In this document: positions 1-64,000 of the stretch, in pieces
Layout of the letters: each line of letters begins with the position of its first letter
Numbering within the stretch: the stretch's first letter is position 1
Assembly (NCBI RefSeq): GCF_030816725.1
Contig: NZ_JAUSYG010000001.1
Span: 434,001-498,000 of the forward strand
Length of the DNA stretch: 64,000 bases
Reading direction: 5' to 3'
From: Pseudarthrobacter defluvii
Lineage (GTDB): Bacteria; Actinomycetota; Actinomycetes; Actinomycetales; Micrococcaceae
Position numbers and translations under genes: made by a program
The notes under the pieces: model-generated
The model's input: only the letters and a program-made list of their open reading frames with translations
What the model was told of the DNA's origin: nothing
The model's database searches: none

Positions 1-95
1 AGGAAGCAGGCAGGACTGCCTCCGTCCTTGGCCGCTGCCTGACCGCGATCGGCTCGGTGGCATTGTTGGCCGGCTTCGTCCTGCCGATGTTCTAA
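1..95 (+). CDS. C-terminal end of a probable membrane protein (partial)
   Basis: The window opens inside a plus-strand reading frame that ends with TAA at 93-95. The 30 visible residues finish in a hydrophobic stretch (about GSVALLAGFVLPMF), which looks like a last transmembrane helix. The stop codon overlaps tail-to-tail by a few bases with the stop codon of the minus-strand DUF202 gene. The family cannot be named from so short a piece. Confidence 0.4.
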   Translation, partial: EAGRTASVLGRCLTAIGSVALLAGFVLPMF

Positions 96-424
96 CTGAC
101 GAAGACAACAACGATGCCCAGTACCCCCAGGGCAACTCCCGCGACAGCGGTCCACAGCACCGCCGGCAGGTCCGCTTCGATGCTCTCGCTGGCCAGGCCG
201 TGGGACCTCGCCTGGTATCGACGGCGCTGGGTGAGGTAAATGGCAAGGGCTGCGCCGCCGGAAACAACCGGCAGCATCAGGATGGGCGCGCCGTACGTGG
301 GAAGCCAGCGCAGGAAGAAGGCGCTCGCCGTTACCAGGGCCAACATGGTCCGGCCCCAGGCAAGGGCGGTCCGTTCGGGCTGCAGGCCGGGATCACCATG
401 GGGGCCGGGGATGCGGGATGCCAC
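92..424 (-). CDS. DUF202 family small membrane protein (downstream copy)
   Basis: 110-residue protein of the DUF202 (YidH-like) family. The N-terminal family signature is visible as LQPERTALAWGRTMLAL, followed by about three hydrophobic helices. The start is taken as GTG at 424, four bases after the TGA of the upstream DUF202 gene (431-429), which places the two in one operon and probably in translational coupling. A longer frame exists, but its extra N-terminus is the shadow of the upstream gene. DUF202 proteins are inner-membrane proteins of unknown function that often occur in adjacent pairs, as here. Confidence 0.75.
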   Translation of the reverse strand: MASRIPGPHGDPGLQPERTALAWGRTMLALVTASAFFLRWLPTYGAPILMLPVVSGGAALAIYLTQRRRYQARSHGLASESIEADLPAVLWTAVAGVALGVLGIVVVFVS

Positions 425-428
425 GGCG

Positions 429-833
429 TCAGCGCCAGAGGGTAAAGACCAGTACGACGGCGGCGGCCAGCGCTCCTGCCCCGGCCAGCAGGGGCACAAA
501 GAGCGGCAGCGGCAGCGGGGCTTTGTTGCGCATGCTCCGCTCCACCCGAAGCCAGCGCACGGCCGCACCGCCACTGAGCATCATTCCCAACAGCAGCAGG
601 AGGACGGCCAGGCCTTTGCGGACCGGCTCGATGAAGACGCCGGACGTAAACGCCTCGATGGCGATGCCGCCCGCCAGCAGCGCGAGTGAGGTGCGGATCC
701 AGGCCAGGAAGGTGCGCTCGTTGGCAAGGGTGAAACGCGGGTCCGGTTCCTCGCCGCCCGGCAGCAGCCGTTCGGCGATTCTTCCGCGCGAGGGTGGGAC
801 CGCTGGCCTGGACGGCTGCTCACTGTTGATCAC
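429..833 (-). CDS. DUF202 family small membrane protein (upstream copy)
   Basis: 134-residue DUF202 protein. After a polar N-terminus, the motif RFTLANERTFLAWIRTSLAL matches the family signature and runs into three predicted membrane helices (roughly residues 46-62, 74-92 and 108-130). It is the first gene of a two-gene minus-strand operon with the DUF202 gene ending at 92. The region just upstream (834-915) is AT-rich for this genome and contains a palindromic element at 887-902 that recurs elsewhere in the window. The biochemical role is unknown; membrane location is predicted from hydrophobicity. Confidence 0.8.
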   Translation of the reverse strand: MINSEQPSRPAVPPSRGRIAERLLPGGEEPDPRFTLANERTFLAWIRTSLALLAGGIAIEAFTSGVFIEPVRKGLAVLLLLLGMMLSGGAAVRWLRVERSMRNKAPLPLPLFVPLLAGAGALAAAVVLVFTLWR

Positions 834-886
834 CGGGCCAGTTTAGCCGCGGCCGTAGTGCCAGGCCCGACGGTGGATTTGAAAAC

Positions 887-902
887 TAAGCATGCTTGCT
901 AA
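887..902. promoter_or_regulatory. Palindromic TAAGCATGCTTGCTAA element upstream of the DUF202 operon
   Basis: 16-base AT-rich element about 55 bases upstream of the first DUF202 start. It contains the perfect palindrome AAGCATGCTT. Near-identical elements occur at 22099-22114 and 23525-23540, each upstream of another transcription unit, and differ mostly by transitions. A shared regulator site or promoter element is inferred. Confidence 0.35.
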
Positions 903-915
903 TAGTTTGGTTCCA

Positions 916-951
916 GCCTCTCCGTTTGGCCCCCCAAACAAGCGGAGAGGC
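916..951 (-). terminator. Stem-loop terminator after lhgO
   Basis: Perfect 9-bp stem (GCCTCTCCG at 916-924 with CGGAGAGGC at 943-951) and an 18-base loop, nine bases beyond the lhgO stop codon. No long U-tract follows, so it is a probable rather than canonical intrinsic terminator. Confidence 0.55.
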
Positions 952-959
952 TTCCATCC

Positions 960-2162
960 TCATGCCGCGTGGCGAAGCAAGGCCCTTTCCGCCAAATGTT
1001 CGCCGATGGGCAGGGCAGCGGTGGCAGCCGGCGACGGCGCATTCAACACGTGGATCATTCGGTCCGTCTCGACCAGCAGGAAATCATGGAGGAGCGTTCC
1101 GTCCCGGCGCACGGCCTGCGCCCTGATCCCGGCCTCGTACGGCTGCAGATCCGCTTTGGCCAGGCCCGGCGCATACTTGCGGCACTCCTGCAGGTAGCTG
1201 CCCTTGAACAACGAGTTCCTGGCCTCACGCACGGCGGTGGCGGCGTTGGACCTTGCCACCTGCCACAGCCCGGGGAACCGCAGATAGCGGGCGACGTCCT
1301 TTAGATCCACGGAAAACTTGGGGTACCCCTCACGGGCCAGGCCCAGCACCGCGTTGGGGCCGACGGTGATGCCGCCGTTGATAGTCGGCGTCAGGTGCAC
1401 GCCCAGGAAGGGCAGGTCCGGGTCAGGCACCGGATAGATAAGGTGGCGCACGTAGTCTGATTTGGCCGCCGGCAGCTCAAAGTACTCGCCGCGGAAGGGG
1501 ATGATCTGGACGTCGATTGCCATGCCCGCCAGCTCCGCCAGCCGGTCCGACTGCAAGCCGGCGCAGGCCACCAGTTGCCGGCAGGAATAGCGTTCCTGGC
1601 CGGCGCCCACTTCCACGTGGTCGGCATGTTCCGCGATGGCGGTCACCCTGGCTCCCGTAATGACTCGTCCGCCGGCCTCCGTTATAAGTTCCGCCAGCCT
1701 GCGCGCCACTTCCTGGTAATCCACGATGCCCGTGCTGGGAATGAACAGTGCGCCCAGGCCGGAAACATTGGGCTCGCGCCGGGTTAGTTCCGCCTGGTCA
1801 AGGCGCTCGCAGTCCAAACCGTGGACGGCCGCGCGTGCCTCCAGGTTGTCCAGCCGGGCCAGCTCCACGGCCGACGTGGCCACCAGCAGCTTGCCTGGCT
1901 CGGCGAACCTGATGCCGTGCTCCCGGCAGAAGTCCTTGGTCTGTTGGGCCCCGGCCTTGCTGAACCGCGCCTTGAGACTGCCTGGGGCGTAGTAAATTCC
2001 GGAATGGATAACCCCGCTGTTGTGCCCCGTCTGGTGCGAAGCCGGCGTTTCGGCGGCCTCGAGCAGGACCAGCGAGGCCCCGGGCTGTTTCCGCAACAGC
2101 TGGTAGGCGGTAGCCAGGCCCACAATTCCGCCGCCAATAACGCAGTAATCCGCCCGCTCCAC
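960..2162 (-). CDS. lhgO: L-2-hydroxyglutarate oxidase
   Basis: FAD-dependent oxidase/dehydrogenase that converts L-2-hydroxyglutarate to 2-oxoglutarate, a metabolite-repair and lysine/glutarate-catabolism step. The N-terminal dinucleotide-binding motif reads YCVIGGGIVGLATAYQLL. Other family marks are SHQTGHNSGVIHSGIYY and GGITVGPNAVL. GTG at 2162 is preferred (400 residues) because the minus strand has a GAAAGG ribosome-binding site at the right distance and the Rossmann motif then begins close to the N-terminus, as is usual. A GTG at 2198 would add 12 residues but has no good ribosome-binding site. YnfA lies upstream on the same strand, ending 85 bases before this start. Confidence 0.9.
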   Translation of the reverse strand: MERADYCVIGGGIVGLATAYQLLRKQPGASLVLLEAAETPASHQTGHNSGVIHSGIYYAPGSLKARFSKAGAQQTKDFCREHGIRFAEPGKLLVATSAVELARLDNLEARAAVHGLDCERLDQAELTRREPNVSGLGALFIPSTGIVDYQEVARRLAELITEAGGRVITGARVTAIAEHADHVEVGAGQERYSCRQLVACAGLQSDRLAELAGMAIDVQIIPFRGEYFELPAAKSDYVRHLIYPVPDPDLPFLGVHLTPTINGGITVGPNAVLGLAREGYPKFSVDLKDVARYLRFPGLWQVARSNAATAVREARNSLFKGSYLQECRKYAPGLAKADLQPYEAGIRAQAVRRDGTLLHDFLLVETDRMIHVLNAPSPAATAALPIGEHLAERALLRHAA

Positions 2163-2198
2163 AGCTTCCGCCTTTCGTCGTGGCTCGATCTTAGCCAC

Positions 2199-2254
2199 CG
2201 CCCGGCTGCTTTAGGCGGTCAGGCTGGTTATCAGCCGCCCGGCTGCTTTAGGCG
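2199..2254. repeat. 19-bp direct repeat pair between ynfA and lhgO
   Basis: The 19-mer beginning CGCCCGGCTGCTTTAGG occurs identically at 2199-2217 and 2236-2254. The second copy spans the stop codon of the YnfA gene; the first lies in the lhgO upstream region. A local 37-bp duplication is the simplest explanation, and it supports the view that lhgO starts downstream, at 2162. Confidence 0.7.
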
Positions 2255-2607
2255 CCGCTCCGCGGGGCAAACATAATCACGGCAACGCCAAGCAGGCAGA
2301 CCAGCGACCCGGCGATGTCCCACCGGTCCGGGCGGAAGCCGTCAAAGGCCATTCCCCAAGCCAGAGACCCCGCCACAAACACTCCACCGTAGGCGGCAAG
2401 GATCCTGCCGAAATGCGCGTCGGGCTGGAGGGTGGCCACGAAGCCGTAGGCGCCCAGGGCGATCACGCCGAGCCCCGCCCACCACCAGTCCCTGCCCTCG
2501 CGCACGGCCTGCCACACCAGCCAGGCCCCGCCGATTTCCACGGCGGCGGCCAGCACGAACAGCACGATGGTCTTGAAAATGTTGACGGTGTCTTCCGGAA
2601 TGCCCAC
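2248..2607 (-). CDS. YnfA/UPF0060 family membrane protein
   Basis: 119-residue protein of the UPF0060 (YnfA) family. It consists almost entirely of four predicted membrane helices and carries the family marks [15 protein letters not shown] and [15 protein letters not shown]. The family is related to small multidrug resistance (SMR) transporters, but substrate and function are not established. It is divergent from the flavin monooxygenase gene (start 2662); the 54 bases between must hold both promoters. It precedes lhgO on the same strand. Confidence 0.85.
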
Positions 2608-2661
2608 GCAGCCATCATGCCAGCCGGGAATGCCGCCACTGGCAGGACAGTTGGGGGAGGT

Positions 2662-3687
2662 ATGGAGCGTATTGGATTCCTTTCATTTGGCCATTGGGGT
2701 CCCGGCCAGGGTTCCCAAACCAGGACGGCGGCGGACGCCCTTCTCCAGGCGATTGAACTGGCCGTGGCCGCTGAGGAACTGGGGGTGGACGGGGCGTTCT
2801 TCCGTGTCCACCACTTCGCCCGGCAGCAGGCATCGCCCTTCCCCCTCCTGTCAGCCATCGCGGCCCGCACCAGCCGGATCGAAATCGGCACCGGGGTGAT
2901 CGACATGCGCTACGAGAATCCGTTGTACATGGCGGAGGAGGCCGCGGCGGCGGACCTGATCAGCGGCGGCAGGCTGCAGTTGGGCATCAGCCGTGGTTCA
3001 CCCGAGCCCGCCCGGGAAGGCGCATCAGCATTTGGCTACCGTCCGCAGCCGGGAGAGACGGATGCGGACATGGCCCGCCGCCACACGGAGGTCTTCCGTA
3101 AAGCCATCGCTGGAGCAGGCATTGCCCAGGCTGATCCACGTTTTGCCGGCGCTGCCTCCGGCCTCCTCCCCATCCAGCCCCAGTCACCGGGCCTGACGGA
3201 ACGGATCTGGTGGGGTGCGGGCAGCAGGAAAACGGCTGTGTGGGCCGCGGAACTGGGCATGAACCTGATGAGCTCCACCCTGCTCACTGAGGACACCGGG
3301 GTTCCCTTCCACGAACTCCAAGCCGAACAGATCCAGTTGTTCAGGGATGCTTGGGCCGCGGCAGGACATTCCCACACCCCGCGCGTCTCGGTCAGCCGCA
3401 GCGTCCTTCCGATCGTTGATGAAGAGGACAAGTACTACTTCGCGGGCAGCGTCCTGCGTGATGGCCGCGACCAGGTAGGCATCATCGACGGCACGACCGC
3501 AAGGTTTGGCAAGAGCTACGTGGGCCCGCCCGACCTCCTGGCGGAACAGCTCGCGGCCGACACTGCAGTGCAGGCGGCGGATACCCTGCTGCTGACCATT
3601 CCGAACCAGCTCGGCGTGGATTTCAACGCCAAGCTGCTGGGCAATATCGCGGACCACGTGGCCCCCGCCCTGGGATGGAGCCGATAG
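2662..3687 (+). CDS. LLM-class flavin-dependent oxidoreductase (luciferase-like monooxygenase)
   Basis: 341 residues, beginning [15 protein letters not shown], with the single TIM-barrel fold of bacterial luciferase-like monooxygenases. Visible family features are [17 protein letters not shown] near residue 45, [21 protein letters not shown], and [13 protein letters not shown]. These enzymes use FMNH2 or F420 to oxidise organic substrates; the actual substrate cannot be read from the sequence. The ATG at 2662 is chosen because it begins the conserved part of the protein and follows a GGGGGAGG purine run, although the spacing is short. An upstream in-frame extension is the shadow of the YnfA gene. 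Confidence 0.85.
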
Positions 3688-3801
3688 AACGCTGGGAACC
3701 TTTTGTGAGACCTAACCGTTACTATTAAGGTGCGTGTGGGGGCTTCGTGCACCCAACTACACTGTGACTGCTGAACGGTCATATGACGGAGAGAGAGAAA
3801 T

Positions 3802-3834
3802 ATGGCTCGCGCCGCCCTAGGCTTTAACGCATGA
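3802..3834 (+). CDS. Possible 10-residue leader ORF (MARAALGFNA) coupled to the reductase gene
   Basis: Short ORF with a purine-rich ribosome-binding site (GGAGAGAGAG, 3788-3797) just upstream of its ATG. Its stop codon overlaps the start codon of the next gene in an ATGA arrangement (3831-3834). The reductase ATG has no Shine-Dalgarno sequence of its own and an in-frame TAA two codons upstream, so it may be translated by re-initiation after this leader. No function is claimed for the peptide itself. Confidence 0.45.
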   Translation: MARAALGFNA

Positions 3835-4928
3835 TCCGGCTACGACAGCTGGCCCAGGCGGCCTCAGTCCTCACCACGCCCTTGACGCCTGAAGACGTTC
3901 TTTCCCTGTTCAACCCTGTCTACTCCGCCCGGCAGCTGCGCGGCGTGGTTACCCGGGTGGTCCAGGAGACCGCCCAGTCGGCAACCATCTTTTTCCGCCC
4001 CGGCCGCGGATGGAAGGCCCACCTTGCAGGACAGTGGGCCCGCATCGGCGTCGAACTCGACGGGGTCCGCCACTGGCGGTCGTACTCCCTCAGCGCCCCG
4101 GCGGGCAAGGACCCCGCCATCACCGTCACGGACGTCGGCGCGGTCTCCGGCACCCTGGTGCGTACCACCAAGCCCGGCGATGTCCTGTTCCTAGCCCCGC
4201 CGCAGGGTGACTTCGTGCTTCCCGAGCATCCGCGCCCCCTCCTCATGGTCACCGCCGGCAGCGGCATCACTCCGGTGATGTCCATGATCCGCACCCTTGT
4301 GCCGCGGCGTCCCGATGCCGACGTCGTGCTGGTCCATTCAGCCCGCACGCCCGGCGACAGCCTGTTCCGTGAGGAACTTGCCGAGCTCGCCGACCAGTTC
4401 CCCAACTTCCGCTTGGCGCACTGGTACACCGGTGAACAGGGCCGGATGGACTTCTCCAGCACCCGCGAGCTGGACGAGATCTGCCCCGACTGGAAGGAAC
4501 GGGCGGCCTACGCCTGCGGCCCGGACAGCTTCCTGGACGACGCCGAGGCGTTGTGGAAGCGCGCGGCCTTGACCACGCGCGCCCCCGGCACCGACGTCGC
4601 GGTGGCCGGCGATGCCGGCAACCTGATGATCGAACGCTTCAACACCACCTTCAACGCCGGAGTTGGGCACGACGGCGGCCTGGTCACCTTTGAAGCCAGC
4701 GACCGGGAGGTGGAGGCCGACGGCGACACCCCCATCCTGGACATCGGCGAGGACGCCGGGGTGCTGATGCCCAGCGGATGCCGCATGGGTATCTGCCACA
4801 GCTGCCTCACCCCGCTTCTGGCCGGGCAGGTCCGCGACCTCCGCACCGGCGAAATCCACGGCGAACCCGGCCAACTGATCCAAACGTGTGTCTCGGCAGC
4901 CGCCGGACCCGTCAACCTCGAACTCTGA
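3831..4928 (+). CDS. Ferredoxin reductase with C-terminal 2Fe-2S domain, probable desaturase electron donor
   Basis: 365-residue flavoprotein reductase fused to a plant-type ferredoxin domain. The FAD-binding part contains HWRSYSLSAPAG, the NAD(P)-binding part VTAGSGITPVMSMIRTL and YACGPDSFLDDAE, and the C-terminal domain the 2Fe-2S ligands C317, C322, C325 and C353 (C-x4-C-x2-C-x27-C). It would move electrons from NAD(P)H to the fatty-acid desaturase encoded 13 bases downstream; such reductase/desaturase pairs are common in actinobacteria. The start is the only plausible in-frame ATG; it lacks its own ribosome-binding site and overlaps the stop of the small ORF at 3802. Confidence 0.9.
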   Translation: MIRLRQLAQAASVLTTPLTPEDVLSLFNPVYSARQLRGVVTRVVQETAQSATIFFRPGRGWKAHLAGQWARIGVELDGVRHWRSYSLSAPAGKDPAITVTDVGAVSGTLVRTTKPGDVLFLAPPQGDFVLPEHPRPLLMVTAGSGITPVMSMIRTLVPRRPDADVVLVHSARTPGDSLFREELAELADQFPNFRLAHWYTGEQGRMDFSSTRELDEICPDWKERAAYACGPDSFLDDAEALWKRAALTTRAPGTDVAVAGDAGNLMIERFNTTFNAGVGHDGGLVTFEASDREVEADGDTPILDIGEDAGVLMPSGCRMGICHSCLTPLLAGQVRDLRTGEIHGEPGQLIQTCVSAAAGPVNLEL

Positions 4929-4941
4929 GGAGCAGCACCGT

Positions 4942-6126
4942 ATGTCTGTCATCTCACCCGCAAATACCACTGCCGCCGCAGGTGCCAACGCCGGCACCTC
5001 CAGGACGCGTCCCGGAAAGCTGGCCGAATCGGGAAGTCCCACCGTCCGGCCGCCGGCTGCCGCCCACCTCACCGACGAACAGGTGGCGGAGCTGGGCCGT
5101 GAGCTCGACGCCATCCGGGACGAGATCCTGGGCAAGCGCGGCGCGGAAGACGCCGCCTACATCCGCCGCATGATCAAGATCCAGCGCGGCCTGGAACTTT
5201 CCGGCCGTGCTGCCCTGCTGGTGGGAAAGAACAAAGCCGCCTGGGTCACGGGCACCACGCTGCTGAGCCTGGCCAAGATCCTGGAAAACATGGAACTGGG
5301 CCACAACATCCTGCACGGCCAGTGGGACTGGATGCGGGACCCGGACATCCACTCCACCACCTGGGAATGGGACTTCGTCACGCCGTCGCGGTCCTGGCAG
5401 CACACCCACAACGACCTGCACCACCGCTGGACCAACGTGGTGGGCAAGGACAACGACGTCGGATACAACCTCCTGCGCATGGACGAGCAGCAGCCGTGGA
5501 AGCCCATCAACCTGGCCAACCCGCTGTTCAACGCCATCCTGGCCCCGGTCTTCGAGTGGGGCATCGCAATCTATGACCTCGAGCTGACCGAGTACAAAGA
5601 AGGCACCAAATCCAAGGAGGCCCTCCTCAAGGACCTCAAGGCCCTGGGCAAGAAGGTTGTCACCCAGTTCACCAAGGACTACGCCGCCACGCCCGCGTTG
5701 GCCATGATGACCGGCTCGGCCAAGCAGGCCCTCTTCGGCACTATCACGGCGAACGCGGTGCGTAACGTCTGGGCACACGCGGTCATCTTCTGCGGCCACT
5801 TCCCGGAAGGAACGGACACCTTCACGGAGGAAATGGTGGACGGCGAAACCCGCGGCGACTGGTACGTGCGCCAGATGATCGGGTCCGCCAACATCTCAGG
5901 CTCCAAGTTCATGCACCTGATGACCGGCAACCTCTCCCACCAGATTGAGCACCACCTCTTCCCGGACCTGCCCTCCAACCGGTACGCAGAGGTGGCACCC
6001 AGGGTCCGCGAGATCTGCCAGCGCTACGGCCTGAAGTACACCACGGGGCCGCTGCTGAAGCAGGTAGGTTCCTCGTGGGCCAAGGTCTTCAAGCTGGCCC
6101 TGCCTGGTAAGACTGCCCGGGCCTAG
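4942..6126 (+). CDS. Membrane fatty acid (acyl-lipid) desaturase
   Basis: 394-residue membrane di-iron desaturase that introduces a double bond into fatty-acyl chains. The three histidine boxes are present: HNILH (residues 121-125), HTHNDLHH (154-161) and HQIEHH in the C-terminal third. ATG 4942 follows GAGGAGC. The first 45 residues are Ser/Thr/Pro/Ala-rich and probably a disordered cytoplasmic tail. The gene forms an operon with the upstream 2Fe-2S reductase, its likely electron donor. In this group such pairs are often linked to membrane-fluidity adaptation, but no cold-response element is visible here. Confidence 0.92.
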   Translation: MSVISPANTTAAAGANAGTSRTRPGKLAESGSPTVRPPAAAHLTDEQVAELGRELDAIRDEILGKRGAEDAAYIRRMIKIQRGLELSGRAALLVGKNKAAWVTGTTLLSLAKILENMELGHNILHGQWDWMRDPDIHSTTWEWDFVTPSRSWQHTHNDLHHRWTNVVGKDNDVGYNLLRMDEQQPWKPINLANPLFNAILAPVFEWGIAIYDLELTEYKEGTKSKEALLKDLKALGKKVVTQFTKDYAATPALAMMTGSAKQALFGTITANAVRNVWAHAVIFCGHFPEGTDTFTEEMVDGETRGDWYVRQMIGSANISGSKFMHLMTGNLSHQIEHHLFPDLPSNRYAEVAPRVREICQRYGLKYTTGPLLKQVGSSWAKVFKLALPGKTARA

Positions 6127-6143
6127 GCCCGGAATCCTCACAA

Positions 6144-6181
6144 CGCAGAAGTGACCCGGCCTCGGCCGGGTCACTTCTGCG
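6144..6181. terminator. Perfect 18-bp stem bidirectional terminator
   Basis: Perfect inverted repeat of 18-base arms (6144-6161 and 6164-6181) with only two central bases. It lies between the convergent desaturase and CDF transporter genes and can terminate both. Confidence 0.85.
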
Positions 6182-6186
6182 TCGCG

Positions 6187-7296
6187 CTACCGCCGGGTGC
6201 CGGGAGCCAGGAGCATATGGTCCAGCTTGGGCAGTGCCTGCCGAAGCCGGTGGTCGGCGCGGTCAAGGACCTCCTCAGCCTGCGACAACTCTGTGTCTGC
6301 CAGTTCTATGCGTGCCGAGCCCTGCAGCCGGTGGCCCGACCACCGCAGCTGCAGGTGCTGGACGCCGAGGACGCCCGGCGTCCCCTCCAGCGCGGACTGG
6401 GCACGCGACACCAGCTCCGGTTCGATGCCATCCATAAGCCGCCGTCCGATACTCCGGACAGTGCCCCACAGCAGCACCATGATGGCTGCGGAGATGACCA
6501 GCCCCACGATCGGGTCCGCCAGCGGAAAACCGAGCATGACGCCGACGGCGCCGATCACCACCGCCAGTGACGTGAAGCCGTCCGTCCGGGCATGCACGCC
6601 GTCGGCAACCAGCGCCGCGGAACCGATCCTGCGGCCCACCCGGATGCGGTAGATGGCCACCGCCTCATTTCCGGCGAAGCCGATCAGTCCTGCGGCCATG
6701 ACCCAGCCCAGGTTCTGCAGCGGCTGGAGATTGATCAACCGGTCCACGGACTGCCAGCCGGCAACGACGGCGGAGAGGGCCACCACTGCCACGATGAACA
6801 GGCCGGCCAGATCCTCCGCCCTGCCGTAACCGTACGTGTACCGGCGGGTGGCTGCCCGTCGGCCCAGGATGAAGGCAACCCACAGGGGCACAGCTGTCAG
6901 GGCGTCGGAGAAGTTGTGGATGGTGTCCGCCAGCAGGGCCACTGAACTGCTGAACAGGACCACTACGAACTGCAGCACGGTGGTGGCCAGCAGGAGGAAC
7001 ATGCTGATCTTCAGCGCCCGGATGCCCTCGCTGCTGGCCTCCATGGCGTCGTCAATGGAATCGGCGGCATCGTGCGTGTGCGGAACGAACAGTTCGAACA
7101 GCCAGCCCTTGAAACCCGAATGGTGATGGTGGCCGTGCCCGTCGTGGTCATGGTCGTGGTGGTGCTCATGGCCGTGGTCGTGCGGGTGGTCGTGGTCATG
7201 CTCGTGGGGGTGCTCATGACCGTGGTCGTGCCCGCCGTGCCCCTCCGCATGGGCGTGGCTGTGGGTATGCGTTGACTCCTGGTGCGGCCCGCTCAT
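6187..7296 (-). CDS. Cation diffusion facilitator (zinc-type) with His-rich N-terminus
   Basis: 369-residue CDF-family efflux protein. Residues about 9-60 are an extreme His/Asp/Gly-rich tract (runs such as HEHPHEHDHDHPHDHGHEHH), a probable zinc-binding cytosolic segment. Six membrane helices follow, with the CDF metal-site motifs SSSVALLADTIHNFSDAL and ALVADGVHARTDGFTS (HxxxD type), then a cytoplasmic C-terminal domain with LDGT/GV-like regulatory fold features. The ATG at 7296 has an AAAGGAG ribosome-binding site and overlaps the stop of the ArsR gene (ATGA). Zn2+ (possibly Co2+/Ni2+) proton antiport is the family function; the pairing with ArsR implies metal-inducible expression. Confidence 0.92.
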   Translation of the reverse strand: MSGPHQESTHTHSHAHAEGHGGHDHGHEHPHEHDHDHPHDHGHEHHHDHDHDGHGHHHHSGFKGWLFELFVPHTHDAADSIDDAMEASSEGIRALKISMFLLLATTVLQFVVVLFSSSVALLADTIHNFSDALTAVPLWVAFILGRRAATRRYTYGYGRAEDLAGLFIVAVVALSAVVAGWQSVDRLINLQPLQNLGWVMAAGLIGFAGNEAVAIYRIRVGRRIGSAALVADGVHARTDGFTSLAVVIGAVGVMLGFPLADPIVGLVISAAIMVLLWGTVRSIGRRLMDGIEPELVSRAQSALEGTPGVLGVQHLQLRWSGHRLQGSARIELADTELSQAEEVLDRADHRLRQALPKLDHMLLAPGTRR

Positions 7297-7676
7297 GAGG
7301 CACTCCTTTGCGCAGAATGGTTGGTGATGCGGTGGTGTGCTGGCTCTCCGCCAAGGGCGTGTTCGGCCTGGAAGATCGCATCCGCCACCAGCTGCCGTGC
7401 ATGCTCGTTTTCCAGCCGGTAGAGCACACGCGTCCCGTCCTGCCGCGTGGACACCATCCGGGCCAGGCGCATTTTCGCCAGGTGCTGGGACACGGCGGCG
7501 GGTGACTTGCCCACAACGTCCGCCAGTGCGCCCACCGCCATCTCGCCATCCCGCAGCGCCAGGATGATCCGAACCCTGGTGGCGTCCGCGAGCATGGCGA
7601 ACACCTCCACGGCCAGTTCCACGTACTGGCTGTCCGTTCCCAGCGAGCAAGCACTGTTATCTGCATTCATGCGCAT
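7293..7676 (-). CDS. ArsR/SmtB-family metal-responsive repressor
   Basis: 127-residue winged-helix regulator. The helix-turn-helix lies in MAVGALADVVGKSPAAVSQH (about residues 45-64), preceded by EVFAMLADATRVRIILAL and followed by the wing MVSTRQDGTRVLYRL. Its stop overlaps the CDF transporter start by four bases, so the two are translationally coupled. It probably represses its own operon and is released by zinc or a related metal. Start could be ATG 7676 or ATG 7670; neither has a strong ribosome-binding site, and a short-leader or leaderless transcript is possible. Heptamer repeats just upstream (7679-7693) are an operator candidate. Confidence 0.88.
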   Translation of the reverse strand: MRMNADNSACSLGTDSQYVELAVEVFAMLADATRVRIILALRDGEMAVGALADVVGKSPAAVSQHLAKMRLARMVSTRQDGTRVLYRLENEHARQLVADAIFQAEHALGGEPAHHRITNHSAQRSAS

Positions 7677-7693
7677 ATATTGTCACATTGTCA
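7672..7693. promoter_or_regulatory. Candidate ArsR operator/promoter region
   Basis: Immediately upstream of the arsR-type start are two direct heptamers ATTGTCA (7679-7685 and 7687-7693; TGACAAT on the minus strand) in phase by 8 bases, abutting the 8-bp palindrome ATGCGCAT (7669-7676). This AT-rich block is distinct from the surroundings and is the best place for operator and promoter. Confidence 0.35.
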
Positions 7694-7771
7694 GGCTGGG
7701 GGCGCACAGCGGCGGGTGCCGCCGTCGTCAAATTACCGCCTGCCCACGGGCAGCCGGGCACCCTAGAGTAG

Positions 7772-8668
<897 letters not shown>

Positions 8669-8676
8669 CACCCGTG

Positions 8677-8712
8677 CGCGTCCGACGGCGGCACGGGCCG
8701 CCGTCGGACGCG
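8677..8712. terminator. 15-bp stem terminator after the hydrolase gene
   Basis: Perfect 15-bp stem (8677-8691 with 8698-8712) around a six-base loop, nine bases past the hydrolase stop and upstream of the convergent receiver gene. It could serve both strands. Confidence 0.8.
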
Positions 8713-8754
8713 TCACCTCTGCCGGGAGTTACGGATCATGTCCCGGCGGCCAGC

Positions 8755-9165
8755 TCAGCAGTGGGATTTGCCCGGTGTATGTGGCTCCCGTGAAACAGCC
8801 GCCGCAGGGCACAGCTGCCCGGCGAGCTCCTTCAGTTCCCCGGGGCGGAAAGGCTTGGTGAGGTAGCCTGCGGCCCCTGACGCCATGCCTGCCAGCACGT
8901 CATCCTGCTCCGACCGGGCGGTCAGGAACAGCAGGGGAGCGGTGCTGAGCGCACGGATGGCGCGGGCCACCACGTGCCCGTCCATGTCCGGCAGGCCAAG
9001 GTCCAGGGTGACCAGGGCGATGGGGGGATCAGCAGCGGCAGCAATGGCCTCTGCCCCCGTTCCCACGGGCAGGACATCGAAGCCCGCGCGGGACAGGATC
9101 ACACTGATCAGTCCCCGGATATCGTCGTCATCCTCCACGACAAGGCAAACACGCTGCTGTTCCAT
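8755..9165 (-). CDS. Stand-alone response regulator receiver protein
   Basis: 136-residue CheY-like receiver with no output domain. The acidic pocket is EDDDD (residues 11-15), the phospho-acceptor D55 in TLDLGLPD, the conserved T82 and K104 (LTKPF). The last 20 residues are low-complexity. With no DNA-binding domain it must act by protein contact, possibly as a phospho-relay or phosphate sink. No histidine kinase is encoded nearby. The neighbouring GAF-ANTAR gene, same strand and upstream, is another signalling protein, but there is a gap of about 70 bases and no direct evidence of a shared pathway. Confidence 0.85.
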   Translation of the reverse strand: MEQQRVCLVVEDDDDIRGLISVILSRAGFDVLPVGTGAEAIAAAADPPIALVTLDLGLPDMDGHVVARAIRALSTAPLLFLTARSEQDDVLAGMASGAAGYLTKPFRPGELKELAGQLCPAAAVSREPHTPGKSHC

Positions 9166-9233
9166 TCAAGCCCCCCGGCGAAAAGTTGGCACCAGTCTAC
9201 TGGCGGCGGAACGCTTCGCAGCAGGCCGCCGCC

Positions 9234-9977
9234 CTAACCGTCATAGTGTGTACGCGCAGGTCCCTGGCCCAGGGCGTTCACCACTGCAGCGGCCACGTCG
9301 TGCAGTTTGGTGTTGCGGGTGCTCGACGCAGTCTTCAGGATGTCGAACGCGTCCTGCTGGCTGCACCGGTTCTGGGCCATGATGATTCCGACAGCCATAT
9401 CAATGACCGTGCGGGACTCCAGCGTGGCGCGGAGGTTCGCGGCTGTTTCGCTGTAGTGCGCAAACCGCACCGCAAGGCGGAGCGCCAGCGAGGTTTGGCT
9501 GACGAAATCCTCGGCGAACTTCAGTACGCGGTCCTCAAACCGGTGGGGGCGGCAGGAATACAGCAGCAGTGCGGCCTTGGTTTCGCCTTCCAGCCGGAAG
9601 GGCATCGCCGCGACCGACCGAACCCCCTGCGCCATTACGGCTTTGGAGTATTCCGGCCAGCGGTCGTCCTCGCCGAGGTCGGGGGCATAGACAGTCTCCT
9701 GGCCGGTGATTGCTGCCAGGCTGGGGCTCTCAGTGAAGCTGTGCTCAAGCCTGCCGATGGACTTTGCTTCCTGGCTACTGCTGGCGATGGTCGCCGTTTT
9801 ACGCTGCCGGAGCAGGGTGATGGCGCACAGCATTGCATCGCCCGGCTCGGAGAGGTTGCGTGCGGACACATGCGCCAGCTCGGTAAGGAAGTCCTCAACG
9901 TCGGGGCTGTTGAGCACCAGTTCATGCAGGTGCTCGGTAATGGATGTATCGGTTTTTGCTATTGACTTGCTGGCCAC
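9234..9977 (-). CDS. GAF and ANTAR domain RNA-binding regulator
   Basis: About 247 residues. A GAF sensory domain (roughly residues 20-165, ending with RFEDRVLKFAEDFVSQTSLA) is followed by a C-terminal ANTAR domain, recognised by LESRTVIDMAVGIIMAQNRC, then SQQDAFDILKTASSTRN and HDVAAAVVNAL. ANTAR proteins bind paired hexaloop hairpins in nascent RNA and prevent termination; the GAF domain would supply ligand control. The RNA target is not identifiable here. The start is uncertain: GTG 9977 is proposed, with a weak AAGAAA ribosome-binding site; a longer frame extends to 10160. The 258 bases up to the divergent kinase start contain a small GC hairpin near 10030-10049 and no other gene. Confidence 0.8.
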   Translation of the reverse strand: MASKSIAKTDTSITEHLHELVLNSPDVEDFLTELAHVSARNLSEPGDAMLCAITLLRQRKTATIASSSQEAKSIGRLEHSFTESPSLAAITGQETVYAPDLGEDDRWPEYSKAVMAQGVRSVAAMPFRLEGETKAALLLYSCRPHRFEDRVLKFAEDFVSQTSLALRLAVRFAHYSETAANLRATLESRTVIDMAVGIIMAQNRCSQQDAFDILKTASSTRNTKLHDVAAAVVNALGQGPARTHYDG

Positions 9978-10234
9978 GGTTTCTTGGTGCCATTCGTTCA
10001 GGTCAAAACGAGCCTGCAACACACAAACGCCCCGCAACTGGGCGGGGAGCCGGTGATGGTCGCTGGATCGACGAACTTTCCAACGGCCTGCTGCTAAACC
10101 GATATCCAGATTATATACATTCCGCCGCCCAACCTGGCCCCACAACGGGCAGGGCCGCATGGTGGCGAATGCTGGCGCCGGAAGGGGCGACCCGGCACAA
10201 TGAAGCGGGTATCGCCTCGGGGAAGGGCAGGAAC

Positions 10235-10828
10235 ATGACCAGGCTCCTCATCATCGGCCCACCAGGCTCCGGCAAAGGAACGCAGGCCGGCCAAATCGCG
10301 CGCCACTTCGGGGTGCCCGCCGTGTCCACCGGGGACATCTTCCGGAACAACGTCAGCCGGCAAACGGAGCTCGGGAACCAGGCCGCAAGGTACCTCGACG
10401 GCGGCCACTTCGTACCGGACCACCTCACCAACGCGCTGGTAAAGGACCGCCTCCTTGACAGCGATGCACTGCAGGGCTTCCTGCTGGACGGGTATCCGCG
10501 GACAGCGCAGCAATCAGCCGAACTCGACGCCATGCTTGCAGCCCAGGGGCATGCACTGGATGCCGTCATTGAACTGCAGGCGCCGGATGCTGAACTGGAG
10601 GAGCGGATGCACCGCCGCGCCCTGGACCAAGGGCGCACGGATGACACCATCGACGTCTTCCGGCGCCGGCTGGACCTCTACCACCGGCAAACGCATGAAG
10701 TAGTCTCGGTGTACGCGGGCCGGGGCATCCTGGTGTCCGTCAACGGCAGCGGCGACCCGGGAGCCATTACCGGCCTGGCGATCGCCGCCGTCGAACAATT
10801 CCTGAAAGCCCCGCGTTCCCCGTCCTGA
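10235..10828 (+). CDS. Adenylate kinase family protein (probable second copy)
   Basis: 197-residue nucleoside monophosphate kinase. The P-loop GPPGSGKGT occupies residues 8-16; STGDIFRNN and FLLDGYPRT are the AMP-binding motifs of adenylate kinases. The LID segment is short and lacks zinc cysteines. The reaction is ATP + AMP to 2 ADP in the cytosol. The main adk of actinobacteria normally sits beside secY in the ribosomal protein cluster, so a copy here with unrelated neighbours is inferred to be a paralogue. ATG 10235 has GGGAAGGG at suitable distance. The SDR gene follows 44 bases downstream on the same strand. Confidence 0.88.
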   Translation: MTRLLIIGPPGSGKGTQAGQIARHFGVPAVSTGDIFRNNVSRQTELGNQAARYLDGGHFVPDHLTNALVKDRLLDSDALQGFLLDGYPRTAQQSAELDAMLAAQGHALDAVIELQAPDAELEERMHRRALDQGRTDDTIDVFRRRLDLYHRQTHEVVSVYAGRGILVSVNGSGDPGAITGLAIAAVEQFLKAPRSPS

Positions 10829-10872
10829 CCTGAACACCGCACGGAAAAGCACTCGAACAGAAGGAAACCCTG

Positions 10873-11739
10873 ATGAGAATTGCCGTTACAGGCGGAAATG
10901 GAAAACTGGGGCGGCACGTGGTGCGCCGGCTCACCGACGACGGCCACCAGGTCCTCACCCTGGACCGCGTAGGTGCCCGCAGCCCGGAGCTGCTGGTGGT
11001 GGACCTGCGAAACTACGGCCAGGTGGTGGACGCACTGCTGGGCGTTGATGACCGGCATGCCGGGTTCGACGCCGTGGTGCACCTTGGTGCCATTCCCGCC
11101 CCGGGCATCCTTCCGGACGCAGCAACATTCGAAAACAACATGCTGTCCACCTACAACGTGTTCCAGGCTGCGCGCCGCGCGGGCATCAAGAAGGTGGTGT
11201 ACGCCTCCAGCGAGACAGTGCTGGGACTGCCGTTCGACATCGATCCGCCGTACATCCCGGTGGACGAGGAATACCCGCCGCGGCCGGAAAGCACCTACTC
11301 CCTGGTGAAGCGTCTGGAAGAGCAGATGGCGGTGGAAATGACCAGGTGGGACCCTGAGCTGAGCATTACGGGGCTGCGGTTCTCCAACGTCATGGACGAG
11401 GCCGACTACGCTAAGTTCCCCTCCTTCGACGCGGACGCCACACTGCGGAAGTGGAACCTGTGGGGGTACATCGACGGCAGGGACGGTGCCCAGGCCGTGG
11501 CACGGGCGCTGGAAAACGCCAAGCCGGGGTTCGAAGCCTTCATCATCGCCAACGCCGATACCGTCATGAGCCGGTCAAGCGCCAGCCTGGCGGCCGAGGT
11601 CTTTCCCGGTGTCAAAGTCACCAAGGACCTGGGCGAGCACGAGACCATGCTGTCCATCGACAAAGCCCGCCGCCTGCTGAATTTCGAGCCCGAGCACAGC
11701 TGGCGGAACCACGTGGCCGCGGTCTCCAACGCCGGATAA
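10873..11739 (+). CDS. NAD(P)-dependent epimerase/dehydratase (extended SDR)
   Basis: 288-residue extended short-chain dehydrogenase. The Rossmann motif is GGNGKLG (residues 8-14), followed by HLGAIPAPG, then YASSETV and the catalytic YxxxK in TYSLVK. It belongs to the NAD-dependent epimerase/dehydratase superfamily; substrate is probably a sugar or sugar acid (uronate dehydrogenase-like proteins share the short, 270-290 residue layout), but this is only an inference. An AGAAGGAAA ribosome-binding site precedes ATG 10873. It follows the adenylate kinase gene and is terminated by the hairpin at 11797. Confidence 0.85.
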   Translation: MRIAVTGGNGKLGRHVVRRLTDDGHQVLTLDRVGARSPELLVVDLRNYGQVVDALLGVDDRHAGFDAVVHLGAIPAPGILPDAATFENNMLSTYNVFQAARRAGIKKVVYASSETVLGLPFDIDPPYIPVDEEYPPRPESTYSLVKRLEEQMAVEMTRWDPELSITGLRFSNVMDEADYAKFPSFDADATLRKWNLWGYIDGRDGAQAVARALENAKPGFEAFIIANADTVMSRSSASLAAEVFPGVKVTKDLGEHETMLSIDKARRLLNFEPEHSWRNHVAAVSNAG

Positions 11740-11796
11740 AAGCAGAAACAAACGCCAGCCCGCAGGAATCCCCAAGAGTTGGCCCAGGATCATCCA

Positions 11797-11835
11797 AGGA
11801 GCCGGAAGCCCAGCGCTTCCGGCTCCTATCCTTTT
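11797..11835 (+). terminator. Intrinsic terminator after the SDR gene
   Basis: Perfect 13-bp stem (11797-11809 with 11815-11827), five-base loop, followed by ATCCTTTT. It terminates the SDR transcript and insulates the protease gene. Confidence 0.9.
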
Positions 11836-11912
11836 GGGACAGCCACCGTTTGCCGCTTCCCTGGACGAGTCCCGGTCAGAGCCGGCAGCCAAGCCACCAC
11901 GAGGACCCCAAA

Positions 11913-13754
11913 ATTCGTACCCCATCCTTCCTGCTGCATGCCCTCACGGCGCTGCTCTCCGCCGTCGCCCTTTCCGCCGCGTCCCTGCCCGCAGCCGCTG
12001 CCCCACCTGCCACTCCCGGCGGAGCCGGCAACGCCACCGGCCGCTACATCGTCCAGTACGCGCGGACTGCCGACGTCGCCGCCGAGGTGACCGGGCTGCG
12101 CGCCCAGGGCATCGCCGTCGGACGTACTTTCGAGCACGCAGTCCGCGGCGCCGTTGTCACCGCCAACCCTGCCCAGGCGGCCGCCCTTGCCAAATCCGGG
12201 AAGGTGTTGTCCGTCGAGCCCGACGTCCCCATCACGGTATCCGCCACCGAGCAGCCCGCCCCCTGGGGCCTGGACCGCGCCGACCAGCGGGCGCTTCCCC
12301 TCTCCGGTTCCTACTCATGGACCACCGCCGGCGCCGGCGTGACGGCCTACGTGGTGGACACCGGCATCCTTGCCTCGCACACCGACTTCGGCGGCAGGGT
12401 GGCTGCCGGCTGGACCGCCGTGGCGGACGGCAACGGCACCACTGACTGCAACGGCCATGGCACCCATGTGGCCGGAACGGTGGCGGGCGCCGCGTACGGC
12501 GTGGCCAAAAACGCCACCCTGGTGCCGGTCAGGGTGCTGGACTGCAGCGGGTCCGGCTACAACTCGGACGTCATAGCGGGCCTGGACTGGGTCGCTGCAA
12601 ACCACACCGCCGGAACGCCGGCGGTAGCCAACCTCAGCCTGGGCGGAGCCGCCAGCACCGCAGTGGACACCGCCATCCAGGCGGTGCTGGACGACGGCGT
12701 CACCACCGTGGTTGCCGCCGGCAACTCCGCTGTCGACGCCTGCACCGCATCCCCCGCCCGCGTGCCCGGCGCGGTCACCGTGGCGGCCAGTGACTCCTCC
12801 GACAAGCAGGCGTCCTTCTCCAACTTTGGATCCTGCGTGGACCTGTATGCTCCCGGCGTCGGCATCACCTCCGACTACTACACCTCCACCACTGCCACGG
12901 CATCCATGTCCGGAACCTCGATGGCCGCCCCGCACACCGCCGGGGCCGCAGCCGTCCTGCTGTCCCAGAACCCGGCACTGACGCCGGCCGAGGTAGCCGC
13001 TGCCCTGGTGTCCAATGCCACGCCCGGAGTGATTACCGGGGCCACTGCCGGGACCCCGAACCGCCTGCTGTATTCGGGCGCAGATGCAACTGTTCCGGCG
13101 CCTGCGCCTGCTCCCGCTCCGACGCTCGCGTCCGTTGCGCCGGGCGGTAGGGCCACGGCGGTGGCGGTGGGCACTAACGTGTCGGCCACGTTCAGCACTT
13201 CCGTGCAGGGCGTGTCCGCGGGGACCTTCGTCCTGAGGAATGCTGCCGGCAGCAGCATCACCGCCGCCGTCAGCTACAACGGCACCACCAGGACTGCCAC
13301 CCTTGACCCGGCCGCAAACCTGGCCGCCGACACCACCTACGCCGCAACCCTGGTGGGTGGAACGTCAGCCATCCGGGATGCGGCGGGCACGCCGTTGACC
13401 ACCACGAGCTGGACGTTCACCACCGGTCCCGCGCCCACGGTCACCAGCTACAGCCCGGGCAACAATGCCCTCCTGGTCCGCAGGAGCAGCAACGTCAGCG
13501 CCACCTTCAGCGAAGCGGTCCAGGGTGTCGGCACCACCACACTCACCCTGAAAAACGCCTCCACAGGGGCAGTGGTGGCAGCGTCGGTCTACCGCAACGG
13601 CACCACCAACCAGTGGATCCTCGATCCCCAGCAAGCACTGGCCGCGAAAACCAGGTACACCGTGACGCTGACCGGCGGCGCCACCGGCATCCGGGATCTG
13701 GCCGGAAACCCGCTCGCCTCCCGAAGCGGGCAGTTCACCACCGGCTCGTTCTAG
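11913..13754 (+). CDS. Secreted subtilisin-family (S8) serine protease with two Ig-like C-terminal domains, ATT start
   Basis: 613-residue pre-proprotease. Order: signal peptide (residues 1-30, ending SLPAAAA), inhibitor_I9-type propeptide (about 44-110), S8 catalytic domain of the proteinase K/aqualysin group (about 115-385) with catalytic D149 (VVDTG), H182 (GHGTH) and S336 (GTSMA), a proline/alanine linker, then two Big_5-type Ig-like repeats (about 395-505 and 510-613). ATT at 11913 is taken as the start because GAGGA (11901-11905) sits seven bases upstream and the resulting N-terminus ([10 protein letters not shown]) is an ideal signal peptide. No ATG or GTG in this frame lies near it; an upstream TTG lacks a ribosome-binding site. 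The enzyme is exported and probably degrades extracellular protein. Confidence 0.9.
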
Positions 13755-13777
13755 CTGCCAACCTGCCGGACCTGCTG

Positions 13778-13816
13778 CGGCGCCCGCCCTGGACCACCGC
13801 TCCGGGACGGGCGCCG
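13778..13816 (+). terminator. Stem-loop terminator after the protease gene
   Basis: GC-rich hairpin with 9-bp outer arms (13778-13786, 13808-13816) and partial inner pairing, 24 bases past the stop. It is followed by TTGCGTT, so the U-tract is weak. Confidence 0.6.
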
Positions 13817-13923
13817 TTGCGTTCCGCCGCTTGATGGAGTGAAGTGCCCTTCGCCGGGATAATCTTCAGCCTAGGCATTCACCACGGCATGCAAAGTCGG
13901 CATGCGGTCTACTGGGCACAGGG

Positions 13924-14733
13924 ATGGGCAGCACATTGGCACAGAAATCAGCAGGTTCCGCTGTCACGGGAGAAGGCACCGGCAGGTGGCATACCTTCCA
14001 CGAGAAGTTCGTGGTGGAGGAGCGCTACATTGACCCTGCTGACCGGCGCCGCCTCTACCGTACGTCGGTGATCCTTGCCGTGGTGGGGCTGGCCCTCTTC
14101 ATCGCCACGCTGGCCAGCGTGGTGCAGTCCGAAGGGCTTTCCGTTGCAGACCATCCCGTGCACGACTGGCTCCTGACAACGCGGTCAGCAGCAATGACCG
14201 CCATCATGATTTTCCTGGCGGTGTTCTTTGGCCCCATCGCACTGCCCATCATCGTGCTGGTGGTGATCCTCATTTGGGGGTTCGCGGCCAAACACGCCTG
14301 GCGCCCCATCCTGCTGGCGTCCGCCATGCTGACCGGGGTGATCATCTCGCAGATCGTCCTGCACATCGTCCAGCGCTCACGGCCGCCGGTGGACCAGATG
14401 CTGTTCGGTGCGGACCAGACTTTTTCCTTCCCCTCCGGGCATGTGCTGGGAGCCTGCGACTTCCTGCTGGTGGGCGCCTACCTGATCTTCTCCCGGCGCA
14501 GAAACCCCCGGGCTGCCGTCTTCGGATTCATCGGCGCCGGGATCGGGATCCTCCTCGCGATCGCCAGCCGCCTGTACCTGGGCTACCACTGGCCCACCGA
14601 CACCCTGGCATCGTTTTCCCTGTCGCTGCTCATCCTGGGCGGCGTCATCGCCCTGGATACCTGGCGGACAGCCAGGATCCCCGGGGAACGCATCACCGGA
14701 GAGCTGTCAAAGGCCGAATCACCCCGGGAGTGA
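13924..14733 (+). CDS. PAP2-family membrane phosphatase
   Basis: 269-residue integral membrane phosphatase of the PAP2 superfamily. The three active-site motifs are visible: the Arg-Pro motif in VQRSRPP, PSGH in FSFPSGHVLG, and SRLYLGYHWPTD (SRx5HxxxD). About six membrane helices surround them. Such enzymes dephosphorylate lipid phosphates (phosphatidate, diacylglycerol pyrophosphate or undecaprenyl pyrophosphate); which one is not evident. The N-terminal 40 residues are cytosolic and polar. ATG 13924 follows GGGATGGGC, a weak ribosome-binding site, so a nearby alternative start is possible. Confidence 0.88.
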   Translation: MGSTLAQKSAGSAVTGEGTGRWHTFHEKFVVEERYIDPADRRRLYRTSVILAVVGLALFIATLASVVQSEGLSVADHPVHDWLLTTRSAAMTAIMIFLAVFFGPIALPIIVLVVILIWGFAAKHAWRPILLASAMLTGVIISQIVLHIVQRSRPPVDQMLFGADQTFSFPSGHVLGACDFLLVGAYLIFSRRRNPRAAVFGFIGAGIGILLAIASRLYLGYHWPTDTLASFSLSLLILGGVIALDTWRTARIPGERITGELSKAESPRE

Positions 14734-14819
14734 TACGGCCGCCCGGGAACTTCAGTCTGGGCCGGTTGGGTCGCCGCGCCTGTCCTTGCGGTCGCGACCC
14801 GCTACTGGGGCCAGGCCCG

Positions 14820-15137
14820 CTACTGGGGCCGGGAGCGGGCACGCTTCAGGGCACGATGAAGCTTGACGTTTGCTGCCTCCAGCTCCAGTACCTTGGCAAC
14901 GCCGGCCAGGTTCAGCCCCTCTTCAAGAAGTTCGCCGATCCGCTGCAGCACCGCAATATCGTCATCGCTGTACTGGCGGGTGCCCCCGGCGGTACGCGAC
15001 GGAGTCAGCAGGCCCTTTGTCTCATAGAGCCTGATGTTCTGCTGCCCGGTTCCCGTAAGCTCAGCCGCCACCGAGATGGCGTACAGGGCCCTTGAGCCGG
15101 GGGAGCGGCCACCGTGTCCTGCAGCAGGTTCTGCCAT
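14820..15137 (-). CDS. hspR: MerR-family HspR-like transcriptional regulator
   Basis: 105-residue MerR-type regulator. The winged-helix starts at YAISVAAELTGTGQQNIRLY, followed by ETKGLLTPSRTAGGTRQYS, and ends in a coiled-coil. In HspR proteins the same order (ISVAAELxGxHxQTLRxYE) represses heat-shock genes. ATG 15137 has GGGAGAA just upstream; an upstream in-frame TTG (15149) is less likely. The gene is divergent from hsp20 and shares a 138-base control region containing the operator at 15199-15222, supporting a repressor role for the hsp20/J-protein genes and for itself. The symbol is by similarity and may belong to a second chromosomal hspR. Confidence 0.75.
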   Translation of the reverse strand: MAEPAAGHGGRSPGSRALYAISVAAELTGTGQQNIRLYETKGLLTPSRTAGGTRQYSDDDIAVLQRIGELLEEGLNLAGVAKVLELEAANVKLHRALKRARSRPQ

Positions 15138-15168
15138 GTGTTCTCCCAAATTCTGTCCGTCCGGCGTC

Positions 15169-15197
15169 TTGCTTCAGTTTCCCACGAGTGCTATAAA
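15169..15197 (+). promoter_or_regulatory. Promoter of the hsp20 gene
   Basis: TTGCTT (15169-15174) and TATAAA (15192-15197) are spaced by exactly 17 bases, a good sigma-70 type promoter reading toward hsp20. Confidence 0.65.
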
Positions 15198-15198
15198 A

Positions 15199-15222
15199 AA
15201 TCTATGTCCACCACCATAGATT
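15199..15222. promoter_or_regulatory. Inverted-repeat operator for the HspR-like regulator
   Basis: Perfect 8-bp arms AATCTATG and CATAGATT with an 8-base spacer, starting one base after the -10 box of the hsp20 promoter, so a bound repressor would cover the transcription start. The sequence differs from the canonical HAIR element (CTTGAGT-N7-ACTCAAG) of actinobacterial HspR. Confidence 0.65.
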
Positions 15223-15275
15223 AAGGGGTGGCGGATAGGCGCAGATCCAACACCTGGAAGCTGAAGGAGTGGGAA

Positions 15276-15704
15276 ATGATGTTGATGCGTACTGACCCGT
15301 TCCGTGAGCTGGACCGGCTCACGCAGCAGGTCTTCGGGACCACAGCCCGCCCGGCGGCCATGCCCATGGACGCCTGGCAGGAGGATGGCGAATTCGTGGT
15401 GGCGTTCGATCTTCCCGGCGTGAAGATCGACTCCCTGGACCTGAACGTTGAGCGGAATGTCCTGACCGTCCGGGCGGAGCGCCAGGACCCTGCCCAGCCC
15501 AATGTTGAGCTGGTGGCGTCCGAGCGCCCGCGCGGTGTGTTCAGTCGCCAGCTGATCCTGGGCGACACCCTGGATACGGAGAAGATCAAGGCCAGCTACG
15601 AGCAGGGCGTCCTGACCCTGCGGATTCCGGTGGCCGAGCAGGCCAAGCCGCGCAAGATCGAGATCCAGACCCAGCAGGGCGACATGCACCAGATCGGTAC
15701 CTAG
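15276..15704 (+). CDS. Hsp20/alpha-crystallin family small heat-shock protein
   Basis: 142-residue small heat-shock protein (holdase chaperone). The alpha-crystallin domain spans about residues 30-130: [31 protein letters not shown], the [10 protein letters not shown] strand and [12 protein letters not shown] (the conserved GVL). ATG 15276 has AAGGAG six bases upstream. It binds unfolding proteins in the cytosol and hands them to Hsp70. The divergent HspR-like gene, the operator overlapping its promoter and the J-domain gene 66 bases downstream make a compact heat-response module. Confidence 0.92.
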
Positions 15705-15770
15705 GTCCACGCTTTCCGGCCTGCGCCCTGCCTTTCCGGCAGGGGCGCAGCGCGGAACAGGGAGGCTGGA

Positions 15771-16148
15771 ATGACTGACAATCCCGACTACTACACCATC
15801 CTGGGGGTGGGGCGGGACGCCACCCGGCAGCAGATTTCCCACGCGTACCGGGCACTGATGCGCAGCCATCATCCGGACATGGACGGCGGCCACGCGCCCG
15901 GGGGCGCGCAATGGAAGGGGGGAAAGCCGGCGAACACCACGGATTCCGCACCGGGGGACGAGCTCCTGCGGATCATGCAGGCGTTCAACGTGCTCCGGGA
16001 CCCGGAACGGCGTGCCGCGTACGACAGGAGCCTGCCTGCAGCGGCGGCCACCAGCATTCCCGTACGGAAAGTCCGCGGCACCGCCGGACCATCCGGGCCC
16101 GCCATCCGCATCACTCCGGTGCGGTGGGAAAGCGGGCCCTGGTCCTGA
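15771..16148 (+). CDS. J-domain (DnaJ-like) protein
   Basis: 125-residue protein with an N-terminal J domain: DYYTILGVGRDATRQQISHA, the HPD tripeptide at residues 34-36, and NVLRDPERRAAYDRSL near residue 85. A Gly/Pro-rich insertion lies between helix II/HPD and helix III. It has no zinc-finger or C-terminal substrate-binding domain, so it is a small type III J-protein that would stimulate Hsp70 (DnaK) ATPase. ATG 15771 follows GGAGG. It is probably cotranscribed with hsp20. Confidence 0.85.
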   Translation: MTDNPDYYTILGVGRDATRQQISHAYRALMRSHHPDMDGGHAPGGAQWKGGKPANTTDSAPGDELLRIMQAFNVLRDPERRAAYDRSLPAAAATSIPVRKVRGTAGPSGPAIRITPVRWESGPWS

Positions 16149-16179
16149 GCGCGCCGTGTGACCCTAATCCATGCAGGCA

Positions 16180-16223
16180 CACCCAAACAGGGCCATCACC
16201 CAAACAGGGCCATCACCCAAACA
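16180..16223. repeat. 17-bp tandem repeat, 2.6 copies
   Basis: The unit CACCCAAACAGGGCCAT is present twice without change (16180-16196, 16197-16213), followed by ten more bases of a third copy. It fills the interval between the J-protein gene and the next gene. Copy number may vary by slippage. Confidence 0.85.
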
Positions 16224-16252
16224 AGTACTCATCCAAGGAGGCGGAACACTGC

Positions 16253-16630
16253 ATGAGCGAGTGGCGGCGCTACGATTCACACTTGATCCCGGCATTCCAC
16301 GAACGATTTGAGCAGCGGTGGGGCGCCGGGACCGCGCCCTTCCTGGATCCCGAGGCGCATGAACAGCCGTTGCCGCGGGCACAGTGGATCAACCCGGAAA
16401 CCGGTGCCGCCTTGGCGGTGGTCCCGGTCTGGACCACCGAGGAGCGGCAGCAACGTTCGTTCGGCGTGTTTTACCTGCCGCCGTCGGGGGACATCTGGGT
16501 CCTGCGGCCCGGCTACACCGGCTACCTGGAGCCATCCGACGGCGACACCGAGCACCTGGTGACCCTGCGCAATGACGCCTTCCGCAAGGCAGTGGCCCAC
16601 GCCAAGGAGTTCCTCTTCGGCTCGCAGTAG
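16253..16630 (+). CDS. Conserved hypothetical protein
   Basis: 125-residue soluble protein, acidic and aromatic-rich, with no signal peptide or membrane segment. Recognisable stretches are WINPETGAALAVVPVWTTEE and GDIWVLRPGYTGYL. I do not recognise a characterised family. ATG 16253 follows an AAGGAGG site (16235-16241), so expression looks secure. It lies downstream of the hsp20/J-protein genes on the same strand, separated by about 100 bases containing the 17-bp tandem repeats; linkage to the stress module is possible but unproven. Confidence 0.7.
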   Translation: MSEWRRYDSHLIPAFHERFEQRWGAGTAPFLDPEAHEQPLPRAQWINPETGAALAVVPVWTTEERQQRSFGVFYLPPSGDIWVLRPGYTGYLEPSDGDTEHLVTLRNDAFRKAVAHAKEFLFGSQ

Positions 16631-16725
16631 CCGCGAAGCGGTTACGGAGTTGCTGCTCGTCAGCCGCCCGCCGCTGTGAGATTGTGGGACGTACCTAACC
16701 ACCGTGAGCAAAAGACTGGACCGCT

Positions 16726-18288
16726 ATGCACATCACCGCCAAGGACCTGGCAGCACTCATCCCTCCGGGATTCACCCTTGGCGTCGCAACCGCAGCATTC
16801 CAGATCGAAGGGGCGCTGGAGGAGGACGGCCGCGGGCCCGCGGGCTGGGATAGGTTCGCTGCCAAGCCCGGCGCCATTGTGGAGGACCACAGCCCGGTGG
16901 TGGCCACAGACCACTACCACCGGATGCCGCAGGACGTGGCCCTCCTGAAACAGCTTGGCGTGGACTCCTACCGGTTCTCCTTCTCCTGGCCGCGCATCCA
17001 GCCGGGCGGCACCGGCCCGGCCAACGCCCCCGGCCTGGCGTTCTACGACAGGCTCCTGGACGAACTCCTGGCCAACGGGATATCGCCCATGGCCACCATC
17101 TACCACTGGGATACTCCCCTGGAATTGGATGAGGCCGGCGGGTGGATGAACCGCGACATGGCGTACCGGCTGGGCGACTACGCGGCGCTGGTGGCCGAGG
17201 CGTTCGGGGACAGGGTGGCCCGGTGGGTCACCATCAACGAACCGGCAACAGTGAGCGCCAACGGCTATGCATTTGGCCTGCATTCGCCCGGCAAGGAGCT
17301 GGCCCTGGGCGCTTTCCCCACCGTCCACCACCAGCTGCTGGGCCATGGGCTCGCCGTCCAGGCCCTGCGCGCGGCGAAGGTGCCGGGCGAGATCGGGATG
17401 ACCAACGTGTACTCGCCCATGGTCCCGAACTCGATCAACCCGCTGGACAGGATCAGCGCCGGAATCATGGACCTGGGCCAGAACAGGCTCTACGCGGACC
17501 CCGTCCTCACGGGCAAATACCCTGACCTGATCCGTGCCGCCAAGTTCTTCAGTTCTTTCGAACATCCTGAAGAGGACATGGAGATCATTTCCCAGCCCCT
17601 GGACTTCTACGGGCTCAACTACTACATGCCCACCAAGGTGGCGGCGGGACCCGGCGGCGGCACCGTACCGTCAAGCATGGCCGAGGCGATGGGCAGCGAC
17701 CTCAGCGCAACCGGCAGCGGGACAACACCGTTCCACGTGGAAGCCTGGCCGGAAGCCGACATCACGTCCTACGGCTGGCCGGTCAAGCCGGAGTACATGG
17801 CGGTGGCGCTGAAGGAGATGGCGGAGCGGTACCCCAACCTCCCTCCCGTAATCATCACCGAGGGCGGAGCGAGCTTCGAGGACATCATCGTCCGCGACAA
17901 GTCCACCAACACCCGCTTCATCCCGGACGAGCGCCGGCTGAAGTACCTCTCCGACCATCTGGAAACCGCGCTGCGGGCCACGGCGCCCGGGGGCGTGGCG
18001 GAGTCCATGGACCTGCGCGGTTATTACGTGTGGTCCTTCCTGGACAACTTCGAGTGGTCCGCCGGCTACAATCAGCCGTTCGGCCTTCTGCACGTGGACT
18101 TCGAGACGCTGGAGCGCACGCCCAAGGCATCCTTCTTCTGGTTCCAGGAGCTCATCGAGGAACGCGACCTCGCTGCAGCAGCTGACCTTGCCATCGCCCA
18201 GGCGGTGGTCCCGGATGTCCTGGCCGAGGAAGGCGCAGAGCCCACTGAAGCGCCCGACGGCGGCGCGGCGCTGGGTGCCAGCGCCTAG
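16726..18288 (+). CDS. GH1 family beta-glucosidase
   Basis: 520-residue glycoside hydrolase family 1 enzyme, cytosolic (no signal peptide). It begins with the GH1 signature FTLGVATAAFQIEGALEEDG. The acid/base is E172 in TINEP and the nucleophile E379 in IITEGGAS; the usual I-T-E-N-G motif has Gly in place of Asn. Other landmarks are SFSWPRIQP, YHWDTPLEL and GYYVWSFLDNFEWSAGY. It would hydrolyse beta-glucosides/cellobiose or related disaccharides. The C-terminal 45 residues are Ala/Glu-rich and not part of the catalytic barrel. The ribosome-binding site before ATG 16726 is poor. Confidence 0.92.
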   Translation: MHITAKDLAALIPPGFTLGVATAAFQIEGALEEDGRGPAGWDRFAAKPGAIVEDHSPVVATDHYHRMPQDVALLKQLGVDSYRFSFSWPRIQPGGTGPANAPGLAFYDRLLDELLANGISPMATIYHWDTPLELDEAGGWMNRDMAYRLGDYAALVAEAFGDRVARWVTINEPATVSANGYAFGLHSPGKELALGAFPTVHHQLLGHGLAVQALRAAKVPGEIGMTNVYSPMVPNSINPLDRISAGIMDLGQNRLYADPVLTGKYPDLIRAAKFFSSFEHPEEDMEIISQPLDFYGLNYYMPTKVAAGPGGGTVPSSMAEAMGSDLSATGSGTTPFHVEAWPEADITSYGWPVKPEYMAVALKEMAERYPNLPPVIITEGGASFEDIIVRDKSTNTRFIPDERRLKYLSDHLETALRATAPGGVAESMDLRGYYVWSFLDNFEWSAGYNQPFGLLHVDFETLERTPKASFFWFQELIEERDLAAAADLAIAQAVVPDVLAEEGAEPTEAPDGGAALGASA

Positions 18289-18306
18289 CAACCGAGGGCG
18301 GCCGGG

Positions 18307-19419
18307 TCAGCCCCGGAGCAGGTCCAGCATGGCGAGCTGCTTTGCGATGCCGGCGCCGTCGGGGGAGTAGATCCACGGCACCCTGGACGTGGTGTGGTCG
18401 CCGTCTTCGGAGTGGCCGCCGGCGAATACCGACTCGCTGACGGACAGCTGCCGGATGGCGATGGCCGCAACCTTGTCCGGGTTCCCGGCCGCGAAGGCGG
18501 AGTAAATGGCTTCGTCGTGCTGGCCGTTGTCGCCGATCAGGAGCCACCGCATATCCGGAAACTCCTGCGCCAGCCTCTCCAGGTTGCGGTGCTTGTGGTC
18601 CTGGCCGCTGCGGAACCAGCGGTCCTGCGTCAGCCCCCAGTCCGTCAGCAGCAGCGCGCCCTTGGGATACATGTTGCGGGTCAGGAACCGTGCCAGCGTT
18701 GGGGCGGCGTTCCATGGTCCGGTGGACAGGTAGATGACCGGCGCGTCCGGGTGCTCGATGGTGAGCCGGTCCAGCAGCACGGCCATGCCGGGGGTGGCCA
18801 TGCGGGCCCGTTCACTGAGCACAAACGTATTCCACAGTGCCAGGAAGGGCCTGGGCAGCGCGGTCACCATCACGGTATCGTCGATATCGGAGACGATTCC
18901 GAATTTCTCACCCGGGGCAATTACCTGGATCAGCGCCTCCGCCGGCTCCGTTCCCTCGGCGCGCAGGACGGCGGTGTGCCAGCCGGGGGAGAGCTGGACG
19001 TCCACCTCGGTGTCAATCAGCCCGCCCCGGTCCGCCGTCACGGGGGTGACGACGTCGCCAATGGTGATTTCGACGTCGCTGTACTGCAGCGGCACCCCCG
19101 TGAAGGCGCGCCAGCCCCGGACGTTCTGGGTGCCGTTTCTTGCCTCGTGTTCCGCCCGGCTGCCGGGAAGCGGCTTCTGCGTCAGCAGCACCCGCCCCAA
19201 CACCCGCACCCGCGTGGTGGAACCGTAGCCCTGGTAGGCGATGGTCTGCGGCACGAACTTCCACCGCTTGGCGAGCTGGATCCGGACATCGTTAACCGCG
19301 TCGGAGAGCCGGTGTGCCAGCCGGAAGAACTGGCTTCCCGAAAGCGCGGCGCGGCCCATGGTGTTCTGCCGGGGCAGGCGGGCCTTTTCCTGGGCGGGGT
19401 TCTGCGGAGCCGTGTCCAT
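18307..19419 (-). CDS. App1-type (DUF2183) phosphatase domain protein
   Basis: 370 residues. The C-terminal half is a HAD-like phosphatase domain of the App1/DUF2183 family, with the catalytic DxDDT motif at D178-T182 (IVSDIDDTVMVT), VIYLSTGPWN (motif II) and WLLIGDNGQHDEAIY (motif IV). The N-terminal half (about 50-170) is a beta-rich domain seen in bacterial members. Yeast App1 is a phosphatidate phosphatase; the bacterial substrate is unknown. It converges with the beta-glucosidase gene, 18 bases apart. The same-strand DUF72 gene lies upstream, 32 bases away. Confidence 0.85.
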   Translation of the reverse strand: MDTAPQNPAQEKARLPRQNTMGRAALSGSQFFRLAHRLSDAVNDVRIQLAKRWKFVPQTIAYQGYGSTTRVRVLGRVLLTQKPLPGSRAEHEARNGTQNVRGWRAFTGVPLQYSDVEITIGDVVTPVTADRGGLIDTEVDVQLSPGWHTAVLRAEGTEPAEALIQVIAPGEKFGIVSDIDDTVMVTALPRPFLALWNTFVLSERARMATPGMAVLLDRLTIEHPDAPVIYLSTGPWNAAPTLARFLTRNMYPKGALLLTDWGLTQDRWFRSGQDHKHRNLERLAQEFPDMRWLLIGDNGQHDEAIYSAFAAGNPDKVAAIAIRQLSVSESVFAGGHSEDGDHTTSRVPWIYSPDGAGIAKQLAMLDLLRG

Positions 19420-19451
19420 GGAACCACTCTGCCACAGGGCGGCAGCCGCTA

Positions 19452-20183
19452 TCAGCCGTTGCCCAGGATTCCGCGCAGGGTCTGGGCGTTACGCACTGCG
19501 TTTCCGCCGCCGTCGTTATTGAAGTAGGCGTAGACGTCCACGCCGGCCCCGTCCCATTCCCGGATCCGTTCCGCCCACCAGTGGAGGCCGGCGTCGGAGT
19601 AGGAGCCGCCGTACAGGTGTTCCTGGTCCGGGCCGTGCAGGCGGACGTACGTGAACGGCGCGGTGGTCCGCAGGATGCAGGGCAGGTTTGCCCCGCTCAT
19701 GATGCAGTACGCCGCCTGGTGGCGCTCCAGCAGGGCATATACCTCTGGGCAGTCCCAGCTGGCGTGCCTGAACTCGACGGCAACCCTGATCCAGGACGGC
19801 ACCACGCCCAGGAAGTAGTCCAGCCTCGCATCGTCCCGCTCCAGTTGGGGCGGCAGCTGGACCAGGAGCACGGCCCGTTTGTCCCCAAGTTCGTGCCAGC
19901 ACCGGACGATGCGCTCCACCCAGACCTCAGGCGAGTAGAGCTTGCGGGAGTGGGTCAATCCACGGGGAGCCTTGACTGACATGCTGAAACCGGGCGGCAA
20001 GCGTCTGTTCCAGCCGGCGAAAGTGGTGTCCCGCGGCCACCGGTAGAAGCTGGCATTCAATTCAACCGTGCTGAACGTGGCGACGTAGCACTGGAGCCGG
20101 TCCCGGACGGGCAGCCCGGGCGGGTAGAGCACGTTCTCCCAGTGGTCGTAACTCCAGCCGGAGGTACCGATATGGATTGCCAT
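19452..20183 (-). CDS. DUF72 (YecE-like) family protein
   Basis: 243-residue TIM-barrel-like protein of the DUF72 family, starting with the hallmark IHIGTSGWSYDHW, then FSTVELNASFYRWP, FSMSVKAPRGLTH, VQLPPQLERD, VEFRHASW and YVRLHG. The biochemical role is unknown. ATG 20183 is chosen from this conserved N-terminus; the reading frame is open far upstream as an antisense shadow of the glucoamylase gene. The start lies 63 bases from the divergent GH15 start, so the two genes share a short promoter region. Confidence 0.88.
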   Translation of the reverse strand: MAIHIGTSGWSYDHWENVLYPPGLPVRDRLQCYVATFSTVELNASFYRWPRDTTFAGWNRRLPPGFSMSVKAPRGLTHSRKLYSPEVWVERIVRCWHELGDKRAVLLVQLPPQLERDDARLDYFLGVVPSWIRVAVEFRHASWDCPEVYALLERHQAAYCIMSGANLPCILRTTAPFTYVRLHGPDQEHLYGGSYSDAGLHWWAERIREWDGAGVDVYAYFNNDGGGNAVRNAQTLRGILGNG

Positions 20184-20246
20184 TTGCCTCAGGCTACACC
20201 CGGACATTCCCCTTCCGTTCGGGGCGCTGTATGGCAGGGTAATGTC

Positions 20247-22055
20247 ATGGCGCGAATTGAGGATTATGCGGTAGTTGGGGACCTTCAAACCGGGGCCCTG
20301 GTCAGCAAGGAAGGTTCCATCGACTGGCTGTGCCTGCCGCGGTTCGATTCCCCCGCGTGCTTTAACGCGCTGCTGGACACCCCCGACGCCGGCCGCTGGC
20401 TGCTGGCGCCGGCTGGCGGAGGGGTATGTACCCGGCGCAGCTACCGGGACGGCAGCCTGGTCCTGGACACCGAGTGGGACACACCGGACGGAACCGTCCG
20501 GGTCACCGAGTTCATGCCGCCCCGCGACTCCGTGGCTGACATCGTCAGGATCGTGGAGGGCGTCAGCGGCAGCGTCAAGATGCATGGCGAGCTGATCCTG
20601 AGGTTCGACTACGGGCACATCATTCCGTGGGTCCGCAAGGACAAACGGGGGCTGCATGCCATCGCGGGCCCGGATGCGGTCTACTTTGTCACCCCCGCAC
20701 CCCTGCACGGCGAAAACATGCACACCGTCAGCGACTTTACGGTCAACGCCGGCGAGAAGGTCCCGTTCGTGCTCACCTGGGCACCGAGCCATGTAGGCCG
20801 GCCGGTCACCGTGGAGGCCGAGGACGTTCTGGACAGCACTTTCCAGTTCTGGCGGGGATGGTCCTCCCAGTGCACGGTCAGGGGGAAGTACCAGGAGGCG
20901 GTGGTGCGCTCGCTGATAACGCTCAAGGCGCTGACCTACGCCCCGACCGGCGGGATCGTGGCCGCCGTTACCACGTCGCTTCCCGAGCAGCCCGGCGGGC
21001 AGCGCAACTGGGACTACCGGTACTGCTGGCTGCGGGATGCCGCCATGACCCTGCAGGCGCTGCTGGCCGCCGGGTACACCGCCGAGGCCGCCGCGTGGCG
21101 GGACTGGCTGCTCCGGGCGGTTGCCGGCGACCCCGCCGACCTGCAGATCATGTACGGGATCCACGGCGAGCGGCGGCTGCCGGAGATGGAGCTGCCCTGG
21201 CTGAAGGGCTACGAAAACTCAGCACCCGTCCGGATCGGAAACGCGGCGGCCGAACAGTTCCAGCTGGATGTGTGGGGCGAGGTCCTTGATTGCCTGGCGC
21301 TGACCCGGAACTCGCTACTGAAGCACACTGACGAGGCCTGGGATGTGCAGATTGCGCTGATGGAGCACCTCGAAACCATCTGGGACCAGCCGGACAACGG
21401 ACTGTGGGAGATGCGGGGGCCCCGCCGGCACTTCACCCATTCCAAGGTCATGGCATGGGTGGCGGCGGACCGCATGGTGAAGGGCGTCCGGGAATCCGGC
21501 CTGCCCGGTCCGGTGGAGCGCTGGGAGGCGCTGCGGGACCAGATCCGCGAGGACATCATGGCCAACGGTTTCGACGCCGGGCGCAATACGTTTGTCCAGT
21601 CCTACGGCCGCCCGGAGCTCGATGCAAGCCTGCTGCTGATTCCCAGGGTGGGATTCCTGCCCAACGATGACCCCAGGGTCATAGGCACCATCGAGGCCAT
21701 TCAACGGGAGCTGACGCAGGACGGATTCGTGCTGCGGTACAAGCCGGAAGAGAGCGACGACGGCCTGCCCGGCGATGAGGGCGTCTTCCTGGCCTGTTCA
21801 TTCTGGATGGTCGAGGCACTCTTGGGCGCCGGGCGCCATGAGGAATCGCAAGAACTCTTCGAGCGGCTGCTGGAACTGCGCAACGACGTGGGGCTGTTAA
21901 GCGAGGAATGGGCTGTCAAGGCAGGACGCCAACTGGGAAACACCCCGCAGGCGTTCAGCCACTTCGCCCTTGTGACTAGCGCTTTGGAGCTCCATCAGGA
22001 TACGGTTCGGCGCAGTGACACTCCCCTTCCGTCCAACCAGGCGGATTCGCGCTGA
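20247..22055 (+). CDS. GH15 family glycoside hydrolase (glucoamylase/trehalase type)
   Basis: 602-residue cytosolic enzyme of glycoside hydrolase family 15. It starts IEDYAVVGDLQTGALVSKEG followed by SIDWLCLPRFDSPACF, typical of the actinobacterial subfamily that includes characterised trehalases. The (alpha/alpha)6 domain carries WDYRYCWLRDAAMTL, the general acid region GNAAAEQFQLDVWGE and the base region LSEEWAVKAGRQLGNTPQAF. Hydrolysis of alpha-glucosidic bonds in trehalose or maltodextrins is expected; the sequence alone does not decide. ATG 20247 has only a weak AGGG site. Confidence 0.9.
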   Translation: MARIEDYAVVGDLQTGALVSKEGSIDWLCLPRFDSPACFNALLDTPDAGRWLLAPAGGGVCTRRSYRDGSLVLDTEWDTPDGTVRVTEFMPPRDSVADIVRIVEGVSGSVKMHGELILRFDYGHIIPWVRKDKRGLHAIAGPDAVYFVTPAPLHGENMHTVSDFTVNAGEKVPFVLTWAPSHVGRPVTVEAEDVLDSTFQFWRGWSSQCTVRGKYQEAVVRSLITLKALTYAPTGGIVAAVTTSLPEQPGGQRNWDYRYCWLRDAAMTLQALLAAGYTAEAAAWRDWLLRAVAGDPADLQIMYGIHGERRLPEMELPWLKGYENSAPVRIGNAAAEQFQLDVWGEVLDCLALTRNSLLKHTDEAWDVQIALMEHLETIWDQPDNGLWEMRGPRRHFTHSKVMAWVAADRMVKGVRESGLPGPVERWEALRDQIREDIMANGFDAGRNTFVQSYGRPELDASLLLIPRVGFLPNDDPRVIGTIEAIQRELTQDGFVLRYKPEESDDGLPGDEGVFLACSFWMVEALLGAGRHEESQELFERLLELRNDVGLLSEEWAVKAGRQLGNTPQAFSHFALVTSALELHQDTVRRSDTPLPSNQADSR

Positions 22056-22098
22056 GGCGGTGCGGACCGGGACGGGAACTTCTCCTTCGCGGGATAGA

Positions 22099-22114
22099 TA
22101 AGTATACTTACTAA
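22099..22114. promoter_or_regulatory. Palindromic TAAGTATACTTACTAA element (possible -10/operator)
   Basis: Contains the perfect 12-bp palindrome TAAGTATACTTA, and TATACT within it matches a -10 hexamer. It is 56 bases upstream of the DUF1508 start and closely matches the elements at 887-902 and 23525-23540. Confidence 0.4.
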
Positions 22115-22169
22115 CACCTCATGGAGTGCTCCCAAGCACAGCGCCGTGATTGATGGAGGAGTGATAGTT

Positions 22170-22460
22170 ATGGCCGGCTTTTTTGAGCTCGTTGATGCCC
22201 CTGACGGTGGCTACCGGATCAGGATGATGGACGGAAGTGGGAACCTGATGGCTATCTCGGTGACCTTCCCGACCAAAAGGGCTGCTGTGGCAGGCGTCGC
22301 GATGGCCCGTGAAATCGCAGGAACCGGCCTCATCCGGGACAAGAGCCTGGACGGCGCAGGGTCCGTGATCCGGGAACGCGTACGCCCTGTCAATTCCCCC
22401 AAGGAGGAAGCGGCCAGGCGGAAAAAGGCCCCGGAAGTACGACGGGCAGCGGTCGGCTGA
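22170..22460 (+). CDS. DUF1508 (YegP-like) domain protein
   Basis: 96-residue protein whose first half fits the DUF1508/YegP fold (FFELVDAPDGGYRIRMMDGS, then TKRAAVAGVAMAREIA). The second half is basic and Lys/Arg-rich (EEAARRKKAPEVRRA). YegP-type domains occur in small stress-associated proteins of unknown mechanism. ATG 22170 has GGAGGA nine bases upstream; a GTG at 22161 is an alternative. Its stop overlaps the start of the HAD gene (TGATG), so the two genes form an operon. The AT-rich palindrome at 22099-22114 is the likely promoter/operator. Confidence 0.7.
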   Translation: MAGFFELVDAPDGGYRIRMMDGSGNLMAISVTFPTKRAAVAGVAMAREIAGTGLIRDKSLDGAGSVIRERVRPVNSPKEEAARRKKAPEVRRAAVG

Positions 22461-23173
22461 TGGCGGAGTCCCCGACACTCCCTGGCGGCGACCGCCGGGG
22501 GGTCCTCTTTGACGTTGACGGCACCCTTATCGACTCGTCGTACATCCACACCATCGCCTGGTGGGGCGCGTTCCGCCAATACGGGTATGACGTGCCGATG
22601 GCGGCCATCCACCAACTCGTTGGCATGGGCGGCGCCCGGCTGGTGGACACCCTCCTCCCGGACGGGCGGGACCGTGATGAGGACCAGGACATCATGGCCA
22701 GCCACGGCGCGCTGTATGCCTCGCACTGGCCATCGCTCCGCCCTCTGGACGGGGCAAAGGAACTGCTGGGCCAGTGCCACGCGGGCGGGCTGGCCGTGGC
22801 ACTTGCCTCCTCTGCACGGCAGCGGGACCTTCAGGTCATGCGGTCCGTCCTGGACGCAGACGCGTTCATTGACGCCGCCACCAGTGCGAACGATGCGAAG
22901 GAAAGCAAGCCTGCACCGGACATCCTTGAAGCAGCCCTGGATGCCGTTGGTATCGAGCCCGGGAACGCGGTCTATGTGGGCGACGCCGTATGGGACATGA
23001 AGGCAGCGGGCGCCCTGGGTATCCCCGCTATCGGGGTCACCTGCGGCGGCATCCAGGCAGCGCAGCTGCGGGAGGCGGGCGCCGTGGAGGTTTACGAGGG
23101 GCCCCGTGATTTGTTGGAAAACCTTGGCTCCAGCGCCATAGGCCGGCTGCTTGCGCTGCGGCCGAACGGCTGA
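22460..23173 (+). CDS. HAD-superfamily phosphatase (beta-phosphoglucomutase/phosphoglycolate phosphatase type)
   Basis: 237-residue haloacid dehalogenase-like hydrolase. Motif I is FDVDGTLIDSS (nucleophile D18, general acid D20), motif II LASSARQRDL, motif III lysine in KESKPAPDI, and motif IV VGDAVWDMKAA. A four-helix C1 cap (about residues 30-95) places it in subfamily IA with phosphoglycolate phosphatase and beta-phosphoglucomutase; the substrate is not determined. ATG 22460 overlaps the stop of the DUF1508 gene, indicating coupled translation. It converges on the small gene ending at 23192. Confidence 0.85.
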   Translation: MAESPTLPGGDRRGVLFDVDGTLIDSSYIHTIAWWGAFRQYGYDVPMAAIHQLVGMGGARLVDTLLPDGRDRDEDQDIMASHGALYASHWPSLRPLDGAKELLGQCHAGGLAVALASSARQRDLQVMRSVLDADAFIDAATSANDAKESKPAPDILEAALDAVGIEPGNAVYVGDAVWDMKAAGALGIPAIGVTCGGIQAAQLREAGAVEVYEGPRDLLENLGSSAIGRLLALRPNG

Positions 23174-23191
23174 ATCACAACGACCGGTAAC

Positions 23192-23440
23192 TCACAGCGG
23201 CCCGCCGCCGGGCACTGAATCGTCCTGGCCAGCGACCGCCGGCTTTGGCCAGGACACCACTACCTTCACTGACCCGTCGTCGCTCCGCTCAATGTCAGTT
23301 GCCACCTCAGCCGCGGGTGCGCCCATCTCCTCCACGCGTGTCCGGTAGGTGCTGACCAGTTCCGCCAGGCTTTCCTCCGTCCATTCGCCCGGGCGCATGC
23401 GGGTGGAGATCTCGACCGGTTCCGGCTGGTCCAGCGACAT
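23192..23440 (-). CDS. Small conserved hypothetical protein
   Basis: 82-residue acidic protein beginning MSLDQPEPVEISTRM, with a predicted helix WTEESLAELVSTYRTRVEE and a short beta segment GSVKVVVSWPK. ATG 23440 has AGAGGAA at good spacing on the minus strand; a longer in-frame start at 23458 is less likely. I do not recognise the family. It is divergent from the alcohol dehydrogenase gene; the intergenic region carries the palindromic element at 23525-23540. Confidence 0.6.
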   Translation of the reverse strand: MSLDQPEPVEISTRMRPGEWTEESLAELVSTYRTRVEEMGAPAAEVATDIERSDDGSVKVVVSWPKPAVAGQDDSVPGGGPL

Positions 23441-23524
23441 GGCGTTCCTCTTTCGCATCGTCTTCCTGGTGTTCCGGGACCCTTTCTACGCTAGAAGCAG
23501 ACGGCGGCCGCCACAACCTATTGA

Positions 23525-23540
23525 TCAGCATGCTTACTTT
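23525..23540. promoter_or_regulatory. TCAGCATGCTTACTTT element
   Basis: Third occurrence of the AG(C/T)AT(A/G)CTT(A/G)CT core seen at 887-902 and 22099-22114. It lies between the divergent small hypothetical gene (start 23440) and the alcohol dehydrogenase gene (start 23638). Confidence 0.35.
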
Positions 23541-23637
23541 TTTCCCGCAAAAACGATACGGTCGAAGAAAGGGTGCCCGCGGGTGCCCTGCCCCGCCCAG
23601 GGAGACCCCATGGGCAAAGCAGAGCGAAAGGGAGACT

Positions 23638-24819
23638 GTGAAAGCACTGACGTGGCAAGGAAAACGGTCGGTAAGCGTAGAAGAAGTGCCCGATCCCGTC
23701 ATCCAGGAACCGACGGATGCGATTGTGCGGATTACCTCCACCGCCATCTGCGGCTCAGACCTGCACCTCTACGAGGTCCTGGGCCCGTACATGCACAAGG
23801 GCGACATCGTTGGCCACGAGCCGATGGGTGTTGTGGAAGAAGTGGGCAGCGGAGTCACCAACCTCCGCAAGGGCGACCGCGTCGTGATCCCGTTCAACAT
23901 CTCCTGCGGCCACTGCTTCATGTGCCGCCAGGGCCTGCAGTCGCAGTGTGAAACGACGCAGGTGAAAGAGAAGGGCTCCGGCGCAGCCCTGTTCGGCTTC
24001 TCGGAGCTGTACGGGTCGGTTCCCGGCGGCCAGGCCGAATACCTTCGCGTCCCGCACGCCGACTATGGCCCCATCAAGGTGGGCAGCGAGCTTCCCGATG
24101 AACGCTACCTGTTCCTCTCGGACATCCTCCCCACCGCCTGGCAGGGGGTGGAGTACGCCAATGTTGAACCCGGCGGCGTCCTGACGGTTTTCGGGCTCGG
24201 GCCGGTGGGCCAGTTCGCGGCTCGGATCGGAGCGCACCGCGGCTACCGGGTCATCGGCGTCGATCCCGTCCCGGAACGGCGCGAGATGGCCGCCCGCCAT
24301 GGAGTCGAAACGCTTGATTACACAAAAGGCGTCGCCGACGAACTGCGGGAGATGACCGACGGGAGGGGCCCGAACGGAATAGTTGACGCCGTCGGAATGG
24401 AAGCGCACGGTTCACCGGTGGCAGGGTTTGCGCACCAGGCGCTGGGGCTCCTGCCGGACAAGCTGGCGCAAAAGGCGATGGAGACCGCGGGCGTGGACCG
24501 GCTTGCGGTGCTGCACACGGCCATTGATGCGGTGCGCCGCGGCGGCACCCTGTCGCTGAGTGGTGTCTACGGCGGCCAAGCCAGCCCCATGCCGCTGCTG
24601 ACCATGTTCGACAAGCAGCTTCAGCTGCGCATGGGCCAGTGCAACGTACGGCACTGGACCGACCAGCTGCTTCCCTTGGTGGAGGACGACGCCGATCCGC
24701 TGGGCGTGATGGACCTGGTCACCCACCGCTCGGGCCTGGACGGGGCGCCCGCCCTGTACGAGAAGTTCCAGAAGAAGGAAGACGGCTGCATCAAGGTGGT
24801 CCTCAACCCGGGCGCCTGA
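23638..24819 (+). CDS. Zinc-dependent alcohol dehydrogenase, formaldehyde dehydrogenase-like
   Basis: 393-residue medium-chain zinc dehydrogenase. The catalytic zinc ligands include C38 (ICGSDLHLY) and H60-E61 (VGHEPMG). The structural zinc site is the four-Cys loop CGHCFMCRQG with a further Cys just after. The Rossmann motif is FGLGPVGQFAARIG. The loop DAVGMEAHGSP and overall length match glutathione-independent formaldehyde dehydrogenase-like proteins (FdhA group), but substrate may be another aldehyde or alcohol. GTG 23638 follows AAAGGGAGA; no ATG fits. It probably acts in detoxification with NAD+. Confidence 0.88.
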   Translation: MKALTWQGKRSVSVEEVPDPVIQEPTDAIVRITSTAICGSDLHLYEVLGPYMHKGDIVGHEPMGVVEEVGSGVTNLRKGDRVVIPFNISCGHCFMCRQGLQSQCETTQVKEKGSGAALFGFSELYGSVPGGQAEYLRVPHADYGPIKVGSELPDERYLFLSDILPTAWQGVEYANVEPGGVLTVFGLGPVGQFAARIGAHRGYRVIGVDPVPERREMAARHGVETLDYTKGVADELREMTDGRGPNGIVDAVGMEAHGSPVAGFAHQALGLLPDKLAQKAMETAGVDRLAVLHTAIDAVRRGGTLSLSGVYGGQASPMPLLTMFDKQLQLRMGQCNVRHWTDQLLPLVEDDADPLGVMDLVTHRSGLDGAPALYEKFQKKEDGCIKVVLNPGA

Positions 24820-24830
24820 CCAACAGCACC

Positions 24831-24871
24831 AAAAAGCAGAGGCCGCTATGGAACTCCATAACGGCCTCTGC
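24831..24871 (-). terminator. Intrinsic terminator of the ureide/glyoxylate operon (also serves the ADH gene)
   Basis: Stem 24836-24845 with 24862-24871 (10 bp) plus an inner 5-bp stem across one mismatch. On the minus strand it is followed by U5 (AAAAA at 24831-24835 on plus). It lies 23 bases past the allE stop and 16 bases past the ADH stop. Confidence 0.88.
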
Positions 24872-24893
24872 TGCTGCCTGAAGGCGGAATAGC

Positions 24894-25706
24894 CTAGGTG
24901 AGCTTTACCTGGCGGTTCATGTCCTTGTACAGCAGGTAGCGGAACTCGCCGGGGCCGCCGGCATAGCAGGCCTGCGGGCAGAAGGCGCGCAGCCACATGA
25001 AGTCGCCGGCCTCCACCTCCACCCAGTCATTGTTGAGCAGGTACATGGCCTTGCCCTCCAGGACGTACAGGCCGTGCTCCATCACGTGCGTTTCCGGGAA
25101 CGGGATCACGCCGCCGGGCTGGAACGTCACGATGTTCACCTGCATGTCGTGCGCCAGGTCGTTCGAGTCCGTGAAGCGCGTGGTCTTCCAGACGTCGTTG
25201 GTGTCCGGCATGGACGTGGGCTCCACGTCCTTTTCGTTGGTGACGAAGGACTTCGCCTCGAACCCTTCGAGCCGTTCATAGGCCTTGCGGATCCAGTGGA
25301 ACGACACGACGTCGTCCGAGACGTTTTCCAGGCCCCATTCCGAGCCGGCGGCGAGGTAGGCATAGCCGCCCTCCTCAAGTGGGTGCAGTTCGCCGTCGAG
25401 GGTCAGGTTGACCTTGCCCCTGGTGACGAAGACGACGCCTTCGACGCCGGCCTCGAACTCTGCCTTGGGTGCCCCGCCGCCCGGGCCGATCTCCACAATC
25501 AGCTGGGAGAAGGTGGTGGCGAAACCTGAAATCGGGCGCGCGATGATCCAGGAACGGGTGTTGCTGAACCCCGGCAGGTTGCTGGTCACGATGTCGGTCA
25601 TGACGCCCTTGGGGATGACCGTGTAGGCCTCGGTGACGATGGCCCGCTCGGTGGTCAGGTGGGTCTGCGGCGGCAGCCCGCCGGTCGGGGAGTAGTACTT
25701 GCCCAT
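24894..25706 (-). CDS. allE: (S)-ureidoglycine aminohydrolase
   Basis: 270-residue bicupin enzyme that hydrolyses (S)-ureidoglycine to (S)-ureidoglycolate and ammonia in allantoin degradation. It starts MGKYYSPTGGLPPQT, typical of AllE. The first cupin holds GVEGVVFVTRGKVNL. The second holds the metal-binding segment PETHVMEHGLYVLEG, with the expected His/Glu ligands, and AGDFMWLRAFCPQACY. AAGGAT precedes ATG 25706. It is the last of four minus-strand genes (malic enzyme, malate synthase, DUF6986, allE) with gaps of 36, 1 and 14 bases, so the operon links ureide breakdown to glyoxylate use. Confidence 0.92.
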   Translation of the reverse strand: MGKYYSPTGGLPPQTHLTTERAIVTEAYTVIPKGVMTDIVTSNLPGFSNTRSWIIARPISGFATTFSQLIVEIGPGGGAPKAEFEAGVEGVVFVTRGKVNLTLDGELHPLEEGGYAYLAAGSEWGLENVSDDVVSFHWIRKAYERLEGFEAKSFVTNEKDVEPTSMPDTNDVWKTTRFTDSNDLAHDMQVNIVTFQPGGVIPFPETHVMEHGLYVLEGKAMYLLNNDWVEVEAGDFMWLRAFCPQACYAGGPGEFRYLLYKDMNRQVKLT

Positions 25707-25720
25707 GGGTGAATCCTTAC

Positions 25721-26995
25721 TTAAGAGTTGAACGTGGTGGCCAGCCGCGGGTGCGCCAGTGCAGTGAGCTGGGGAATTCCGACGCCGGCAAGCGCCTGGA
25801 CTTCCTCGGCACCCACAGCGCCGCACTGGACGCCGCGGAGGACGAAGGCGGCCAGGGCGCGGGCGGTGGCGGGCTCGTCCATGACCCCGCCTTCGGTCCG
25901 CTCCACGTAGTTGCGCAGGCGGGCCGCGGCAGCCGGCAGGCCCTCGCGGTAAAACGCATAGGTGGCGGCGAACCGGCTGGGCAGCTGGGCCGGGTGCAGG
26001 TCCCAGCCCTGGTAGTAGCCGCGCTCCAGCGACCGCCGCACCAGGCGGCCGTGCAGCTGCCAGGCGTTTTCCACGTTGTCACCCACCGGGATGATGTTGG
26101 TGGACCCGTCGGAGAGCCGGATGCCGGTTCCGGCCACTGCCAGCTGCATGACTTCCTTCGCGAAGTCCGCCACCGGGTGCTCCATCGACTGGTACTCCGC
26201 GGAGATCTGCAGGGACGCCGAGTAGTCGTAGGTGCCGTAGTGAAGGCCACTGATCCGCCCGGGGACGGCGTGCGGCAGCTGTGCCACCGGCGAGTTTCCT
26301 TCCGGGCCCAGGATCAGCTGCGGGGTTTCCACCTGCACTTCGAAGCGGAGCCGGCCAGCGGGAAGCGAGTGGACTTCCTCAAGCCGGGACACCGCGAAGT
26401 CCATGGCCCGCACCTGCGCCACCGTGGTCACCTTGGGCAGGGTCAGTACCAGGCCTTCGGGCAGCTCCCCGGCGCCGGCGAGCCCTGAGACGAACAGGTC
26501 CAGGGTCCGCAGGCCACGGGCCCGGGTGGCAGCCTCGAAGCACTTGAAGCGGATGCCGATGAACGGGGGAGCGGACCCGGCCGCGACGGCCTGGGCCACC
26601 GCGGAAGCCGCGGCAACCGCGGCGGCGTCCTCGGCGTCGTCGCCCCTGTCCCCAAAGCCGTCCTCAAAGTCCAGGCGCAGGTCCTCGATGGGCTCGCTGG
26701 CGAGCTTGGCTTCCACACGGGAGGCGACGGCCTCGGCGAGGGCCGCGTCCTGGCCCAGGAGCCGGCCCAGCTTTTCGAAGCCGCCGTGTGCTTCCGCCGT
26801 CGCCGTTGCCTGGGCGCCCCAGTCAGCCGCGAGCGACGGTGTGAACCGGTCCGCGGGCACGTACACCGTGTGCACGGGCTGGCGGGAGCCGTCGTCGCCC
26901 GGGTAGTTCTGCTCCAGCAGCCGGTCGGTGGCGGCAAGCTGCCCGTCGATGGAGGCCAGGTCCCCTGCGGAGAGCGAGGGTTTGGGTGCTGCCAT
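25721..26995 (-). CDS. DUF6986 family HpcH/HpaI aldolase- or CitE-like protein
   Basis: 424-residue protein with the look of a phosphoenolpyruvate-binding TIM-barrel lyase (HpcH/HpaI, CitE): IEDLRLDFEDGFGDRG (acidic metal-binding loop, about residues 104-119), IGIRFKCFE, LTLPKVTTVAQV, and FEVQVETPQLILGPEG. No characterised reaction is known to me. ATG 26995 starts one base after the malate synthase stop, so it is tightly coupled to glyoxylate metabolism. A lyase or aldolase acting on a glyoxylate or ureide-derived intermediate is an inference from context. Confidence 0.75.
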   Translation of the reverse strand: MAAPKPSLSAGDLASIDGQLAATDRLLEQNYPGDDGSRQPVHTVYVPADRFTPSLAADWGAQATATAEAHGGFEKLGRLLGQDAALAEAVASRVEAKLASEPIEDLRLDFEDGFGDRGDDAEDAAAVAAASAVAQAVAAGSAPPFIGIRFKCFEAATRARGLRTLDLFVSGLAGAGELPEGLVLTLPKVTTVAQVRAMDFAVSRLEEVHSLPAGRLRFEVQVETPQLILGPEGNSPVAQLPHAVPGRISGLHYGTYDYSASLQISAEYQSMEHPVADFAKEVMQLAVAGTGIRLSDGSTNIIPVGDNVENAWQLHGRLVRRSLERGYYQGWDLHPAQLPSRFAATYAFYREGLPAAAARLRNYVERTEGGVMDEPATARALAAFVLRGVQCGAVGAEEVQALAGVGIPQLTALAHPRLATTFNS

Positions 26996-26996
26996 C

Positions 26997-28595
26997 TCAG
27001 TCCACCAGCTCGTAAGCGGGGGTGGTCAGAAAGTCCGTGTAGTCGTCGGACAGGCAGATATCCGCGATCAGGTCGCCAGCCGGCTTGTAGTAGCGGCGGA
27101 ACGCTTCGTCGCCGAACTCGGTGCGAAGCCGTTCGGTCTCCTCGCCCAGGATCCGCTCCACCAGTTCCTTGGTCACCGTGTTGCCGGTGTCCGCCAGGAT
27201 GGACTTGTTGCGGATCTGCTGCCACACCTGGGAGCGGGAGATCTCCGCGGTGGCGGCATCCTCCATCAGGTTGTGGATGGCCACGGCGCCGTTCCCGGAC
27301 AGCCACACGGCCGTGTAGGCAACGGCAACGTAGAGGTTCAGGCGCAGGCCGGCTTCGGTGACCTGGCCGCCGGCGGACTGGACGTCCAGCAGTTGCTCCG
27401 CGGTGACCGAAACCTCCGGCCGCTGCTTGTCCACCTGGTTGGGCTTGTCGCCGAGCACGGAGTCGAAGACTTCCCGGCACGTGGGCACCAGGTCCGGGTG
27501 GGCAACCCAGGAGCCGTCGAAGCCGTCGTTTGCCTCGCGGGTCTTGTCCGCGCGGACCTTTTCGAAGGCTGCTTCGGTGACCTCCGGGTGGCGGCGGTTG
27601 GGGATGACCGCTGCCATGCCGCCCATGGCGAAGGCGCCGCGCTTGTGGCAGGTCTTGACCAGGAGCTCGGTGTAGGCGCGCATGAAGGGGGCGGTCATCA
27701 CAACGGAGGCGCGGTCCGGCAGGACGAACTCCTCGCCTGCGTCGCGGAAGTACTTGATGATGCTGAACAGGTAGTCCCAGCGGCCGGCGTTCAGGCCGGA
27801 AGCGTGGTCCCGCAGCTCGTACAGGATCTCGTCCATCTCGAACGCGGCCGGGATGGTCTCGATCAGGACGGTGGCTCGGATGGTGCCCTGGTTCAGTCCC
27901 AGGTAGTCCTGCGCAAACACGAAGACGTCGTTCCACAGCCGGGCCTCGAGGTGGCTCTCCATCTTGGGCAGGTAGTAGTACGGGCCCTGTCCGTTGAGGA
28001 CCAGCTGCTTGGCCACGTGGAAGAAGTGCAGGCCGAAGTCCACCAGCGCACCCACAGCCGGTTCGCCATTGACCAGCAGGTGCTTTTCCTGCATGTGCCA
28101 GCCGCGGGGGCGGGCCACTACGACGGCGAGGGGCGCGTCGGTGCGCAGGCGGTACTCCTTGCCTTCATCCGAGGTGTAGCTCAGGGTTCCCTGGGCGGCG
28201 TCACGGAGGTTCAGGATGGCGTCGATGACGTTGGCCCACGTGGGTGTGCTGGCGTCCTCGAGGTCAGCCAGCCACACCTTGGCGCCGGAGTTCAGGGCGT
28301 TGATGGCCATCTTCGCTGGTGACGCGGGGCCGGTCATCTCCACCCGGCGGTCCTGCAATGCCGCCGGTGCCGGCGCAACCTTCCAGTCGCCGTCGCGCAC
28401 GTCCTTGGTCTCCGGCAGGAAGTCCAGCTTGCCGGTCTCGGCGACGCGCTGCCGCTTGACGGCACGCGCGGCCAGGAGCTCGTTACGCGTGCCGGCGAAC
28501 CGGGTGTGGAGCTCCTCCACGAAGGCCAGTGCCTTGGGCGTGAGGATCTCCTCTGCACGGTTGATCGGCCGGGGATCTGTGACGGTGATGGCCAT
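26997..28595 (-). CDS. aceB: Malate synthase A
   Basis: 532-residue malate synthase of the A isoform, which condenses glyoxylate with acetyl-CoA to malate in the cytosol. Family marks are WLADLEDASTPTW, YYYLPKMESHLEARLWNDVF, ATVLIETIPAAFEMDEILYE (catalytic/metal Glu), the AMGGMAAVIP segment, and the late SGNGAVAIHNLMEDAATAEI. ATG 28595 has AAAGGA upstream. No isocitrate lyase is nearby, so here the enzyme serves glyoxylate released from allantoin rather than the acetate glyoxylate shunt; control by the divergent IclR-type protein is consistent with that. Confidence 0.95.
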   Translation of the reverse strand: MAITVTDPRPINRAEEILTPKALAFVEELHTRFAGTRNELLAARAVKRQRVAETGKLDFLPETKDVRDGDWKVAPAPAALQDRRVEMTGPASPAKMAINALNSGAKVWLADLEDASTPTWANVIDAILNLRDAAQGTLSYTSDEGKEYRLRTDAPLAVVVARPRGWHMQEKHLLVNGEPAVGALVDFGLHFFHVAKQLVLNGQGPYYYLPKMESHLEARLWNDVFVFAQDYLGLNQGTIRATVLIETIPAAFEMDEILYELRDHASGLNAGRWDYLFSIIKYFRDAGEEFVLPDRASVVMTAPFMRAYTELLVKTCHKRGAFAMGGMAAVIPNRRHPEVTEAAFEKVRADKTREANDGFDGSWVAHPDLVPTCREVFDSVLGDKPNQVDKQRPEVSVTAEQLLDVQSAGGQVTEAGLRLNLYVAVAYTAVWLSGNGAVAIHNLMEDAATAEISRSQVWQQIRNKSILADTGNTVTKELVERILGEETERLRTEFGDEAFRRYYKPAGDLIADICLSDDYTDFLTTPAYELVD

Positions 28596-28631
28596 TTCTG
28601 GTCCTTTCCTTGGGCTGGGAAGTCGGGCGGG

Positions 28632-30077
28632 TCAGGCGGAGGCGAGTGCCGGCTCCGCTGCGGAATCGGCCGGTTCGGCAGCCGTTGCAACGTTTGAGGC
28701 CTGGGCTGCGGCCGCAACGGCGGCTGCGACGTCGGCGGTCACGTGCGGGTCGAAAATGCTCGGGATGATGTAGCTCGCATTGAGCTCATTATCATTCACA
28801 CGGTTTGCGATCGCCTCTGCAGCAGCCACCAGCATTTCCGGGGTGATGTCGCTTGCCCCCACGTCCAGGAGCCCGCGGAAGAGGCCGGGGAAGGCCAGGA
28901 CATTGTTGATCTGGTTGGGGAAGTCGCTGCGGCCGGTGGCCACCACGGCGGCGTGCCGTGACGCGACAGCCGGGTCTACCTCCGGGGTGGGGTTGGCCAT
29001 GGCGAACACGATCGCGTCCTGTGCCATGGAGGCAATGTGCTCTTCGCCCAGAATGTTCGGTGCGGACACGCCGATGAAGACATCCGCGCCCACCAGGGCC
29101 TGGTGCAGGCTGCCGGAGAAGCCCTCCTGGTTGGTGTTTTCTGCGATCCAGGTGCGGTGGGAATCGTTGTAGGTCTCGCCCTTGTGGATGGCGCCGGAGC
29201 GGCCGGCGGCCACGATGTGCCGGGCGCCCTGGGCCTTGAGCAGTTGGATGATGGCGGAGCCGGCGGCGCCCACGCCGGACACCACGATCTTGACGTCCGC
29301 GATCTTCTTGTCCACCACGCGCAGGGCGTTGACCAGGGCGGCCAGGGTCACGATGGCGGTGCCGTGCTGGTCGTCGTGGAAGACCGGGATGTCCAGTTCC
29401 TCGCGCAGGCGGGCCTCGATCTCGAAGCAGCGGGGAGCGGCGATGTCCTCCAGGTTCACGCCGCCGAAGACGGGGGCCAGGAGCTTGACGGTGCGGATGA
29501 TTTCCTCCGTGTCCTGGGTATCAAGGCACACGGGCCATGCGTCGACGTTGGCGAACTGCTTGAACAGGGCGGCCTTGCCCTCCATGACCGGAAGGGCCGC
29601 GGCGGGGCCGATGTTGCCCAGGCCGAGCACGGCTGACCCGTCGGTGACCACGGCGACGGTGTTGCGTTTGACCGTCAGGTTGCGGGCAGCGGCGGGGTCC
29701 TCTGCGATGGCCAGGCAGACGCGGGCGACGCCGGGGGTGTAGGCCCGGGAGAGGTCGTCGCGGTTGCGGAGGGGAACCTTGGGGACGACTTCGAGCTTGC
29801 CGCCGAGGTGCATCAGGAAGGTGCGGTCCGAGACGTGCTGGACCGTGACGCCGTCGAGGGCGTTGAGGGCGTCCTTCACGCGTGCGGCGTGGGCGTCGTC
29901 GGTGGTGTTGCAGGTGACATCGACTACCAGGGTCTCGTGGTGGGACTCGGTGACGTCAAGTGCGGTGATGGCCGCGCCGGCTGCTCCGACGGCTGCGGCA
30001 AGCTCGCTGGTGGCGCTGAAGCTTGAAGGCGCTTCGACGCGCAGGGTGATCGAGTTTCCGGGGCTGGGGTTCGCCAT
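28632..30077 (-). CDS. NAD(P)-dependent malic enzyme with N-terminal ACT-like domain
   Basis: 481-residue malic enzyme (malate to pyruvate plus CO2). An ACT-like domain (about 10-90) precedes the catalytic part. The catalytic part has YTPGVARVC, the lysine in NTVAVVTDGSAVLGLGNIGP, metal ligands in FHDDQHGTAIVTLAALVNAL, and a Rossmann segment VVSGVGAAGSAIIQLL. Its final 40 residues are Ala-rich. AGGAGG lies upstream of ATG 30077. First gene of the ureide/glyoxylate operon: with malate synthase it turns glyoxylate plus acetyl-CoA into pyruvate. The promoter region holds IclR-type operator candidates. Confidence 0.93.
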   Translation of the reverse strand: MANPSPGNSITLRVEAPSSFSATSELAAAVGAAGAAITALDVTESHHETLVVDVTCNTTDDAHAARVKDALNALDGVTVQHVSDRTFLMHLGGKLEVVPKVPLRNRDDLSRAYTPGVARVCLAIAEDPAAARNLTVKRNTVAVVTDGSAVLGLGNIGPAAALPVMEGKAALFKQFANVDAWPVCLDTQDTEEIIRTVKLLAPVFGGVNLEDIAAPRCFEIEARLREELDIPVFHDDQHGTAIVTLAALVNALRVVDKKIADVKIVVSGVGAAGSAIIQLLKAQGARHIVAAGRSGAIHKGETYNDSHRTWIAENTNQEGFSGSLHQALVGADVFIGVSAPNILGEEHIASMAQDAIVFAMANPTPEVDPAVASRHAAVVATGRSDFPNQINNVLAFPGLFRGLLDVGASDITPEMLVAAAEAIANRVNDNELNASYIIPSIFDPHVTADVAAAVAAAAQASNVATAAEPADSAAEPALASA

Positions 30078-30129
30078 TGAATGTCCTCCTGTAAGGGCCT
30101 GGTCCGGCTGCTGCTTTTGATTCGAATGT

Positions 30130-30144
30130 TTTCGTATTATGGAT
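30130..30144. promoter_or_regulatory. Candidate IclR/AllR operator, malic enzyme side
   Basis: TTTCGTATTATGGAT: a TTTC-N7-GGAT variant of the 15-bp element found intact (TTTC-N7-GAAA) at 34048 and 38258. The 12-mer TTTCGTATTATG is identical to the reverse complement of bases within the 34048 site. It lies 53 bases upstream of the malic enzyme start. Confidence 0.5.
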
Positions 30145-30248
30145 ATTATTATCTACTTTATGGAAAGACAAGCCCCTCTGATTGCGACTGGGGGCCAGCG
30201 TCGCGATGGGCACCGGTGTGCGGTATGTTGGGTGTTCTAAGCAATTCT

Positions 30249-30263
30249 TTTCACGATGCGGAT
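30249..30263. promoter_or_regulatory. Candidate IclR/AllR operator, regulator side
   Basis: TTTCACGATGCGGAT, again TTTC-N7-GGAT, 38 bases upstream of the IclR-type gene start; suggests autoregulation. Confidence 0.4.
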
Positions 30264-30300
30264 AAGAGTTGTCAGATTCCGAGGCGTAGGAGACGACGGA

Positions 30301-31056
30301 ATGGCAGAAAAAGCCTCTGGTGGGGTGCAGTCGGTAGAGCGTGTCTTCGAGCTGCTCGAGCTCATCACCGACGCCGGCGGTGACGTCACGCTCAGCGAGC
30401 TGTCGTCCTCGACGGACCTCCCTTTGCCCACCATCCACCGCCTGCTTCGCACCCTGGTGTCGCTCGGCTACATCCGCCAGCTGCCAAACCGGCGCTACGC
30501 CCTCGGCCCCCGGTTGATCCGCCTCGGCGAAGGTGCCAACAAGCAGCTCGGCGCCCTGGCCCAGCCGCAGCTGAAGATCCTCGTGGACCGGCTGGGTGAG
30601 ACCGCCAATATGGCGGTGCTGGACTCGGACATGGTGATCTACGTATCCCAGGTGCCGTCGCTGCACTCCATGCGCATGTTCACCGAGGTGGGCCGGCGTG
30701 CCCACACGCACGCCACCGGCGTCGGAAAAGCCATTCTGGCCCAGCTCGACGACGACACCGTTCGCGGCATTGTTGCCCGCGCGGGGATGCCCACCCCGAC
30801 CGTCAAGAGCATCGGCGACGTGGATGACCTCCTGGCGGACCTGAAACTCATCCGCGAGCGGGGCTACTCCATTGACGAGGAAGAACAGGAGCTCGGCGTC
30901 CGCTGCTTCGCCATGGCGGTGCCCAACGCCCCAACACCCTCTGCCATCTCCGTCTCCGGCCCCGTGTCCCGGGTGGATGAAAACTTCGCCGATAAGGCCG
31001 TGCCCATTCTCCGGGAAGCCGCCGAGGCCATCTCCCGCGAGCTGAACCGCACCTGA
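30301..31056 (+). CDS. IclR-family regulator of the ureide/glyoxylate genes (AllR-like)
   Basis: 251-residue IclR-type regulator. The winged helix is in VERVFELLELITDAGGDVTL then SELSSSTDLPLPTIHRLLRT (about residues 13-60). The C-terminal ligand-binding domain (about 85-245) contains the family signature region AHTHATGVGKAILAQ and EEEQELGVRCFAMAVP. ATG 30301 follows AGGAG. It is divergent from the malic enzyme operon, like AllR of allantoin utilisation, whose effector is glyoxylate. That it responds to glyoxylate or allantoin here is inferred from context. Confidence 0.88.
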   Translation: MAEKASGGVQSVERVFELLELITDAGGDVTLSELSSSTDLPLPTIHRLLRTLVSLGYIRQLPNRRYALGPRLIRLGEGANKQLGALAQPQLKILVDRLGETANMAVLDSDMVIYVSQVPSLHSMRMFTEVGRRAHTHATGVGKAILAQLDDDTVRGIVARAGMPTPTVKSIGDVDDLLADLKLIRERGYSIDEEEQELGVRCFAMAVPNAPTPSAISVSGPVSRVDENFADKAVPILREAAEAISRELNRT

Positions 31057-31092
31057 GGCACGCAAGCGGCATCCCGCCGTCGTTCCCCAACT

Positions 31093-31151
31093 GCGAAATG
31101 GCAGTTCGCAGCAATGTTCCCAGAGAACACTGCCGTGAACTGCCATTTCGC
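31093..31151. terminator. Long nested hairpin between convergent genes
   Basis: Perfect 15-bp outer stem (31093-31107 with 31137-31151) enclosing a smaller TGTTC/GAACA hairpin. It lies between the IclR-type gene and the convergent permease and can terminate either. The large, nested design suggests it may also be a dispersed palindromic element. Confidence 0.65.
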
Positions 31152-31159
31152 GTCAGGTC

Positions 31160-32671
31160 TTAGTGGTCTGACGCCTTCTCGGCTGACTGGATGGGGACTT
31201 CCTTGCCGTTGCAGTCGATGAGCTTGCCGTCTTCAAAACGGTCGCCGTGCTCAAGGCATGTCAGGTCCTCTTCCCGGATGACCCTGCCGGTGCCCGCAGC
31301 GAAGACGGACTGGTACTCCGAGTTGCCGGCCTTGAGGTGGTTGAACAGGAGGTTCAGCAGGATGGCCATGACTGCGGCTGAGCTGATCCCGGAGTGGAAG
31401 ATGGTGCTGAACCAGGACGGGAACTTGTCGTAGAAGGTGGGCGCGGCGATCGGAATCATGCCGAAGCCGATGGACGCAGCCACGATGATCAGGTTCATGT
31501 TGTTCTTGTACTCGACCTTGGCCAGGGTACGGATTCCGCTGGCGGCAACCGTACCGAACAGCACGATGCCGGCGCCGCCAAGAACCGCCGTGGGGACTGC
31601 TGCGACGACACGGCCCATGACCGGCAGCAGGCCCAGTAGGACCAGGATCACGCCACCGGCTGCGACGACGTAACGGCTCTTGATCTTGGTGACTGCCACC
31701 AGGCCCACGTTCTGGGCAAATGCACTCTGGGTGAAGGAACCGAAGATCGGTGCAATGAGGCTCGAGCCCATATCAGCGCGAAGGCCGGCTGCGATCCGCT
31801 TCGAATCAGTGCGGGTACCAACGATTTCGCCCACGGCCAGGATGTCCGCCATGGTTTCTGTCAGGATCACCAGAACCACAATCAGCATGGAAATGATGGC
31901 TGCGATCTCGAATGTGGGGGCACCGAGGTGGAAGGGGGTGGGGAACGCAACGATCGGCCCGTTGCCCACCTTCGAGAAGTCAGCCATCCCGGTCACCACG
32001 GCGATCACCGTGCCGACAATCATGGCCAGGAGGATGGACAGCCGGGAGATGGTGGCGCTGCCGACCTTGCTCAGCAGCAGAACCAGCGCGAGGGTCACTG
32101 CAGCCAGGCCGACATTGGCCATGCTTCCGTAGTCCTCGGCCTTCTTGTTGCCGCCCATGGCCCAGTTTGCCGCGACGGGCATCAGGGTCAGGCCGATCGT
32201 GGTGATGACGGTGCCGGTAACCACCGGCGGGAAGAACCTGACGATCTTGGAGAAGACTGGAGCAATGATCAGGCCGATGGCGGCCGAGACCATCACCGCA
32301 CCAAAGACTGACGGCAAGCCTCCACCGCCGCTGACGATCGCCACCATGGTGGCCACGCTGGCGAAGGACACCCCCTGCACCAAAGGCAGTTGCGAGCCGA
32401 AGAACGGAACGCCGATGGTCTGCAGGAGGGTGGCGAGTCCACCCATGAAGAGGGCCGCGGCAATGAGGACGCCGATATCGGCGGATCTCAGGCCCGCGGC
32501 CTGGCCCACGATGAGGGGTACGGCAATTATTCCGCCGTACATAGTCAGGACGTGCTGGAAGCCGTAGGCAAAGCTGCTTCCGATTGAGAGCCGCTCATCT
32601 TCGGGGCGGTTGAAAGTCGTGCGCTTGCTGCGTTGCTTAGCGCCGGCTTTGAGGGGGTTCTTGATGTTCAT
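31160..32671 (-). CDS. NCS2-family nucleobase (xanthine/urate/uracil) permease
   Basis: 503-residue secondary transporter of the NCS2 (NAT) family with about 14 membrane helices. Family signatures are ERLSIGSSFAYGFQHVLTMY near the N-terminus, QLPLVQGVSFA, the TM8 region LTETMADILAVGEIVG, and FTQSAFAQNVGLVAVTKIKSR (the NAT signature QxxNxGxxxxT-R). Location just downstream of uricase on the same strand points to a purine (xanthine or urate) rather than uracil substrate. Upstream DNA carries short tandem duplications that include the start codon region (32666-32728). Confidence 0.9.
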   Translation of the reverse strand: MNIKNPLKAGAKQRSKRTTFNRPEDERLSIGSSFAYGFQHVLTMYGGIIAVPLIVGQAAGLRSADIGVLIAAALFMGGLATLLQTIGVPFFGSQLPLVQGVSFASVATMVAIVSGGGGLPSVFGAVMVSAAIGLIIAPVFSKIVRFFPPVVTGTVITTIGLTLMPVAANWAMGGNKKAEDYGSMANVGLAAVTLALVLLLSKVGSATISRLSILLAMIVGTVIAVVTGMADFSKVGNGPIVAFPTPFHLGAPTFEIAAIISMLIVVLVILTETMADILAVGEIVGTRTDSKRIAAGLRADMGSSLIAPIFGSFTQSAFAQNVGLVAVTKIKSRYVVAAGGVILVLLGLLPVMGRVVAAVPTAVLGGAGIVLFGTVAASGIRTLAKVEYKNNMNLIIVAASIGFGMIPIAAPTFYDKFPSWFSTIFHSGISSAAVMAILLNLLFNHLKAGNSEYQSVFAAGTGRVIREEDLTCLEHGDRFEDGKLIDCNGKEVPIQSAEKASDH

Positions 32672-32728
32672 GGCAGACTTTCTGGTTCATGGCAGACGTC
32701 CTCGTCTGGCTAACGTTGTCTGGCTAAC
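32666..32728. repeat. Two adjacent short direct duplications upstream of the permease
   Basis: GTTCATGGCAGAC occurs at 32666-32678 and 32685-32697 (the first copy includes the permease start codon). GTCTGGCTAAC occurs at 32704-32714 and 32718-32728. The duplicated ATG is out of frame and opens a 17-codon ORF overlapping the permease start. Confidence 0.75.
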
Positions 32729-32761
32729 AGGTAAGGCTGTGGGTGGTGCTGGATAAGTTTC

Positions 32762-32793
32762 GACGGGCTCAACCACCGGTGGTTGAGCCCGTC
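32762..32793. terminator. 32-base perfect palindrome after uricase
   Basis: Perfect 16-bp self-complementary sequence with the core CTCAACCACCGGTGGTTGAG, flanked on the left by GTTTC. It lies 15 bases past the uricase stop and can act as terminator. I recall the GTTTCGAC...CTCAACCACC type as a common dispersed motif in Micrococcales genomes, but cannot count it here. Confidence 0.7.
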
Positions 32794-32807
32794 TGGCCGA
32801 GTGGGGC

Positions 32808-33716
32808 TTAGCAGAAGCCGGCGATACCGGTCCAGGCATTTTCGGCCGGAACGGCATCCTCGCGCAGGACCGTAGCCTCGATCAGGCCGTAGGGGCGGTC
32901 GGCTGCGAAGAAGACCTCGTTGGGGTTGTCGAGGCCAAACGGCGAGAGATCCACGAGGAAGTGGTGCTTGTTGGGCATGGAGAACTTGATCTCGTCGATC
33001 TCCGGGTGTGCCTCCAGGACCTTGGCGCCCATGTCGAACAGGGTCTGCTGCAGGGCGTGGGAGTAATTCTCCGTGAACCCTTCCAGCAGGAGGCTCTTGA
33101 CGTCGTCGTAGTTCTTGTTGAAATCGAAGCCGGAGAAGTCCGTGCCGGCCTTGAAGCGCCAACGTGCGGAGACATCAGTTGCCAGGATGCGGTCGGTGGT
33201 TTCCGCCAGGGTGGTGTACTTGTCCTTGGGGTACCCGACAAAGCCGGACTGGGTGGACTTCAGCACCGTGAGATCCTTCAAGCCGGAAATAAGGTGTTCG
33301 GCGTCACCGTCGCGGACCAGGACAGCGGTCCGGACTTCCTGGCCGTTTCGCACGAAGGAGTGGTCGTGCTCGCTGCCGTGGGCCTGGATCCGATCCCAGG
33401 CATAGGACTCGGCGGCCCAGCGCCCGCCGTCGACCCAGCTGAAGTTTGACGTGAAGTGCTCGCCGAGGCGAAGCAGGAAGGCTTCGGGAGAGCCGATGCC
33501 TTCCCGGGCGAAGGCGTAGACGGTGTTCTTCTGGGTATCGGTGGGCACGACGTGCCCGTTGTCGCCTTCGAGGTGCGCAGCCTCAAAGTCGCCGCGCAGC
33601 TGCGAGGTGACATTGAGGTCTTCGATCTGGTGGCGGTCGGTATCCCGGGTGATCTTGACAACCCGAACCTCGGCCTTGCCGAACTGGTTCCTGCCGAGAA
33701 TGATCTTGCTGCTCAT
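32808..33716 (-). CDS. Urate oxidase (uricase)
   Basis: 302-residue cofactor-free urate oxidase that converts urate and O2 to 5-hydroxyisourate and H2O2. Family marks are GKAEVRVVKITRD at the N-terminus, VVPTDTQKNTVYAFAREG (active-site Thr-Asp), STQSGFVGYPKDKYTTL (active-site Gln region), and MPNKHHFLVDLSPFG. ATG 33716 follows GGGAAAAG. The upstream region has an octapeptide ORF, an intrinsic terminator (33809-33840) and the 16-bp palindrome TGGAACCTAGGTTCCA (33741-33756) between terminator and start codon. It is followed by the NCS2 permease on the same strand. Confidence 0.95.
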   Translation of the reverse strand: MSSKIILGRNQFGKAEVRVVKITRDTDRHQIEDLNVTSQLRGDFEAAHLEGDNGHVVPTDTQKNTVYAFAREGIGSPEAFLLRLGEHFTSNFSWVDGGRWAAESYAWDRIQAHGSEHDHSFVRNGQEVRTAVLVRDGDAEHLISGLKDLTVLKSTQSGFVGYPKDKYTTLAETTDRILATDVSARWRFKAGTDFSGFDFNKNYDDVKSLLLEGFTENYSHALQQTLFDMGAKVLEAHPEIDEIKFSMPNKHHFLVDLSPFGLDNPNEVFFAADRPYGLIEATVLREDAVPAENAWTGIAGFC

Positions 33717-33740
33717 GGTCTTTTCCCAACTTCCGGTAAG

Positions 33741-33756
33741 TGGAACCTAGGTTCCA
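33741..33756. promoter_or_regulatory. 16-bp perfect palindrome near the uricase start
   Basis: TGGAACCTAGGTTCCA, 24 bases upstream of the uricase ATG and downstream of the leader terminator; a candidate repressor site. Confidence 0.5.
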
Positions 33757-33808
33757 TCACTGAAATTAAGCGCGCGTTTCATGCGCGTTCCGATGGAGCC
33801 GACCCAAC

Positions 33809-33840
33809 AAAAAAGAGCCGGCATCCTTTGATGCCAGCTC
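33809..33840 (-). terminator. Intrinsic terminator inside the apparent uricase leader
   Basis: On the minus strand, GAGC + GGCATC arms pair across one mismatch (815-825 with 830-840 of 33 kb) around a CTTT-type loop and are followed by U6. No minus-strand gene other than the octapeptide ORF lies upstream, so it is positioned as an attenuator of uricase, ending 92 bases before the ATG. Confidence 0.75.
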
Positions 33841-33867
33841 ATTACGACCCTGCCTGCTGCTCCCAGG

Positions 33868-33894
33868 TTACGTGACCTGCGCCACGAGTTGCAT
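33868..33894 (-). CDS. Possible octapeptide leader MQLVAQVT upstream of uricase
   Basis: Eight-codon ORF with a strong GGGAGG ribosome-binding site (33904-33909) nine bases before its ATG. Its stop codon lies in a small hairpin (33864-33879), and the U6 terminator begins 28 bases beyond the stop. The layout is like a translation-controlled attenuator, but the codons do not point to a specific amino acid or tRNA. Confidence 0.35.
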   Translation of the reverse strand: MQLVAQVT

Positions 33895-34047
33895 ATCAGC
33901 GTACCTCCCGAAACCGGTGGTGTACATCACAAGTTTAAAAATTGCTTTGTGACCGGTTGTGCCTTGCCGAGGGTGACTGGATTCATGGCGCCTCTATTGA
34001 CCGCACCTTCCACGCTGCCGTAGCCTTTTCGCATGGTAGAAAATGCT

Positions 34048-34062
34048 TTTCATAATACGAAA
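34048..34062. promoter_or_regulatory. TTTC-N7-GAAA operator candidate before the 34076 gene
   Basis: TTTCATAATACGAAA, an imperfect palindrome (arms TTTCATA / TACGAAA). It sits 13 bases before the start codon and overlaps the region just upstream of the ribosome-binding site, so binding would block transcription. Same element type as 38258-38272 and the variants at 30130 and 30249. Confidence 0.55.
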
Positions 34063-34075
34063 TAAGGAGGTTTCA

Positions 34076-34282
34076 ATGTACCAGCAGGACAACCATTCTG
34101 TGCCGGCAGCGCCGTCTGCAGGAACCAGTGCACAGGAGTTCTACCTCCCGTTGGGAGGCGGCGTGGACCCCGACCTGTATGTTCCGGAGGACCGCCTGCA
34201 CGCCACCGGCCGCTTCTCCCGGTGGATCCACTCGTTGCGTACTCCGGCAGTGAAAGCGGGTAAAAGCCGTCCCCAAAGCTGA
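34076..34282 (+). CDS. Small hypothetical protein, putatively purine/ureide regulated
   Basis: 68-residue protein starting MYQQDNHSVPAAPSAG, with a central acidic segment FYLPLGGGVDPDLYVPEDRL and a basic tail (TPAVKAGKSRPQS). No signal peptide, membrane helix or known domain. ATG 34076 has a near-perfect AAGGAGG ribosome-binding site (34064-34070), so strong translation is expected. The operator at 34048-34062 places it under the same control as the guaD operon and, by variant sites, the malic enzyme operon. Function unknown; a small accessory or regulatory protein of purine catabolism is conceivable. Confidence 0.6.
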   Translation: MYQQDNHSVPAAPSAGTSAQEFYLPLGGGVDPDLYVPEDRLHATGRFSRWIHSLRTPAVKAGKSRPQS

Positions 34283-34406
34283 GTAGGTGCTACTCGGGAT
34301 TTGCGGAAGCAGGCCTCCTAGGCTTGCACGATAGGCAGCCGACCGCGGGCCTGCAGGCTTCGTCCATGGTCTGGCCACTGCCACCGTGTGCGAGGAAAGG
34401 ACAGCG

Positions 34407-35408
34407 ATGCCCCAGGCCACAGCCCGCTTGTTGCAGGTCCTGTGCTGTCTGCTGGTCCTTGCAGGGCTGTCGGGAAGTGCCATCCGGTTGCAGGGCCCGC
34501 CGGAAGACTCAGCGCCCGGACAGGAGGCATCGGTGTCCGGTACTGACCCCACGGCGGGGCCGGCACTTTCGGAGTCCGAAGATGGCGCTGCGGCGGAGCA
34601 ACCGGCCGCTACCGGCGGGACAGATGAATCCGCTGCCCAGTCATCGGGAACCGAAGGATCCAGCAAGCCGACCGATGCCCCCGTCGGGGACACGGCAGTT
34701 GGTGGGAAAGCCCCAGTGGGTACTCCGGTGGTTGAGGATAAGGCTGCCGGTCCCTTGGGCCCTCCTGGTCCGTGGCGGTTGGTATTCAACGAGGAATTCA
34801 ACACCTTGAACCGCGCGGTCTGGACGCCCTATTGGTTCCGCGACTGCAATCCCGAATCCAAAAAGAACGGGGTCAAAACCTGCTCAAGCAATGTCACTGT
34901 TGTGAACGGCGAAGCCCGCCTCCAGCTTTCTGACCCGAGCTCCGGCTCGCTGCTCTCCACCAATCCGAAGGACGGCGTTCCCGGGCATGCGGGTTTCGAA
35001 TACACCACGGGTTACGTTGAGGCGCGCATCTTCTTCCCGGGAACCTGCTCGGGCGGCATCGACAATTGGCCCGCTTGGTGGACCACCGGGCAGGACTTTC
35101 CTGCGACGGGCGAAATCGACATAGCGGAGCCGCTCAAAGGCACCATGAGCACGGTCTACCACTCCCCGAGCGGGCATCCCGCCAAGTGGTTTATTGGGTG
35201 CTACGGGGGTGGGTTCCACATTTACGGTGTGCACCGCAAAGTGGGAAGCAACGACGTCTACTTTGACGGCAAACTTGTATTCTCCTACGCCACGAATGAC
35301 GGAAATGCGCCCCACTACCTGATTCTGAACGTGGGCCTGTGGGGAGACCGGCAAACCCTTGGCCCGGCCGGAGCCGTAAAGGTGGACTGGGTGCGCGCCT
35401 GGCAGTAA
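34407..35408 (+). CDS. Secreted GH16 family endoglycosidase
   Basis: 333 residues. An N-terminal signal peptide (about 1-25, LLQVLCCLLVLAGLSGSA) is followed by a long Ser/Pro/Glu/Gly-rich low-complexity linker (about 30-120), then a GH16 beta-jelly-roll catalytic domain (about 122-333). The catalytic motif EIDIAE is in DFPATGEIDIAEPL (nucleophile and acid/base Glu), preceded by WPAWWTTG and followed by STVYHSPSGHP and FDGKLVF. It would hydrolyse an extracellular beta-1,3/1,4-glucan or related polysaccharide. ATG 34407 follows GAAAGGA; a GTG at 34386 would add seven residues. Confidence 0.85.
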   Translation: MPQATARLLQVLCCLLVLAGLSGSAIRLQGPPEDSAPGQEASVSGTDPTAGPALSESEDGAAAEQPAATGGTDESAAQSSGTEGSSKPTDAPVGDTAVGGKAPVGTPVVEDKAAGPLGPPGPWRLVFNEEFNTLNRAVWTPYWFRDCNPESKKNGVKTCSSNVTVVNGEARLQLSDPSSGSLLSTNPKDGVPGHAGFEYTTGYVEARIFFPGTCSGGIDNWPAWWTTGQDFPATGEIDIAEPLKGTMSTVYHSPSGHPAKWFIGCYGGGFHIYGVHRKVGSNDVYFDGKLVFSYATNDGNAPHYLILNVGLWGDRQTLGPAGAVKVDWVRAWQ

Positions 35409-35433
35409 CCCGGGCGGGACTCACGAGCCGTAT

Positions 35434-36678
35434 TCAGGAACCGGGACGCCCGGGCCACTCCTTGCCGGCCCACGGATCGTAATCCGCAATGAGCTGTTCC
35501 TGGCCGGGGCGTTCGGCCTCGGGAACGTGCTGCAGGTTGACCCGCACCCGGTACCAAAGCGAGCTTGAGCCCCGCATGCCATCCACCAGGATGTCGGCGG
35601 GCTGCAGGGCATTCACGACGGCGGCGTGCCCGGACTTCCATTCTTCCAGCGCCGCCAGGGCCTCCGGCTTGGTCTTGGTCCGGGCAACCTCGATCAGCGG
35701 CATCAGGGACTGCCGGCGGCCGGACCCGTTGCCGCTGCGTGGTGCCTTCTCGGCTGGGCCGAGCTTTTCGGCCAGGGCCAGGAGTCCGTCCAGCCTGCCC
35801 ACTGCACCATCAATACCGGTATGCGGGTCGCCGATCTCCGCGTACCGCTTCAGCACGGTGGAAACAGTGAACTGATCAGGCCGGACGGTGCGCATCTCGT
35901 CCCAGGTGACTGGCGTGGACACCCGGGCATCGGGCAGCGGCCGGACAGAGTAGGCGGAGGCCACCGTCCGGTCCTTGGCGTTCTGGTTGAAGTCCACGAA
36001 CACGCTCTCACCGCGCTCCTCCTTCCACCAGCGCGCAGTGGCCAGGCCGGGAGCCCGGTTCTCCACCTCGCGGGCCAGGGTTTCAGCCGCCAGCCGGACG
36101 TCCTTGTAGGACCACTCGGGAGCAATGCGGACCAGGATGTGCAGCCCACGCGAACCGCTGGTCTTCGGCCATCCCACCAGGCCTACGTCGTCCAGGACCT
36201 CCTGCGCCACGTAGGCCACGTCCACGATCTGCGACCAGTCCACGCCCGGCATGGGGTCAAGGTCCACCCGCAGCTCGTCCGGATGCTCCAGGTCCTCCGC
36301 ACGGACCGGATGCGGGTTCAGGTCCAGGCAGCCGAGGTTGATGACCCATGCCAAACCCGCGGCGTCCCGGATGACAGCTTCCTCGGCCGAGGTCCCGGAG
36401 GCGTAGTGCAGGGTGGTGGTATCGATAAAGGGCGGGTGGTTCTCGGGCACGCGTTTCTGGAAGAACGGCTCGGCATCGATGCCTTTCGGGAACCGTTTGA
36501 GCACCATGGGCCTGCCGCCCGCGCCCCGCAGCGCACCGTCCGCCACCGCAAGGTAGTAGCGCACCAGATCGAGCTTGGTCAGCCCCGGCTCCGGAAACAC
36601 CACCTTGTCCGGGCTTGAAATCCGGACTTCAATCCCATCGATATCCAGAACCTCGGGCGGCGTCTTAGACGGAGTCAT
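35434..36678 (-). CDS. LigD-type DNA polymerase/primase domain protein
   Basis: 414-residue stand-alone polymerase domain of the archaeo-eukaryotic primase superfamily, as found in bacterial NHEJ ligase D. The metal-binding DxD is in ELRVDLDPMPG, the nucleotide-binding SGSRGLHILV follows, and the third acidic residue lies in ESVFVDFNQNAKDRT. N-terminal SSPDKVVFPEPGLTKLDLVR is typical of the LigD Pol family. No ligase, nuclease or Ku domain is encoded here, so it would fill gaps or add ribonucleotides in double-strand break repair in trans. The C-terminal 130 residues are an extension not needed for the fold. It is probably a second, separate LigD-Pol copy of the genome. Confidence 0.85.
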   Translation of the reverse strand: MTPSKTPPEVLDIDGIEVRISSPDKVVFPEPGLTKLDLVRYYLAVADGALRGAGGRPMVLKRFPKGIDAEPFFQKRVPENHPPFIDTTTLHYASGTSAEEAVIRDAAGLAWVINLGCLDLNPHPVRAEDLEHPDELRVDLDPMPGVDWSQIVDVAYVAQEVLDDVGLVGWPKTSGSRGLHILVRIAPEWSYKDVRLAAETLAREVENRAPGLATARWWKEERGESVFVDFNQNAKDRTVASAYSVRPLPDARVSTPVTWDEMRTVRPDQFTVSTVLKRYAEIGDPHTGIDGAVGRLDGLLALAEKLGPAEKAPRSGNGSGRRQSLMPLIEVARTKTKPEALAALEEWKSGHAAVVNALQPADILVDGMRGSSSLWYRVRVNLQHVPEAERPGQEQLIADYDPWAGKEWPGRPGS

Positions 36679-36709
36679 GGCGCCACGGTAGCAGTTGGGC
36701 CCGTGGCCG

Positions 36710-38069
36710 TCAGCCCTTCACCAGGCGCTTCGCGGCCGCCGAGTGCTCCGCGACGAGCCCGGCCACGTCAAGCCCCGGGATCCGGCCATCCACCACCCGC
36801 CAGTGCCCGCCCACCATGACGCGGTCGGCCCGGTCCGCGGCGCACAGGAGGAGGGCAGCGACGGGGTCGTGGCTGCCGGAGAAGCGCAGATCGTCCAGTT
36901 TGAACAGGGCCAGGTCGGCCTGCATCCCGGGCGCCAGCTGGCCGAGGCCGGACCGGCCCAGGACGGCGGCGGATCCCCGGGTGGCCCAGCCGAGCGCACG
37001 CTCCACCGGCACGTCCGCGCCGTAGCGGAGGCGCTGCAGGTACAGGGCCTGGCGCGCCTCGAGAATCATGTTGGAGGCATCGTTCGACGCCGAGCCGTCC
37101 ACTCCCAGCCCCACCGGGACTCCGGCGTCCTCCAGTTCCAGCACCCGGGCGGTGCCCGAGGCGAGGCGCATGTTGGAGGTGGGGCAATGCGCGACGCCGG
37201 TTCCCGCCGCGCCGAGGCGCGTGATCTCCGCGTCGCTGAAGTGGATTCCGTGCCCCAGCCAGGTGCGCTCCGTCAGCCAGCCCACGCTGTCGAGGTAGTC
37301 CACGGTCCGCAGCCCGAACATCTCCCGGCAGAAGTCTTCCTCGTCCAGTGTTTCGGCCAGGTGCGTGTGGAGCCGGACGTCCAGCCGTTCCGCGAGTGCA
37401 GCGCTTTCGGCCATGATCTCCTTGGTCACGGAGAACGGCGAGCAGGGGGCCAGGGCAATCTGGACCACCGCGTCCTCGCCGCACTCGTGGTAGCGGTCCA
37501 CCAAGCGTTCACTGTCCTCCAGCACCACCTCCGGATCCTGCACGGTGGACTGTGGCGGTAGGCCGCCGTCGTCCTGGCCCAGGGTCATGGAACCGCGGGT
37601 GAGTGTGGCGCGCATGCCCATCCGGCCGACGGCGGCAACCTCGATGTCGATGGCGTCCTCGAGGCCCGCGGGGAAGAGGTAGTGGTGGTCGGCGGCGGTG
37701 GTGCAGCCGGAGAGCAGCAGTTCCGCAAGCGCAACGGTGGTGGCAAGCTCCAGGTCCTTCGGTGCGAGCCGGGCCCACACCGGATACAGGTTCTGCAGCC
37801 AGGGGAACAGGGGGGCGTTGGCCACCGGACCCCACGCGCGTCAGGGTTTGGTAGAAGTGGTGGTGGGTGTTGATCAGCCCGGGCAACAGGACGTGGCTGC
37901 CGGCGTCGAAGGTCTCCGTGCAGGGTGCGGACGGCTGCTGGCCTGCGGCGAGGACCTCGGCGATGACACCGTCACTAATGACCAATCCACCGGAGGCGTC
38001 GAGGCTGTTGGCGCTGAATGCGGCCAGCGGATTCCGGATCCAGAGACGTGCAGGGGAGGGGAGGGGCAT
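36710..38069 (-). pseudogene. 8-oxoguanine deaminase-type amidohydrolase, frameshifted
   Basis: Metal-dependent amidohydrolase of the 8-oxoguanine deaminase/hydroxydechloroatrazine aminohydrolase group. The N-terminal part (start 38069) carries the metal motif LPGLINTHHHFYQTLTR. The rest, from about 37825 down, is in another frame and continues NAPLFPWLQNLYPVWARL, then CTTAADHHYLFP, LHTHLAETLDEED, GHGIHF and GLGVDGSASND. The frames join at a CG-repeat (about 37834-37840), where two bases appear to be missing; restoring them gives one 453-residue protein of normal length. Either a real inactivation or a base-calling error. It would deaminate 8-oxoguanine or a related purine, consistent with the neighbouring purine genes. 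Confidence 0.85.
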
Positions 38070-38472
38070 GGGCTGTCCTTGTCTGAGCGCAGTTGCAGTA
38101 AATCCAGCTCAGTGAGGCCCTGTCTGCTGATCCAGGTTCCCGTGTCCCTCAAACGGGACGGGTGCGACCCACATTAGGTAAGCGGCCGCAGCTGCGCCAA
38201 CGCTGCTGTTTGTGACCATTTGGCCTGGGCGGCCGTGTGAAGGGCCGGAAACAGGCATTTCACATAGCGAAAATTTAATTCCAGAAAACTATGGCGTGGG
38301 CCACAAACCGGTGCTAATCTCAATTCTGCCAAAGGCGGGCACCCGAACCCGGGAAGCTATCTACCAGGCGCAACTTAACCTTCACAGCACATGCTGAAGC
38401 CTGGTAACCGTTCGCACCTGGTTCTACTGGTCCTGCGCGGCAACAGGCTTCCCGGCAAAAGGAAGTCGCATC
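38070..38472. other. Intergenic region upstream of guaD
   Basis: About 400 bases with no convincing gene. It separates the divergent deaminase pseudogene from the purine operon. Visible features are the TTTC-N7-GAAA element (38258-38272) and an AT-rich block right after it (38273-38290). I see GCTAATCT near 38312 as a possible -10, but no convincing -35. The plus-strand leader from there to guaD would be about 150 bases. Confidence 0.5.
38258..38272. promoter_or_regulatory. TTTC-N7-GAAA operator candidate of the guaD-xdh operon
   Basis: TTTCACATAGCGAAA, same architecture and spacing as TTTCATAATACGAAA at 34048-34062, followed directly by an AT-rich stretch suited to a promoter. It lies about 200 bases upstream of guaD. 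Confidence 0.5.
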
Positions 38473-38964
38473 ATGAGTACCACCGTCACGGCCGAGCAAT
38501 TCCTGGCCCGCTCCATCCGGCTGGCAACAGCCAACGTCCTCAACAGCGGCGGCCCGTTCGGCGCCATGATTGTCACGGCGGACGGGCAAACGTTCGACGG
38601 CGTCAACCGCGTCACCGCGGACAACGATCCCACCGCCCACGCCGAAGTTACCGCCATCCGCACCGCCTGCCGCGAACTGGGCACCTTCGACCTCAGCGGC
38701 GCCGTCCTCTACACCAGCTGCGAGCCATGCCCCATGTGCCTGGCCTCCGCACTCTGGGCGCGGGTCAGCCGCGTTGTCTACGCGGCGGACCGCCACGATG
38801 CCGCGTCCGTCGGCTTCGATGACGCCGTCTTCTACGAGTACTTCGACAACCAGGACAGGGATTCCTTGATGCCGGTCTCCAAGCTGGAACTGGGCGATCC
38901 CCAGGCACCGGCACCGCTGGAGCCGTTCAACACCTGGAACACGCTCGAATCCAGGATCGACTAA
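38473..38964 (+). CDS. guaD: Guanine deaminase (cytidine deaminase fold)
   Basis: 163-residue zinc-dependent deaminase. The catalytic motif HAEVTAIRTACRELG gives the zinc His and proton-shuttle Glu; CEPCPMCLASALWARV (PCxxC) supplies the two Cys ligands. The C-terminal EYFDNQDRDSLMPVSKLEL matches Bacillus GuaD-type enzymes, which have a domain-swapped C-terminus. Converts guanine to xanthine plus ammonia. ATG 38473 has AAAAGGAAG upstream. It is the first gene of a plus-strand run guaD-azgA-xdhC-xdh(FAD)-xdh(FeS/Mo), so its product xanthine feeds the dehydrogenase encoded downstream. Confidence 0.9.
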   Translation: MSTTVTAEQFLARSIRLATANVLNSGGPFGAMIVTADGQTFDGVNRVTADNDPTAHAEVTAIRTACRELGTFDLSGAVLYTSCEPCPMCLASALWARVSRVVYAADRHDAASVGFDDAVFYEYFDNQDRDSLMPVSKLELGDPQAPAPLEPFNTWNTLESRID

Positions 38965-38981
38965 TAGGCCCGGCGGCTTCG

Positions 38982-40523
38982 ATGACCATCCTGGACCATT
39001 CCCACGAGGAGCATTCGGCTCCAAGCACCACCACCTCCCGGCGGGCGCCGCGCACTTCCACGCAGGCAACCGGAACACCCCGGCCGTCGGCTCCGGAATC
39101 CTTCCTGGACCGCTTCTTCCAGGTCACCCGGCGCGGCTCCACCCTTGCCCGCGAATTCCGCGGCGGCCTGGTCACCTTCTTCACCATGGCGTACATCGTC
39201 ATCCTGAACCCCCTCATCCTGGGCGGGTTCAGCGCGGACAACGCGCCCACCGACGTCGCCGGGGGCTGGCTCTCCGCGGCCCAGGTGGGTGCCGTTACCG
39301 GCCTCACCGCCGGCGTCATGACCATCCTCTTCGGCATCATCGCCAACCTGCCGTTCGGCCTCGCCGCCGGCCTGGGCATCAACTCCTTCCTGGCCGTCTC
39401 CATGATCCAGGAAGTCACTTGGCCCGAGGCCATGGGCCTGGTGGTGATCAACGGCATCCTGATCGTGCTGTTCGGCGTCACCGGCGCCCGGACGGCCATC
39501 TTCCGGGCCGTCCCCAAGGAACTGAAGGCCGCCATCACCGTGGGCATCGGCCTGTTCATCGCCTTCATCGGCTTCGTGGACTCCGGCTTCGTCCGGCCCA
39601 CCGCTGGCGGCCCGCCCGTCCAGCTGGGCGACGGCGGCTCCATCACCTCCGTGCCCACGCTCGTGTTCGTCGTCGGCCTCCTTGCCATGGGAATCCTCGT
39701 TGCCCGCAAGGTTCAGGGCGGCCTGCTCATCGGTATCGTCGGCACCACCGTGCTGGCCGCCGTCGTCGAAGCCATCATGAAACTGGGACCGGCCAGCGCC
39801 ACCAACCCCGGCGGCTGGCACCTGAACACCCCCGTTCTGTCCGGCCAGCTCGTGTCGGCCCCTGACCTGGGGCTGGTAGGCCAGTTCGACCTCTTCGGCG
39901 CGTTCGCCAGGATCGGCGGACTCGCTGCCACCATGCTGGTCTTCACCCTCGTCTTCACCAACTTTTTCGACGCCATGGGCACCATGACCGGCCTGGCCAA
40001 GAGCGCCGGCGTCGCGCACAAGGACGGCACGTTCCCGCGGCTCAAGTCCGCCTTCATCGTCGAAGGCTTTGGCGCCGTGGCCGGTGGGGCCACCTCCGGC
40101 TCCTCCAACACTGTCTACATCGACTCCGCGGCAGGGATCGGCGAAGGCGCCCGCACCGGCCTGGCGTCAGTGGTCACCGGTGTGCTGTTCCTCGGCTCGA
40201 TGTTCCTCACCCCGCTGACCAGCGTGGTGCCGCTCGAGGTGGCCGCCGCGGCCTTGGTGGTGGTGGGCGCCATGATGATGGCCCAGATCCGCGAGATCAA
40301 GTTCACCAAGTTCACCGTGGCGCTGCCGGCATTCCTCACCATCGTCACCATGGCGCTGAGCTACTCGATCGCCAACGGCATCGGCGTCGGCTTCGTCAGC
40401 TGGGCCATCATCGGCGCGGCCTCCGGCAAGGCGAAGAAAATCCATCCGTTGATGTGGGTGGTCAGCGCCGGTTTCCTTGTGTACTTCGCCCGCGGACCAA
40501 TCAACGCCCTCCTGGGCGGCTAA
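38982..40523 (+). CDS. AzgA-family purine (guanine/hypoxanthine/adenine) permease
   Basis: 513-residue transporter of the AzgA/NCS2-like family with about 12-14 membrane helices. Signatures are LAREFRGGLVTFFTMAYIVI then LNPLILG, FGLAAGLGINSFLAV, FTNFFDAMGTMTGLAKSAGV, and the GGATSGSSNTVYIDSAAGIG loop. The first 40 residues are a polar, Ser/Thr-rich cytoplasmic tail. It imports guanine and hypoxanthine with protons in characterised relatives. The gene begins 18 bases after guaD. The ATG lacks an obvious ribosome-binding site, so coupling or a nearby internal start is possible. Confidence 0.92.
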   Translation: MTILDHSHEEHSAPSTTTSRRAPRTSTQATGTPRPSAPESFLDRFFQVTRRGSTLAREFRGGLVTFFTMAYIVILNPLILGGFSADNAPTDVAGGWLSAAQVGAVTGLTAGVMTILFGIIANLPFGLAAGLGINSFLAVSMIQEVTWPEAMGLVVINGILIVLFGVTGARTAIFRAVPKELKAAITVGIGLFIAFIGFVDSGFVRPTAGGPPVQLGDGGSITSVPTLVFVVGLLAMGILVARKVQGGLLIGIVGTTVLAAVVEAIMKLGPASATNPGGWHLNTPVLSGQLVSAPDLGLVGQFDLFGAFARIGGLAATMLVFTLVFTNFFDAMGTMTGLAKSAGVAHKDGTFPRLKSAFIVEGFGAVAGGATSGSSNTVYIDSAAGIGEGARTGLASVVTGVLFLGSMFLTPLTSVVPLEVAAAALVVVGAMMMAQIREIKFTKFTVALPAFLTIVTMALSYSIANGIGVGFVSWAIIGAASGKAKKIHPLMWVVSAGFLVYFARGPINALLGG

Positions 40524-40538
40524 GCGTTGCCCATTCCC

Positions 40539-40575
40539 TCCGGGGGCCGAACCAGCCCTTGGCCCGGCCCCCGGA
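40539..40575 (+). terminator. GC hairpin between azgA and xdhC genes
   Basis: Perfect 11-bp stem (TCCGGGGGCCG at 40539-40549 with 40565-40575) and a 15-base loop; no U-tract. It may be a partial terminator or an mRNA-stability element that separates transporter from xdh expression levels. Confidence 0.5.
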
Positions 40576-40621
40576 AGGACCGACAATTGACACCACCGCT
40601 GCGGAAGAAGGAGCGCCGCCA

Positions 40622-41845
40622 ATGCTTGACTTGATCCCTTCGCTCGGCCCGTGGGTGCCCCGGCTCGCAACCAGGCAGTTCGCCGTAGTCACCATCGTGT
40701 CCGCCTCCGGGTCGGTGCCGCGGCCCGTGGGCACCTCCATGCTGGTCGCCGCATCCGGTGACGTCCTTGGCAGCCTGTCCGGCGGCTGCGTGGAAGGCGC
40801 CGTGGTGGCGCTCGCTCTTGAGGCAATGGACGACGGCGTCCCGCGCCACGGGACCTTCGGCTTCAGTTCCACCGACGCCTTCGCCGCCGGTCTCACCTGC
40901 GGGGGAGAGCTGGGCATCCATGTACAGCCGGTACCCGCCACCGGGCCGGATGCAACCCCACACCCGCTCCGGACGGCACTGCTGCAACTCGCCGAATCAG
41001 GCCCGGACCGTCCTATCGCGCTGGTCCGCCTGCTGGGCACTCGAGGAGGTGCCGCCGTCGTACTTTCCGATCCAGGCGCCTTCCGCCTGGCAGCCTCACC
41101 GCAGCTGGCCGCGCTGCTGCACGGGGAACCGGCACTGCAGGTGGAATCCCTGGTGCGCAGCGGGGGTGCCGGGCTGGTCCGGCTCACGCAGCCGGGAGAA
41201 TGCGCCCGGGAGACGTCCGGCCACGCGCAGGCCTCCGGAGAGGCCGCCATCCTGGTGGAGTCCCGGCTGGCCCCACCACGGATGCTCGTGTTCGGCGCCA
41301 ACGACTTCGGTGCCGCATTGGTCCTGGCCGCCAAGCTGCTGGGCTACCACGTAACCCTCGTGGATGCCCGGCCGGCCTTCGCGTCCCAGCCCCGGTTCGC
41401 GGCCGCCGACCAGGTGGTCACTGACTGGCCGCACCGCTACCTGGCAGCGGAAGCGGCCGAGGGCCGGACGGACAGCCGCACCGTGGCGGCCGTTCTGACC
41501 CACGACCCCAAGTTCGACCTCCCCCTGCTGGAAGCCGCGCTGGCACTAAACCTCGCCTACGTGGGCGCCATGGGTTCCCGCCGGAGCCACCTGCAAAGGG
41601 TTGACCAGCTCCTCAACGCGGGCATCGCGCCGGAGCGCATTGCCCAGCTGCATTCGCCCATCGGACTGGACCTCGGTGCCGTCACCCCTGCCGAAGTGGC
41701 GGTGTCCGTCACCGCGGAACTGATCGCCGCCCGCACCCGCGCGGCCACCTGTATACCCCTGCGGGAAACGTCCGGCACCATCCACCACCACCCGGCTGCC
41801 CCACGGCCCACAGACCTCAAAAAGCAGGAGATCGCATGGACCTGA
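40622..41845 (+). CDS. xdhC: XdhC family protein, xanthine dehydrogenase maturation
   Basis: 407-residue XdhC/CoxI-type protein. The N-terminal domain contains FAVVTIVSASGSVPRPVGTS and SLSGGCVEGAVVALA (the SGGCVE motif). The C-terminal Rossmann-like domain has MLVFGANDFGAALVLAAKLL and ALNLAYVGAMGSRRSHLQR followed by HSPIGLDLGAVTPAEVAVSV. Members bind molybdenum cofactor, promote its sulfuration and insert it into the Mo subunit. ATG 40622 has GAAGGAG nearby. Its last codons overlap the start of the FAD subunit gene by ten bases. Confidence 0.9.
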   Translation: MLDLIPSLGPWVPRLATRQFAVVTIVSASGSVPRPVGTSMLVAASGDVLGSLSGGCVEGAVVALALEAMDDGVPRHGTFGFSSTDAFAAGLTCGGELGIHVQPVPATGPDATPHPLRTALLQLAESGPDRPIALVRLLGTRGGAAVVLSDPGAFRLAASPQLAALLHGEPALQVESLVRSGGAGLVRLTQPGECARETSGHAQASGEAAILVESRLAPPRMLVFGANDFGAALVLAAKLLGYHVTLVDARPAFASQPRFAAADQVVTDWPHRYLAAEAAEGRTDSRTVAAVLTHDPKFDLPLLEAALALNLAYVGAMGSRRSHLQRVDQLLNAGIAPERIAQLHSPIGLDLGAVTPAEVAVSVTAELIAARTRAATCIPLRETSGTIHHHPAAPRPTDLKKQEIAWT

Positions 41846-42771
41846 ACACCATCGAGGCGGTGGTCCGCACCACCGACCCCGCACAATGGCGCGACGGCGA
41901 CGCCTGGCTGGCTGGCGGCACCGTCCTTTTCTCCTACGGCAGTTACGCGTTCGGGCCGGAGCCGCTCAGGCGCCTGTTGGACCTGGGCGCGGCCGGCTGG
42001 ACGCCCCTCACCGTCAACGATGACGGGATCGAGCTGGCCGCCACCTGCACCATCGCGCAGCTGTACAGCCTGCCCGTTTCCCCGGAGGTGTCCGGCCATA
42101 CGTGGCCCGGGCTGGATCTGGTCCGCGCATGCTGCGATTCCTTCGTGGCGTCCTTCAAGGTGTGGAACATGTCCACGGTCGGCGGCAACCTCTGCACCTC
42201 GCTGCCCGCCGGGCCCATCATCTCGCTCTGCGCCGGGTTGGACGGGGTTGCCACCATCCTCAGCCCAGGCGGAACCACCCGCAGCATCCCGGTGGCGGAG
42301 TTCATCACCGGGGATGCGAAAAACTGCCTGGCACCCGGTGAACTGCTCCGCAGCGTCCACCTGCCGGCGTCGGCCCTTTCCGCGAGGGTGGCCTTCCGCC
42401 GCCTGTCGCTGAGCAACCTGGGCCGGTCCGGGGTGCTCCTCATTGGAAGGCTCGACGGCGGAACCTCCTTAACGCTGACCGTCACCGCCGCCACCAAGCG
42501 GCCGGTCCAGTTGCGCTTCGACGTACTGCCGGATGGGGACCGGCTGGCCGCCGCGCTGGACGATGCCATTGCGGCAGAGCTCTACCATGACGACATCCAT
42601 GGCCTGCCTGACTGGCGCCGCGACATGACCTACCGGCTGGCAGAGGAGATCCGCGCCGAGCTTGCGGTGTCTGACGGGACACCGGGTCTGGCGGTCTCCG
42701 GCGACTTCTGGCCGCCCCGGCCTGGCGTTGCGCCGGGAACCGGGGCAACCATACTTTCGAAAGGGGCCTGA
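41836..42771 (+). CDS. Xanthine dehydrogenase FAD-binding subunit
   Basis: 311-residue FAD subunit of the molybdenum hydroxylase family. FAD-binding motifs are WLAGGTVLFSYG (the AGGT pyrophosphate loop, about residues 26-36) and MSTVGGNLCTSLPAGP (about 113-128), followed by a C-terminal CO-dehydrogenase flavoprotein domain. It passes electrons from the 2Fe-2S centres to NAD+. The start overlaps xdhC, and the fused FeS/Mo subunit starts two bases after its stop, giving a tight operon. Confidence 0.9.
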   Translation: MDLNTIEAVVRTTDPAQWRDGDAWLAGGTVLFSYGSYAFGPEPLRRLLDLGAAGWTPLTVNDDGIELAATCTIAQLYSLPVSPEVSGHTWPGLDLVRACCDSFVASFKVWNMSTVGGNLCTSLPAGPIISLCAGLDGVATILSPGGTTRSIPVAEFITGDAKNCLAPGELLRSVHLPASALSARVAFRRLSLSNLGRSGVLLIGRLDGGTSLTLTVTAATKRPVQLRFDVLPDGDRLAAALDDAIAAELYHDDIHGLPDWRRDMTYRLAEEIRAELAVSDGTPGLAVSGDFWPPRPGVAPGTGATILSKGA

Positions 42772-42773
42772 GC

Positions 42774-45659
42774 ATGGCCATCGACATCAACGGAACCCCT
42801 GCCGATGCTGACCCGCGTCCGGGGCAATGCCTGCGCACGTTCCTGCGCGAGCAGGGCAACACCGGCGTTAAGAAGGGCTGCGACGGCGGGGACTGTGGTG
42901 CCTGCACAGTGCACGTAGACGGGACGCCGGTGCACAGCTGCATCTATCCGGCGTTCCGGGCCGAAGGACACGCAGTCACCACCATCGAGGGGCTCGCTGG
43001 TGCCAGTGGCGGTGACGGGGAACTGCATCCGGTGCAGCAGCAGTTCATGGAACGGCAGGGTTTCCAGTGCGGCTTCTGCACGGCAGGCATGGTGATGACC
43101 GCGGCTACGTTCGACGACGAACAAAAGGAGAACCTGCCCCGGAACCTCAAGGGCAACCTGTGCCGCTGCACCGGATACCGTGCCATCGCCGATGCGGTCT
43201 GCGGGGACGCCGGCCACCCGAACCCTGCCGGACAGGGTTCCGGCATCGCAGGGGAGCGGCAGCCTGACCCGGAGCCCGGACGCTTGGGCGACGACGTCCC
43301 GGCGCCTGCCAGCCGCGCAGTGGTCACCGGCGCCGCCCGCTACACCCTGGACCTCCCAAGGGACCAGCAGCGGGCGCTGCTGCACCTGAAGATCCTGCGC
43401 TCGCCGCACGCGCACGCCCGCATTGTCTCGATCGATAGGGAAGCAGCGTTGAAGGTCCCTGGCGTGGTTGCCGTCTTCACCCATGAAGTCGCGCCGGCCC
43501 AGCTGTTTTCAACGGCCCAGCACGAACTCTTCACCGATGACCCCGACGACACCCGGGTGCTCGATGATGTGGTGCGGTTCATCGGGCAGCGGGTGGCCGC
43601 CGTCGTCGCGGAATCCGTGGGCGCTGCGGAAGCCGGTGTCCGTGCCCTGCGGGTCGAGTATGAAGAGCTTCCGGCGGTCTTCTCACCGCAGGAGGCGCTG
43701 CTTCCCGGGGCGCCGCTGGTCCACGGCGATAAGGACGGCACAACGTCCCGTATTGCCCGGCCGGACCACAATGTGGTGGCGGAGCTGCACTCCGAACTGG
43801 GGAACGCGGCCGATGGCTTCGCTGCCGCCGACTTCATCCACGAACAGACCTACCGCACCCAGCGGGTACAGCACGTGGCGCTGGAAACCCACGCGGCCAC
43901 CGCCTCCGTGGACGCCGAGGGGCGGCTGCAGGTCCGCACCTCCAGCCAGGTCCCGTTCCTGGTCCGACGGACCCTCTGCCGGGTGTTCGGGCTGGAGGAG
44001 GAGAAGGTGCATGTGGTGGCCGGCCGGGTGGGCGGCGGCTTCGGCGGGAAGCAGGAGGTGTTGACCGAGGACCTCGTGGCGCTCGCGGCCCTTAAACTGC
44101 AGCAGCCGGTCCAGCTGGAACTGACCCGCACCGAGCAGTTCACCGCCACCACCACCCGGCACCCGTTCAGCATCAAGCTGAAGGCCGGGGCCAGCAGGGA
44201 AGGGCGGCTGACTGCGCTGGAGCTGGACGTGGTGACCAACACCGGCGCCTATGGCAACCACGGCCCCGGCGTCATGTTCCACGGCTGCGGAGAATCCCTG
44301 GCTGTCTACAATTGCGCCAACAAGAAGGTGGATGCCCGTTCGGTCTATACCAACACGGTCCCGGCAGGGGCGTTCCGTGGTTATGGGCTCAGCCAGATGA
44401 TCTTCGCGATCGAATCCGCCATGGATGAGCTGGCGGCCGGGATCGGGATGGACCCCCTGGAGTTCCGCCGCCGGAACATGGTCCGCGAGGGCGACCACAT
44501 GCTGTCCACCCAGCCCGACCCGGAGGAGGACGTCCACTACGGCAGCTACGGGCTGGACCAATGCCTGGACCTGGTCCGCGACGCGCTGGACCGGGGCAAG
44601 GCCCGGTACCGGGAAGCAAGCCTGGACGATCTCGGCCCGGACTGGGTGGTGGGTGAGGGCACTGCCCTGTCCATGATCGACACCGTCCCGCCACGCGGCC
44701 ACTTTGCCCATTCCCGCCTCCGGCTCCTGCCGGACGGAACGTACCAGGCCGACGTCGGAACCGCCGAGTTCGGCAACGGCACCACCACCGTCCATGCCCA
44801 GCTCGCCGCCACGGCACTTTCCACGGAAGCCGCCAGGGTGGTGGTGCGGCAGTCGGACACGGACCTGGTGGAGCACGATACCGGCGCGTTCGGTTCCGCG
44901 GGCACCGTGGTGGCCGGCAAGGCCACCCTCGCCGCCGCGGAGGAATTGGCTGTTCGCATCCGGGCTTTCGCCGCGGGAATCCATCAAACCCAGGCCTCCG
45001 CCTGCGTCCTTGACGGCGACGCCGTGGTGATCGACGGAACTCCTGTGGCACTGGCTGAACTGGCGCAGGCCGCTGCGGATGCCGGCGTCGAACTCGCTGC
45101 CGAGGGGCGCTGGGGCGGTACACCGCGCTCCGTCGCGTTCAACGTGCATGGCTTCCGGGTGGCGGTGAACCGGGGCACGGGCGAACTGAAGATCCTGCAA
45201 AGCGTGCAGGCGGCCGATGCCGGCGTCGTCGTCAACCCGCGCCAGTGCCGGGGACAGATCGAGGGCGGGATCGCCCAGGCCCTTGGCGCCACCCTGTACG
45301 AGGAAGTTGTGGTGAACGACGCCGGCAAGGTCACCACGGACATCCTGCGGCAGTACCACATTCCTACTTTCGCGGACGTGCCGCGCAGTGAGGTGTACTT
45401 CGCTGACACCAATGACAAAGTGGGGCCGCTGGGGGCGAAGTCCATGAGCGAAAGCCCGTTCAACCCCGTGGCGCCGGCGCTCGCCAACGCCATCCGGAAC
45501 GCCACCGGTGTGCGCTTTGCGTCCCTGCCCATTGCCCGGGACCGGATCTACCTGGGGCTCAAGGAGGCGGGGCTGGCGTCCAGGACGGAACAGTTCTTTC
45601 CTAGGCCAGCCGGCGTTAACACTTCCGCTTGTGCGGGCGCAACCCGGGGTCGGATCTGA
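42774..45659 (+). CDS. Xanthine dehydrogenase, fused 2Fe-2S and molybdopterin-binding subunit
   Basis: 961 residues joining two usually separate subunits. Residues 1-150 are the iron-sulfur part: cluster ligands C36, C41, C44, C56 (plant-type) and C99, C102, C130, C132 (CGFC...CRC). Residues about 175-940 are the Mo part, starting [17 protein letters not shown], with [35 protein letters not shown] Mo-binding loop, and [12 protein letters not shown], which carries the probable catalytic Glu. Oxidises hypoxanthine/xanthine to urate with NAD+. AAAGGGG precedes ATG 42774. Order is therefore FAD subunit, then fused FeS-Mo subunit. Confidence 0.9.
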
Positions 45660-45670
45660 CCCGGGGTTGC
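45639..45670 (+). terminator. Hairpin overlapping the xdh stop codon
   Basis: Outer 7-bp stem GCAACCC/GGGTTGC (45639-45645, 45664-45670) and inner 5-bp stem across one mismatch. It contains the stop codon and lies just before the aldo/keto reductase gene; no strong U-tract. Confidence 0.5.
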
Positions 45671-45691
45671 ATCGTTGCATATAGTCATGGG

Positions 45692-46672
45692 ATGGAACAG
45701 CGGATTTTAGGCAAGACCGGACGGAACGTCTCCATTGTGGGACTCGGTACCTGGCAGCTCGGCGCGGACTGGGGCAACGTGGACCCGGCCCAGGCACAGG
45801 CCATCCTCGCAGCCTCGGTGGAGGCAGGCGTCACCCTCTTCGACACCGCCGACGTGTACGGCGACGGCAAGAGCGAGCAGGCCATCGGGAAGTTCCTGGC
45901 GGATAACCCTGGGCACGGCGTCACTGTTGCCACCAAGATGGGCCGCCGGATGGAACAGCGGCCGGAGAACTATACGCTGGCCAACTTCCGCCAGTGGGTG
46001 GACCGTTCACGGAAGAACCTGGGCATGGACACCCTGGACCTGGTCCAGCTCCACTGCCCGCCCACCCCGGTCTACAGCAATAACGAGGTGTACGACGCCC
46101 TCGATACCCTTGTGGCCGAAGGTGCCATCCGGAACTACGGCGTTTCGGTGGAGCGTACGGACGAGGCCCTCGAGGCCATCCGCCACGAGGGCACGGCTTC
46201 CGTCCAGATCATCCTCAACGCCTTCCGGCTCAAGCCGCTGGACGAAGTGCTGCCTGCCGCAAAGGCTGCAGGGGTTGGCGTCATCGCCCGCGTGCCGCTG
46301 GCGTCGGGGCTGCTGTCCGGAAAGTACTCCAAGGACACCACCTTCGCTGAGAACGACCACCGGAACTACAACCGGCAGGGCGAGGCCTTCGACGTCGGGG
46401 AAACCTTCTCCGGCGTTGACTACGAGCTGGGGCTCAAGGCAGTCAAGGAGTTCGAGCAGTTGGTGCCGGAAGGTGCCAGCACTGCCCAGGCGGCCATCGC
46501 CTGGATTGCTGCCCAGGACGGGGTCACCACCGTCATTCCCGGTGCCCGGAATGTGGACCAGGCCCGGGCCAACGCCGCAGCCGCCGGCGTCGGCGTTGGC
46601 AAGGAGTTCGACGACGGCGTTCGCTGGATCTACGACCACTACTTCCGCGAGGCCATCCACCCGCGCTGGTAG
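45692..46672 (+). CDS. Aldo/keto reductase
   Basis: 326-residue NADPH-dependent aldo/keto reductase with a TIM barrel. It starts RILGKTGRNVSIVGLGTWQL; catalytic residues fall in FDTADVYGDGKSEQAIGKFL (Asp, Tyr), VTVATKMGRR (Lys) and LVQLHCPP (His). The C-terminal cofactor-binding segment is TTVIPGARNVDQARANA. It belongs to the large AKR group with unknown physiological substrate (YhdN/IolS-like). ATG 45692 is without a clear ribosome-binding site. It is not clearly part of the xdh operon because the hairpin at 45639 intervenes. Confidence 0.9.
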   Translation: MEQRILGKTGRNVSIVGLGTWQLGADWGNVDPAQAQAILAASVEAGVTLFDTADVYGDGKSEQAIGKFLADNPGHGVTVATKMGRRMEQRPENYTLANFRQWVDRSRKNLGMDTLDLVQLHCPPTPVYSNNEVYDALDTLVAEGAIRNYGVSVERTDEALEAIRHEGTASVQIILNAFRLKPLDEVLPAAKAAGVGVIARVPLASGLLSGKYSKDTTFAENDHRNYNRQGEAFDVGETFSGVDYELGLKAVKEFEQLVPEGASTAQAAIAWIAAQDGVTTVIPGARNVDQARANAAAAGVGVGKEFDDGVRWIYDHYFREAIHPRW

Positions 46673-46775
46673 CGTTCGCCGCCTGCCCCAAGCCTCGCTT
46701 CGCTCGCCACGGGGACCCCGGGCGGCTCTCTTACCCACTCCGCTCGGTGGCACGCCGGCGGCAAGGAGTTCACCG

Positions 46776-47516
46776 ATGGGCAAACGGTCGGATTACCGGG
46801 CGGTGCTGGAATCGCTTCCGCCCGGGGAGTGGACCGCCTATCTGAATGCTGAGTCCGGGCTTCCTGGACCCCGCGGCAACCTCGAACTGGCAGCGGCCTT
46901 TGCCGACGTGGCGGAGCCGGATCTGGTGCGGCTGTGCGCCGGGAGCCTGGACGAGTACCTGGCCATGTGCGGCGCCATTGGCTTGGGCCGCCTGCTTGTG
47001 GAGGGTGGTTCTGACGCAGCCGCAACGCTCCTTGCGCTGGCGGAAGATGACCGCTGGCGGGTCCGGGAGGGTGTTGCCATGGCGCTGCAGCGGCTGGGTG
47101 ATGCCGATATGCCCGCATTGTGGGCACTGTCCGCTGAGTGGCTTGGTGATGGACCGTTGGTGAAGCGCGCCGTGGCTGCCGGTATCTGTGAACCCCGGCT
47201 GCTCCGCGCTTCCGGGGATGCAGGCAGGGCACTCGATGTCCTGGATAAAATCACCACTGCCGTTGCAGGAACCGATCCCGACTTGCGGCGGACCGAGGAG
47301 TTCCGCGTGCTGCGGCAGGGGCTCGGCTACTGCTGGAGCGTGGCTGTCGTCGCCGCTCCGGACAAGGGATTCGAGTACCTGGAGAAGTGGGCCGCAAGCC
47401 CGGACAAGGACGTGCGCTGGATACTGCGCGAGAACCTTAAAAAGGCGCGCCTTGCCAGGGCTGACCCGGTTGGGGCGGAACGTCTTTCCGCCCGCCTGGA
47501 AGAGGCCGGCGAATGA
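46776..47516 (+). CDS. HEAT-repeat domain protein
   Basis: 246-residue alpha-helical protein with HEAT-like repeats visible as EYLAMCGAIGLGRLLVEGG, TLLALAEDDRWRVREGVAMA (then LQRLGD) and YLEKWAASPDKDVRWILREN. This arrangement resembles DNA-alkylation-repair/HEAT scaffold proteins, but AlkD catalytic residues cannot be assigned with confidence. ATG 46776 has AAGGAG seven bases upstream. The stop overlaps the start of the next gene, a uracil-DNA glycosylase superfamily member (ATGA), so a joint DNA-related role is plausible. Confidence 0.75.
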   Translation: MGKRSDYRAVLESLPPGEWTAYLNAESGLPGPRGNLELAAAFADVAEPDLVRLCAGSLDEYLAMCGAIGLGRLLVEGGSDAAATLLALAEDDRWRVREGVAMALQRLGDADMPALWALSAEWLGDGPLVKRAVAAGICEPRLLRASGDAGRALDVLDKITTAVAGTDPDLRRTEEFRVLRQGLGYCWSVAVVAAPDKGFEYLEKWAASPDKDVRWILRENLKKARLARADPVGAERLSARLEEAGE

Positions 47517-48163
47517 CCGACCGTGCCATCACGTCATTCGTAGAGCGGCTTGCAGCCGTGGACCTGGGGCCTGACTGCAACAACTTCTTTAACCACGCGG
47601 TTGCGGAGAATGCCCTGCGCCGGCGCAACCTGGAGCTTTACCTGCAGGAGATGCTGGACAGGCGGCCTCAGGTGCTGCTGGTAGGGGAGGCTCCGGGTTT
47701 CCGGGGGATGAGGATCACCGGGGTACCGTTCACCAACCGGGTCATCCTCGGAGGGCCAGCCAACAGCTTCGGGCTTTTCGGGCCCGGCAAAGGTTATGTG
47801 CTTCCGCCCGAAGCTGCTGGGGTAGCTGCCGAGCCCACGGCAACAGTGCTGTGGCAGGTATTGGAAGAGTTGGGGCTTCTTCCGTTGCTGTGGAGTGCTT
47901 TCCCCTGGCACACGCACCAGCCGGGTAAGCCCTTGTCCAACCGCACGCCCAGGCCTTCAGAGACGATGCTGGGGACTCCCTTCTGGCAGGAACTTGCGGC
48001 GCTCTTTGGCGTCGATTCCATCGTGGCCGTGGGCAATGTAGCCCAGCACAGCATTCAGCGAAGCGGCCTGGACGTGCCGAAAATCCGGCATCCGGCCCAC
48101 GGCGGGCGTGCGCGGTTCAAGCAGGGGCTGGAGCAACTGCTGGCTGGTGGGATGCAGGGTTGA
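47513..48163 (+). CDS. Uracil-DNA glycosylase superfamily protein
   Basis: 216-residue protein with the alpha/beta fold marks of the UDG superfamily: VLLVGEAPGFRGMRITGVPF (substrate loop, GEAPG motif) and KIRHPAHGGRARFKQGLEQL (the HPS-like leucine/His loop, here H-P-A-H-G-G). Relatives are atypical UDGs lacking the family-4 iron-sulfur Cys set; no such cysteine cluster is visible. Role in uracil or deaminated base removal is inferred. It is translationally coupled to the HEAT-repeat gene. Confidence 0.75.
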   Translation: MTDRAITSFVERLAAVDLGPDCNNFFNHAVAENALRRRNLELYLQEMLDRRPQVLLVGEAPGFRGMRITGVPFTNRVILGGPANSFGLFGPGKGYVLPPEAAGVAAEPTATVLWQVLEELGLLPLLWSAFPWHTHQPGKPLSNRTPRPSETMLGTPFWQELAALFGVDSIVAVGNVAQHSIQRSGLDVPKIRHPAHGGRARFKQGLEQLLAGGMQG

Positions 48164-48213
48164 GTTGAACCCTTCGCAGCCTCAATGTCGTACCCCCTTG
48201 CCATGATTAGTAC

Positions 48214-49671
48214 ATGGGAACACAGGCGGTGGTGAGGGCCTTTGAGGACATCAAGGCTGCCCTTGCTGTGCTTAGTGCGGAGGTGGACGGGGCCGGTTCG
48301 GAGCCGTTCTCTCAGGCTGATCCGTTGGCTGGCCTGGCGGATGGGTGCCTGGACATTCTTGCCGGTTCCCGGGAGGTGGAGGCCGGGATTGCTGCGGTAA
48401 AGGCCAAAGCCGCGGTGAAGTACGCGGACAGTGCCTGTGCAGTCGCGGGACCCGATGTTCCGGTGCACGCGCAGGAGATGGCGGTCGCTGCGGAGATTGG
48501 GTGCGTTTTGGCGCTTGGGCCGCGGGCGGCGTCGTCGTTCCTGTCGACCTCCTATGCTCTGAGGTCGACGTTGCCGAGGACGCTTGAAGCTTTGCAGGCA
48601 GGTGTCCTGTCGTGGCAGCACGCGGTGGTGATGGCGGATGAGGCGGCCGGTCTTGATGTTGCCGGTGCCGCTGCGTTGGAGGGGCATTTCCTGAATCCTG
48701 ATGCAGCTGACCCGGCCCGGGGGTGCCCGGTGGGGCAGATGCCGGCGCACCGGTTCAAGGCCAAGGCCCGGACGTGGCGGGAACGCCACCATGCGGAGAG
48801 CATTGAAGTCCGGCATGCGAAGGGGGTGGCGGACCGGCGGGTGGAGTTCCGGGCGGACCAGGACGGGATGGCCTGGCTGTCCGCCTGTCTACCCGCGGAC
48901 CAGGCGTTGGCCGGGTGGAACCGGCTTACGGCTATCTCGCGTGCCATGCAGGGACCGGAGGAGCGCCGCGGCATGCCGCAGTTGCGGGCCGACAACTTCG
49001 CCGACGCGATTCTTGGCAGCGGTGCCACGGACGACAGACATACCGCAGCGGGGGTCGTGGAAGGAGCGGGTTTACCGTCGTCGCCGATCCGGGCGCAGGT
49101 GTTGGTCACGGTCCCGGTGTTCTCCCTGATGGGTATGACCGATGAGCCGGCGATGCTGGACGGGTACGGCCCCATCCCGCCGTCGATGGCCAGGGACCTG
49201 GTCGCGAACGGTGCCGACTCGTTTTACCGGGTCTTGGTGGATCCGCGGGACGGGGCGCCGCTGGAGATCGGGCGGACGGGCTACCGGGTGACCGGCGCGA
49301 TGCGGGCCTGGCTTCGGATGCGGGACGGGAAATGCCCGTTCCCGGGCTGCAGCAACAACTCGCTGGACAACGACGCCGACCACATCCTCGCGTGGGCCAA
49401 GGGCGGCACCACCGGGATCGCCAACTTGGGTCAGCCCTGCCCGAAACACCACAAACTCCGGCACAGCACTGGCTGGCAACCCACCCCGGCCACCAAAAAC
49501 GAACCACCCGGCTGGACCTCACCCACCGGCCGGCACTACCAAAGCGAACACCAGGACTGGGAACCACCACGCTGGCCGGAGGGTCTGTCAGTTGGCGGCA
49601 TCGACGTCGTTCATCACCGCGGGTCCCCTTGGGAGGATGCCCTTGATCGGTTCCTCCGCGCCCACGCCTGA
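48214..49671 (+). CDS. DUF222 and HNH endonuclease domain protein
   Basis: 485 residues. A long N-terminal DUF222 (13E12-type) helical region (about 40-330) is followed by an HNH nuclease domain near residues 370-425: RDGKCPFPGCSNNSLDNDAD, HILAWAKGGTTGIANLG and CPKHHKLRH, with two CxxC-like zinc pairs and the HNH His residues. Such proteins are highly repeated in actinobacterial genomes and are of uncertain function (mobile or defensive nucleases have been suggested). No intron, integrase or phage gene is adjacent. The start ATG 48214 lacks a clear ribosome-binding site. Confidence 0.85.
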   Translation: MGTQAVVRAFEDIKAALAVLSAEVDGAGSEPFSQADPLAGLADGCLDILAGSREVEAGIAAVKAKAAVKYADSACAVAGPDVPVHAQEMAVAAEIGCVLALGPRAASSFLSTSYALRSTLPRTLEALQAGVLSWQHAVVMADEAAGLDVAGAAALEGHFLNPDAADPARGCPVGQMPAHRFKAKARTWRERHHAESIEVRHAKGVADRRVEFRADQDGMAWLSACLPADQALAGWNRLTAISRAMQGPEERRGMPQLRADNFADAILGSGATDDRHTAAGVVEGAGLPSSPIRAQVLVTVPVFSLMGMTDEPAMLDGYGPIPPSMARDLVANGADSFYRVLVDPRDGAPLEIGRTGYRVTGAMRAWLRMRDGKCPFPGCSNNSLDNDADHILAWAKGGTTGIANLGQPCPKHHKLRHSTGWQPTPATKNEPPGWTSPTGRHYQSEHQDWEPPRWPEGLSVGGIDVVHHRGSPWEDALDRFLRAHA

Positions 49672-49735
49672 CCGTCTTCGCGTGCTGCTGGAGGTGGCCT
49701 TCTGGTGGTGGTCGGGTGCCAGTGGATCTCGGCTG

Positions 49736-50431
49736 CTACTGGAGAAGGCCCAGCTGGTCCGGGGTATCCACATCTTCCCCGGTGGACTGGTCGCTGCAGT
49801 CCACTTCATCCACTAGTTCCGGATGGCTCCGCAGGAAGCCACGCGCCCCGGCGTCGCCCGTAACCGTTGCGCACACGGCCTCCCGCAGGGAGGCATCGAT
49901 GAGCAGGGGGTGCCCGCGGCGAAGCTGCCCCGCTTGCCCGCGGTTGTCTTCGGGGCCGGCGATATCTTCGCGGCCGCGAATGTCAGGCAGCGCGCCCTCG
50001 GGCAAGAGGCGGCGGTACGCTGCGGCGGTGATCCGGCCGGGACCGTGCCGGGCCAGTAGCCGTTGCACCGTCGCCGCGGTCAGCCCGGGTTGGTCCACGA
50101 GGGCGATCAGCAGGTGGTCCGCAGGGTCCGCGGATTGGTTGCCGAGCAGGAAGGAACTGCCCAAGCCGGACTGCCACTCAGGGTTGATCACCACCCGGTA
50201 GCCTTCCAGCCCGGCGGTCGCTGTCACCTGCGGCGCTCCTGCCCCTAGGACCACCACCACTTCCCGGCAACCGCCGTCGAGCAGTGTATTGGCGACGGCT
50301 TCCACCAACGGCCGGCCCTGGTACGGCAGCAGGGCCTTCGGTCCCAAACCCAGACGTGTCCCGGCCCCGGCCGCAAGGAGTACTCCTGTGACGGACCGGG
50401 TGGGCACGCCCAGATGTTCCGTGTTCCTCAT
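49736..50431 (-). CDS. Molybdenum cofactor cytidylyltransferase-like nucleotidyltransferase
   Basis: 231-residue NTP transferase-fold protein of the MocA/MobA-like group. The N-terminal signature is GVLLAAGAGTRLGLGPKALL followed by YQGRPLVEAVANTLL. Further marks are IALVDQPGL (metal-binding Asp), RRGHPLLID and DTPDQL. MocA attaches CMP to molybdopterin to form the MCD cofactor used by xanthine dehydrogenase-type enzymes, which fits the xdh genes 4 kb away; a glycerate- or sugar-phosphate role cannot be excluded. It is slightly longer than usual (about 200 residues) owing to an insertion around residues 150-170. Confidence 0.75.
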   Translation of the reverse strand: MRNTEHLGVPTRSVTGVLLAAGAGTRLGLGPKALLPYQGRPLVEAVANTLLDGGCREVVVVLGAGAPQVTATAGLEGYRVVINPEWQSGLGSSFLLGNQSADPADHLLIALVDQPGLTAATVQRLLARHGPGRITAAAYRRLLPEGALPDIRGREDIAGPEDNRGQAGQLRRGHPLLIDASLREAVCATVTGDAGARGFLRSHPELVDEVDCSDQSTGEDVDTPDQLGLLQ

Positions 50432-50510
50432 AGCTGCACCCTAGCCAATGCCAAAGCAGTCGGGGCAGGCTCCCCCCGGAAACTGCCCCGACTGCTGCCG
50501 GCGGTGGTTG

Positions 50511-53280
50511 TCAGGCGTCTCCGCCTGCCCCGCCGGTGGTGCCGGCCTTGACGTCCAGGAGCTTGTAGCGGTCCATGGCGTACGACGGCGCGTCTGCCGC
50601 AACTTCGCCCCTCGCCGCGAGCATTTGCAGCACTTTCACGACGATGGAGTGGGTGTCGTTCTTGAAGTAGCGGCGGGCTGCTGCGCGGGTGTCGGAGAAG
50701 CCGAAGCCGTCGGCGCCGAGGGTGGCGAATTCGTTGGGGACGAACTGCCGGATCTGGTCCGGGACGGCTTTCATGTAGTCCGAGACGGCGACGATGGGGC
50801 CGGTGGCTCCTTCGAGTTGCTGGGTGACGAAGGGGACGCGGGTGGGCTGGCCGGGGTTGAGGAAGGCTTCTTCTTCGGCGGCGAGGCCGTCGCGGCGCAG
50901 TTCGTTCCAGGAGGTCACGGACCAGACGTCGGCGGAGACGTTCCAGTCATCGGCCAGCACGCGCTGGGCTTCGAGGGCCCAGGGCACGGAGACGCCGGAG
51001 GCGAGGATCTGGGTGCGGGGACCGTTTTCGTTCAGTCCTGCGGCCTGTGCCGGGGCGAGCAGGTAGATGCCCTTGATGACGCCTTCGACGTCGAGGTTCT
51101 CGGGTTCTGCGGGTTGGAGGATGGGTTCGTTGTACACGGTGAGGTAGTACATGACGTTCTTGTCGCCGTTGTGTCCTTCGGACCCTTCCCCGTACATCCG
51201 TTCGAGTCCGGAGCGGACGATGTGTCCGATTTCGTAGCCGTAGGCGGGGTCGTAGGTGAGGACGGCGGGGTTGGTGGAGGCCAGCAGGGGGGAGTGGCCG
51301 TCGGCGTGCTGGAGGCCTTCGCCGGTGAGGGTGGTCCGTCCTGCGGTGGCGCCGATGATGAAGCCGCGGGTCATCTGGTCTCCGGCGGCCCAGAAGGCGT
51401 CGCCGGTGCGTTGGAAGCCGAACATGGAGTAGAACACGTAGACCGGGACCAGCGGGATGCCGTGGGTGGCGTAGGAGGTTCCGGCGGCGGTGAAGGCTGC
51501 CACGGCGCGCGGCTTCGTTGATCCCGGGGTGGATCAGCTGGCCTGCGGGGGATTCCTTGTAGGCCAGGACCAGGTCACGGTCCACGGACAGGTAGTTCTG
51601 GCCAGCCGGGCTATAGATCTTCGCCGTTGGGAAGAACGCATCCATGCCGAAAGTCCGGGACTCATCCGGCACGATGGGCACGATCCGGTTCCCGAAATTC
51701 TTGTCCCGGAGCAAATCCTTGAGCAGGCGCACAAATGACATGGTGGTCGCCGCCATCTGCTTGCCTGAGCCGCGTTTGGCCACTTCATAGGACTTCGGGT
51801 CCGGAAGAACCACAGCCTGGTATCTGCCCCGGCGCTCGGGAACAGAACCGCCCAGGGCCCTTCGCCGTTCAAGGAGATAGGCAATCTCGGGCGCATCGAA
51901 GCCCGGGTGGTAGTAGGGAGGCCGGTACGGGTCGGCGTCGAGCTGTTCATCCGAAATGGGAATGCGCAGGTAATCCCTGAATTCCTTAAGATCCCCGATA
52001 GTGAGCTTCTTCATTTGGTGGGTGGCGTTGCGGCCCTCGAAGTGCGGGCCGAGGCCATAGCCCTTGACGGTGTGGGCGAGGATGACGGTGGGTTTGCCCT
52101 TGAATTCGGTGGCGGCTTTGTACGCGGCGTAGACCTTGCGGTAGTCGTGGCCGCCGCGTTTGAGGTTCCAGATCTGGTCATCGGTCAGGTCCGCGACGAG
52201 GTCCTTGGTCTGCGGGGTTTTGCCGAAGAAGTGTTCGCGGACGAACCCGCCGGATTCGGCCTTGTAGGTCTGGTAGTCGCCGTCGACGGTTTCGTTCATG
52301 ATCTTTACCAGGGACCCGTCGGTGTCGCGGGTGAGCAGGTCATCCCATTCCCGGCCCCAGACGACCTTGATCACGTTCCAGCCCGCGCCGCGGAAGAACG
52401 CTTCGAGTTCCTGCATGATCTTGCCGTTGCCGCGCACCGGGCCGTCCAGGCGCTGGAGGTTGCAGTTGATCACGAAGTTCAGGTTGTCCAGGTTCTCGTT
52501 GGCGGCAAGCTGGAGCAGGCCGCGGGATTCGGGTTCGTCCATTTCCCCGTCGCCAAGGAACGCCCAGACCTGCTGGTCCGAGGTGTCTTTCAGGCCCCGG
52601 TTGTGCAGGTAGCGGTTGTTCTGGGCCTGGTAGATCGCGTTCATCGGCCCGATGCCCATGGACACGGTGGGGAATTCCCAGAAGTGCGGCATCAGGCGCG
52701 GGTGCGGGTAGGAGGACAGGGCGTGGCCTTCGCGGGACTTTTCCTGCCGGAACCCGTCCAGGTCCTCCTCGGACAGGCGGCCTTCCATGAACGCCCTGGC
52801 GTACATGCCGGGGGAGGCGTGGCCCTGGAAGAAGACCTGGTCCCCGCCGCCGGCGTGGTCCTTGCCGCGGAAGAAGTGGTTGAACCCCACCTCGTACAGG
52901 GTCGCGGCCCCGGCGTAGGTGGAGATGTGCCCGCCGACGCCGATATCGGGCCGCTGCGCCCGGTGCACCATGACCGCGGCGTTCCACCGCATGTACGCCC
53001 GGTACCGGCGCTCGTATTCCTCGTTCCCGGGGAATTCGGCTTCCTGGTCCACCGGGATGGTGTTCACGTAATCGGTGGTGGTCACCATCGGGACCCCCAC
53101 GCTCTGCGCGCCCGCGCGCTGCAGCAGGCTCCGCATGATGTATTGGGCACGCTCGGTACCCTGTTCCCTGATCAACGCATCCAGGGACTCAACCCACTCG
53201 GCAGTTTCTTCCGGATCACGATCAGGCAGCTGGTTAGTCAACCCGCTGAGGATATGGGAGGTCTCTTCTCCTGCAGCCAC
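50511..53280 (-). pseudogene. aceE: Pyruvate dehydrogenase E1 component (homodimeric), frameshifted
   Basis: AceE decarboxylates pyruvate and acetylates lipoyl-E2. The N-terminal frame (GTG 53280, AGAGG upstream) runs through [20 protein letters not shown], the thiamine-PP motif [14 protein letters not shown]...NFVINCN and on to [10 protein letters not shown]. The remaining ~330 residues ([19 protein letters not shown] to the end) are in another frame. The break is at the GGCGCGCGGC run (51504-51513), where one extra base is present; removing it gives a 922-residue protein, the normal length. aceE is nearly indispensable on sugars, so a sequencing error is likely; otherwise the strain lacks an intact E1. 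A 23-bp inverted repeat (53317-53339) lies upstream. Confidence 0.9.
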
Positions 53281-53316
53281 GTCCAACCTCTTTTCATCAT
53301 TGAACAAACGGGGACA

Positions 53317-53339
53317 TGTTTTCATATTGTGAGAAAACA
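53317..53339. promoter_or_regulatory. Inverted repeat upstream of aceE
   Basis: TGTTTTC-N9-GAAAACA, perfect 7-bp arms, about 37-60 bases upstream of the aceE GTG and 46 bases from the divergent SDR start. An operator for one or both genes is inferred. Confidence 0.5.
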
Positions 53340-53384
53340 ATTCTGCTGTTCGAGATTAGGTGAGCGGGGCGGTACGATGCAATT

Positions 53385-54173
53385 ATGACCGCTGCAGCCA
53401 AGGAGAACCCGATAACCACCCCTGCCGAAAGGCGGAAAGTCGCCGTCGTCACCGGGGCCGGATCCGGCATCGGTCGTGAGGTAGCCCGGCAGATGCTGGC
53501 CGACGGCTACGGCGTGGCACTTGCGGGACGCCGGGAAGAACAACTCGCTGCAACGGCGCAAGGGCACCCGGACGCGCTCGTGGTGCCCTGCGACGTCACC
53601 CGGCCCGGCGACGTCGAACGCCTCTTCCAGGCAGCCCTGCAACAGTGGGGGCGCGTGGACGTGCTGTTCAACAACGCTGGGGTGTTCGGCCCGGCAGCGG
53701 CCGTGGACGAGATCAGCCTCCAGGAATGGAACGACACGGTCGCGGTGAACCTCACCGGGTCCATGCTCTGTGCCGCCGCTGCGGTCCGGGCCATGAAGGC
53801 GCAGGAGCCGCAGGGTGGGCGGATCATCAACAACGGCTCCATTTCGGCCCACTCTCCCCGGCCCCGCACCGTGGCGTACACGGTCACCAAGCACGCCATG
53901 ACGGGCCTCACCAAGAGCATCGAACTGGACGGCCGGGGCTACGGCATCACCTGCGGGCAGATCGATATCGGCAATACCGCCACCGAGATCATGGACACCA
54001 TCGGGGTCGGTTCGGGGGCGCTGCAGGCCGACGGGAGCCGGAAAATCGAGCCGATGTTCCCCGTGGCCGATGCGGCGCGCGCAGTGCTGATGATGGCCAA
54101 CATGCCGGCCTCGGCCAGCATCGGGTCAATTGTGGTCACCGCGGCCGGCATGCCCTTCATCGGCCGCGGGTAG
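53385..54173 (+). CDS. Short-chain dehydrogenase/reductase
   Basis: 262-residue classical SDR. The cofactor motif is [17 protein letters not shown] (TGxxxGxG), then FNNAGVFGP (NNAG), the catalytic Ser in [12 protein letters not shown], and YTVTKHA (YxxxK, Tyr and Lys). NAD(P)-dependent oxidation or reduction of an unknown substrate. ATG 53385 is the first good start; ribosome-binding site weak. It is divergent from aceE across a short region with the inverted repeat, and converges with the sterol-carrier gene through a small hairpin. Confidence 0.88.
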
Positions 54174-54192
54174 ACGCGCGGTAAACCCGCGG
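54164..54192. terminator. Short hairpin between convergent genes
   Basis: 8-bp stem CCGCGGGT/ACCCGCGG (54164-54171, 54185-54192) overlapping the SDR stop codon; a modest bidirectional terminator. Confidence 0.45.
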
Positions 54193-54193
54193 A

Positions 54194-54571
54194 CTAAAGA
54201 GGGAGCAGGGCCGACAGGTCCGCGCGCAGGCCGGATGCCGCAACTTTGCCGGCAGCAACAGCGTCTGCCCACGCAGTCTGGCCCGTGACCATCGCAAGCC
54301 AGGTGGCGGCGTCGCACTCAATCACGTTGGGTGGGGTGCCGCGGGTGTGCCGCGGGCCCTCCACGCACTGGGTGACGCCAAACGGCGGCACGCGCACCTC
54401 CACGGAGTTGCCCGGGGCCCGGGCGGTCAGTTCCTCCAGCGAGTACCTTACGGCTGTGGCAAGGACGGCCCGCGGCAGGGGAGCGTCCGACGGCGGCTGG
54501 GCAGCTCCCAGCCAGGCCTTCAGTGCTGCTTTGCCTTCCTGGACGTCAATACGACGGCGGGCTACGGCCAT
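54194..54571 (-). CDS. Sterol carrier family protein
   Basis: 125-residue SCP2-like protein. It begins [20 protein letters not shown], contains [20 protein letters not shown], a beta-rich centre [20 protein letters not shown], and ends with a helical [20 protein letters not shown]. Family members may bind hydrophobic ligands; no reaction is assigned. AAAGGAAAG lies upstream of ATG 54571. Asparaginase is encoded 41 bases upstream on the same strand, so cotranscription is possible. Confidence 0.75.
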
Positions 54572-54612
54572 GCTTGCAGTCTTTCCTTTTGAGTCAGTTG
54601 GGGAAGGGGGTG

Positions 54613-55629
54613 TCAGTCCAGGAGCGCGGAAACGGCAGGACCCAGGCGGATCTTGCCCACGGGGCGTCCGCCGCCAAGCACAGGTTCAACCACCTTTTCC
54701 AGGGCGCTGGCCACGCCCGGAATTTCCACGGCCCCTGCTGCCGCCAGAAGGGTCAGGGCCACAAGGGAGGTGGCGCGGATGTTTCCGTCGAGGATTTTGA
54801 CGGCCACGGAAACGCCTTGGGGTGTGGCCATGGCCAGGACGCCCTCGGCCCCGATCTTGGCGATGATCTCGAGTTCGTCCATCACCAGGGTGTTGGCTTC
54901 CCCGCGGCCCTGCACGGCCCACGGGTAGTCGAGCATCGAGGTGGCGATGGTGGCGGCCCTGGCGCTGAAGCTCTGGTCACCCGGCGCCTTGGCCAGTTGG
55001 GAGTACGCCCTGGCGAGCCCCTTCAGGGAAACAGCGGCCACGGGCGCGCCGCACCCGTCGATGCCCAGGTGCGCGATCTGCTCACCCGTGTATTCCTCGA
55101 TGACGGTGCGGACCCGCTGCTGCAGGGGGTGGTTGGGCTCCAGGTAGCTGTGCGTGTCCCATCCGTTCTCAGTGCAGGCCCAAAGGAAGGCTGCGTGCTT
55201 CCCGGAACAGTTGTAGGCCAGCCGGGATTTTCCCTTTTCCGAGCGCACCAGCCAGTTGCGGGCAGTTTCATCCTGTGGCCACGCTTCCGGGCACTGCAGC
55301 TGGTCTTCCCGGACTCCGGCCGCCTTGAGCATGCCTGCCACCACGTCCATGTGGTCCAGCGAACCGGTGTGGCTCCCGCAGGCAATGGCCACCTGGGCGC
55401 CGCGCAGCGGAACCCCGGACTGCATGGAAGCCAGCGCCTGGAACGGCTTCAGCGTGGACCGGGCATAGATGGGGGTATTGATGTCGCCAAGCTCGGTGAC
55501 CACTGAACCGTCGGCGGACAGAAGGACGGCGGAACCAACGTGCCGCGACTCCACAAAGCCGCTGCGTTCGATCACGGCCAGTTCGACGGCGGAGTCCACG
55601 GTGAAGGTGGCATGCGGATTATGCGGCAT
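54613..55629 (-). CDS. Asparaginase, Rhizobium etli type (AnsA/ASNase II family)
   Basis: 338-residue L-asparaginase-II family protein, unrelated in fold to E. coli AnsA/B. Signature segments are [14 protein letters not shown] (catalytic Ser/Lys), [24 protein letters not shown] (C-S-G-K-H) and [10 protein letters not shown]. It hydrolyses asparagine to aspartate and ammonia in the cytosol. No signal peptide. Start at ATG 55629 by family alignment. It converges with nothing; the sulfite-oxidase-type gene ends 61 bases upstream on the same strand. Confidence 0.88.
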
Positions 55630-55690
55630 ACCGCCAGTCTATGGGCCAGCCCCCTACGGAACGGTGAAGCTTCTGCTGCAGCGCCGCCGG

Positions 55691-57277
55691 CTACTGAACC
55701 GTGACCATCACCGACTGCCAGCCGGAGGCGCCGTCAGGGACGGGATCGGCCCGTTTGTCGGTCTGGACTTCACCGGTCCCGTCGGTGGCCCGGACCTTGA
55801 TGTAGTGCGGGCCGGGCGTGGCGTCCCACTCGTAGGACCACTGGCGCCAGGTGCTGGTCGAGGCTTCGGTGGAGAGGGTGGCTTCCGCCCAGTCACCGCT
55901 GTCGATCTGGATCTCCACCTTGGTGATGCCGCGGGTCTGGGCCCAGGCAGTGCCGCCAACGACAACTTTTCCAGCCGGTACCTTCGCGAAGGATTTGGGC
56001 ACCTCCACGCGGGCCATGGTCTTGATGGGGCCACGCTCTGACCAGCCGCGCTCGGTCCAGTAGGCCTTGCTGTCCGCGAAACGCGTCACCTCCAGGTCCA
56101 CCACCCACTTGGTGGCGGAGACAAACCCGTACAGCCCGGGGACCACCATCCGCACCGGGTAGCCGTGCTCGAGTGGCAGCGGCTCGCCGTTCATGCCGAT
56201 GGCCAGCATTGCGTCACGGCCGTCCTGCAGGACCTCGAGGGGAGTGGAGGCGCTGAAGCCGTCGATGGAGGTGGACAGCACCATGTCCGCGCCGTCCTTG
56301 GGCCTGGCCCGGGCCAGGACTTCGCGGATGGGAAGCCCCAGCCACCTGGCGTTGCCGGCCAGGTTGCCGCCCACCGGGTTGGACACGCAGGTAAGGGTCA
56401 CGTGCGACTCGATCAGCTCCGCGTCCAGCAGGTCCTGGAAGGTCAGCGTGACTTCCTGCTCCACCAGTCCGTGCACGCGCAGTTCCCAGTCATCGACGTT
56501 GACCTCCGGGACGCTCAGGGCGGTATCGATGCGGTAGAACTCATTGTTTGGCGTCAGCCACGGGGTAACACCCGGCACGGGGGACTGGACGCCAGCGGGC
56601 ACCGCGGCCGCTGCTTTCGCCGGTGCCGGCAGCCGGAGAGCTTCCCTGGCCTGCACCACGTTGTTGCGCGCGGCACCCAGCAGCCGTCCGCCGGTGGCCG
56701 CGATACCGGCAGCCAGCCCGGTGATCCCTGCGGCAGTAAAGAAACCACGGCGGCTGGTGCCTTCGCCACCGGGGCCCGTGCCGCCGTCGTACGCTGTGTC
56801 CGCCGCAGCTTCCGGCCACTCCTTCAGCCCCCACAAACGCACCATCAGGCGGCGCAGGACCAACAGCCCGGCTGCCGTTCCCAGCACCGTAGGGATGGCG
56901 TCCGCGGGGCTGACACCCGCGCGGGTCACCACGCAGGCCACGATCACGGCCCCCATGAACAACACCCCCAGAACGCCCAGCGCCCACTTCCGGTAGGCCA
57001 TCACCCCAAGTACGCACGCAAGCACAGCGATGGTCAGGCCCATGCCCACGAACAGGGCGGCCTTGTCGTTCGTGCCGAACGTGGTGACCGCAAAGTCCTT
57101 CAGCCACGGCGGCGTGAAGTCGATGAAGGTTGACCCCAGGGCAAAAAGCGGGGTTGCCCTGGCGGTAAAGAACGCGCCAATCAGCTCCGCAACGGCAAGT
57201 ACGACGGCGGCCGCCACCACGCCTGCCAGTGCGGCCATGGCGGCGGGGCCGGTTTTCCGGTTTCGAAGCGTTGTCAT
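55691..57277 (-). CDS. Membrane-anchored sulfite oxidase-type molybdopterin oxidoreductase
   Basis: 528 residues. The N-terminal quarter is a membrane domain of about four helices (within residues 10-135). After a linker comes RRGFF, a twin-Arg-like signal, and a second hydrophobic segment (about 160-180). The catalytic oxidoreductase_molyb domain (about 215-400) has the Mo-ligating Cys in VTLTCVSNPVGGNLAG and the heart PLEHGYPVRMVVPGLYGF; a Mo-co dimerisation Ig-like domain finishes the protein. Substrate may be sulfite or oxidised methionine/other S-oxides; not resolvable. ATG 57277 is used; an in-frame GTG at 57334 is possible. The domain is expected on the outer face. Confidence 0.85.
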   Translation of the reverse strand: MTTLRNRKTGPAAMAALAGVVAAAVVLAVAELIGAFFTARATPLFALGSTFIDFTPPWLKDFAVTTFGTNDKAALFVGMGLTIAVLACVLGVMAYRKWALGVLGVLFMGAVIVACVVTRAGVSPADAIPTVLGTAAGLLVLRRLMVRLWGLKEWPEAAADTAYDGGTGPGGEGTSRRGFFTAAGITGLAAGIAATGGRLLGAARNNVVQAREALRLPAPAKAAAAVPAGVQSPVPGVTPWLTPNNEFYRIDTALSVPEVNVDDWELRVHGLVEQEVTLTFQDLLDAELIESHVTLTCVSNPVGGNLAGNARWLGLPIREVLARARPKDGADMVLSTSIDGFSASTPLEVLQDGRDAMLAIGMNGEPLPLEHGYPVRMVVPGLYGFVSATKWVVDLEVTRFADSKAYWTERGWSERGPIKTMARVEVPKSFAKVPAGKVVVGGTAWAQTRGITKVEIQIDSGDWAEATLSTEASTSTWRQWSYEWDATPGPHYIKVRATDGTGEVQTDKRADPVPDGASGWQSVMVTVQ

Positions 57278-57362
57278 GTGTAGGGTTCGGAACGGGCGGG
57301 GGCGCGGATTGATCGGGCGGCCAGGGAAGGTCACAGCTTAGGAGCGCGAAGGGTGCACAAAG

Positions 57363-57379
57363 TACCCTTGGACACTGTG
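57363..57379 (+). promoter_or_regulatory. Possible leaderless promoter of purD
   Basis: TACCCT (57363-57368, TANNNT type -10) is eight bases before the GTG start, and no ribosome-binding site is present, which fits a leaderless mRNA starting at the GTG. Confidence 0.35.
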
Positions 57380-58693
57380 AAGGTACTCGTTATTGGCCCC
57401 GGAGGCCGCGAACACGCCATTGTCCGCTCCCTGCTTGCCGACCCGAACGTGTCCGAAGTCCACGCGGCGCCGGGCAATGCCGGCATCAGCAAGCTGGTCC
57501 CCACCTACGACATCAACGGCAACGATCCCCAGGCAGTTGCGGGGCTTGCCACCCGGCTCGCAGTAGACCTCGTGGTGGTAGGCCCCGAGGCTCCGCTCGC
57601 CGCCGGTGTCTCCGATGCCGTGCGTGAAGCCGGCATTCCCGTGTTCGGGCCCAGCAAGGCTGCAGCCCAGCTGGAGGCGTCGAAGGCTTTCGCCAAGGAA
57701 GTCATGGCCGAGGCCGGCGTACCCACTGCCATGGCCATGGTGGCCACCAACCCCGAGGAAGCAGCGTCCGCACTGGATACCTTCGGCGCCCCATACGTGG
57801 TGAAGGACGACGGCCTGGCCGCTGGCAAGGGCGTGGTGGTTACCAGGAACCGCGACGAAGCCCTGGCCCACGCCCAGTCCTGCTTCGATGCCGGCGGATC
57901 GGTGGTAATCGAGGAGTTCCTGGACGGCCCCGAAGTTTCCCTGTTCGTCCTTTGCGATGGGCAGAACACCGTGGCGCTCTCACCGGCGCAGGATTTCAAG
58001 CGCATCTTCGATAACGACGAAGGGCCCAACACCGGCGGCATGGGCGCCTACACCCCGCTTGAATGGGCCCCCGAAGGCCTGGTTCAGGAAGTCCTGGACC
58101 GCGTGGCCCAGCCCACCGTCAACGAGATGGCCCGCCGCGGAACCCCGTTCGTGGGCGTGCTTTTCGTCGGCCTGGCCCTCACCTCGCGCGGCACCCGCGT
58201 CATCGAGTTCAACGTCCGCTTCGGCGACCCCGAGACTCAGGCGGTCCTCGCGCGGCTCAAGACCCCCCTCGGTGCCCTGCTGATGGCAGCCGCCAAGGGC
58301 GAACTCGACAAGGCCGAGGAGCTGCGCTGGGCCAAGGAAGCCGCTGTCGCCGTCGTTATTGCTTCCGAAAACTACCCGGACAAGCCCCGCACGGGCGACC
58401 GTATCCGCGGCCTCAAAAAGGTGGAAGCCCTGGATGGCGTGCACGTCATCCACGCGGGTACCGCCCTGGATGAGGACGGCAAGGTGGTTTCCGCAGGCGG
58501 GCGCGTCCTCGCGGTGGTTGCCCTGGGCAGCGACCTGGTGGAGGCGCGCGAGAAGGCGTACGACGGCGTGGAGCTGGTCCAGCTGGAAGGCTCGCAGTTC
58601 CGCACTGACATCGCCCGCAAGGCCACCCGCGGCGAAATCAAGGTCCCCTACGGCGCCACCAGCTCGATGCCCATCGTGAAAGCAAAGGCCTGA
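57377..58693 (+). CDS. purD: Phosphoribosylamine--glycine ligase
   Basis: 438-residue GARS enzyme of de novo purine synthesis (PRA + glycine + ATP to GAR). It opens [23 protein letters not shown]-grasp features follow: [47 protein letters not shown], and [14 protein letters not shown], with the [17 protein letters not shown] end motif. GTG 57377 is the natural start by homology; a TTG/GTG a few codons upstream is unlikely. purC follows after one base. It is divergent from the molybdoenzyme gene. Confidence 0.94.
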
Positions 58694-58694
58694 C

Positions 58695-59634
58695 ATGAGT
58701 GAAACTTCCGAGAACCGCGGCTACGCCACTGAAACCCTGGACCTGCCGGGGTGGAAACACATCTACTCCGGCAAGGTGCGCGACCTGTACGAGCCCGCCG
58801 ACGAGTCCGTCCTGCAGCGCGTTGGCCAGGATTGCGTGCTGGTGGTGGCCAGCGACCGCATCAGCGCCTACGACCACGTGCTGTCCAGCGAAATCCCCGA
58901 CAAGGGGCGCATCCTCACCCAGCTGAGCCTCTGGTGGTTCGACCAGTTGGGCGTTGAACACCACGTGCTCGGTTCCACCGTGGAGGACGGCGTGCCGGCC
59001 GAGGTTGAGGGGCCGGGCAATGATCTGCAAGAAGCTGGACATGTTTCCGGTGGAGTGCATCGCCCGGGGCTACCTCACGGGGTCCGGGCTGCAGGAGTAC
59101 AAGGCGTCCGGCACTGTGTGCAACATCCCGCTGCCGGAAGGGCTGGTGGAAGGATCGCGGCTGGAGCACGCCATCTTCACCCCGTCGGCTAAGGCCCTGA
59201 TCGGCGAACACGACGAAAACATCACGTACGACGCCGTGGTGGCGCTGGTGGGGGACGATATTGCGGGCCGCCTGAGCGAGCTGACGCTCAAGATCTACAC
59301 GACGGCGGAAAAGATCGCCCGGGAGCGCGGCATCATCCTGGCGGACACGAAGGTGGAATTCGGGTACGACGCCGTCTCCGGATCCATCACGCTGGGCGAT
59401 GAAGTGCTCACGCCGGATTCCTCGCGGTTCTGGGATGCCGCCACCTACAAGCCAGGCCAGGCCCAGCCGTCCTACGACAAGCAGTACGTGCGGGACTGGC
59501 TGACGTCGGCCGAGTCCGGCTGGGACAAGTCCTCAGATGCGCCGCCGCCTGCACTCCCTTCCGACGTTGTGGAGCGCACCCGCAGCCGGTACGTCGAAGC
59601 GTACGAGAAGATCACGGGAAAGACGTTTTCCTAA
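58695..59634 (+). pseudogene. purC: SAICAR synthetase, frameshifted
   Basis: Phosphoribosylaminoimidazole-succinocarboxamide synthase. The first frame runs from ATG 58695 ([33 protein letters not shown]) to VPAEVEG. The second frame continues [20 protein letters not shown] then TGSG, LADTKVEFGYDAV and FSRFWD-like ATP/Mg motifs to the stop at 59634. They meet at a GGGG run (about 59008-59011), where one G is extra; removing it yields a single 312-residue protein of normal size. De novo purine synthesis needs this enzyme, so a homopolymer miscall is likelier than a real mutation. It overlaps purD's end by operon spacing of one base. Confidence 0.92.
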
Positions 59635-59644
59635 GACGGCGTTG

Positions 59645-59680
59645 GCCAGGTAAGCGCACTCCCCGCGCTTACCTGGCTTT
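59645..59680. terminator. 13-bp stem terminator between purC and the XRE-TPR gene
   Basis: Perfect stem GCCAGGTAAGCGC (59645-59657) with 59665-59677 and TTT after it on the plus strand; serves purC and probably the convergent regulator gene. Confidence 0.8.
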
Positions 59681-59694
59681 GGCTGTTAGGTTCG

Positions 59695-60963
59695 TCAGCT
59701 GGCCTTTGAAGCGGCGGCTTCGGCGCGTTTCTGTGCCAGCTTTATTTCAAGAATCGCGTCCAGTGCCTGCTGGACGAGGTCCTGTGCCCCCGCCGAACTG
59801 AAGGCTTTCTGGGCCTCCTGTAGGTAGATGAGTGCTTCGTCGGGCTCCCCCGCAGCCTTAAGGGTTTTACCCAATAGGAGCGAAACCTCACCCGCCGTGT
59901 GCTTGGCCAACGCTTCGCGCTGCGCATGGATGTCGCGCAACTTCCCGATGGCGGCCAATACATCGCCTGTGAGGTACAACCATCTGGCTCGAATGAAAGC
60001 CACTTCCAGCTCGTCACTCTTCATTCCGTGCACGATGGAAAAAGCCAGCTCTGCCCGTTCAATTGATGCGAGCGTTTCGGGTTCAACGATTCCTGATTGG
60101 AGGCGGACAGCCGCGGACGCCTTGTTGAACCGCGCCCACATTTCTATGTCGTTTGCTGGCGAGAGAAGCCTTGCGGCCCGCTCATGCTCCTTGACCCCCT
60201 CCTGGTAGTCGTGCCGCATGAAAGCCACGTTACCCACCACCCAGGCCACTTCTCCGGCTAGTTGGGGCATAGTGCTTTCGTTGACCTGTCCGCTGAGCTG
60301 CTGGCAGTACCTCCAGGCTTCTTCCAGCCGGCCGCTTTCCGCGAGTACCCCGATGAGGACCCGCAGCGCACCAATAATGATGGTGGAACTCTTGGGCAAT
60401 TGTTCAGCAAGCTTCATCGCCTCCAACGCCTCGTCCACCGCAGCGGAAAGCTGGCCCTCCCGCTGCAGGACGGCAGCCATCATCTGCCGTGCGCGGACCC
60501 CCAAGCCCACTGATTCACGGGCCATCGGATGCTCAACCAGCCGCGCGATGATCTGCTTACAGTCCTGAAGGTCACCGTGCCTCATGAGACACTCGGCCTG
60601 CATGTAGGTCATGTTCCACCACGCGCTGGTGTTCCTACCTTCCAGTGCATATTGAGCCGCAGTTGCCGCATGACCGGCTGCCAAGGCGTAGTCACGCAAG
60701 TCCCAGGCCTGCCGAGCATAGAGCCCAGCGAGAACGTACTCAGCGTCACTAAGGGAAACCGGCTGGCTCCAAGCCTCCAGCGCCTTGGGAGCCAACTCGA
60801 GCCGGCGTGCCAACTCCTCGATTACTTCGGCGGTAGGTTCCCTCCGGCCCGTCTCGAGCAGAGAGATGTAACTCGGAGAATACAGGTCCTTACCGAGTTC
60901 TGCCTGTGTCAGTCCGCGCTCAAGGCGCTCCGCCCGGAGCTTTTCTCCGAATCCGTTGCCCAA
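59695..60963 (-). CDS. XRE-type HTH regulator with TPR domain (RRNPP-like peptide receptor candidate)
   Basis: 422 residues. An N-terminal lambda-Cro/XRE helix-turn-helix (about 5-60: KLRAERLERGLTQAELGKDL then YSPSYISLLETGRREP) is followed by an all-helical region to the end with about eight TPR-like pairs (for example ALAAGHAATAAQYALEGRNT, LEEAWRYCQQLSG, ALIYLQEAQKAFSSAG). This order and length equal those of NprR-type RRNPP quorum sensors, which bind a secreted peptide re-imported into the cell. TTG 60963 is chosen: AGGAGG lies seven bases upstream; an ATG directly behind that site is in the wrong frame. Divergent from the small secreted peptide gene 129 bases away, its probable signal. A different role, such as general stress regulation, is not excluded. 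Confidence 0.85.
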   Translation of the reverse strand: MGNGFGEKLRAERLERGLTQAELGKDLYSPSYISLLETGRREPTAEVIEELARRLELAPKALEAWSQPVSLSDAEYVLAGLYARQAWDLRDYALAAGHAATAAQYALEGRNTSAWWNMTYMQAECLMRHGDLQDCKQIIARLVEHPMARESVGLGVRARQMMAAVLQREGQLSAAVDEALEAMKLAEQLPKSSTIIIGALRVLIGVLAESGRLEEAWRYCQQLSGQVNESTMPQLAGEVAWVVGNVAFMRHDYQEGVKEHERAARLLSPANDIEMWARFNKASAAVRLQSGIVEPETLASIERAELAFSIVHGMKSDELEVAFIRARWLYLTGDVLAAIGKLRDIHAQREALAKHTAGEVSLLLGKTLKAAGEPDEALIYLQEAQKAFSSAGAQDLVQQALDAILEIKLAQKRAEAAASKAS

Positions 60964-61002
60964 GGGACATCCTCCTCTCTGGACGGTCTTCGCCCCAAAC
61001 GC

Positions 61003-61042
61003 TTGACAGCCCCTGTGGAAAACATTTTACAATGAGTGTCAA
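61003..61042 (+). promoter_or_regulatory. Promoter and candidate operator of the peptide gene
   Basis: TTGACA (61003-61008) and TACAAT (61028-61033), spacer 19 bases. TTGACA is mirrored by TGTCAA at 61037-61042, and ACAG-CCC-CTGT lies at 61006-61016 just downstream of the -35. These repeats are suited to binding by the divergently encoded XRE regulator. The region also must hold the regulator's own promoter. Confidence 0.55.
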
Positions 61043-61092
61043 CAAGGGCAGTGCTGAAGTGTAACGAATCCGACTCGTATTGAGGAACAAAC

Positions 61093-61308
61093 ATGTTGAA
61101 AAAAATTGCAGCCGCTGCTGTATTGGCTGGTGCCTTGGCATTCTCTGCGGCCGCCCCCGCAGTGCTGTCGGCCGGCTCCCTGACTGACAACTCAGACACT
61201 TCGGTAGCAAGCGGAAACTGGCCGAATCCGATGTCCAGCAAGACCAAGGATAAGAAGACCGATACCACGTACGTCACCTACAGCGGCAACTGGCCCAACC
61301 CGATGTAG
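61093..61308 (+). CDS. Secreted pro-peptide with two SGNWPNPM motifs (candidate signalling peptide)
   Basis: 71 residues. A signal peptide (about 1-27: MLKKIAAAAVLAGALAF, then cleavage near VLSAG) is followed by a short polar spacer. The octapeptide SGNWPNPM occurs at residues 40-47 and again at 64-71, the exact C-terminus; between them is a basic KTKDKK stretch. The two DNA copies differ at three codon third positions (GGA/GGC, CCG/CCC, AAT/AAC) and at no amino acid, implying selection on the peptide. GAGGA precedes ATG 61093. Divergent from the XRE-TPR gene. I infer a Phr/NprX-like signal precursor processed outside the cell; a small bacteriocin or wall peptide is the alternative. Confidence 0.75.
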   Translation: MLKKIAAAAVLAGALAFSAAAPAVLSAGSLTDNSDTSVASGNWPNPMSSKTKDKKTDTTYVTYSGNWPNPM

Positions 61309-61335
61309 TAGTTTCCTCACCACAGGAGGCGAAGG

Positions 61336-61373
61336 AACAGCCCCGGAGCAACAGCTCCGGGGCTGTTCGTTTT
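61336..61373 (+). terminator. Strong intrinsic terminator of the peptide gene
   Basis: Perfect 14-bp stem (61336-61349 with 61354-61367), AACA tetraloop, followed by CGTTTT; gives the peptide gene its own monocistronic transcript. Confidence 0.9.
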
Positions 61374-61444
61374 AAAAGCCAAGAGCCGGATTCGGGCCAG
61401 AATCTGGTCGTGATCGGGCGGGCGTCCGTTACCGCATCGATATG

Positions 61445-61478
61445 AAAAAAGAGGGCCTCCGCAAGGAGACCCTCTTTC
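61445..61478 (-). terminator. Intrinsic terminator of tRNA-Pro
   Basis: On the minus strand, an AAAGAGGG...CCCTCTTT stem with a TTGC-type loop and a single C/A mismatch, ending in U6; six bases downstream of the tRNA. Confidence 0.9.
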
Positions 61479-61483
61479 CGTTT

Positions 61484-61560
<77 letters not shown>

Positions 61561-61630
61561 ATCCGCTGCAAAAGCAACTTTACAAGGATAGCCGATCCCG
61601 GCCCCTGATGCGAAATCCTGGACCTGGAAC

Positions 61631-63457
61631 TCAGACCAGCGAGTCCTTCCACGCCCCGTGCAGGTCGGCGAACCGTCCGCCGCCGCCGATCAGTTCGTCG
61701 GGCGTGCCGTCCTCCACGATGCGGCCGTCGTGCACCACCAGCACCCGGTCTGCCGTCTCCACGGTTGAAAGCCTGTGGGCGATGATCAGCGCAGTCCTCC
61801 GTGCCGCTTCAGTTCCGGCCAGCAGGCGGGCCAGCCCTGCCTGGACCAGGCGTTCGGACGGGATGTCCAGGGAGGAGGTGGCTTCGTCCAGGATCAGCAC
61901 CGCCGGCCGGGCCAGGAAAGCCCTGGCGAAGCTGATCAGCTGCCGTTGGCCGGAGGAGACCCTGCCGCCGCGTTTGTTGACGTCCGTGTCGTAGCCTTCG
62001 GGAAGTTCAAGGATGAACTCGTGGGCGCCAACAGCCTTGGCTGCCTCTTCGATTTCCGCCCGTGAGGCTTCCGGCCGGCCCAAAGCGATGTTGTCCGCAA
62101 CTGAACCGCTGAACAGGAAAGCCTCCTGGGTGACCATGACGATGTTCCGGCGAAGGTCGGCAGTGGCCAAGTCCCGGAGGTCCACCCCATCAAGGGTGAG
62201 GGCGCCGGAGGTGACGTCGTAGAACCGGGCGATGAGTTTGGCCAGGGTGGATTTTCCGGCGCCCGTCTGTCCCACCAGCGCCACGGTCTGACCGGCCGGG
62301 ATGTGCAGGTCCAGGCGGGGGACCACCAGCGGGCCGTCGCCGTAGCGGAATTCGACGTCGTTGAAGTCGATCCGTCCGGTAGCACTCGGCAGGGCCACCG
62401 GGTTCTTGGGCGGCCGGACTGTGGGGACTTCTTCGAGCAGCCCGGAGACCTTTTCCAAGGCGGCCTGCGCACTTTGGAACGAGTTATAGAACATGGCCAT
62501 CTGGTCCACCGGCTGGAAGAACCGCTTGGTGGAGAGGATCAGGGCGAGGAGCACGCCGACGGCCAGGTCGCCGCCCAGCACCCGGAACCCGCCAAAGAGC
62601 AGGACAACTGCGACGCAGACGTTGCCGATCAGCACCAGCCCCGGCTGGAAGATGCCGTTGAGGTTGATGGAGCGGACGGTGACCAGCCGGTAGTCCTCAG
62701 CGAGCTTGCCGTAGCGCTCGGAGTTCTCCTTCTCCTTGCGGAAGGCCTTGACGGCGCGGATGCCGGTCATGGTTTCCACGAAATGCACAATCAGGCGCGC
62801 GGAGACCACCCGGGATTCCCGGAAGGCGATCTGCGAGTGCTTCTGGTACCAGCGGGAGAGGAAGAACATGGGCACCCCGGCGGCCAGCACCAGCAAGCCG
62901 CTCCGCCAGTCCAAGGCAAAAATGGTGATCGCGGTGAAGGCCATGAACAGCATGCCCGAGGCCAGGGAGCTGACGCCGGAATCGAGCAGTTCGCGCAGTG
63001 CCTCCAGGTCCGAGGTCTGCCGGGCGATGATCCGGCCGGAGGTGTACTTTTCGTGGAACTCCAGGCTGAGCCGCTGGGTATGCCGGAACACGCGCACCCG
63101 CAGGTCCAGCAGCATCGCCTGGCTGAGCCGCGCCGTGGAGGTGACGTACAGGGCGGTGAGTCCCGCCGTCGCAATAGCTGCCAGCAGGTAGGCGGCGCCG
63201 GTGAACACGAGAGGGAGGTTGTCGCCGGCCTGGAGTGCGGGAAGCGCGTGGTCGATGCCGAAGGCGATCAGCGTCGGGCCGGCCACGCGCGCTGCCTGCG
63301 AGAGGACCACCATGGCGATGGTCAGCCAGAACCGTACCCGCACCGGACGGATCAGCGACCCCAGCAAGGCGAGCGACCGCCGTCGTACTGCCCTGCTGTC
63401 GCTCTTGCTGAGGTGGGCATTGTCTTCATTGGCGGTGCCGAACGTTGCGGTGCTCAT
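61631..63457 (-). CDS. ABC transporter, fused membrane and ATPase (exporter, second half)
   Basis: 608-residue type IV ABC exporter half-transporter. Six membrane helices (about residues 40-330) precede the nucleotide-binding domain: Walker [10 protein letters not shown] (about 393), Q-loop VTQEAFLF, signature VSSGQRQL (degenerate relative to LSGGQ), Walker [13 protein letters not shown] and switch His in [11 protein letters not shown] 63457 overlaps the stop of the preceding gene (ATGA), so the two make a heterodimeric exporter. Substrate unknown (lipid or drug type). Confidence 0.92.
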
Positions 63458-64000
63458 CGGGTCACTTCCTCGGCCTGGTCCTCAAGCGCCGACAATTCGG
63501 AGTCCAGGTCCCGCGGTTCTCGGTCCAGGCTTGCGATGACATAGCGGTAGTGCTGGTTGTGCGCAAGCAGTTCGGTGTGTGTCCCGACGGCGGTGATCCG
63601 GCCGTCCTCCAGCAGCGCCACCCGGTCCGCGAGGGCCACTGTGGAGGGTCGGTGGGCCACGATCAGGGTGGTGGTGTCCTTCAGGACCTCCCGGAGGCGG
63701 GCTTCCACCAGTTCCTCGGTATGAACGTCCAGGGCGGACAGGGGATCGTCCAGGACCAGCACGCGGGGACGGGCGGCGATGGCGCGCGCCAGGGCGATCC
63801 GTTGCCGCTGCCCGCCGGACAGGCTCAGGCCTTCCTCGCCGATCAGGGTGTCCACCCCTTCGGGCAGTGAGTAGGCGAAGTGTGCCTGGGCCACGTCCAG
63901 TGCTTCGTCCAGCACCTCCTCGCTCCGCACCGGGGCGCCCAGCAGGACGTTGTCCCGCACGGAATTGGAGAAGAGCGTGGTGTCCTCGAAAGCCACCCCG
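63454..64000 (-). CDS. ABC transporter ATP-binding domain, partial (first half-transporter)
   Basis: C-terminal part of a half-transporter whose start lies beyond the window. Visible are the Q-loop [20 protein letters not shown], a canonical signature [19 protein letters not shown], Walker [13 protein letters not shown] (Asp in place of the catalytic Glu), and the switch His of LIVAHRPST. The substitution next to Walker B suggests a degenerate catalytic site, as in heterodimeric exporters (TM287/288, BmrCD-like) with one weak ATP site. It overlaps the start of its partner by four bases. Confidence 0.9.

Follow-up and report, generated by a model that had tools for sequence, protein, structure and literature searches.

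A locus in the chromosome of Pseudarthrobacter defluvii encodes what is probably a self-contained circuit of peptide pheromone and receptor, working in the manner of the Bacillota RRNPP systems, a reading to which we give a probability of roughly 0.77. The locus lies in the window, by which we mean the whole 64,000-nucleotide stretch of DNA that was analysed. On the basis of five kinds of sequence evidence (pairing of receptor and precursor, repeats in the precursor, the edges of the octapeptide, ligand–receptor co-change and operator conservation), we judge it to be an RRNPP-like pheromone system of Actinomycetes. For export, cleavage, import, binding, the direction of regulation and the output of the circuit, we infer the mechanism set out below. 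The features of the locus are as follows.

59695..60963, minus strand: receptor (regulator) gene, 422 aa, TTG start (open reading frame, Pfam, AlphaFold2 model)
Within the receptor, minus strand: XRE-HTH at about residues 4–66, eight TPR-like helix pairs at 71–391 and a cap helix at 394–421 (AlphaFold2 model)
60124..60243, minus strand: segment W241–N280, the A helices of TPR5 and TPR6, with W241, N245, W276 and N280 invariant or near-invariant; proposed peptide-anchoring groove (conservation)
60460..60465, minus strand: codons Q167 and R168; 167 co-changes with octapeptide residue 1, and R168 goes with T or S there (co-change)
60568..60585, minus strand: codons M127 to L132; 127 and 132 co-change with octapeptide residue 1 (tree-based co-change, silent-site control)
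61003..61042, no strand assigned: proposed operator TTGACA-N28-TGTCAA; left arm 61003–61008, doubling as the −35-like box for the precursor, and right arm 61037–61042 (conservation)
61082..61087, plus strand: RBS-like GAGGAA upstream of the precursor ATG, in a conserved 5′ leader (sequence)
61093..61308, plus strand: pheromone precursor gene, 71 aa (open reading frame, homologue family)
61093..61173, plus strand: signal-peptide-like N-terminus MLKKIAAAAVLAGALAFSAAAPAVLSA (hydropathy and charge only)
61210..61233, plus strand: octapeptide copy 1, SGNWPNPM (sequence, copy conservation, entropy edges)
61282..61305, plus strand: octapeptide copy 2, SGNWPNPM, its last residue directly before the stop codon (same evidence as copy 1)
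61335..61368, plus strand: strong hairpin 3′ of the precursor gene, a possible terminator with a weak U tract (ΔG −34.1 kcal/mol, z −7.9)

The two genes are divergent, with start codons 129 bp apart, and an adjoining gene for a short (10–100 aa) precursor, as expected of RRNPP(A) systems, is thus present. This precursor is single-copy in the 4.58-Mb genome and begins with KK followed by a hydrophobic stretch; its two octapeptide copies differ at three silent nucleotide positions and nowhere else. Coordinates and sequence agree with the description in the earlier note of a divergent 71-residue precursor bearing a second identical copy of SGNWPNPM, with one copy C-terminal.

The receptor matches Pfam HTH_31 (45 bits, cut-off 27) and HTH_3, both above cut-off, and so has the N-terminal HTH shared by RRNPP(A) receptors other than Rap; Pfam TPR models match it solely at sub-cut-off scores. 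RRNPP(A) receptors are defined by a peptide-binding domain of 5–9 TPRs arranged in a superhelix (PMC6458997), and such a domain is found in the AlphaFold2 model (40 homologues as input; mean pLDDT 91.9), which consists of a five-helix HTH domain, eight helix pairs and a cap helix. The 422-residue XRE-HTH plus TPR architecture assigned from the bare sequence is thereby borne out. A Foldseek search with the model placed PlcR–PapR7–DNA at rank 14, and VIA-align gave scores of 24.2 for Rap, 22.3 for NprR and 21.0 for AimR (20.8 for the AimR alignment over residues 2–413). The TPR domain, for which a peptide groove was expected, is thus modelled as the type of superhelix seen in Rap, NprR and AimR, although the scores of other TPR proteins are equal or higher, and non-RRNPP folds outscore the RRNPP ones (APPBP2 27.9, MalT domain III 26.1). 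Similarly, the receptor profile matches PlcR with E = 2.3 × 10−8, yet that profile gives designed repeat proteins higher scores. The predicted fold fits RRNPP receptors and is no proof of RRNPP identity. Viral structural matches to the model were generic repeat proteins only.

The A helices of TPR domains line the concave side. In the receptor they are better conserved than the B helices (mean entropy 1.57 versus 1.98), and W241, N245, W276 and R287 are invariant within them across 40 receptor sequences. N245 is present in 39/39 receptors counted as having a precursor with a W-P motif, in 18/18 TPR-only rows and in 23/29 HTH receptors counted without a precursor. In Rap–Phr pairs the peptide is anchored by a conserved Asn (Asn220/226; Asn220 in Rap105) (PMC11343458), and Rap105 Asn220 maps near receptor residue 246, close to N245, as interpolated from the alignment end points only (71–392 to 45–365).

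Is the octapeptide itself the conserved unit? A scan of species genomes found at least 42 precursor loci, all in genomes named Arthrobacter or Pseudarthrobacter, and the octapeptide stands at the C-terminal end in all 42 precursor-selected loci listed. One of these precursors (L032) ends in SGNWPYPV and has a decayed first copy; the other 41 carry two to four copies of X-G-N-W-P-D-P-M/A/V. Combining precursor-selected and receptor-selected loci of the window's genus and two neighbouring genera gave 73 unique precursors, of which 64 end exactly at the octapeptide and 71 (all except L032 and L050) contain at least two copies. All copies are identical in 67 of those 71, the remainder being L071 (one GNLPDPM), L040 (V, V, V and I at residue 1) and L075 and L076 (the last residue varies). 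Comparison of 191 copy pairs shows many silent differences (pS = 0.522) but almost no amino acid differences (pN = 0.0076), which means that the copies are old and kept identical by selection at the peptide level. RRNPP(A) pheromones are mature peptides of 5–10 aa cut from a precursor; here entropy jumps at both edges of the eight residues, which makes this octapeptide the likely mature form.

The family extends to 284 homologues in a database of 5.8 billion proteins; among the 120 matches listed, 118 end with the octapeptide. The source names of these 120 are ‘hypothetical’, ‘low-complexity’ or evidently wrong, and none names a signal. Some labels look wrong: one precursor (P0048), on a contig of 352 bases, is attributed to Streptococcus pneumoniae, and others (P0022, P0039 and P0046) are called phage tail protein or opacity antigen. 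Residue 6 is N in 22 of the 119 listed homologues in which it is readable, the window's own included, and D in most relatives (GNWP[DN]P); N at this position is a shared pherotype. The earlier expectation of a conserved NWPNPM end and a drifting linker needs amending accordingly: the octapeptide is kept and the linkers drift, but NWPNPM is just one pherotype, D being commoner at residue 6. We abandoned a proposed pairing of the N-for-D change with window-only receptor changes (such as L396 and N228), since receptors of peptides with N or H at residue 6 still have R396.

Receptor and precursor travel together. A regulator 76–84% identical to the window's faces the precursor in all 42 precursor-selected loci listed. 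These loci (L001–L042) were chosen by their precursor and are biased towards pairing; we therefore counted receptor-selected loci separately. Receptor homologues occur in 135 of 295 genomes of the family (E ≤ 10−30), in 26 of 396 of the order (E ≤ 10−20) and in 69 of 394 of the class (E ≤ 10−15), and the loci read are a part of the matches from these searches; the order-level homologues beyond the window's family all fall in one other family, f17 (27–33% identity). An exported mini-ORF with a W-P motif, export being called from hydropathy and charge only, faces the receptor in 66 of 103 receptor-selected loci (50/85 with an HTH, 16/18 without), against 5/103 in an 800-bp downstream control (3/85 and 2/18). 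Both TPR-only control positives are one real tandem-locus precursor seen twice. In this strict count identical receptors were counted once, and L043, L044 and rows above L153 were excluded; L082 is credited via the wrong frame (a correct frame exists), L124 is doubtful, and two of the 18 TPR-only rows, L138 (a repeat of L117 with its upstream side cut off) and L092 (an unclean TPR-only gene), are scored as misses. With pairing in all 42 precursor-selected and in 66 of 103 receptor-selected loci, the co-conservation on which the earlier note had made its proposal depend is present.

The motif varies with receptor clade: XGNWPDPM, VGNWPDPS, FVGNWPDAV, ATGNWPNVV, PGIWPDS, VWIWPDS, VGEWPH, VGDWPH (6–8 copies), IGDWPN, IGWWPN, TGIWPY and, in family f17, VGGSWPT. 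Among 43 further class-level loci, 29 have a divergent mini-ORF that looks exported and has a tail of W-P-like or CC type, against 4 with one downstream; the tail rule was written after these sequences had been viewed, which makes the counts descriptive. Examples are DIGWP repeats and, in Jiangellaceae, ends in PDWPGMCC or SPGEFCC. Most of one set of loci, many of them from Jiangellaceae (L173–L182, L186, L187, L189–L196, L198, L199 and L203), have divergent exported mini-ORFs ending in CC, some in PDWPGMCC. A database search with one 42-aa Jiangellaceae precursor returned no matches. Among streptomycete plasmid homologues (25–29% identity), the three loci read of 41 had no convincing W-P mini-ORF.

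Sixteen of the 37 receptor-selected misses belong to one clade of genus g24 (L085–L087, L089–L091, L093, L095, L099–L103, L106, L108 and L116), in which neither a convincing neighbouring W-P precursor nor an operator was found at the 16 loci. Because this clade is nested among pheromone-bearing receptors and its receptor lies beside purC in 16/16, secondary loss of the precursor is likely; loss, eavesdropping or a distant precursor are possible explanations for these receptors. A looser W-P search at 33 precursor-less loci found nothing convincing except a 32-aa ORF in L110, and the L081 precursor, searched against seven g24 genomes (six with their locus read), gave a best E of 0.0018, inside a 364-aa frame.

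The specificity of the octapeptide is mirrored in the receptor. Among 63 receptors of the window's genus, V at octapeptide residue 1 goes with I127 and W132 (26/26), I goes with M127 and L132 (28/28) and with H167 (27/28), and T or S (nine rows) goes with Q167 (9/9) and R168 (8/9; W168 in L032). At 167 a single I-type row, L040, departs from this pattern: its precursor has three V-type copies and a final I-type copy, and its receptor is I-type at 127 and 132 and V-type at 167, which resembles a pherotype in transition. In a receptor tree from which the tested columns were left out, residue 1 changes 11 times, and column 132 is the best of 247 variable columns, with nine changes, all nine on residue-1 branches (8.5 × 10−13), followed by column 127 (7/10 changes) and column 167 (5/7). 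When strongly supported branches alone are used, only three to four independent contrasts are left, which agree in nearly all random pairings but are not significant. Silent third positions at 162 invariant residues served as a control: none passes 10−3, and their overlap in residues 115–175 is 0.069, against a base rate of 0.075. Recombination as the source of the co-change was rejected, since exchange of DNA blocks is no explanation where silent third positions show no excess. Co-change with residue 8 (M/A/V) is diffuse, with no local receptor patch. The AlphaFold2 model places 127 and 167 towards the C-termini of the TPR2 and TPR3 A helices and 132 at the start of the TPR2 B helix, positions from which the three residues plausibly form one surface. 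The co-change of this patch with residue 1 supports direct binding of the peptide by the receptor.

The intergenic region is strongly conserved in 62 sequences of the genus, and the repeats previously noticed there correspond to the inverted repeat TTGACA-N28-TGTCAA. The box pair, as TTGAC[AG]-N28-TGT[CT]AA, is retained between genera until receptor identity drops to about 45%. Of 121 unique HTH loci, 76 contain it and all 76 have a W-P precursor, by a looser W-P rule that took in doubtful ORFs (for example, L089, L090 and L124); the 76 loci are not independent because most are close relatives. It is found in 0/18 loci whose receptor lacks an HTH and in 0/29 HTH loci counted without a precursor, at no other spacing from 22 to 35 and never in shuffles. 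The exact repeat is present in 41/41 genomes of the genus and single in 38; the second matches in the other three each lack the inner consensus and are taken as chance. The claim that the precursor has its own promoter and terminator stands in part: there is a −35-like box and a strong hairpin, but neither a promoter (sigma-70 scan, 16–18-nt spacing, in which only the TTGACA −35-like box is clear) nor the hairpin was called by the scans, and the U tract is weak. The precursor 5′ leader (61043–61087, TAACGAATCCGACTCGTATTGAGGAA) is near-invariant in the genus and matches no Rfam family at E ≤ 0.1.

We propose the following mechanism. The 71-aa precursor would be exported by Sec, and cuts on both sides of each copy would release SGNWPNPM, which would be taken up again via an oligopeptide permease; the genome encodes seven SBP_bac_5 proteins, none of them linked to SGNWPNPM. 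In the cytoplasm the peptide would dock in the groove on the concave face of the TPR domain. Conserved residues, among them W241, N245, W276 and N280, would grip its invariant G-N-W-P core, and a patch at the TPR2/TPR3 edge (127, 132, 167 and 168) would read its residue 1. Binding would alter the spacing of the two HTH domains in a receptor dimer and hence its grip on the operator, which is predicted to overlap both the −35-like box and a stretch immediately 3′ of the likely −10. Since the left operator arm is the −35-like box, DNA-bound receptor is expected to repress the precursor gene; the peptide would release it, as AimP does AimR, giving positive feedback.

The same loop could be closed within one cell. 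What the receptor senses might then be a private signal, carried by the precursor or by fragments of it, that reports on secretion or the state of the envelope and not on population density, with the peptide released and re-taken by the same cell or acting before export. The window's genome has exactly one perfect operator, at the circuit's own promoter, and an operator-based regulon search found one single-mismatch site, with no similar core, and two-mismatch sites not usefully above a backward-read control; a closed autoregulatory loop of this kind could serve homeostasis, and the signal-peptide-like N-terminus is strongly conserved among precursor relatives. We nevertheless regard a private signal as unlikely: the repeated switching of residue 1 along with the receptor patch looks like pherotype divergence, for which such a signal would have no need.

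The genomic setting bears on whether the precursor is a pheromone or an effector. In the window, purD and purC are followed by the receptor–precursor pair and then by tRNA-Pro and an ABC exporter gene (61631–63457; Pfam ABC_membrane and ABC_tran). A relative of the exporter lies near 65 of 92 HTH loci with W-P precursors, and purC and/or the exporter relative is in the read flanks of 84 of these 92 and of 0 of 18 TPR-only rows. The regular placing of HTH-type pairs beside purC or the exporter points to vertical inheritance at one chromosomal place. The window's purC (58695–59634) is split over two reading frames around 58970–59010, its two ORFs matching positions 1–66 and 68–231 of the SAICAR synthetase profile, which reflects either a genuine frameshift or a mistake in the assembly. 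Ribosomally made peptides, too, can have a short exported precursor encoded next to a regulator, and this resemblance, together with the exporter, would suit a secreted antimicrobial or other effector peptide with the regulator as a mere local control gene. We consider that very improbable: residues of the TPR domain co-change with the peptide, W-P motifs are retained beside receptors of only 27–45% identity and, among the ORFs scanned, the identified neighbours (purD, purC, tRNA-Pro and the exporter) include no peptide-modifying enzyme. Since the precursor carries a putative signal of the Sec type, the exporter may be no more than a neighbour. A toxin–antitoxin-like pair, made up of a small membrane toxin and an XRE-type repressor, would account for the hydrophobic N-terminus and the divergent XRE regulator but is scarcely credible, given that the octapeptide copies, which lie beyond the hydrophobic segment, are under selection, that their number varies from 1 to 8 and that a 422-aa TPR receptor would presumably be needless. 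The reading of the locus as a receptor/signal pair, as the earlier note had it, is thus supported by the pairing counts, octapeptide conservation, the TPR superhelix model and the residue-1 co-change.

A second branch of receptors begins almost at TPR1; these TPR-only proteins form one clade except for L092 and have no operator. Four of their loci were read further out, and the neighbouring genes were scanned in three of these. The receptor gene overlaps a GGDEF-EAL gene by 4 bp in L259 (3456–8154), with a GAF-histidine kinase gene nearby; in L258 (3577–9048) it is beside GGDEF-EAL, GAF-histidine kinase and DUF7793 genes; and in L261 DUF7793 and GGDEF-EAL genes lie several kilobases away. TPR-only receptors may steer c-di-GMP output. 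L117/L138/L150 and L121/L260 contain TPR-only receptors in tandem, preceded or separated by W-P precursors; one genome has IDDWPH and KVGNWPGS, another four copies of KVGNWPD. We see an even chance that Actinomycetes own an old, diversified pheromone superfamily in which exported mini-proteins that repeat a W-P code or have it at their end (XGNWPDPM, VGDWPH, IGWWPN, VGGSWPT, DIGWP, PDWPGMCC) are read by HTH receptors that control their own pheromone via a long-spacer operator and by TPR-only receptors tied to c-di-GMP and histidine-kinase genes. Such a superfamily may be independent of the Bacillota RRNPP systems.

The pair is conserved through Arthrobacter and Pseudarthrobacter, with relatives in Jiangellaceae and probably other groups; if the pheromone reading is true, it would open peptide communication in a phylum of antibiotic producers, and the position of TPR-only receptors next to GGDEF-EAL genes hints that peptides feed into c-di-GMP signalling. 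Each step would be directly testable, since the proposal supplies a ligand sequence, a receptor, a specificity patch and an operator.

Among known regulators of actinobacteria, those of the NsdA type share the HTH-TPR layout, and to our knowledge no peptide ligand is known for NsdA. NCBIfam NsdA_fam_reg gives a weak match (32 bits, below the cut-off of 75) to a relative of the receptor from Jiangellaceae and none at E ≤ 0.01 to the window's receptor. Two sources describe actinobacterial signals as typically enzyme-made small molecules and RRNPP signalling as a Firmicutes affair (PMC10075063, PMC13220807). In the accessible part of a review from 2016, ‘TPR’ is entered as a bioinformatic quorum-sensing candidate for Streptomyces, Rhodococcus, Saccharopolyspora and Thermobifida but not for Arthrobacter, and no such peptide is named (PMC4748050). 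In titles and abstract beginnings among the literature matches listed, a scope outside which subscription journals and preprints fall, we found neither an actinobacterial RRNPP-type pair nor these peptides, consistent with the earlier statement that no described actinobacterial system with this peptide was known to its author; NWPDPM returned no match, and literature containing GNWPD or GNWPN was unrelated by title.

Within the RRNPP systems, NprR–NprX and PlcR–PapR of the Bacillus cereus group differ from the pair described here, which has repeated octapeptides with a W-P core and divergent genes, and similarity to PlcR is weak and confined to the HTH and first TPRs. Temperate-phage encoding, the mark of arbitrium, was not found: 84 of 92 loci lie by purC or the exporter, a search of 50,697 phage records gave no match at E ≤ 10−5 and 0 of 11 candidate stretches in viral contigs were confirmed. 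AimR–AimP of Bacillus phages also differs in that the present genes are chromosomal and divergent and the peptide sequence is another. The two 6-bp boxes that AimR binds are separated by 25 bp, its affinity changes little with spacers of 23–28 bp, and AimP releases it (PMC6458997); the putative operator has the same layout of two 6-bp inverted boxes, with a spacer of 28 versus about 25. Rap proteins have a three-helix bundle instead of an HTH (PMC11343458), in contrast to the window's receptor, and the TPR-only branch starts almost at TPR1. The Rap–Phr systems with duplicated pheromones (Phr105 and Phr3T) have several copies per exported precursor, identical in Phr105, separated by linkers that drift (PMC11343458), and the precursor family described here has the same multi-copy, exported-type organization with drifting linkers.
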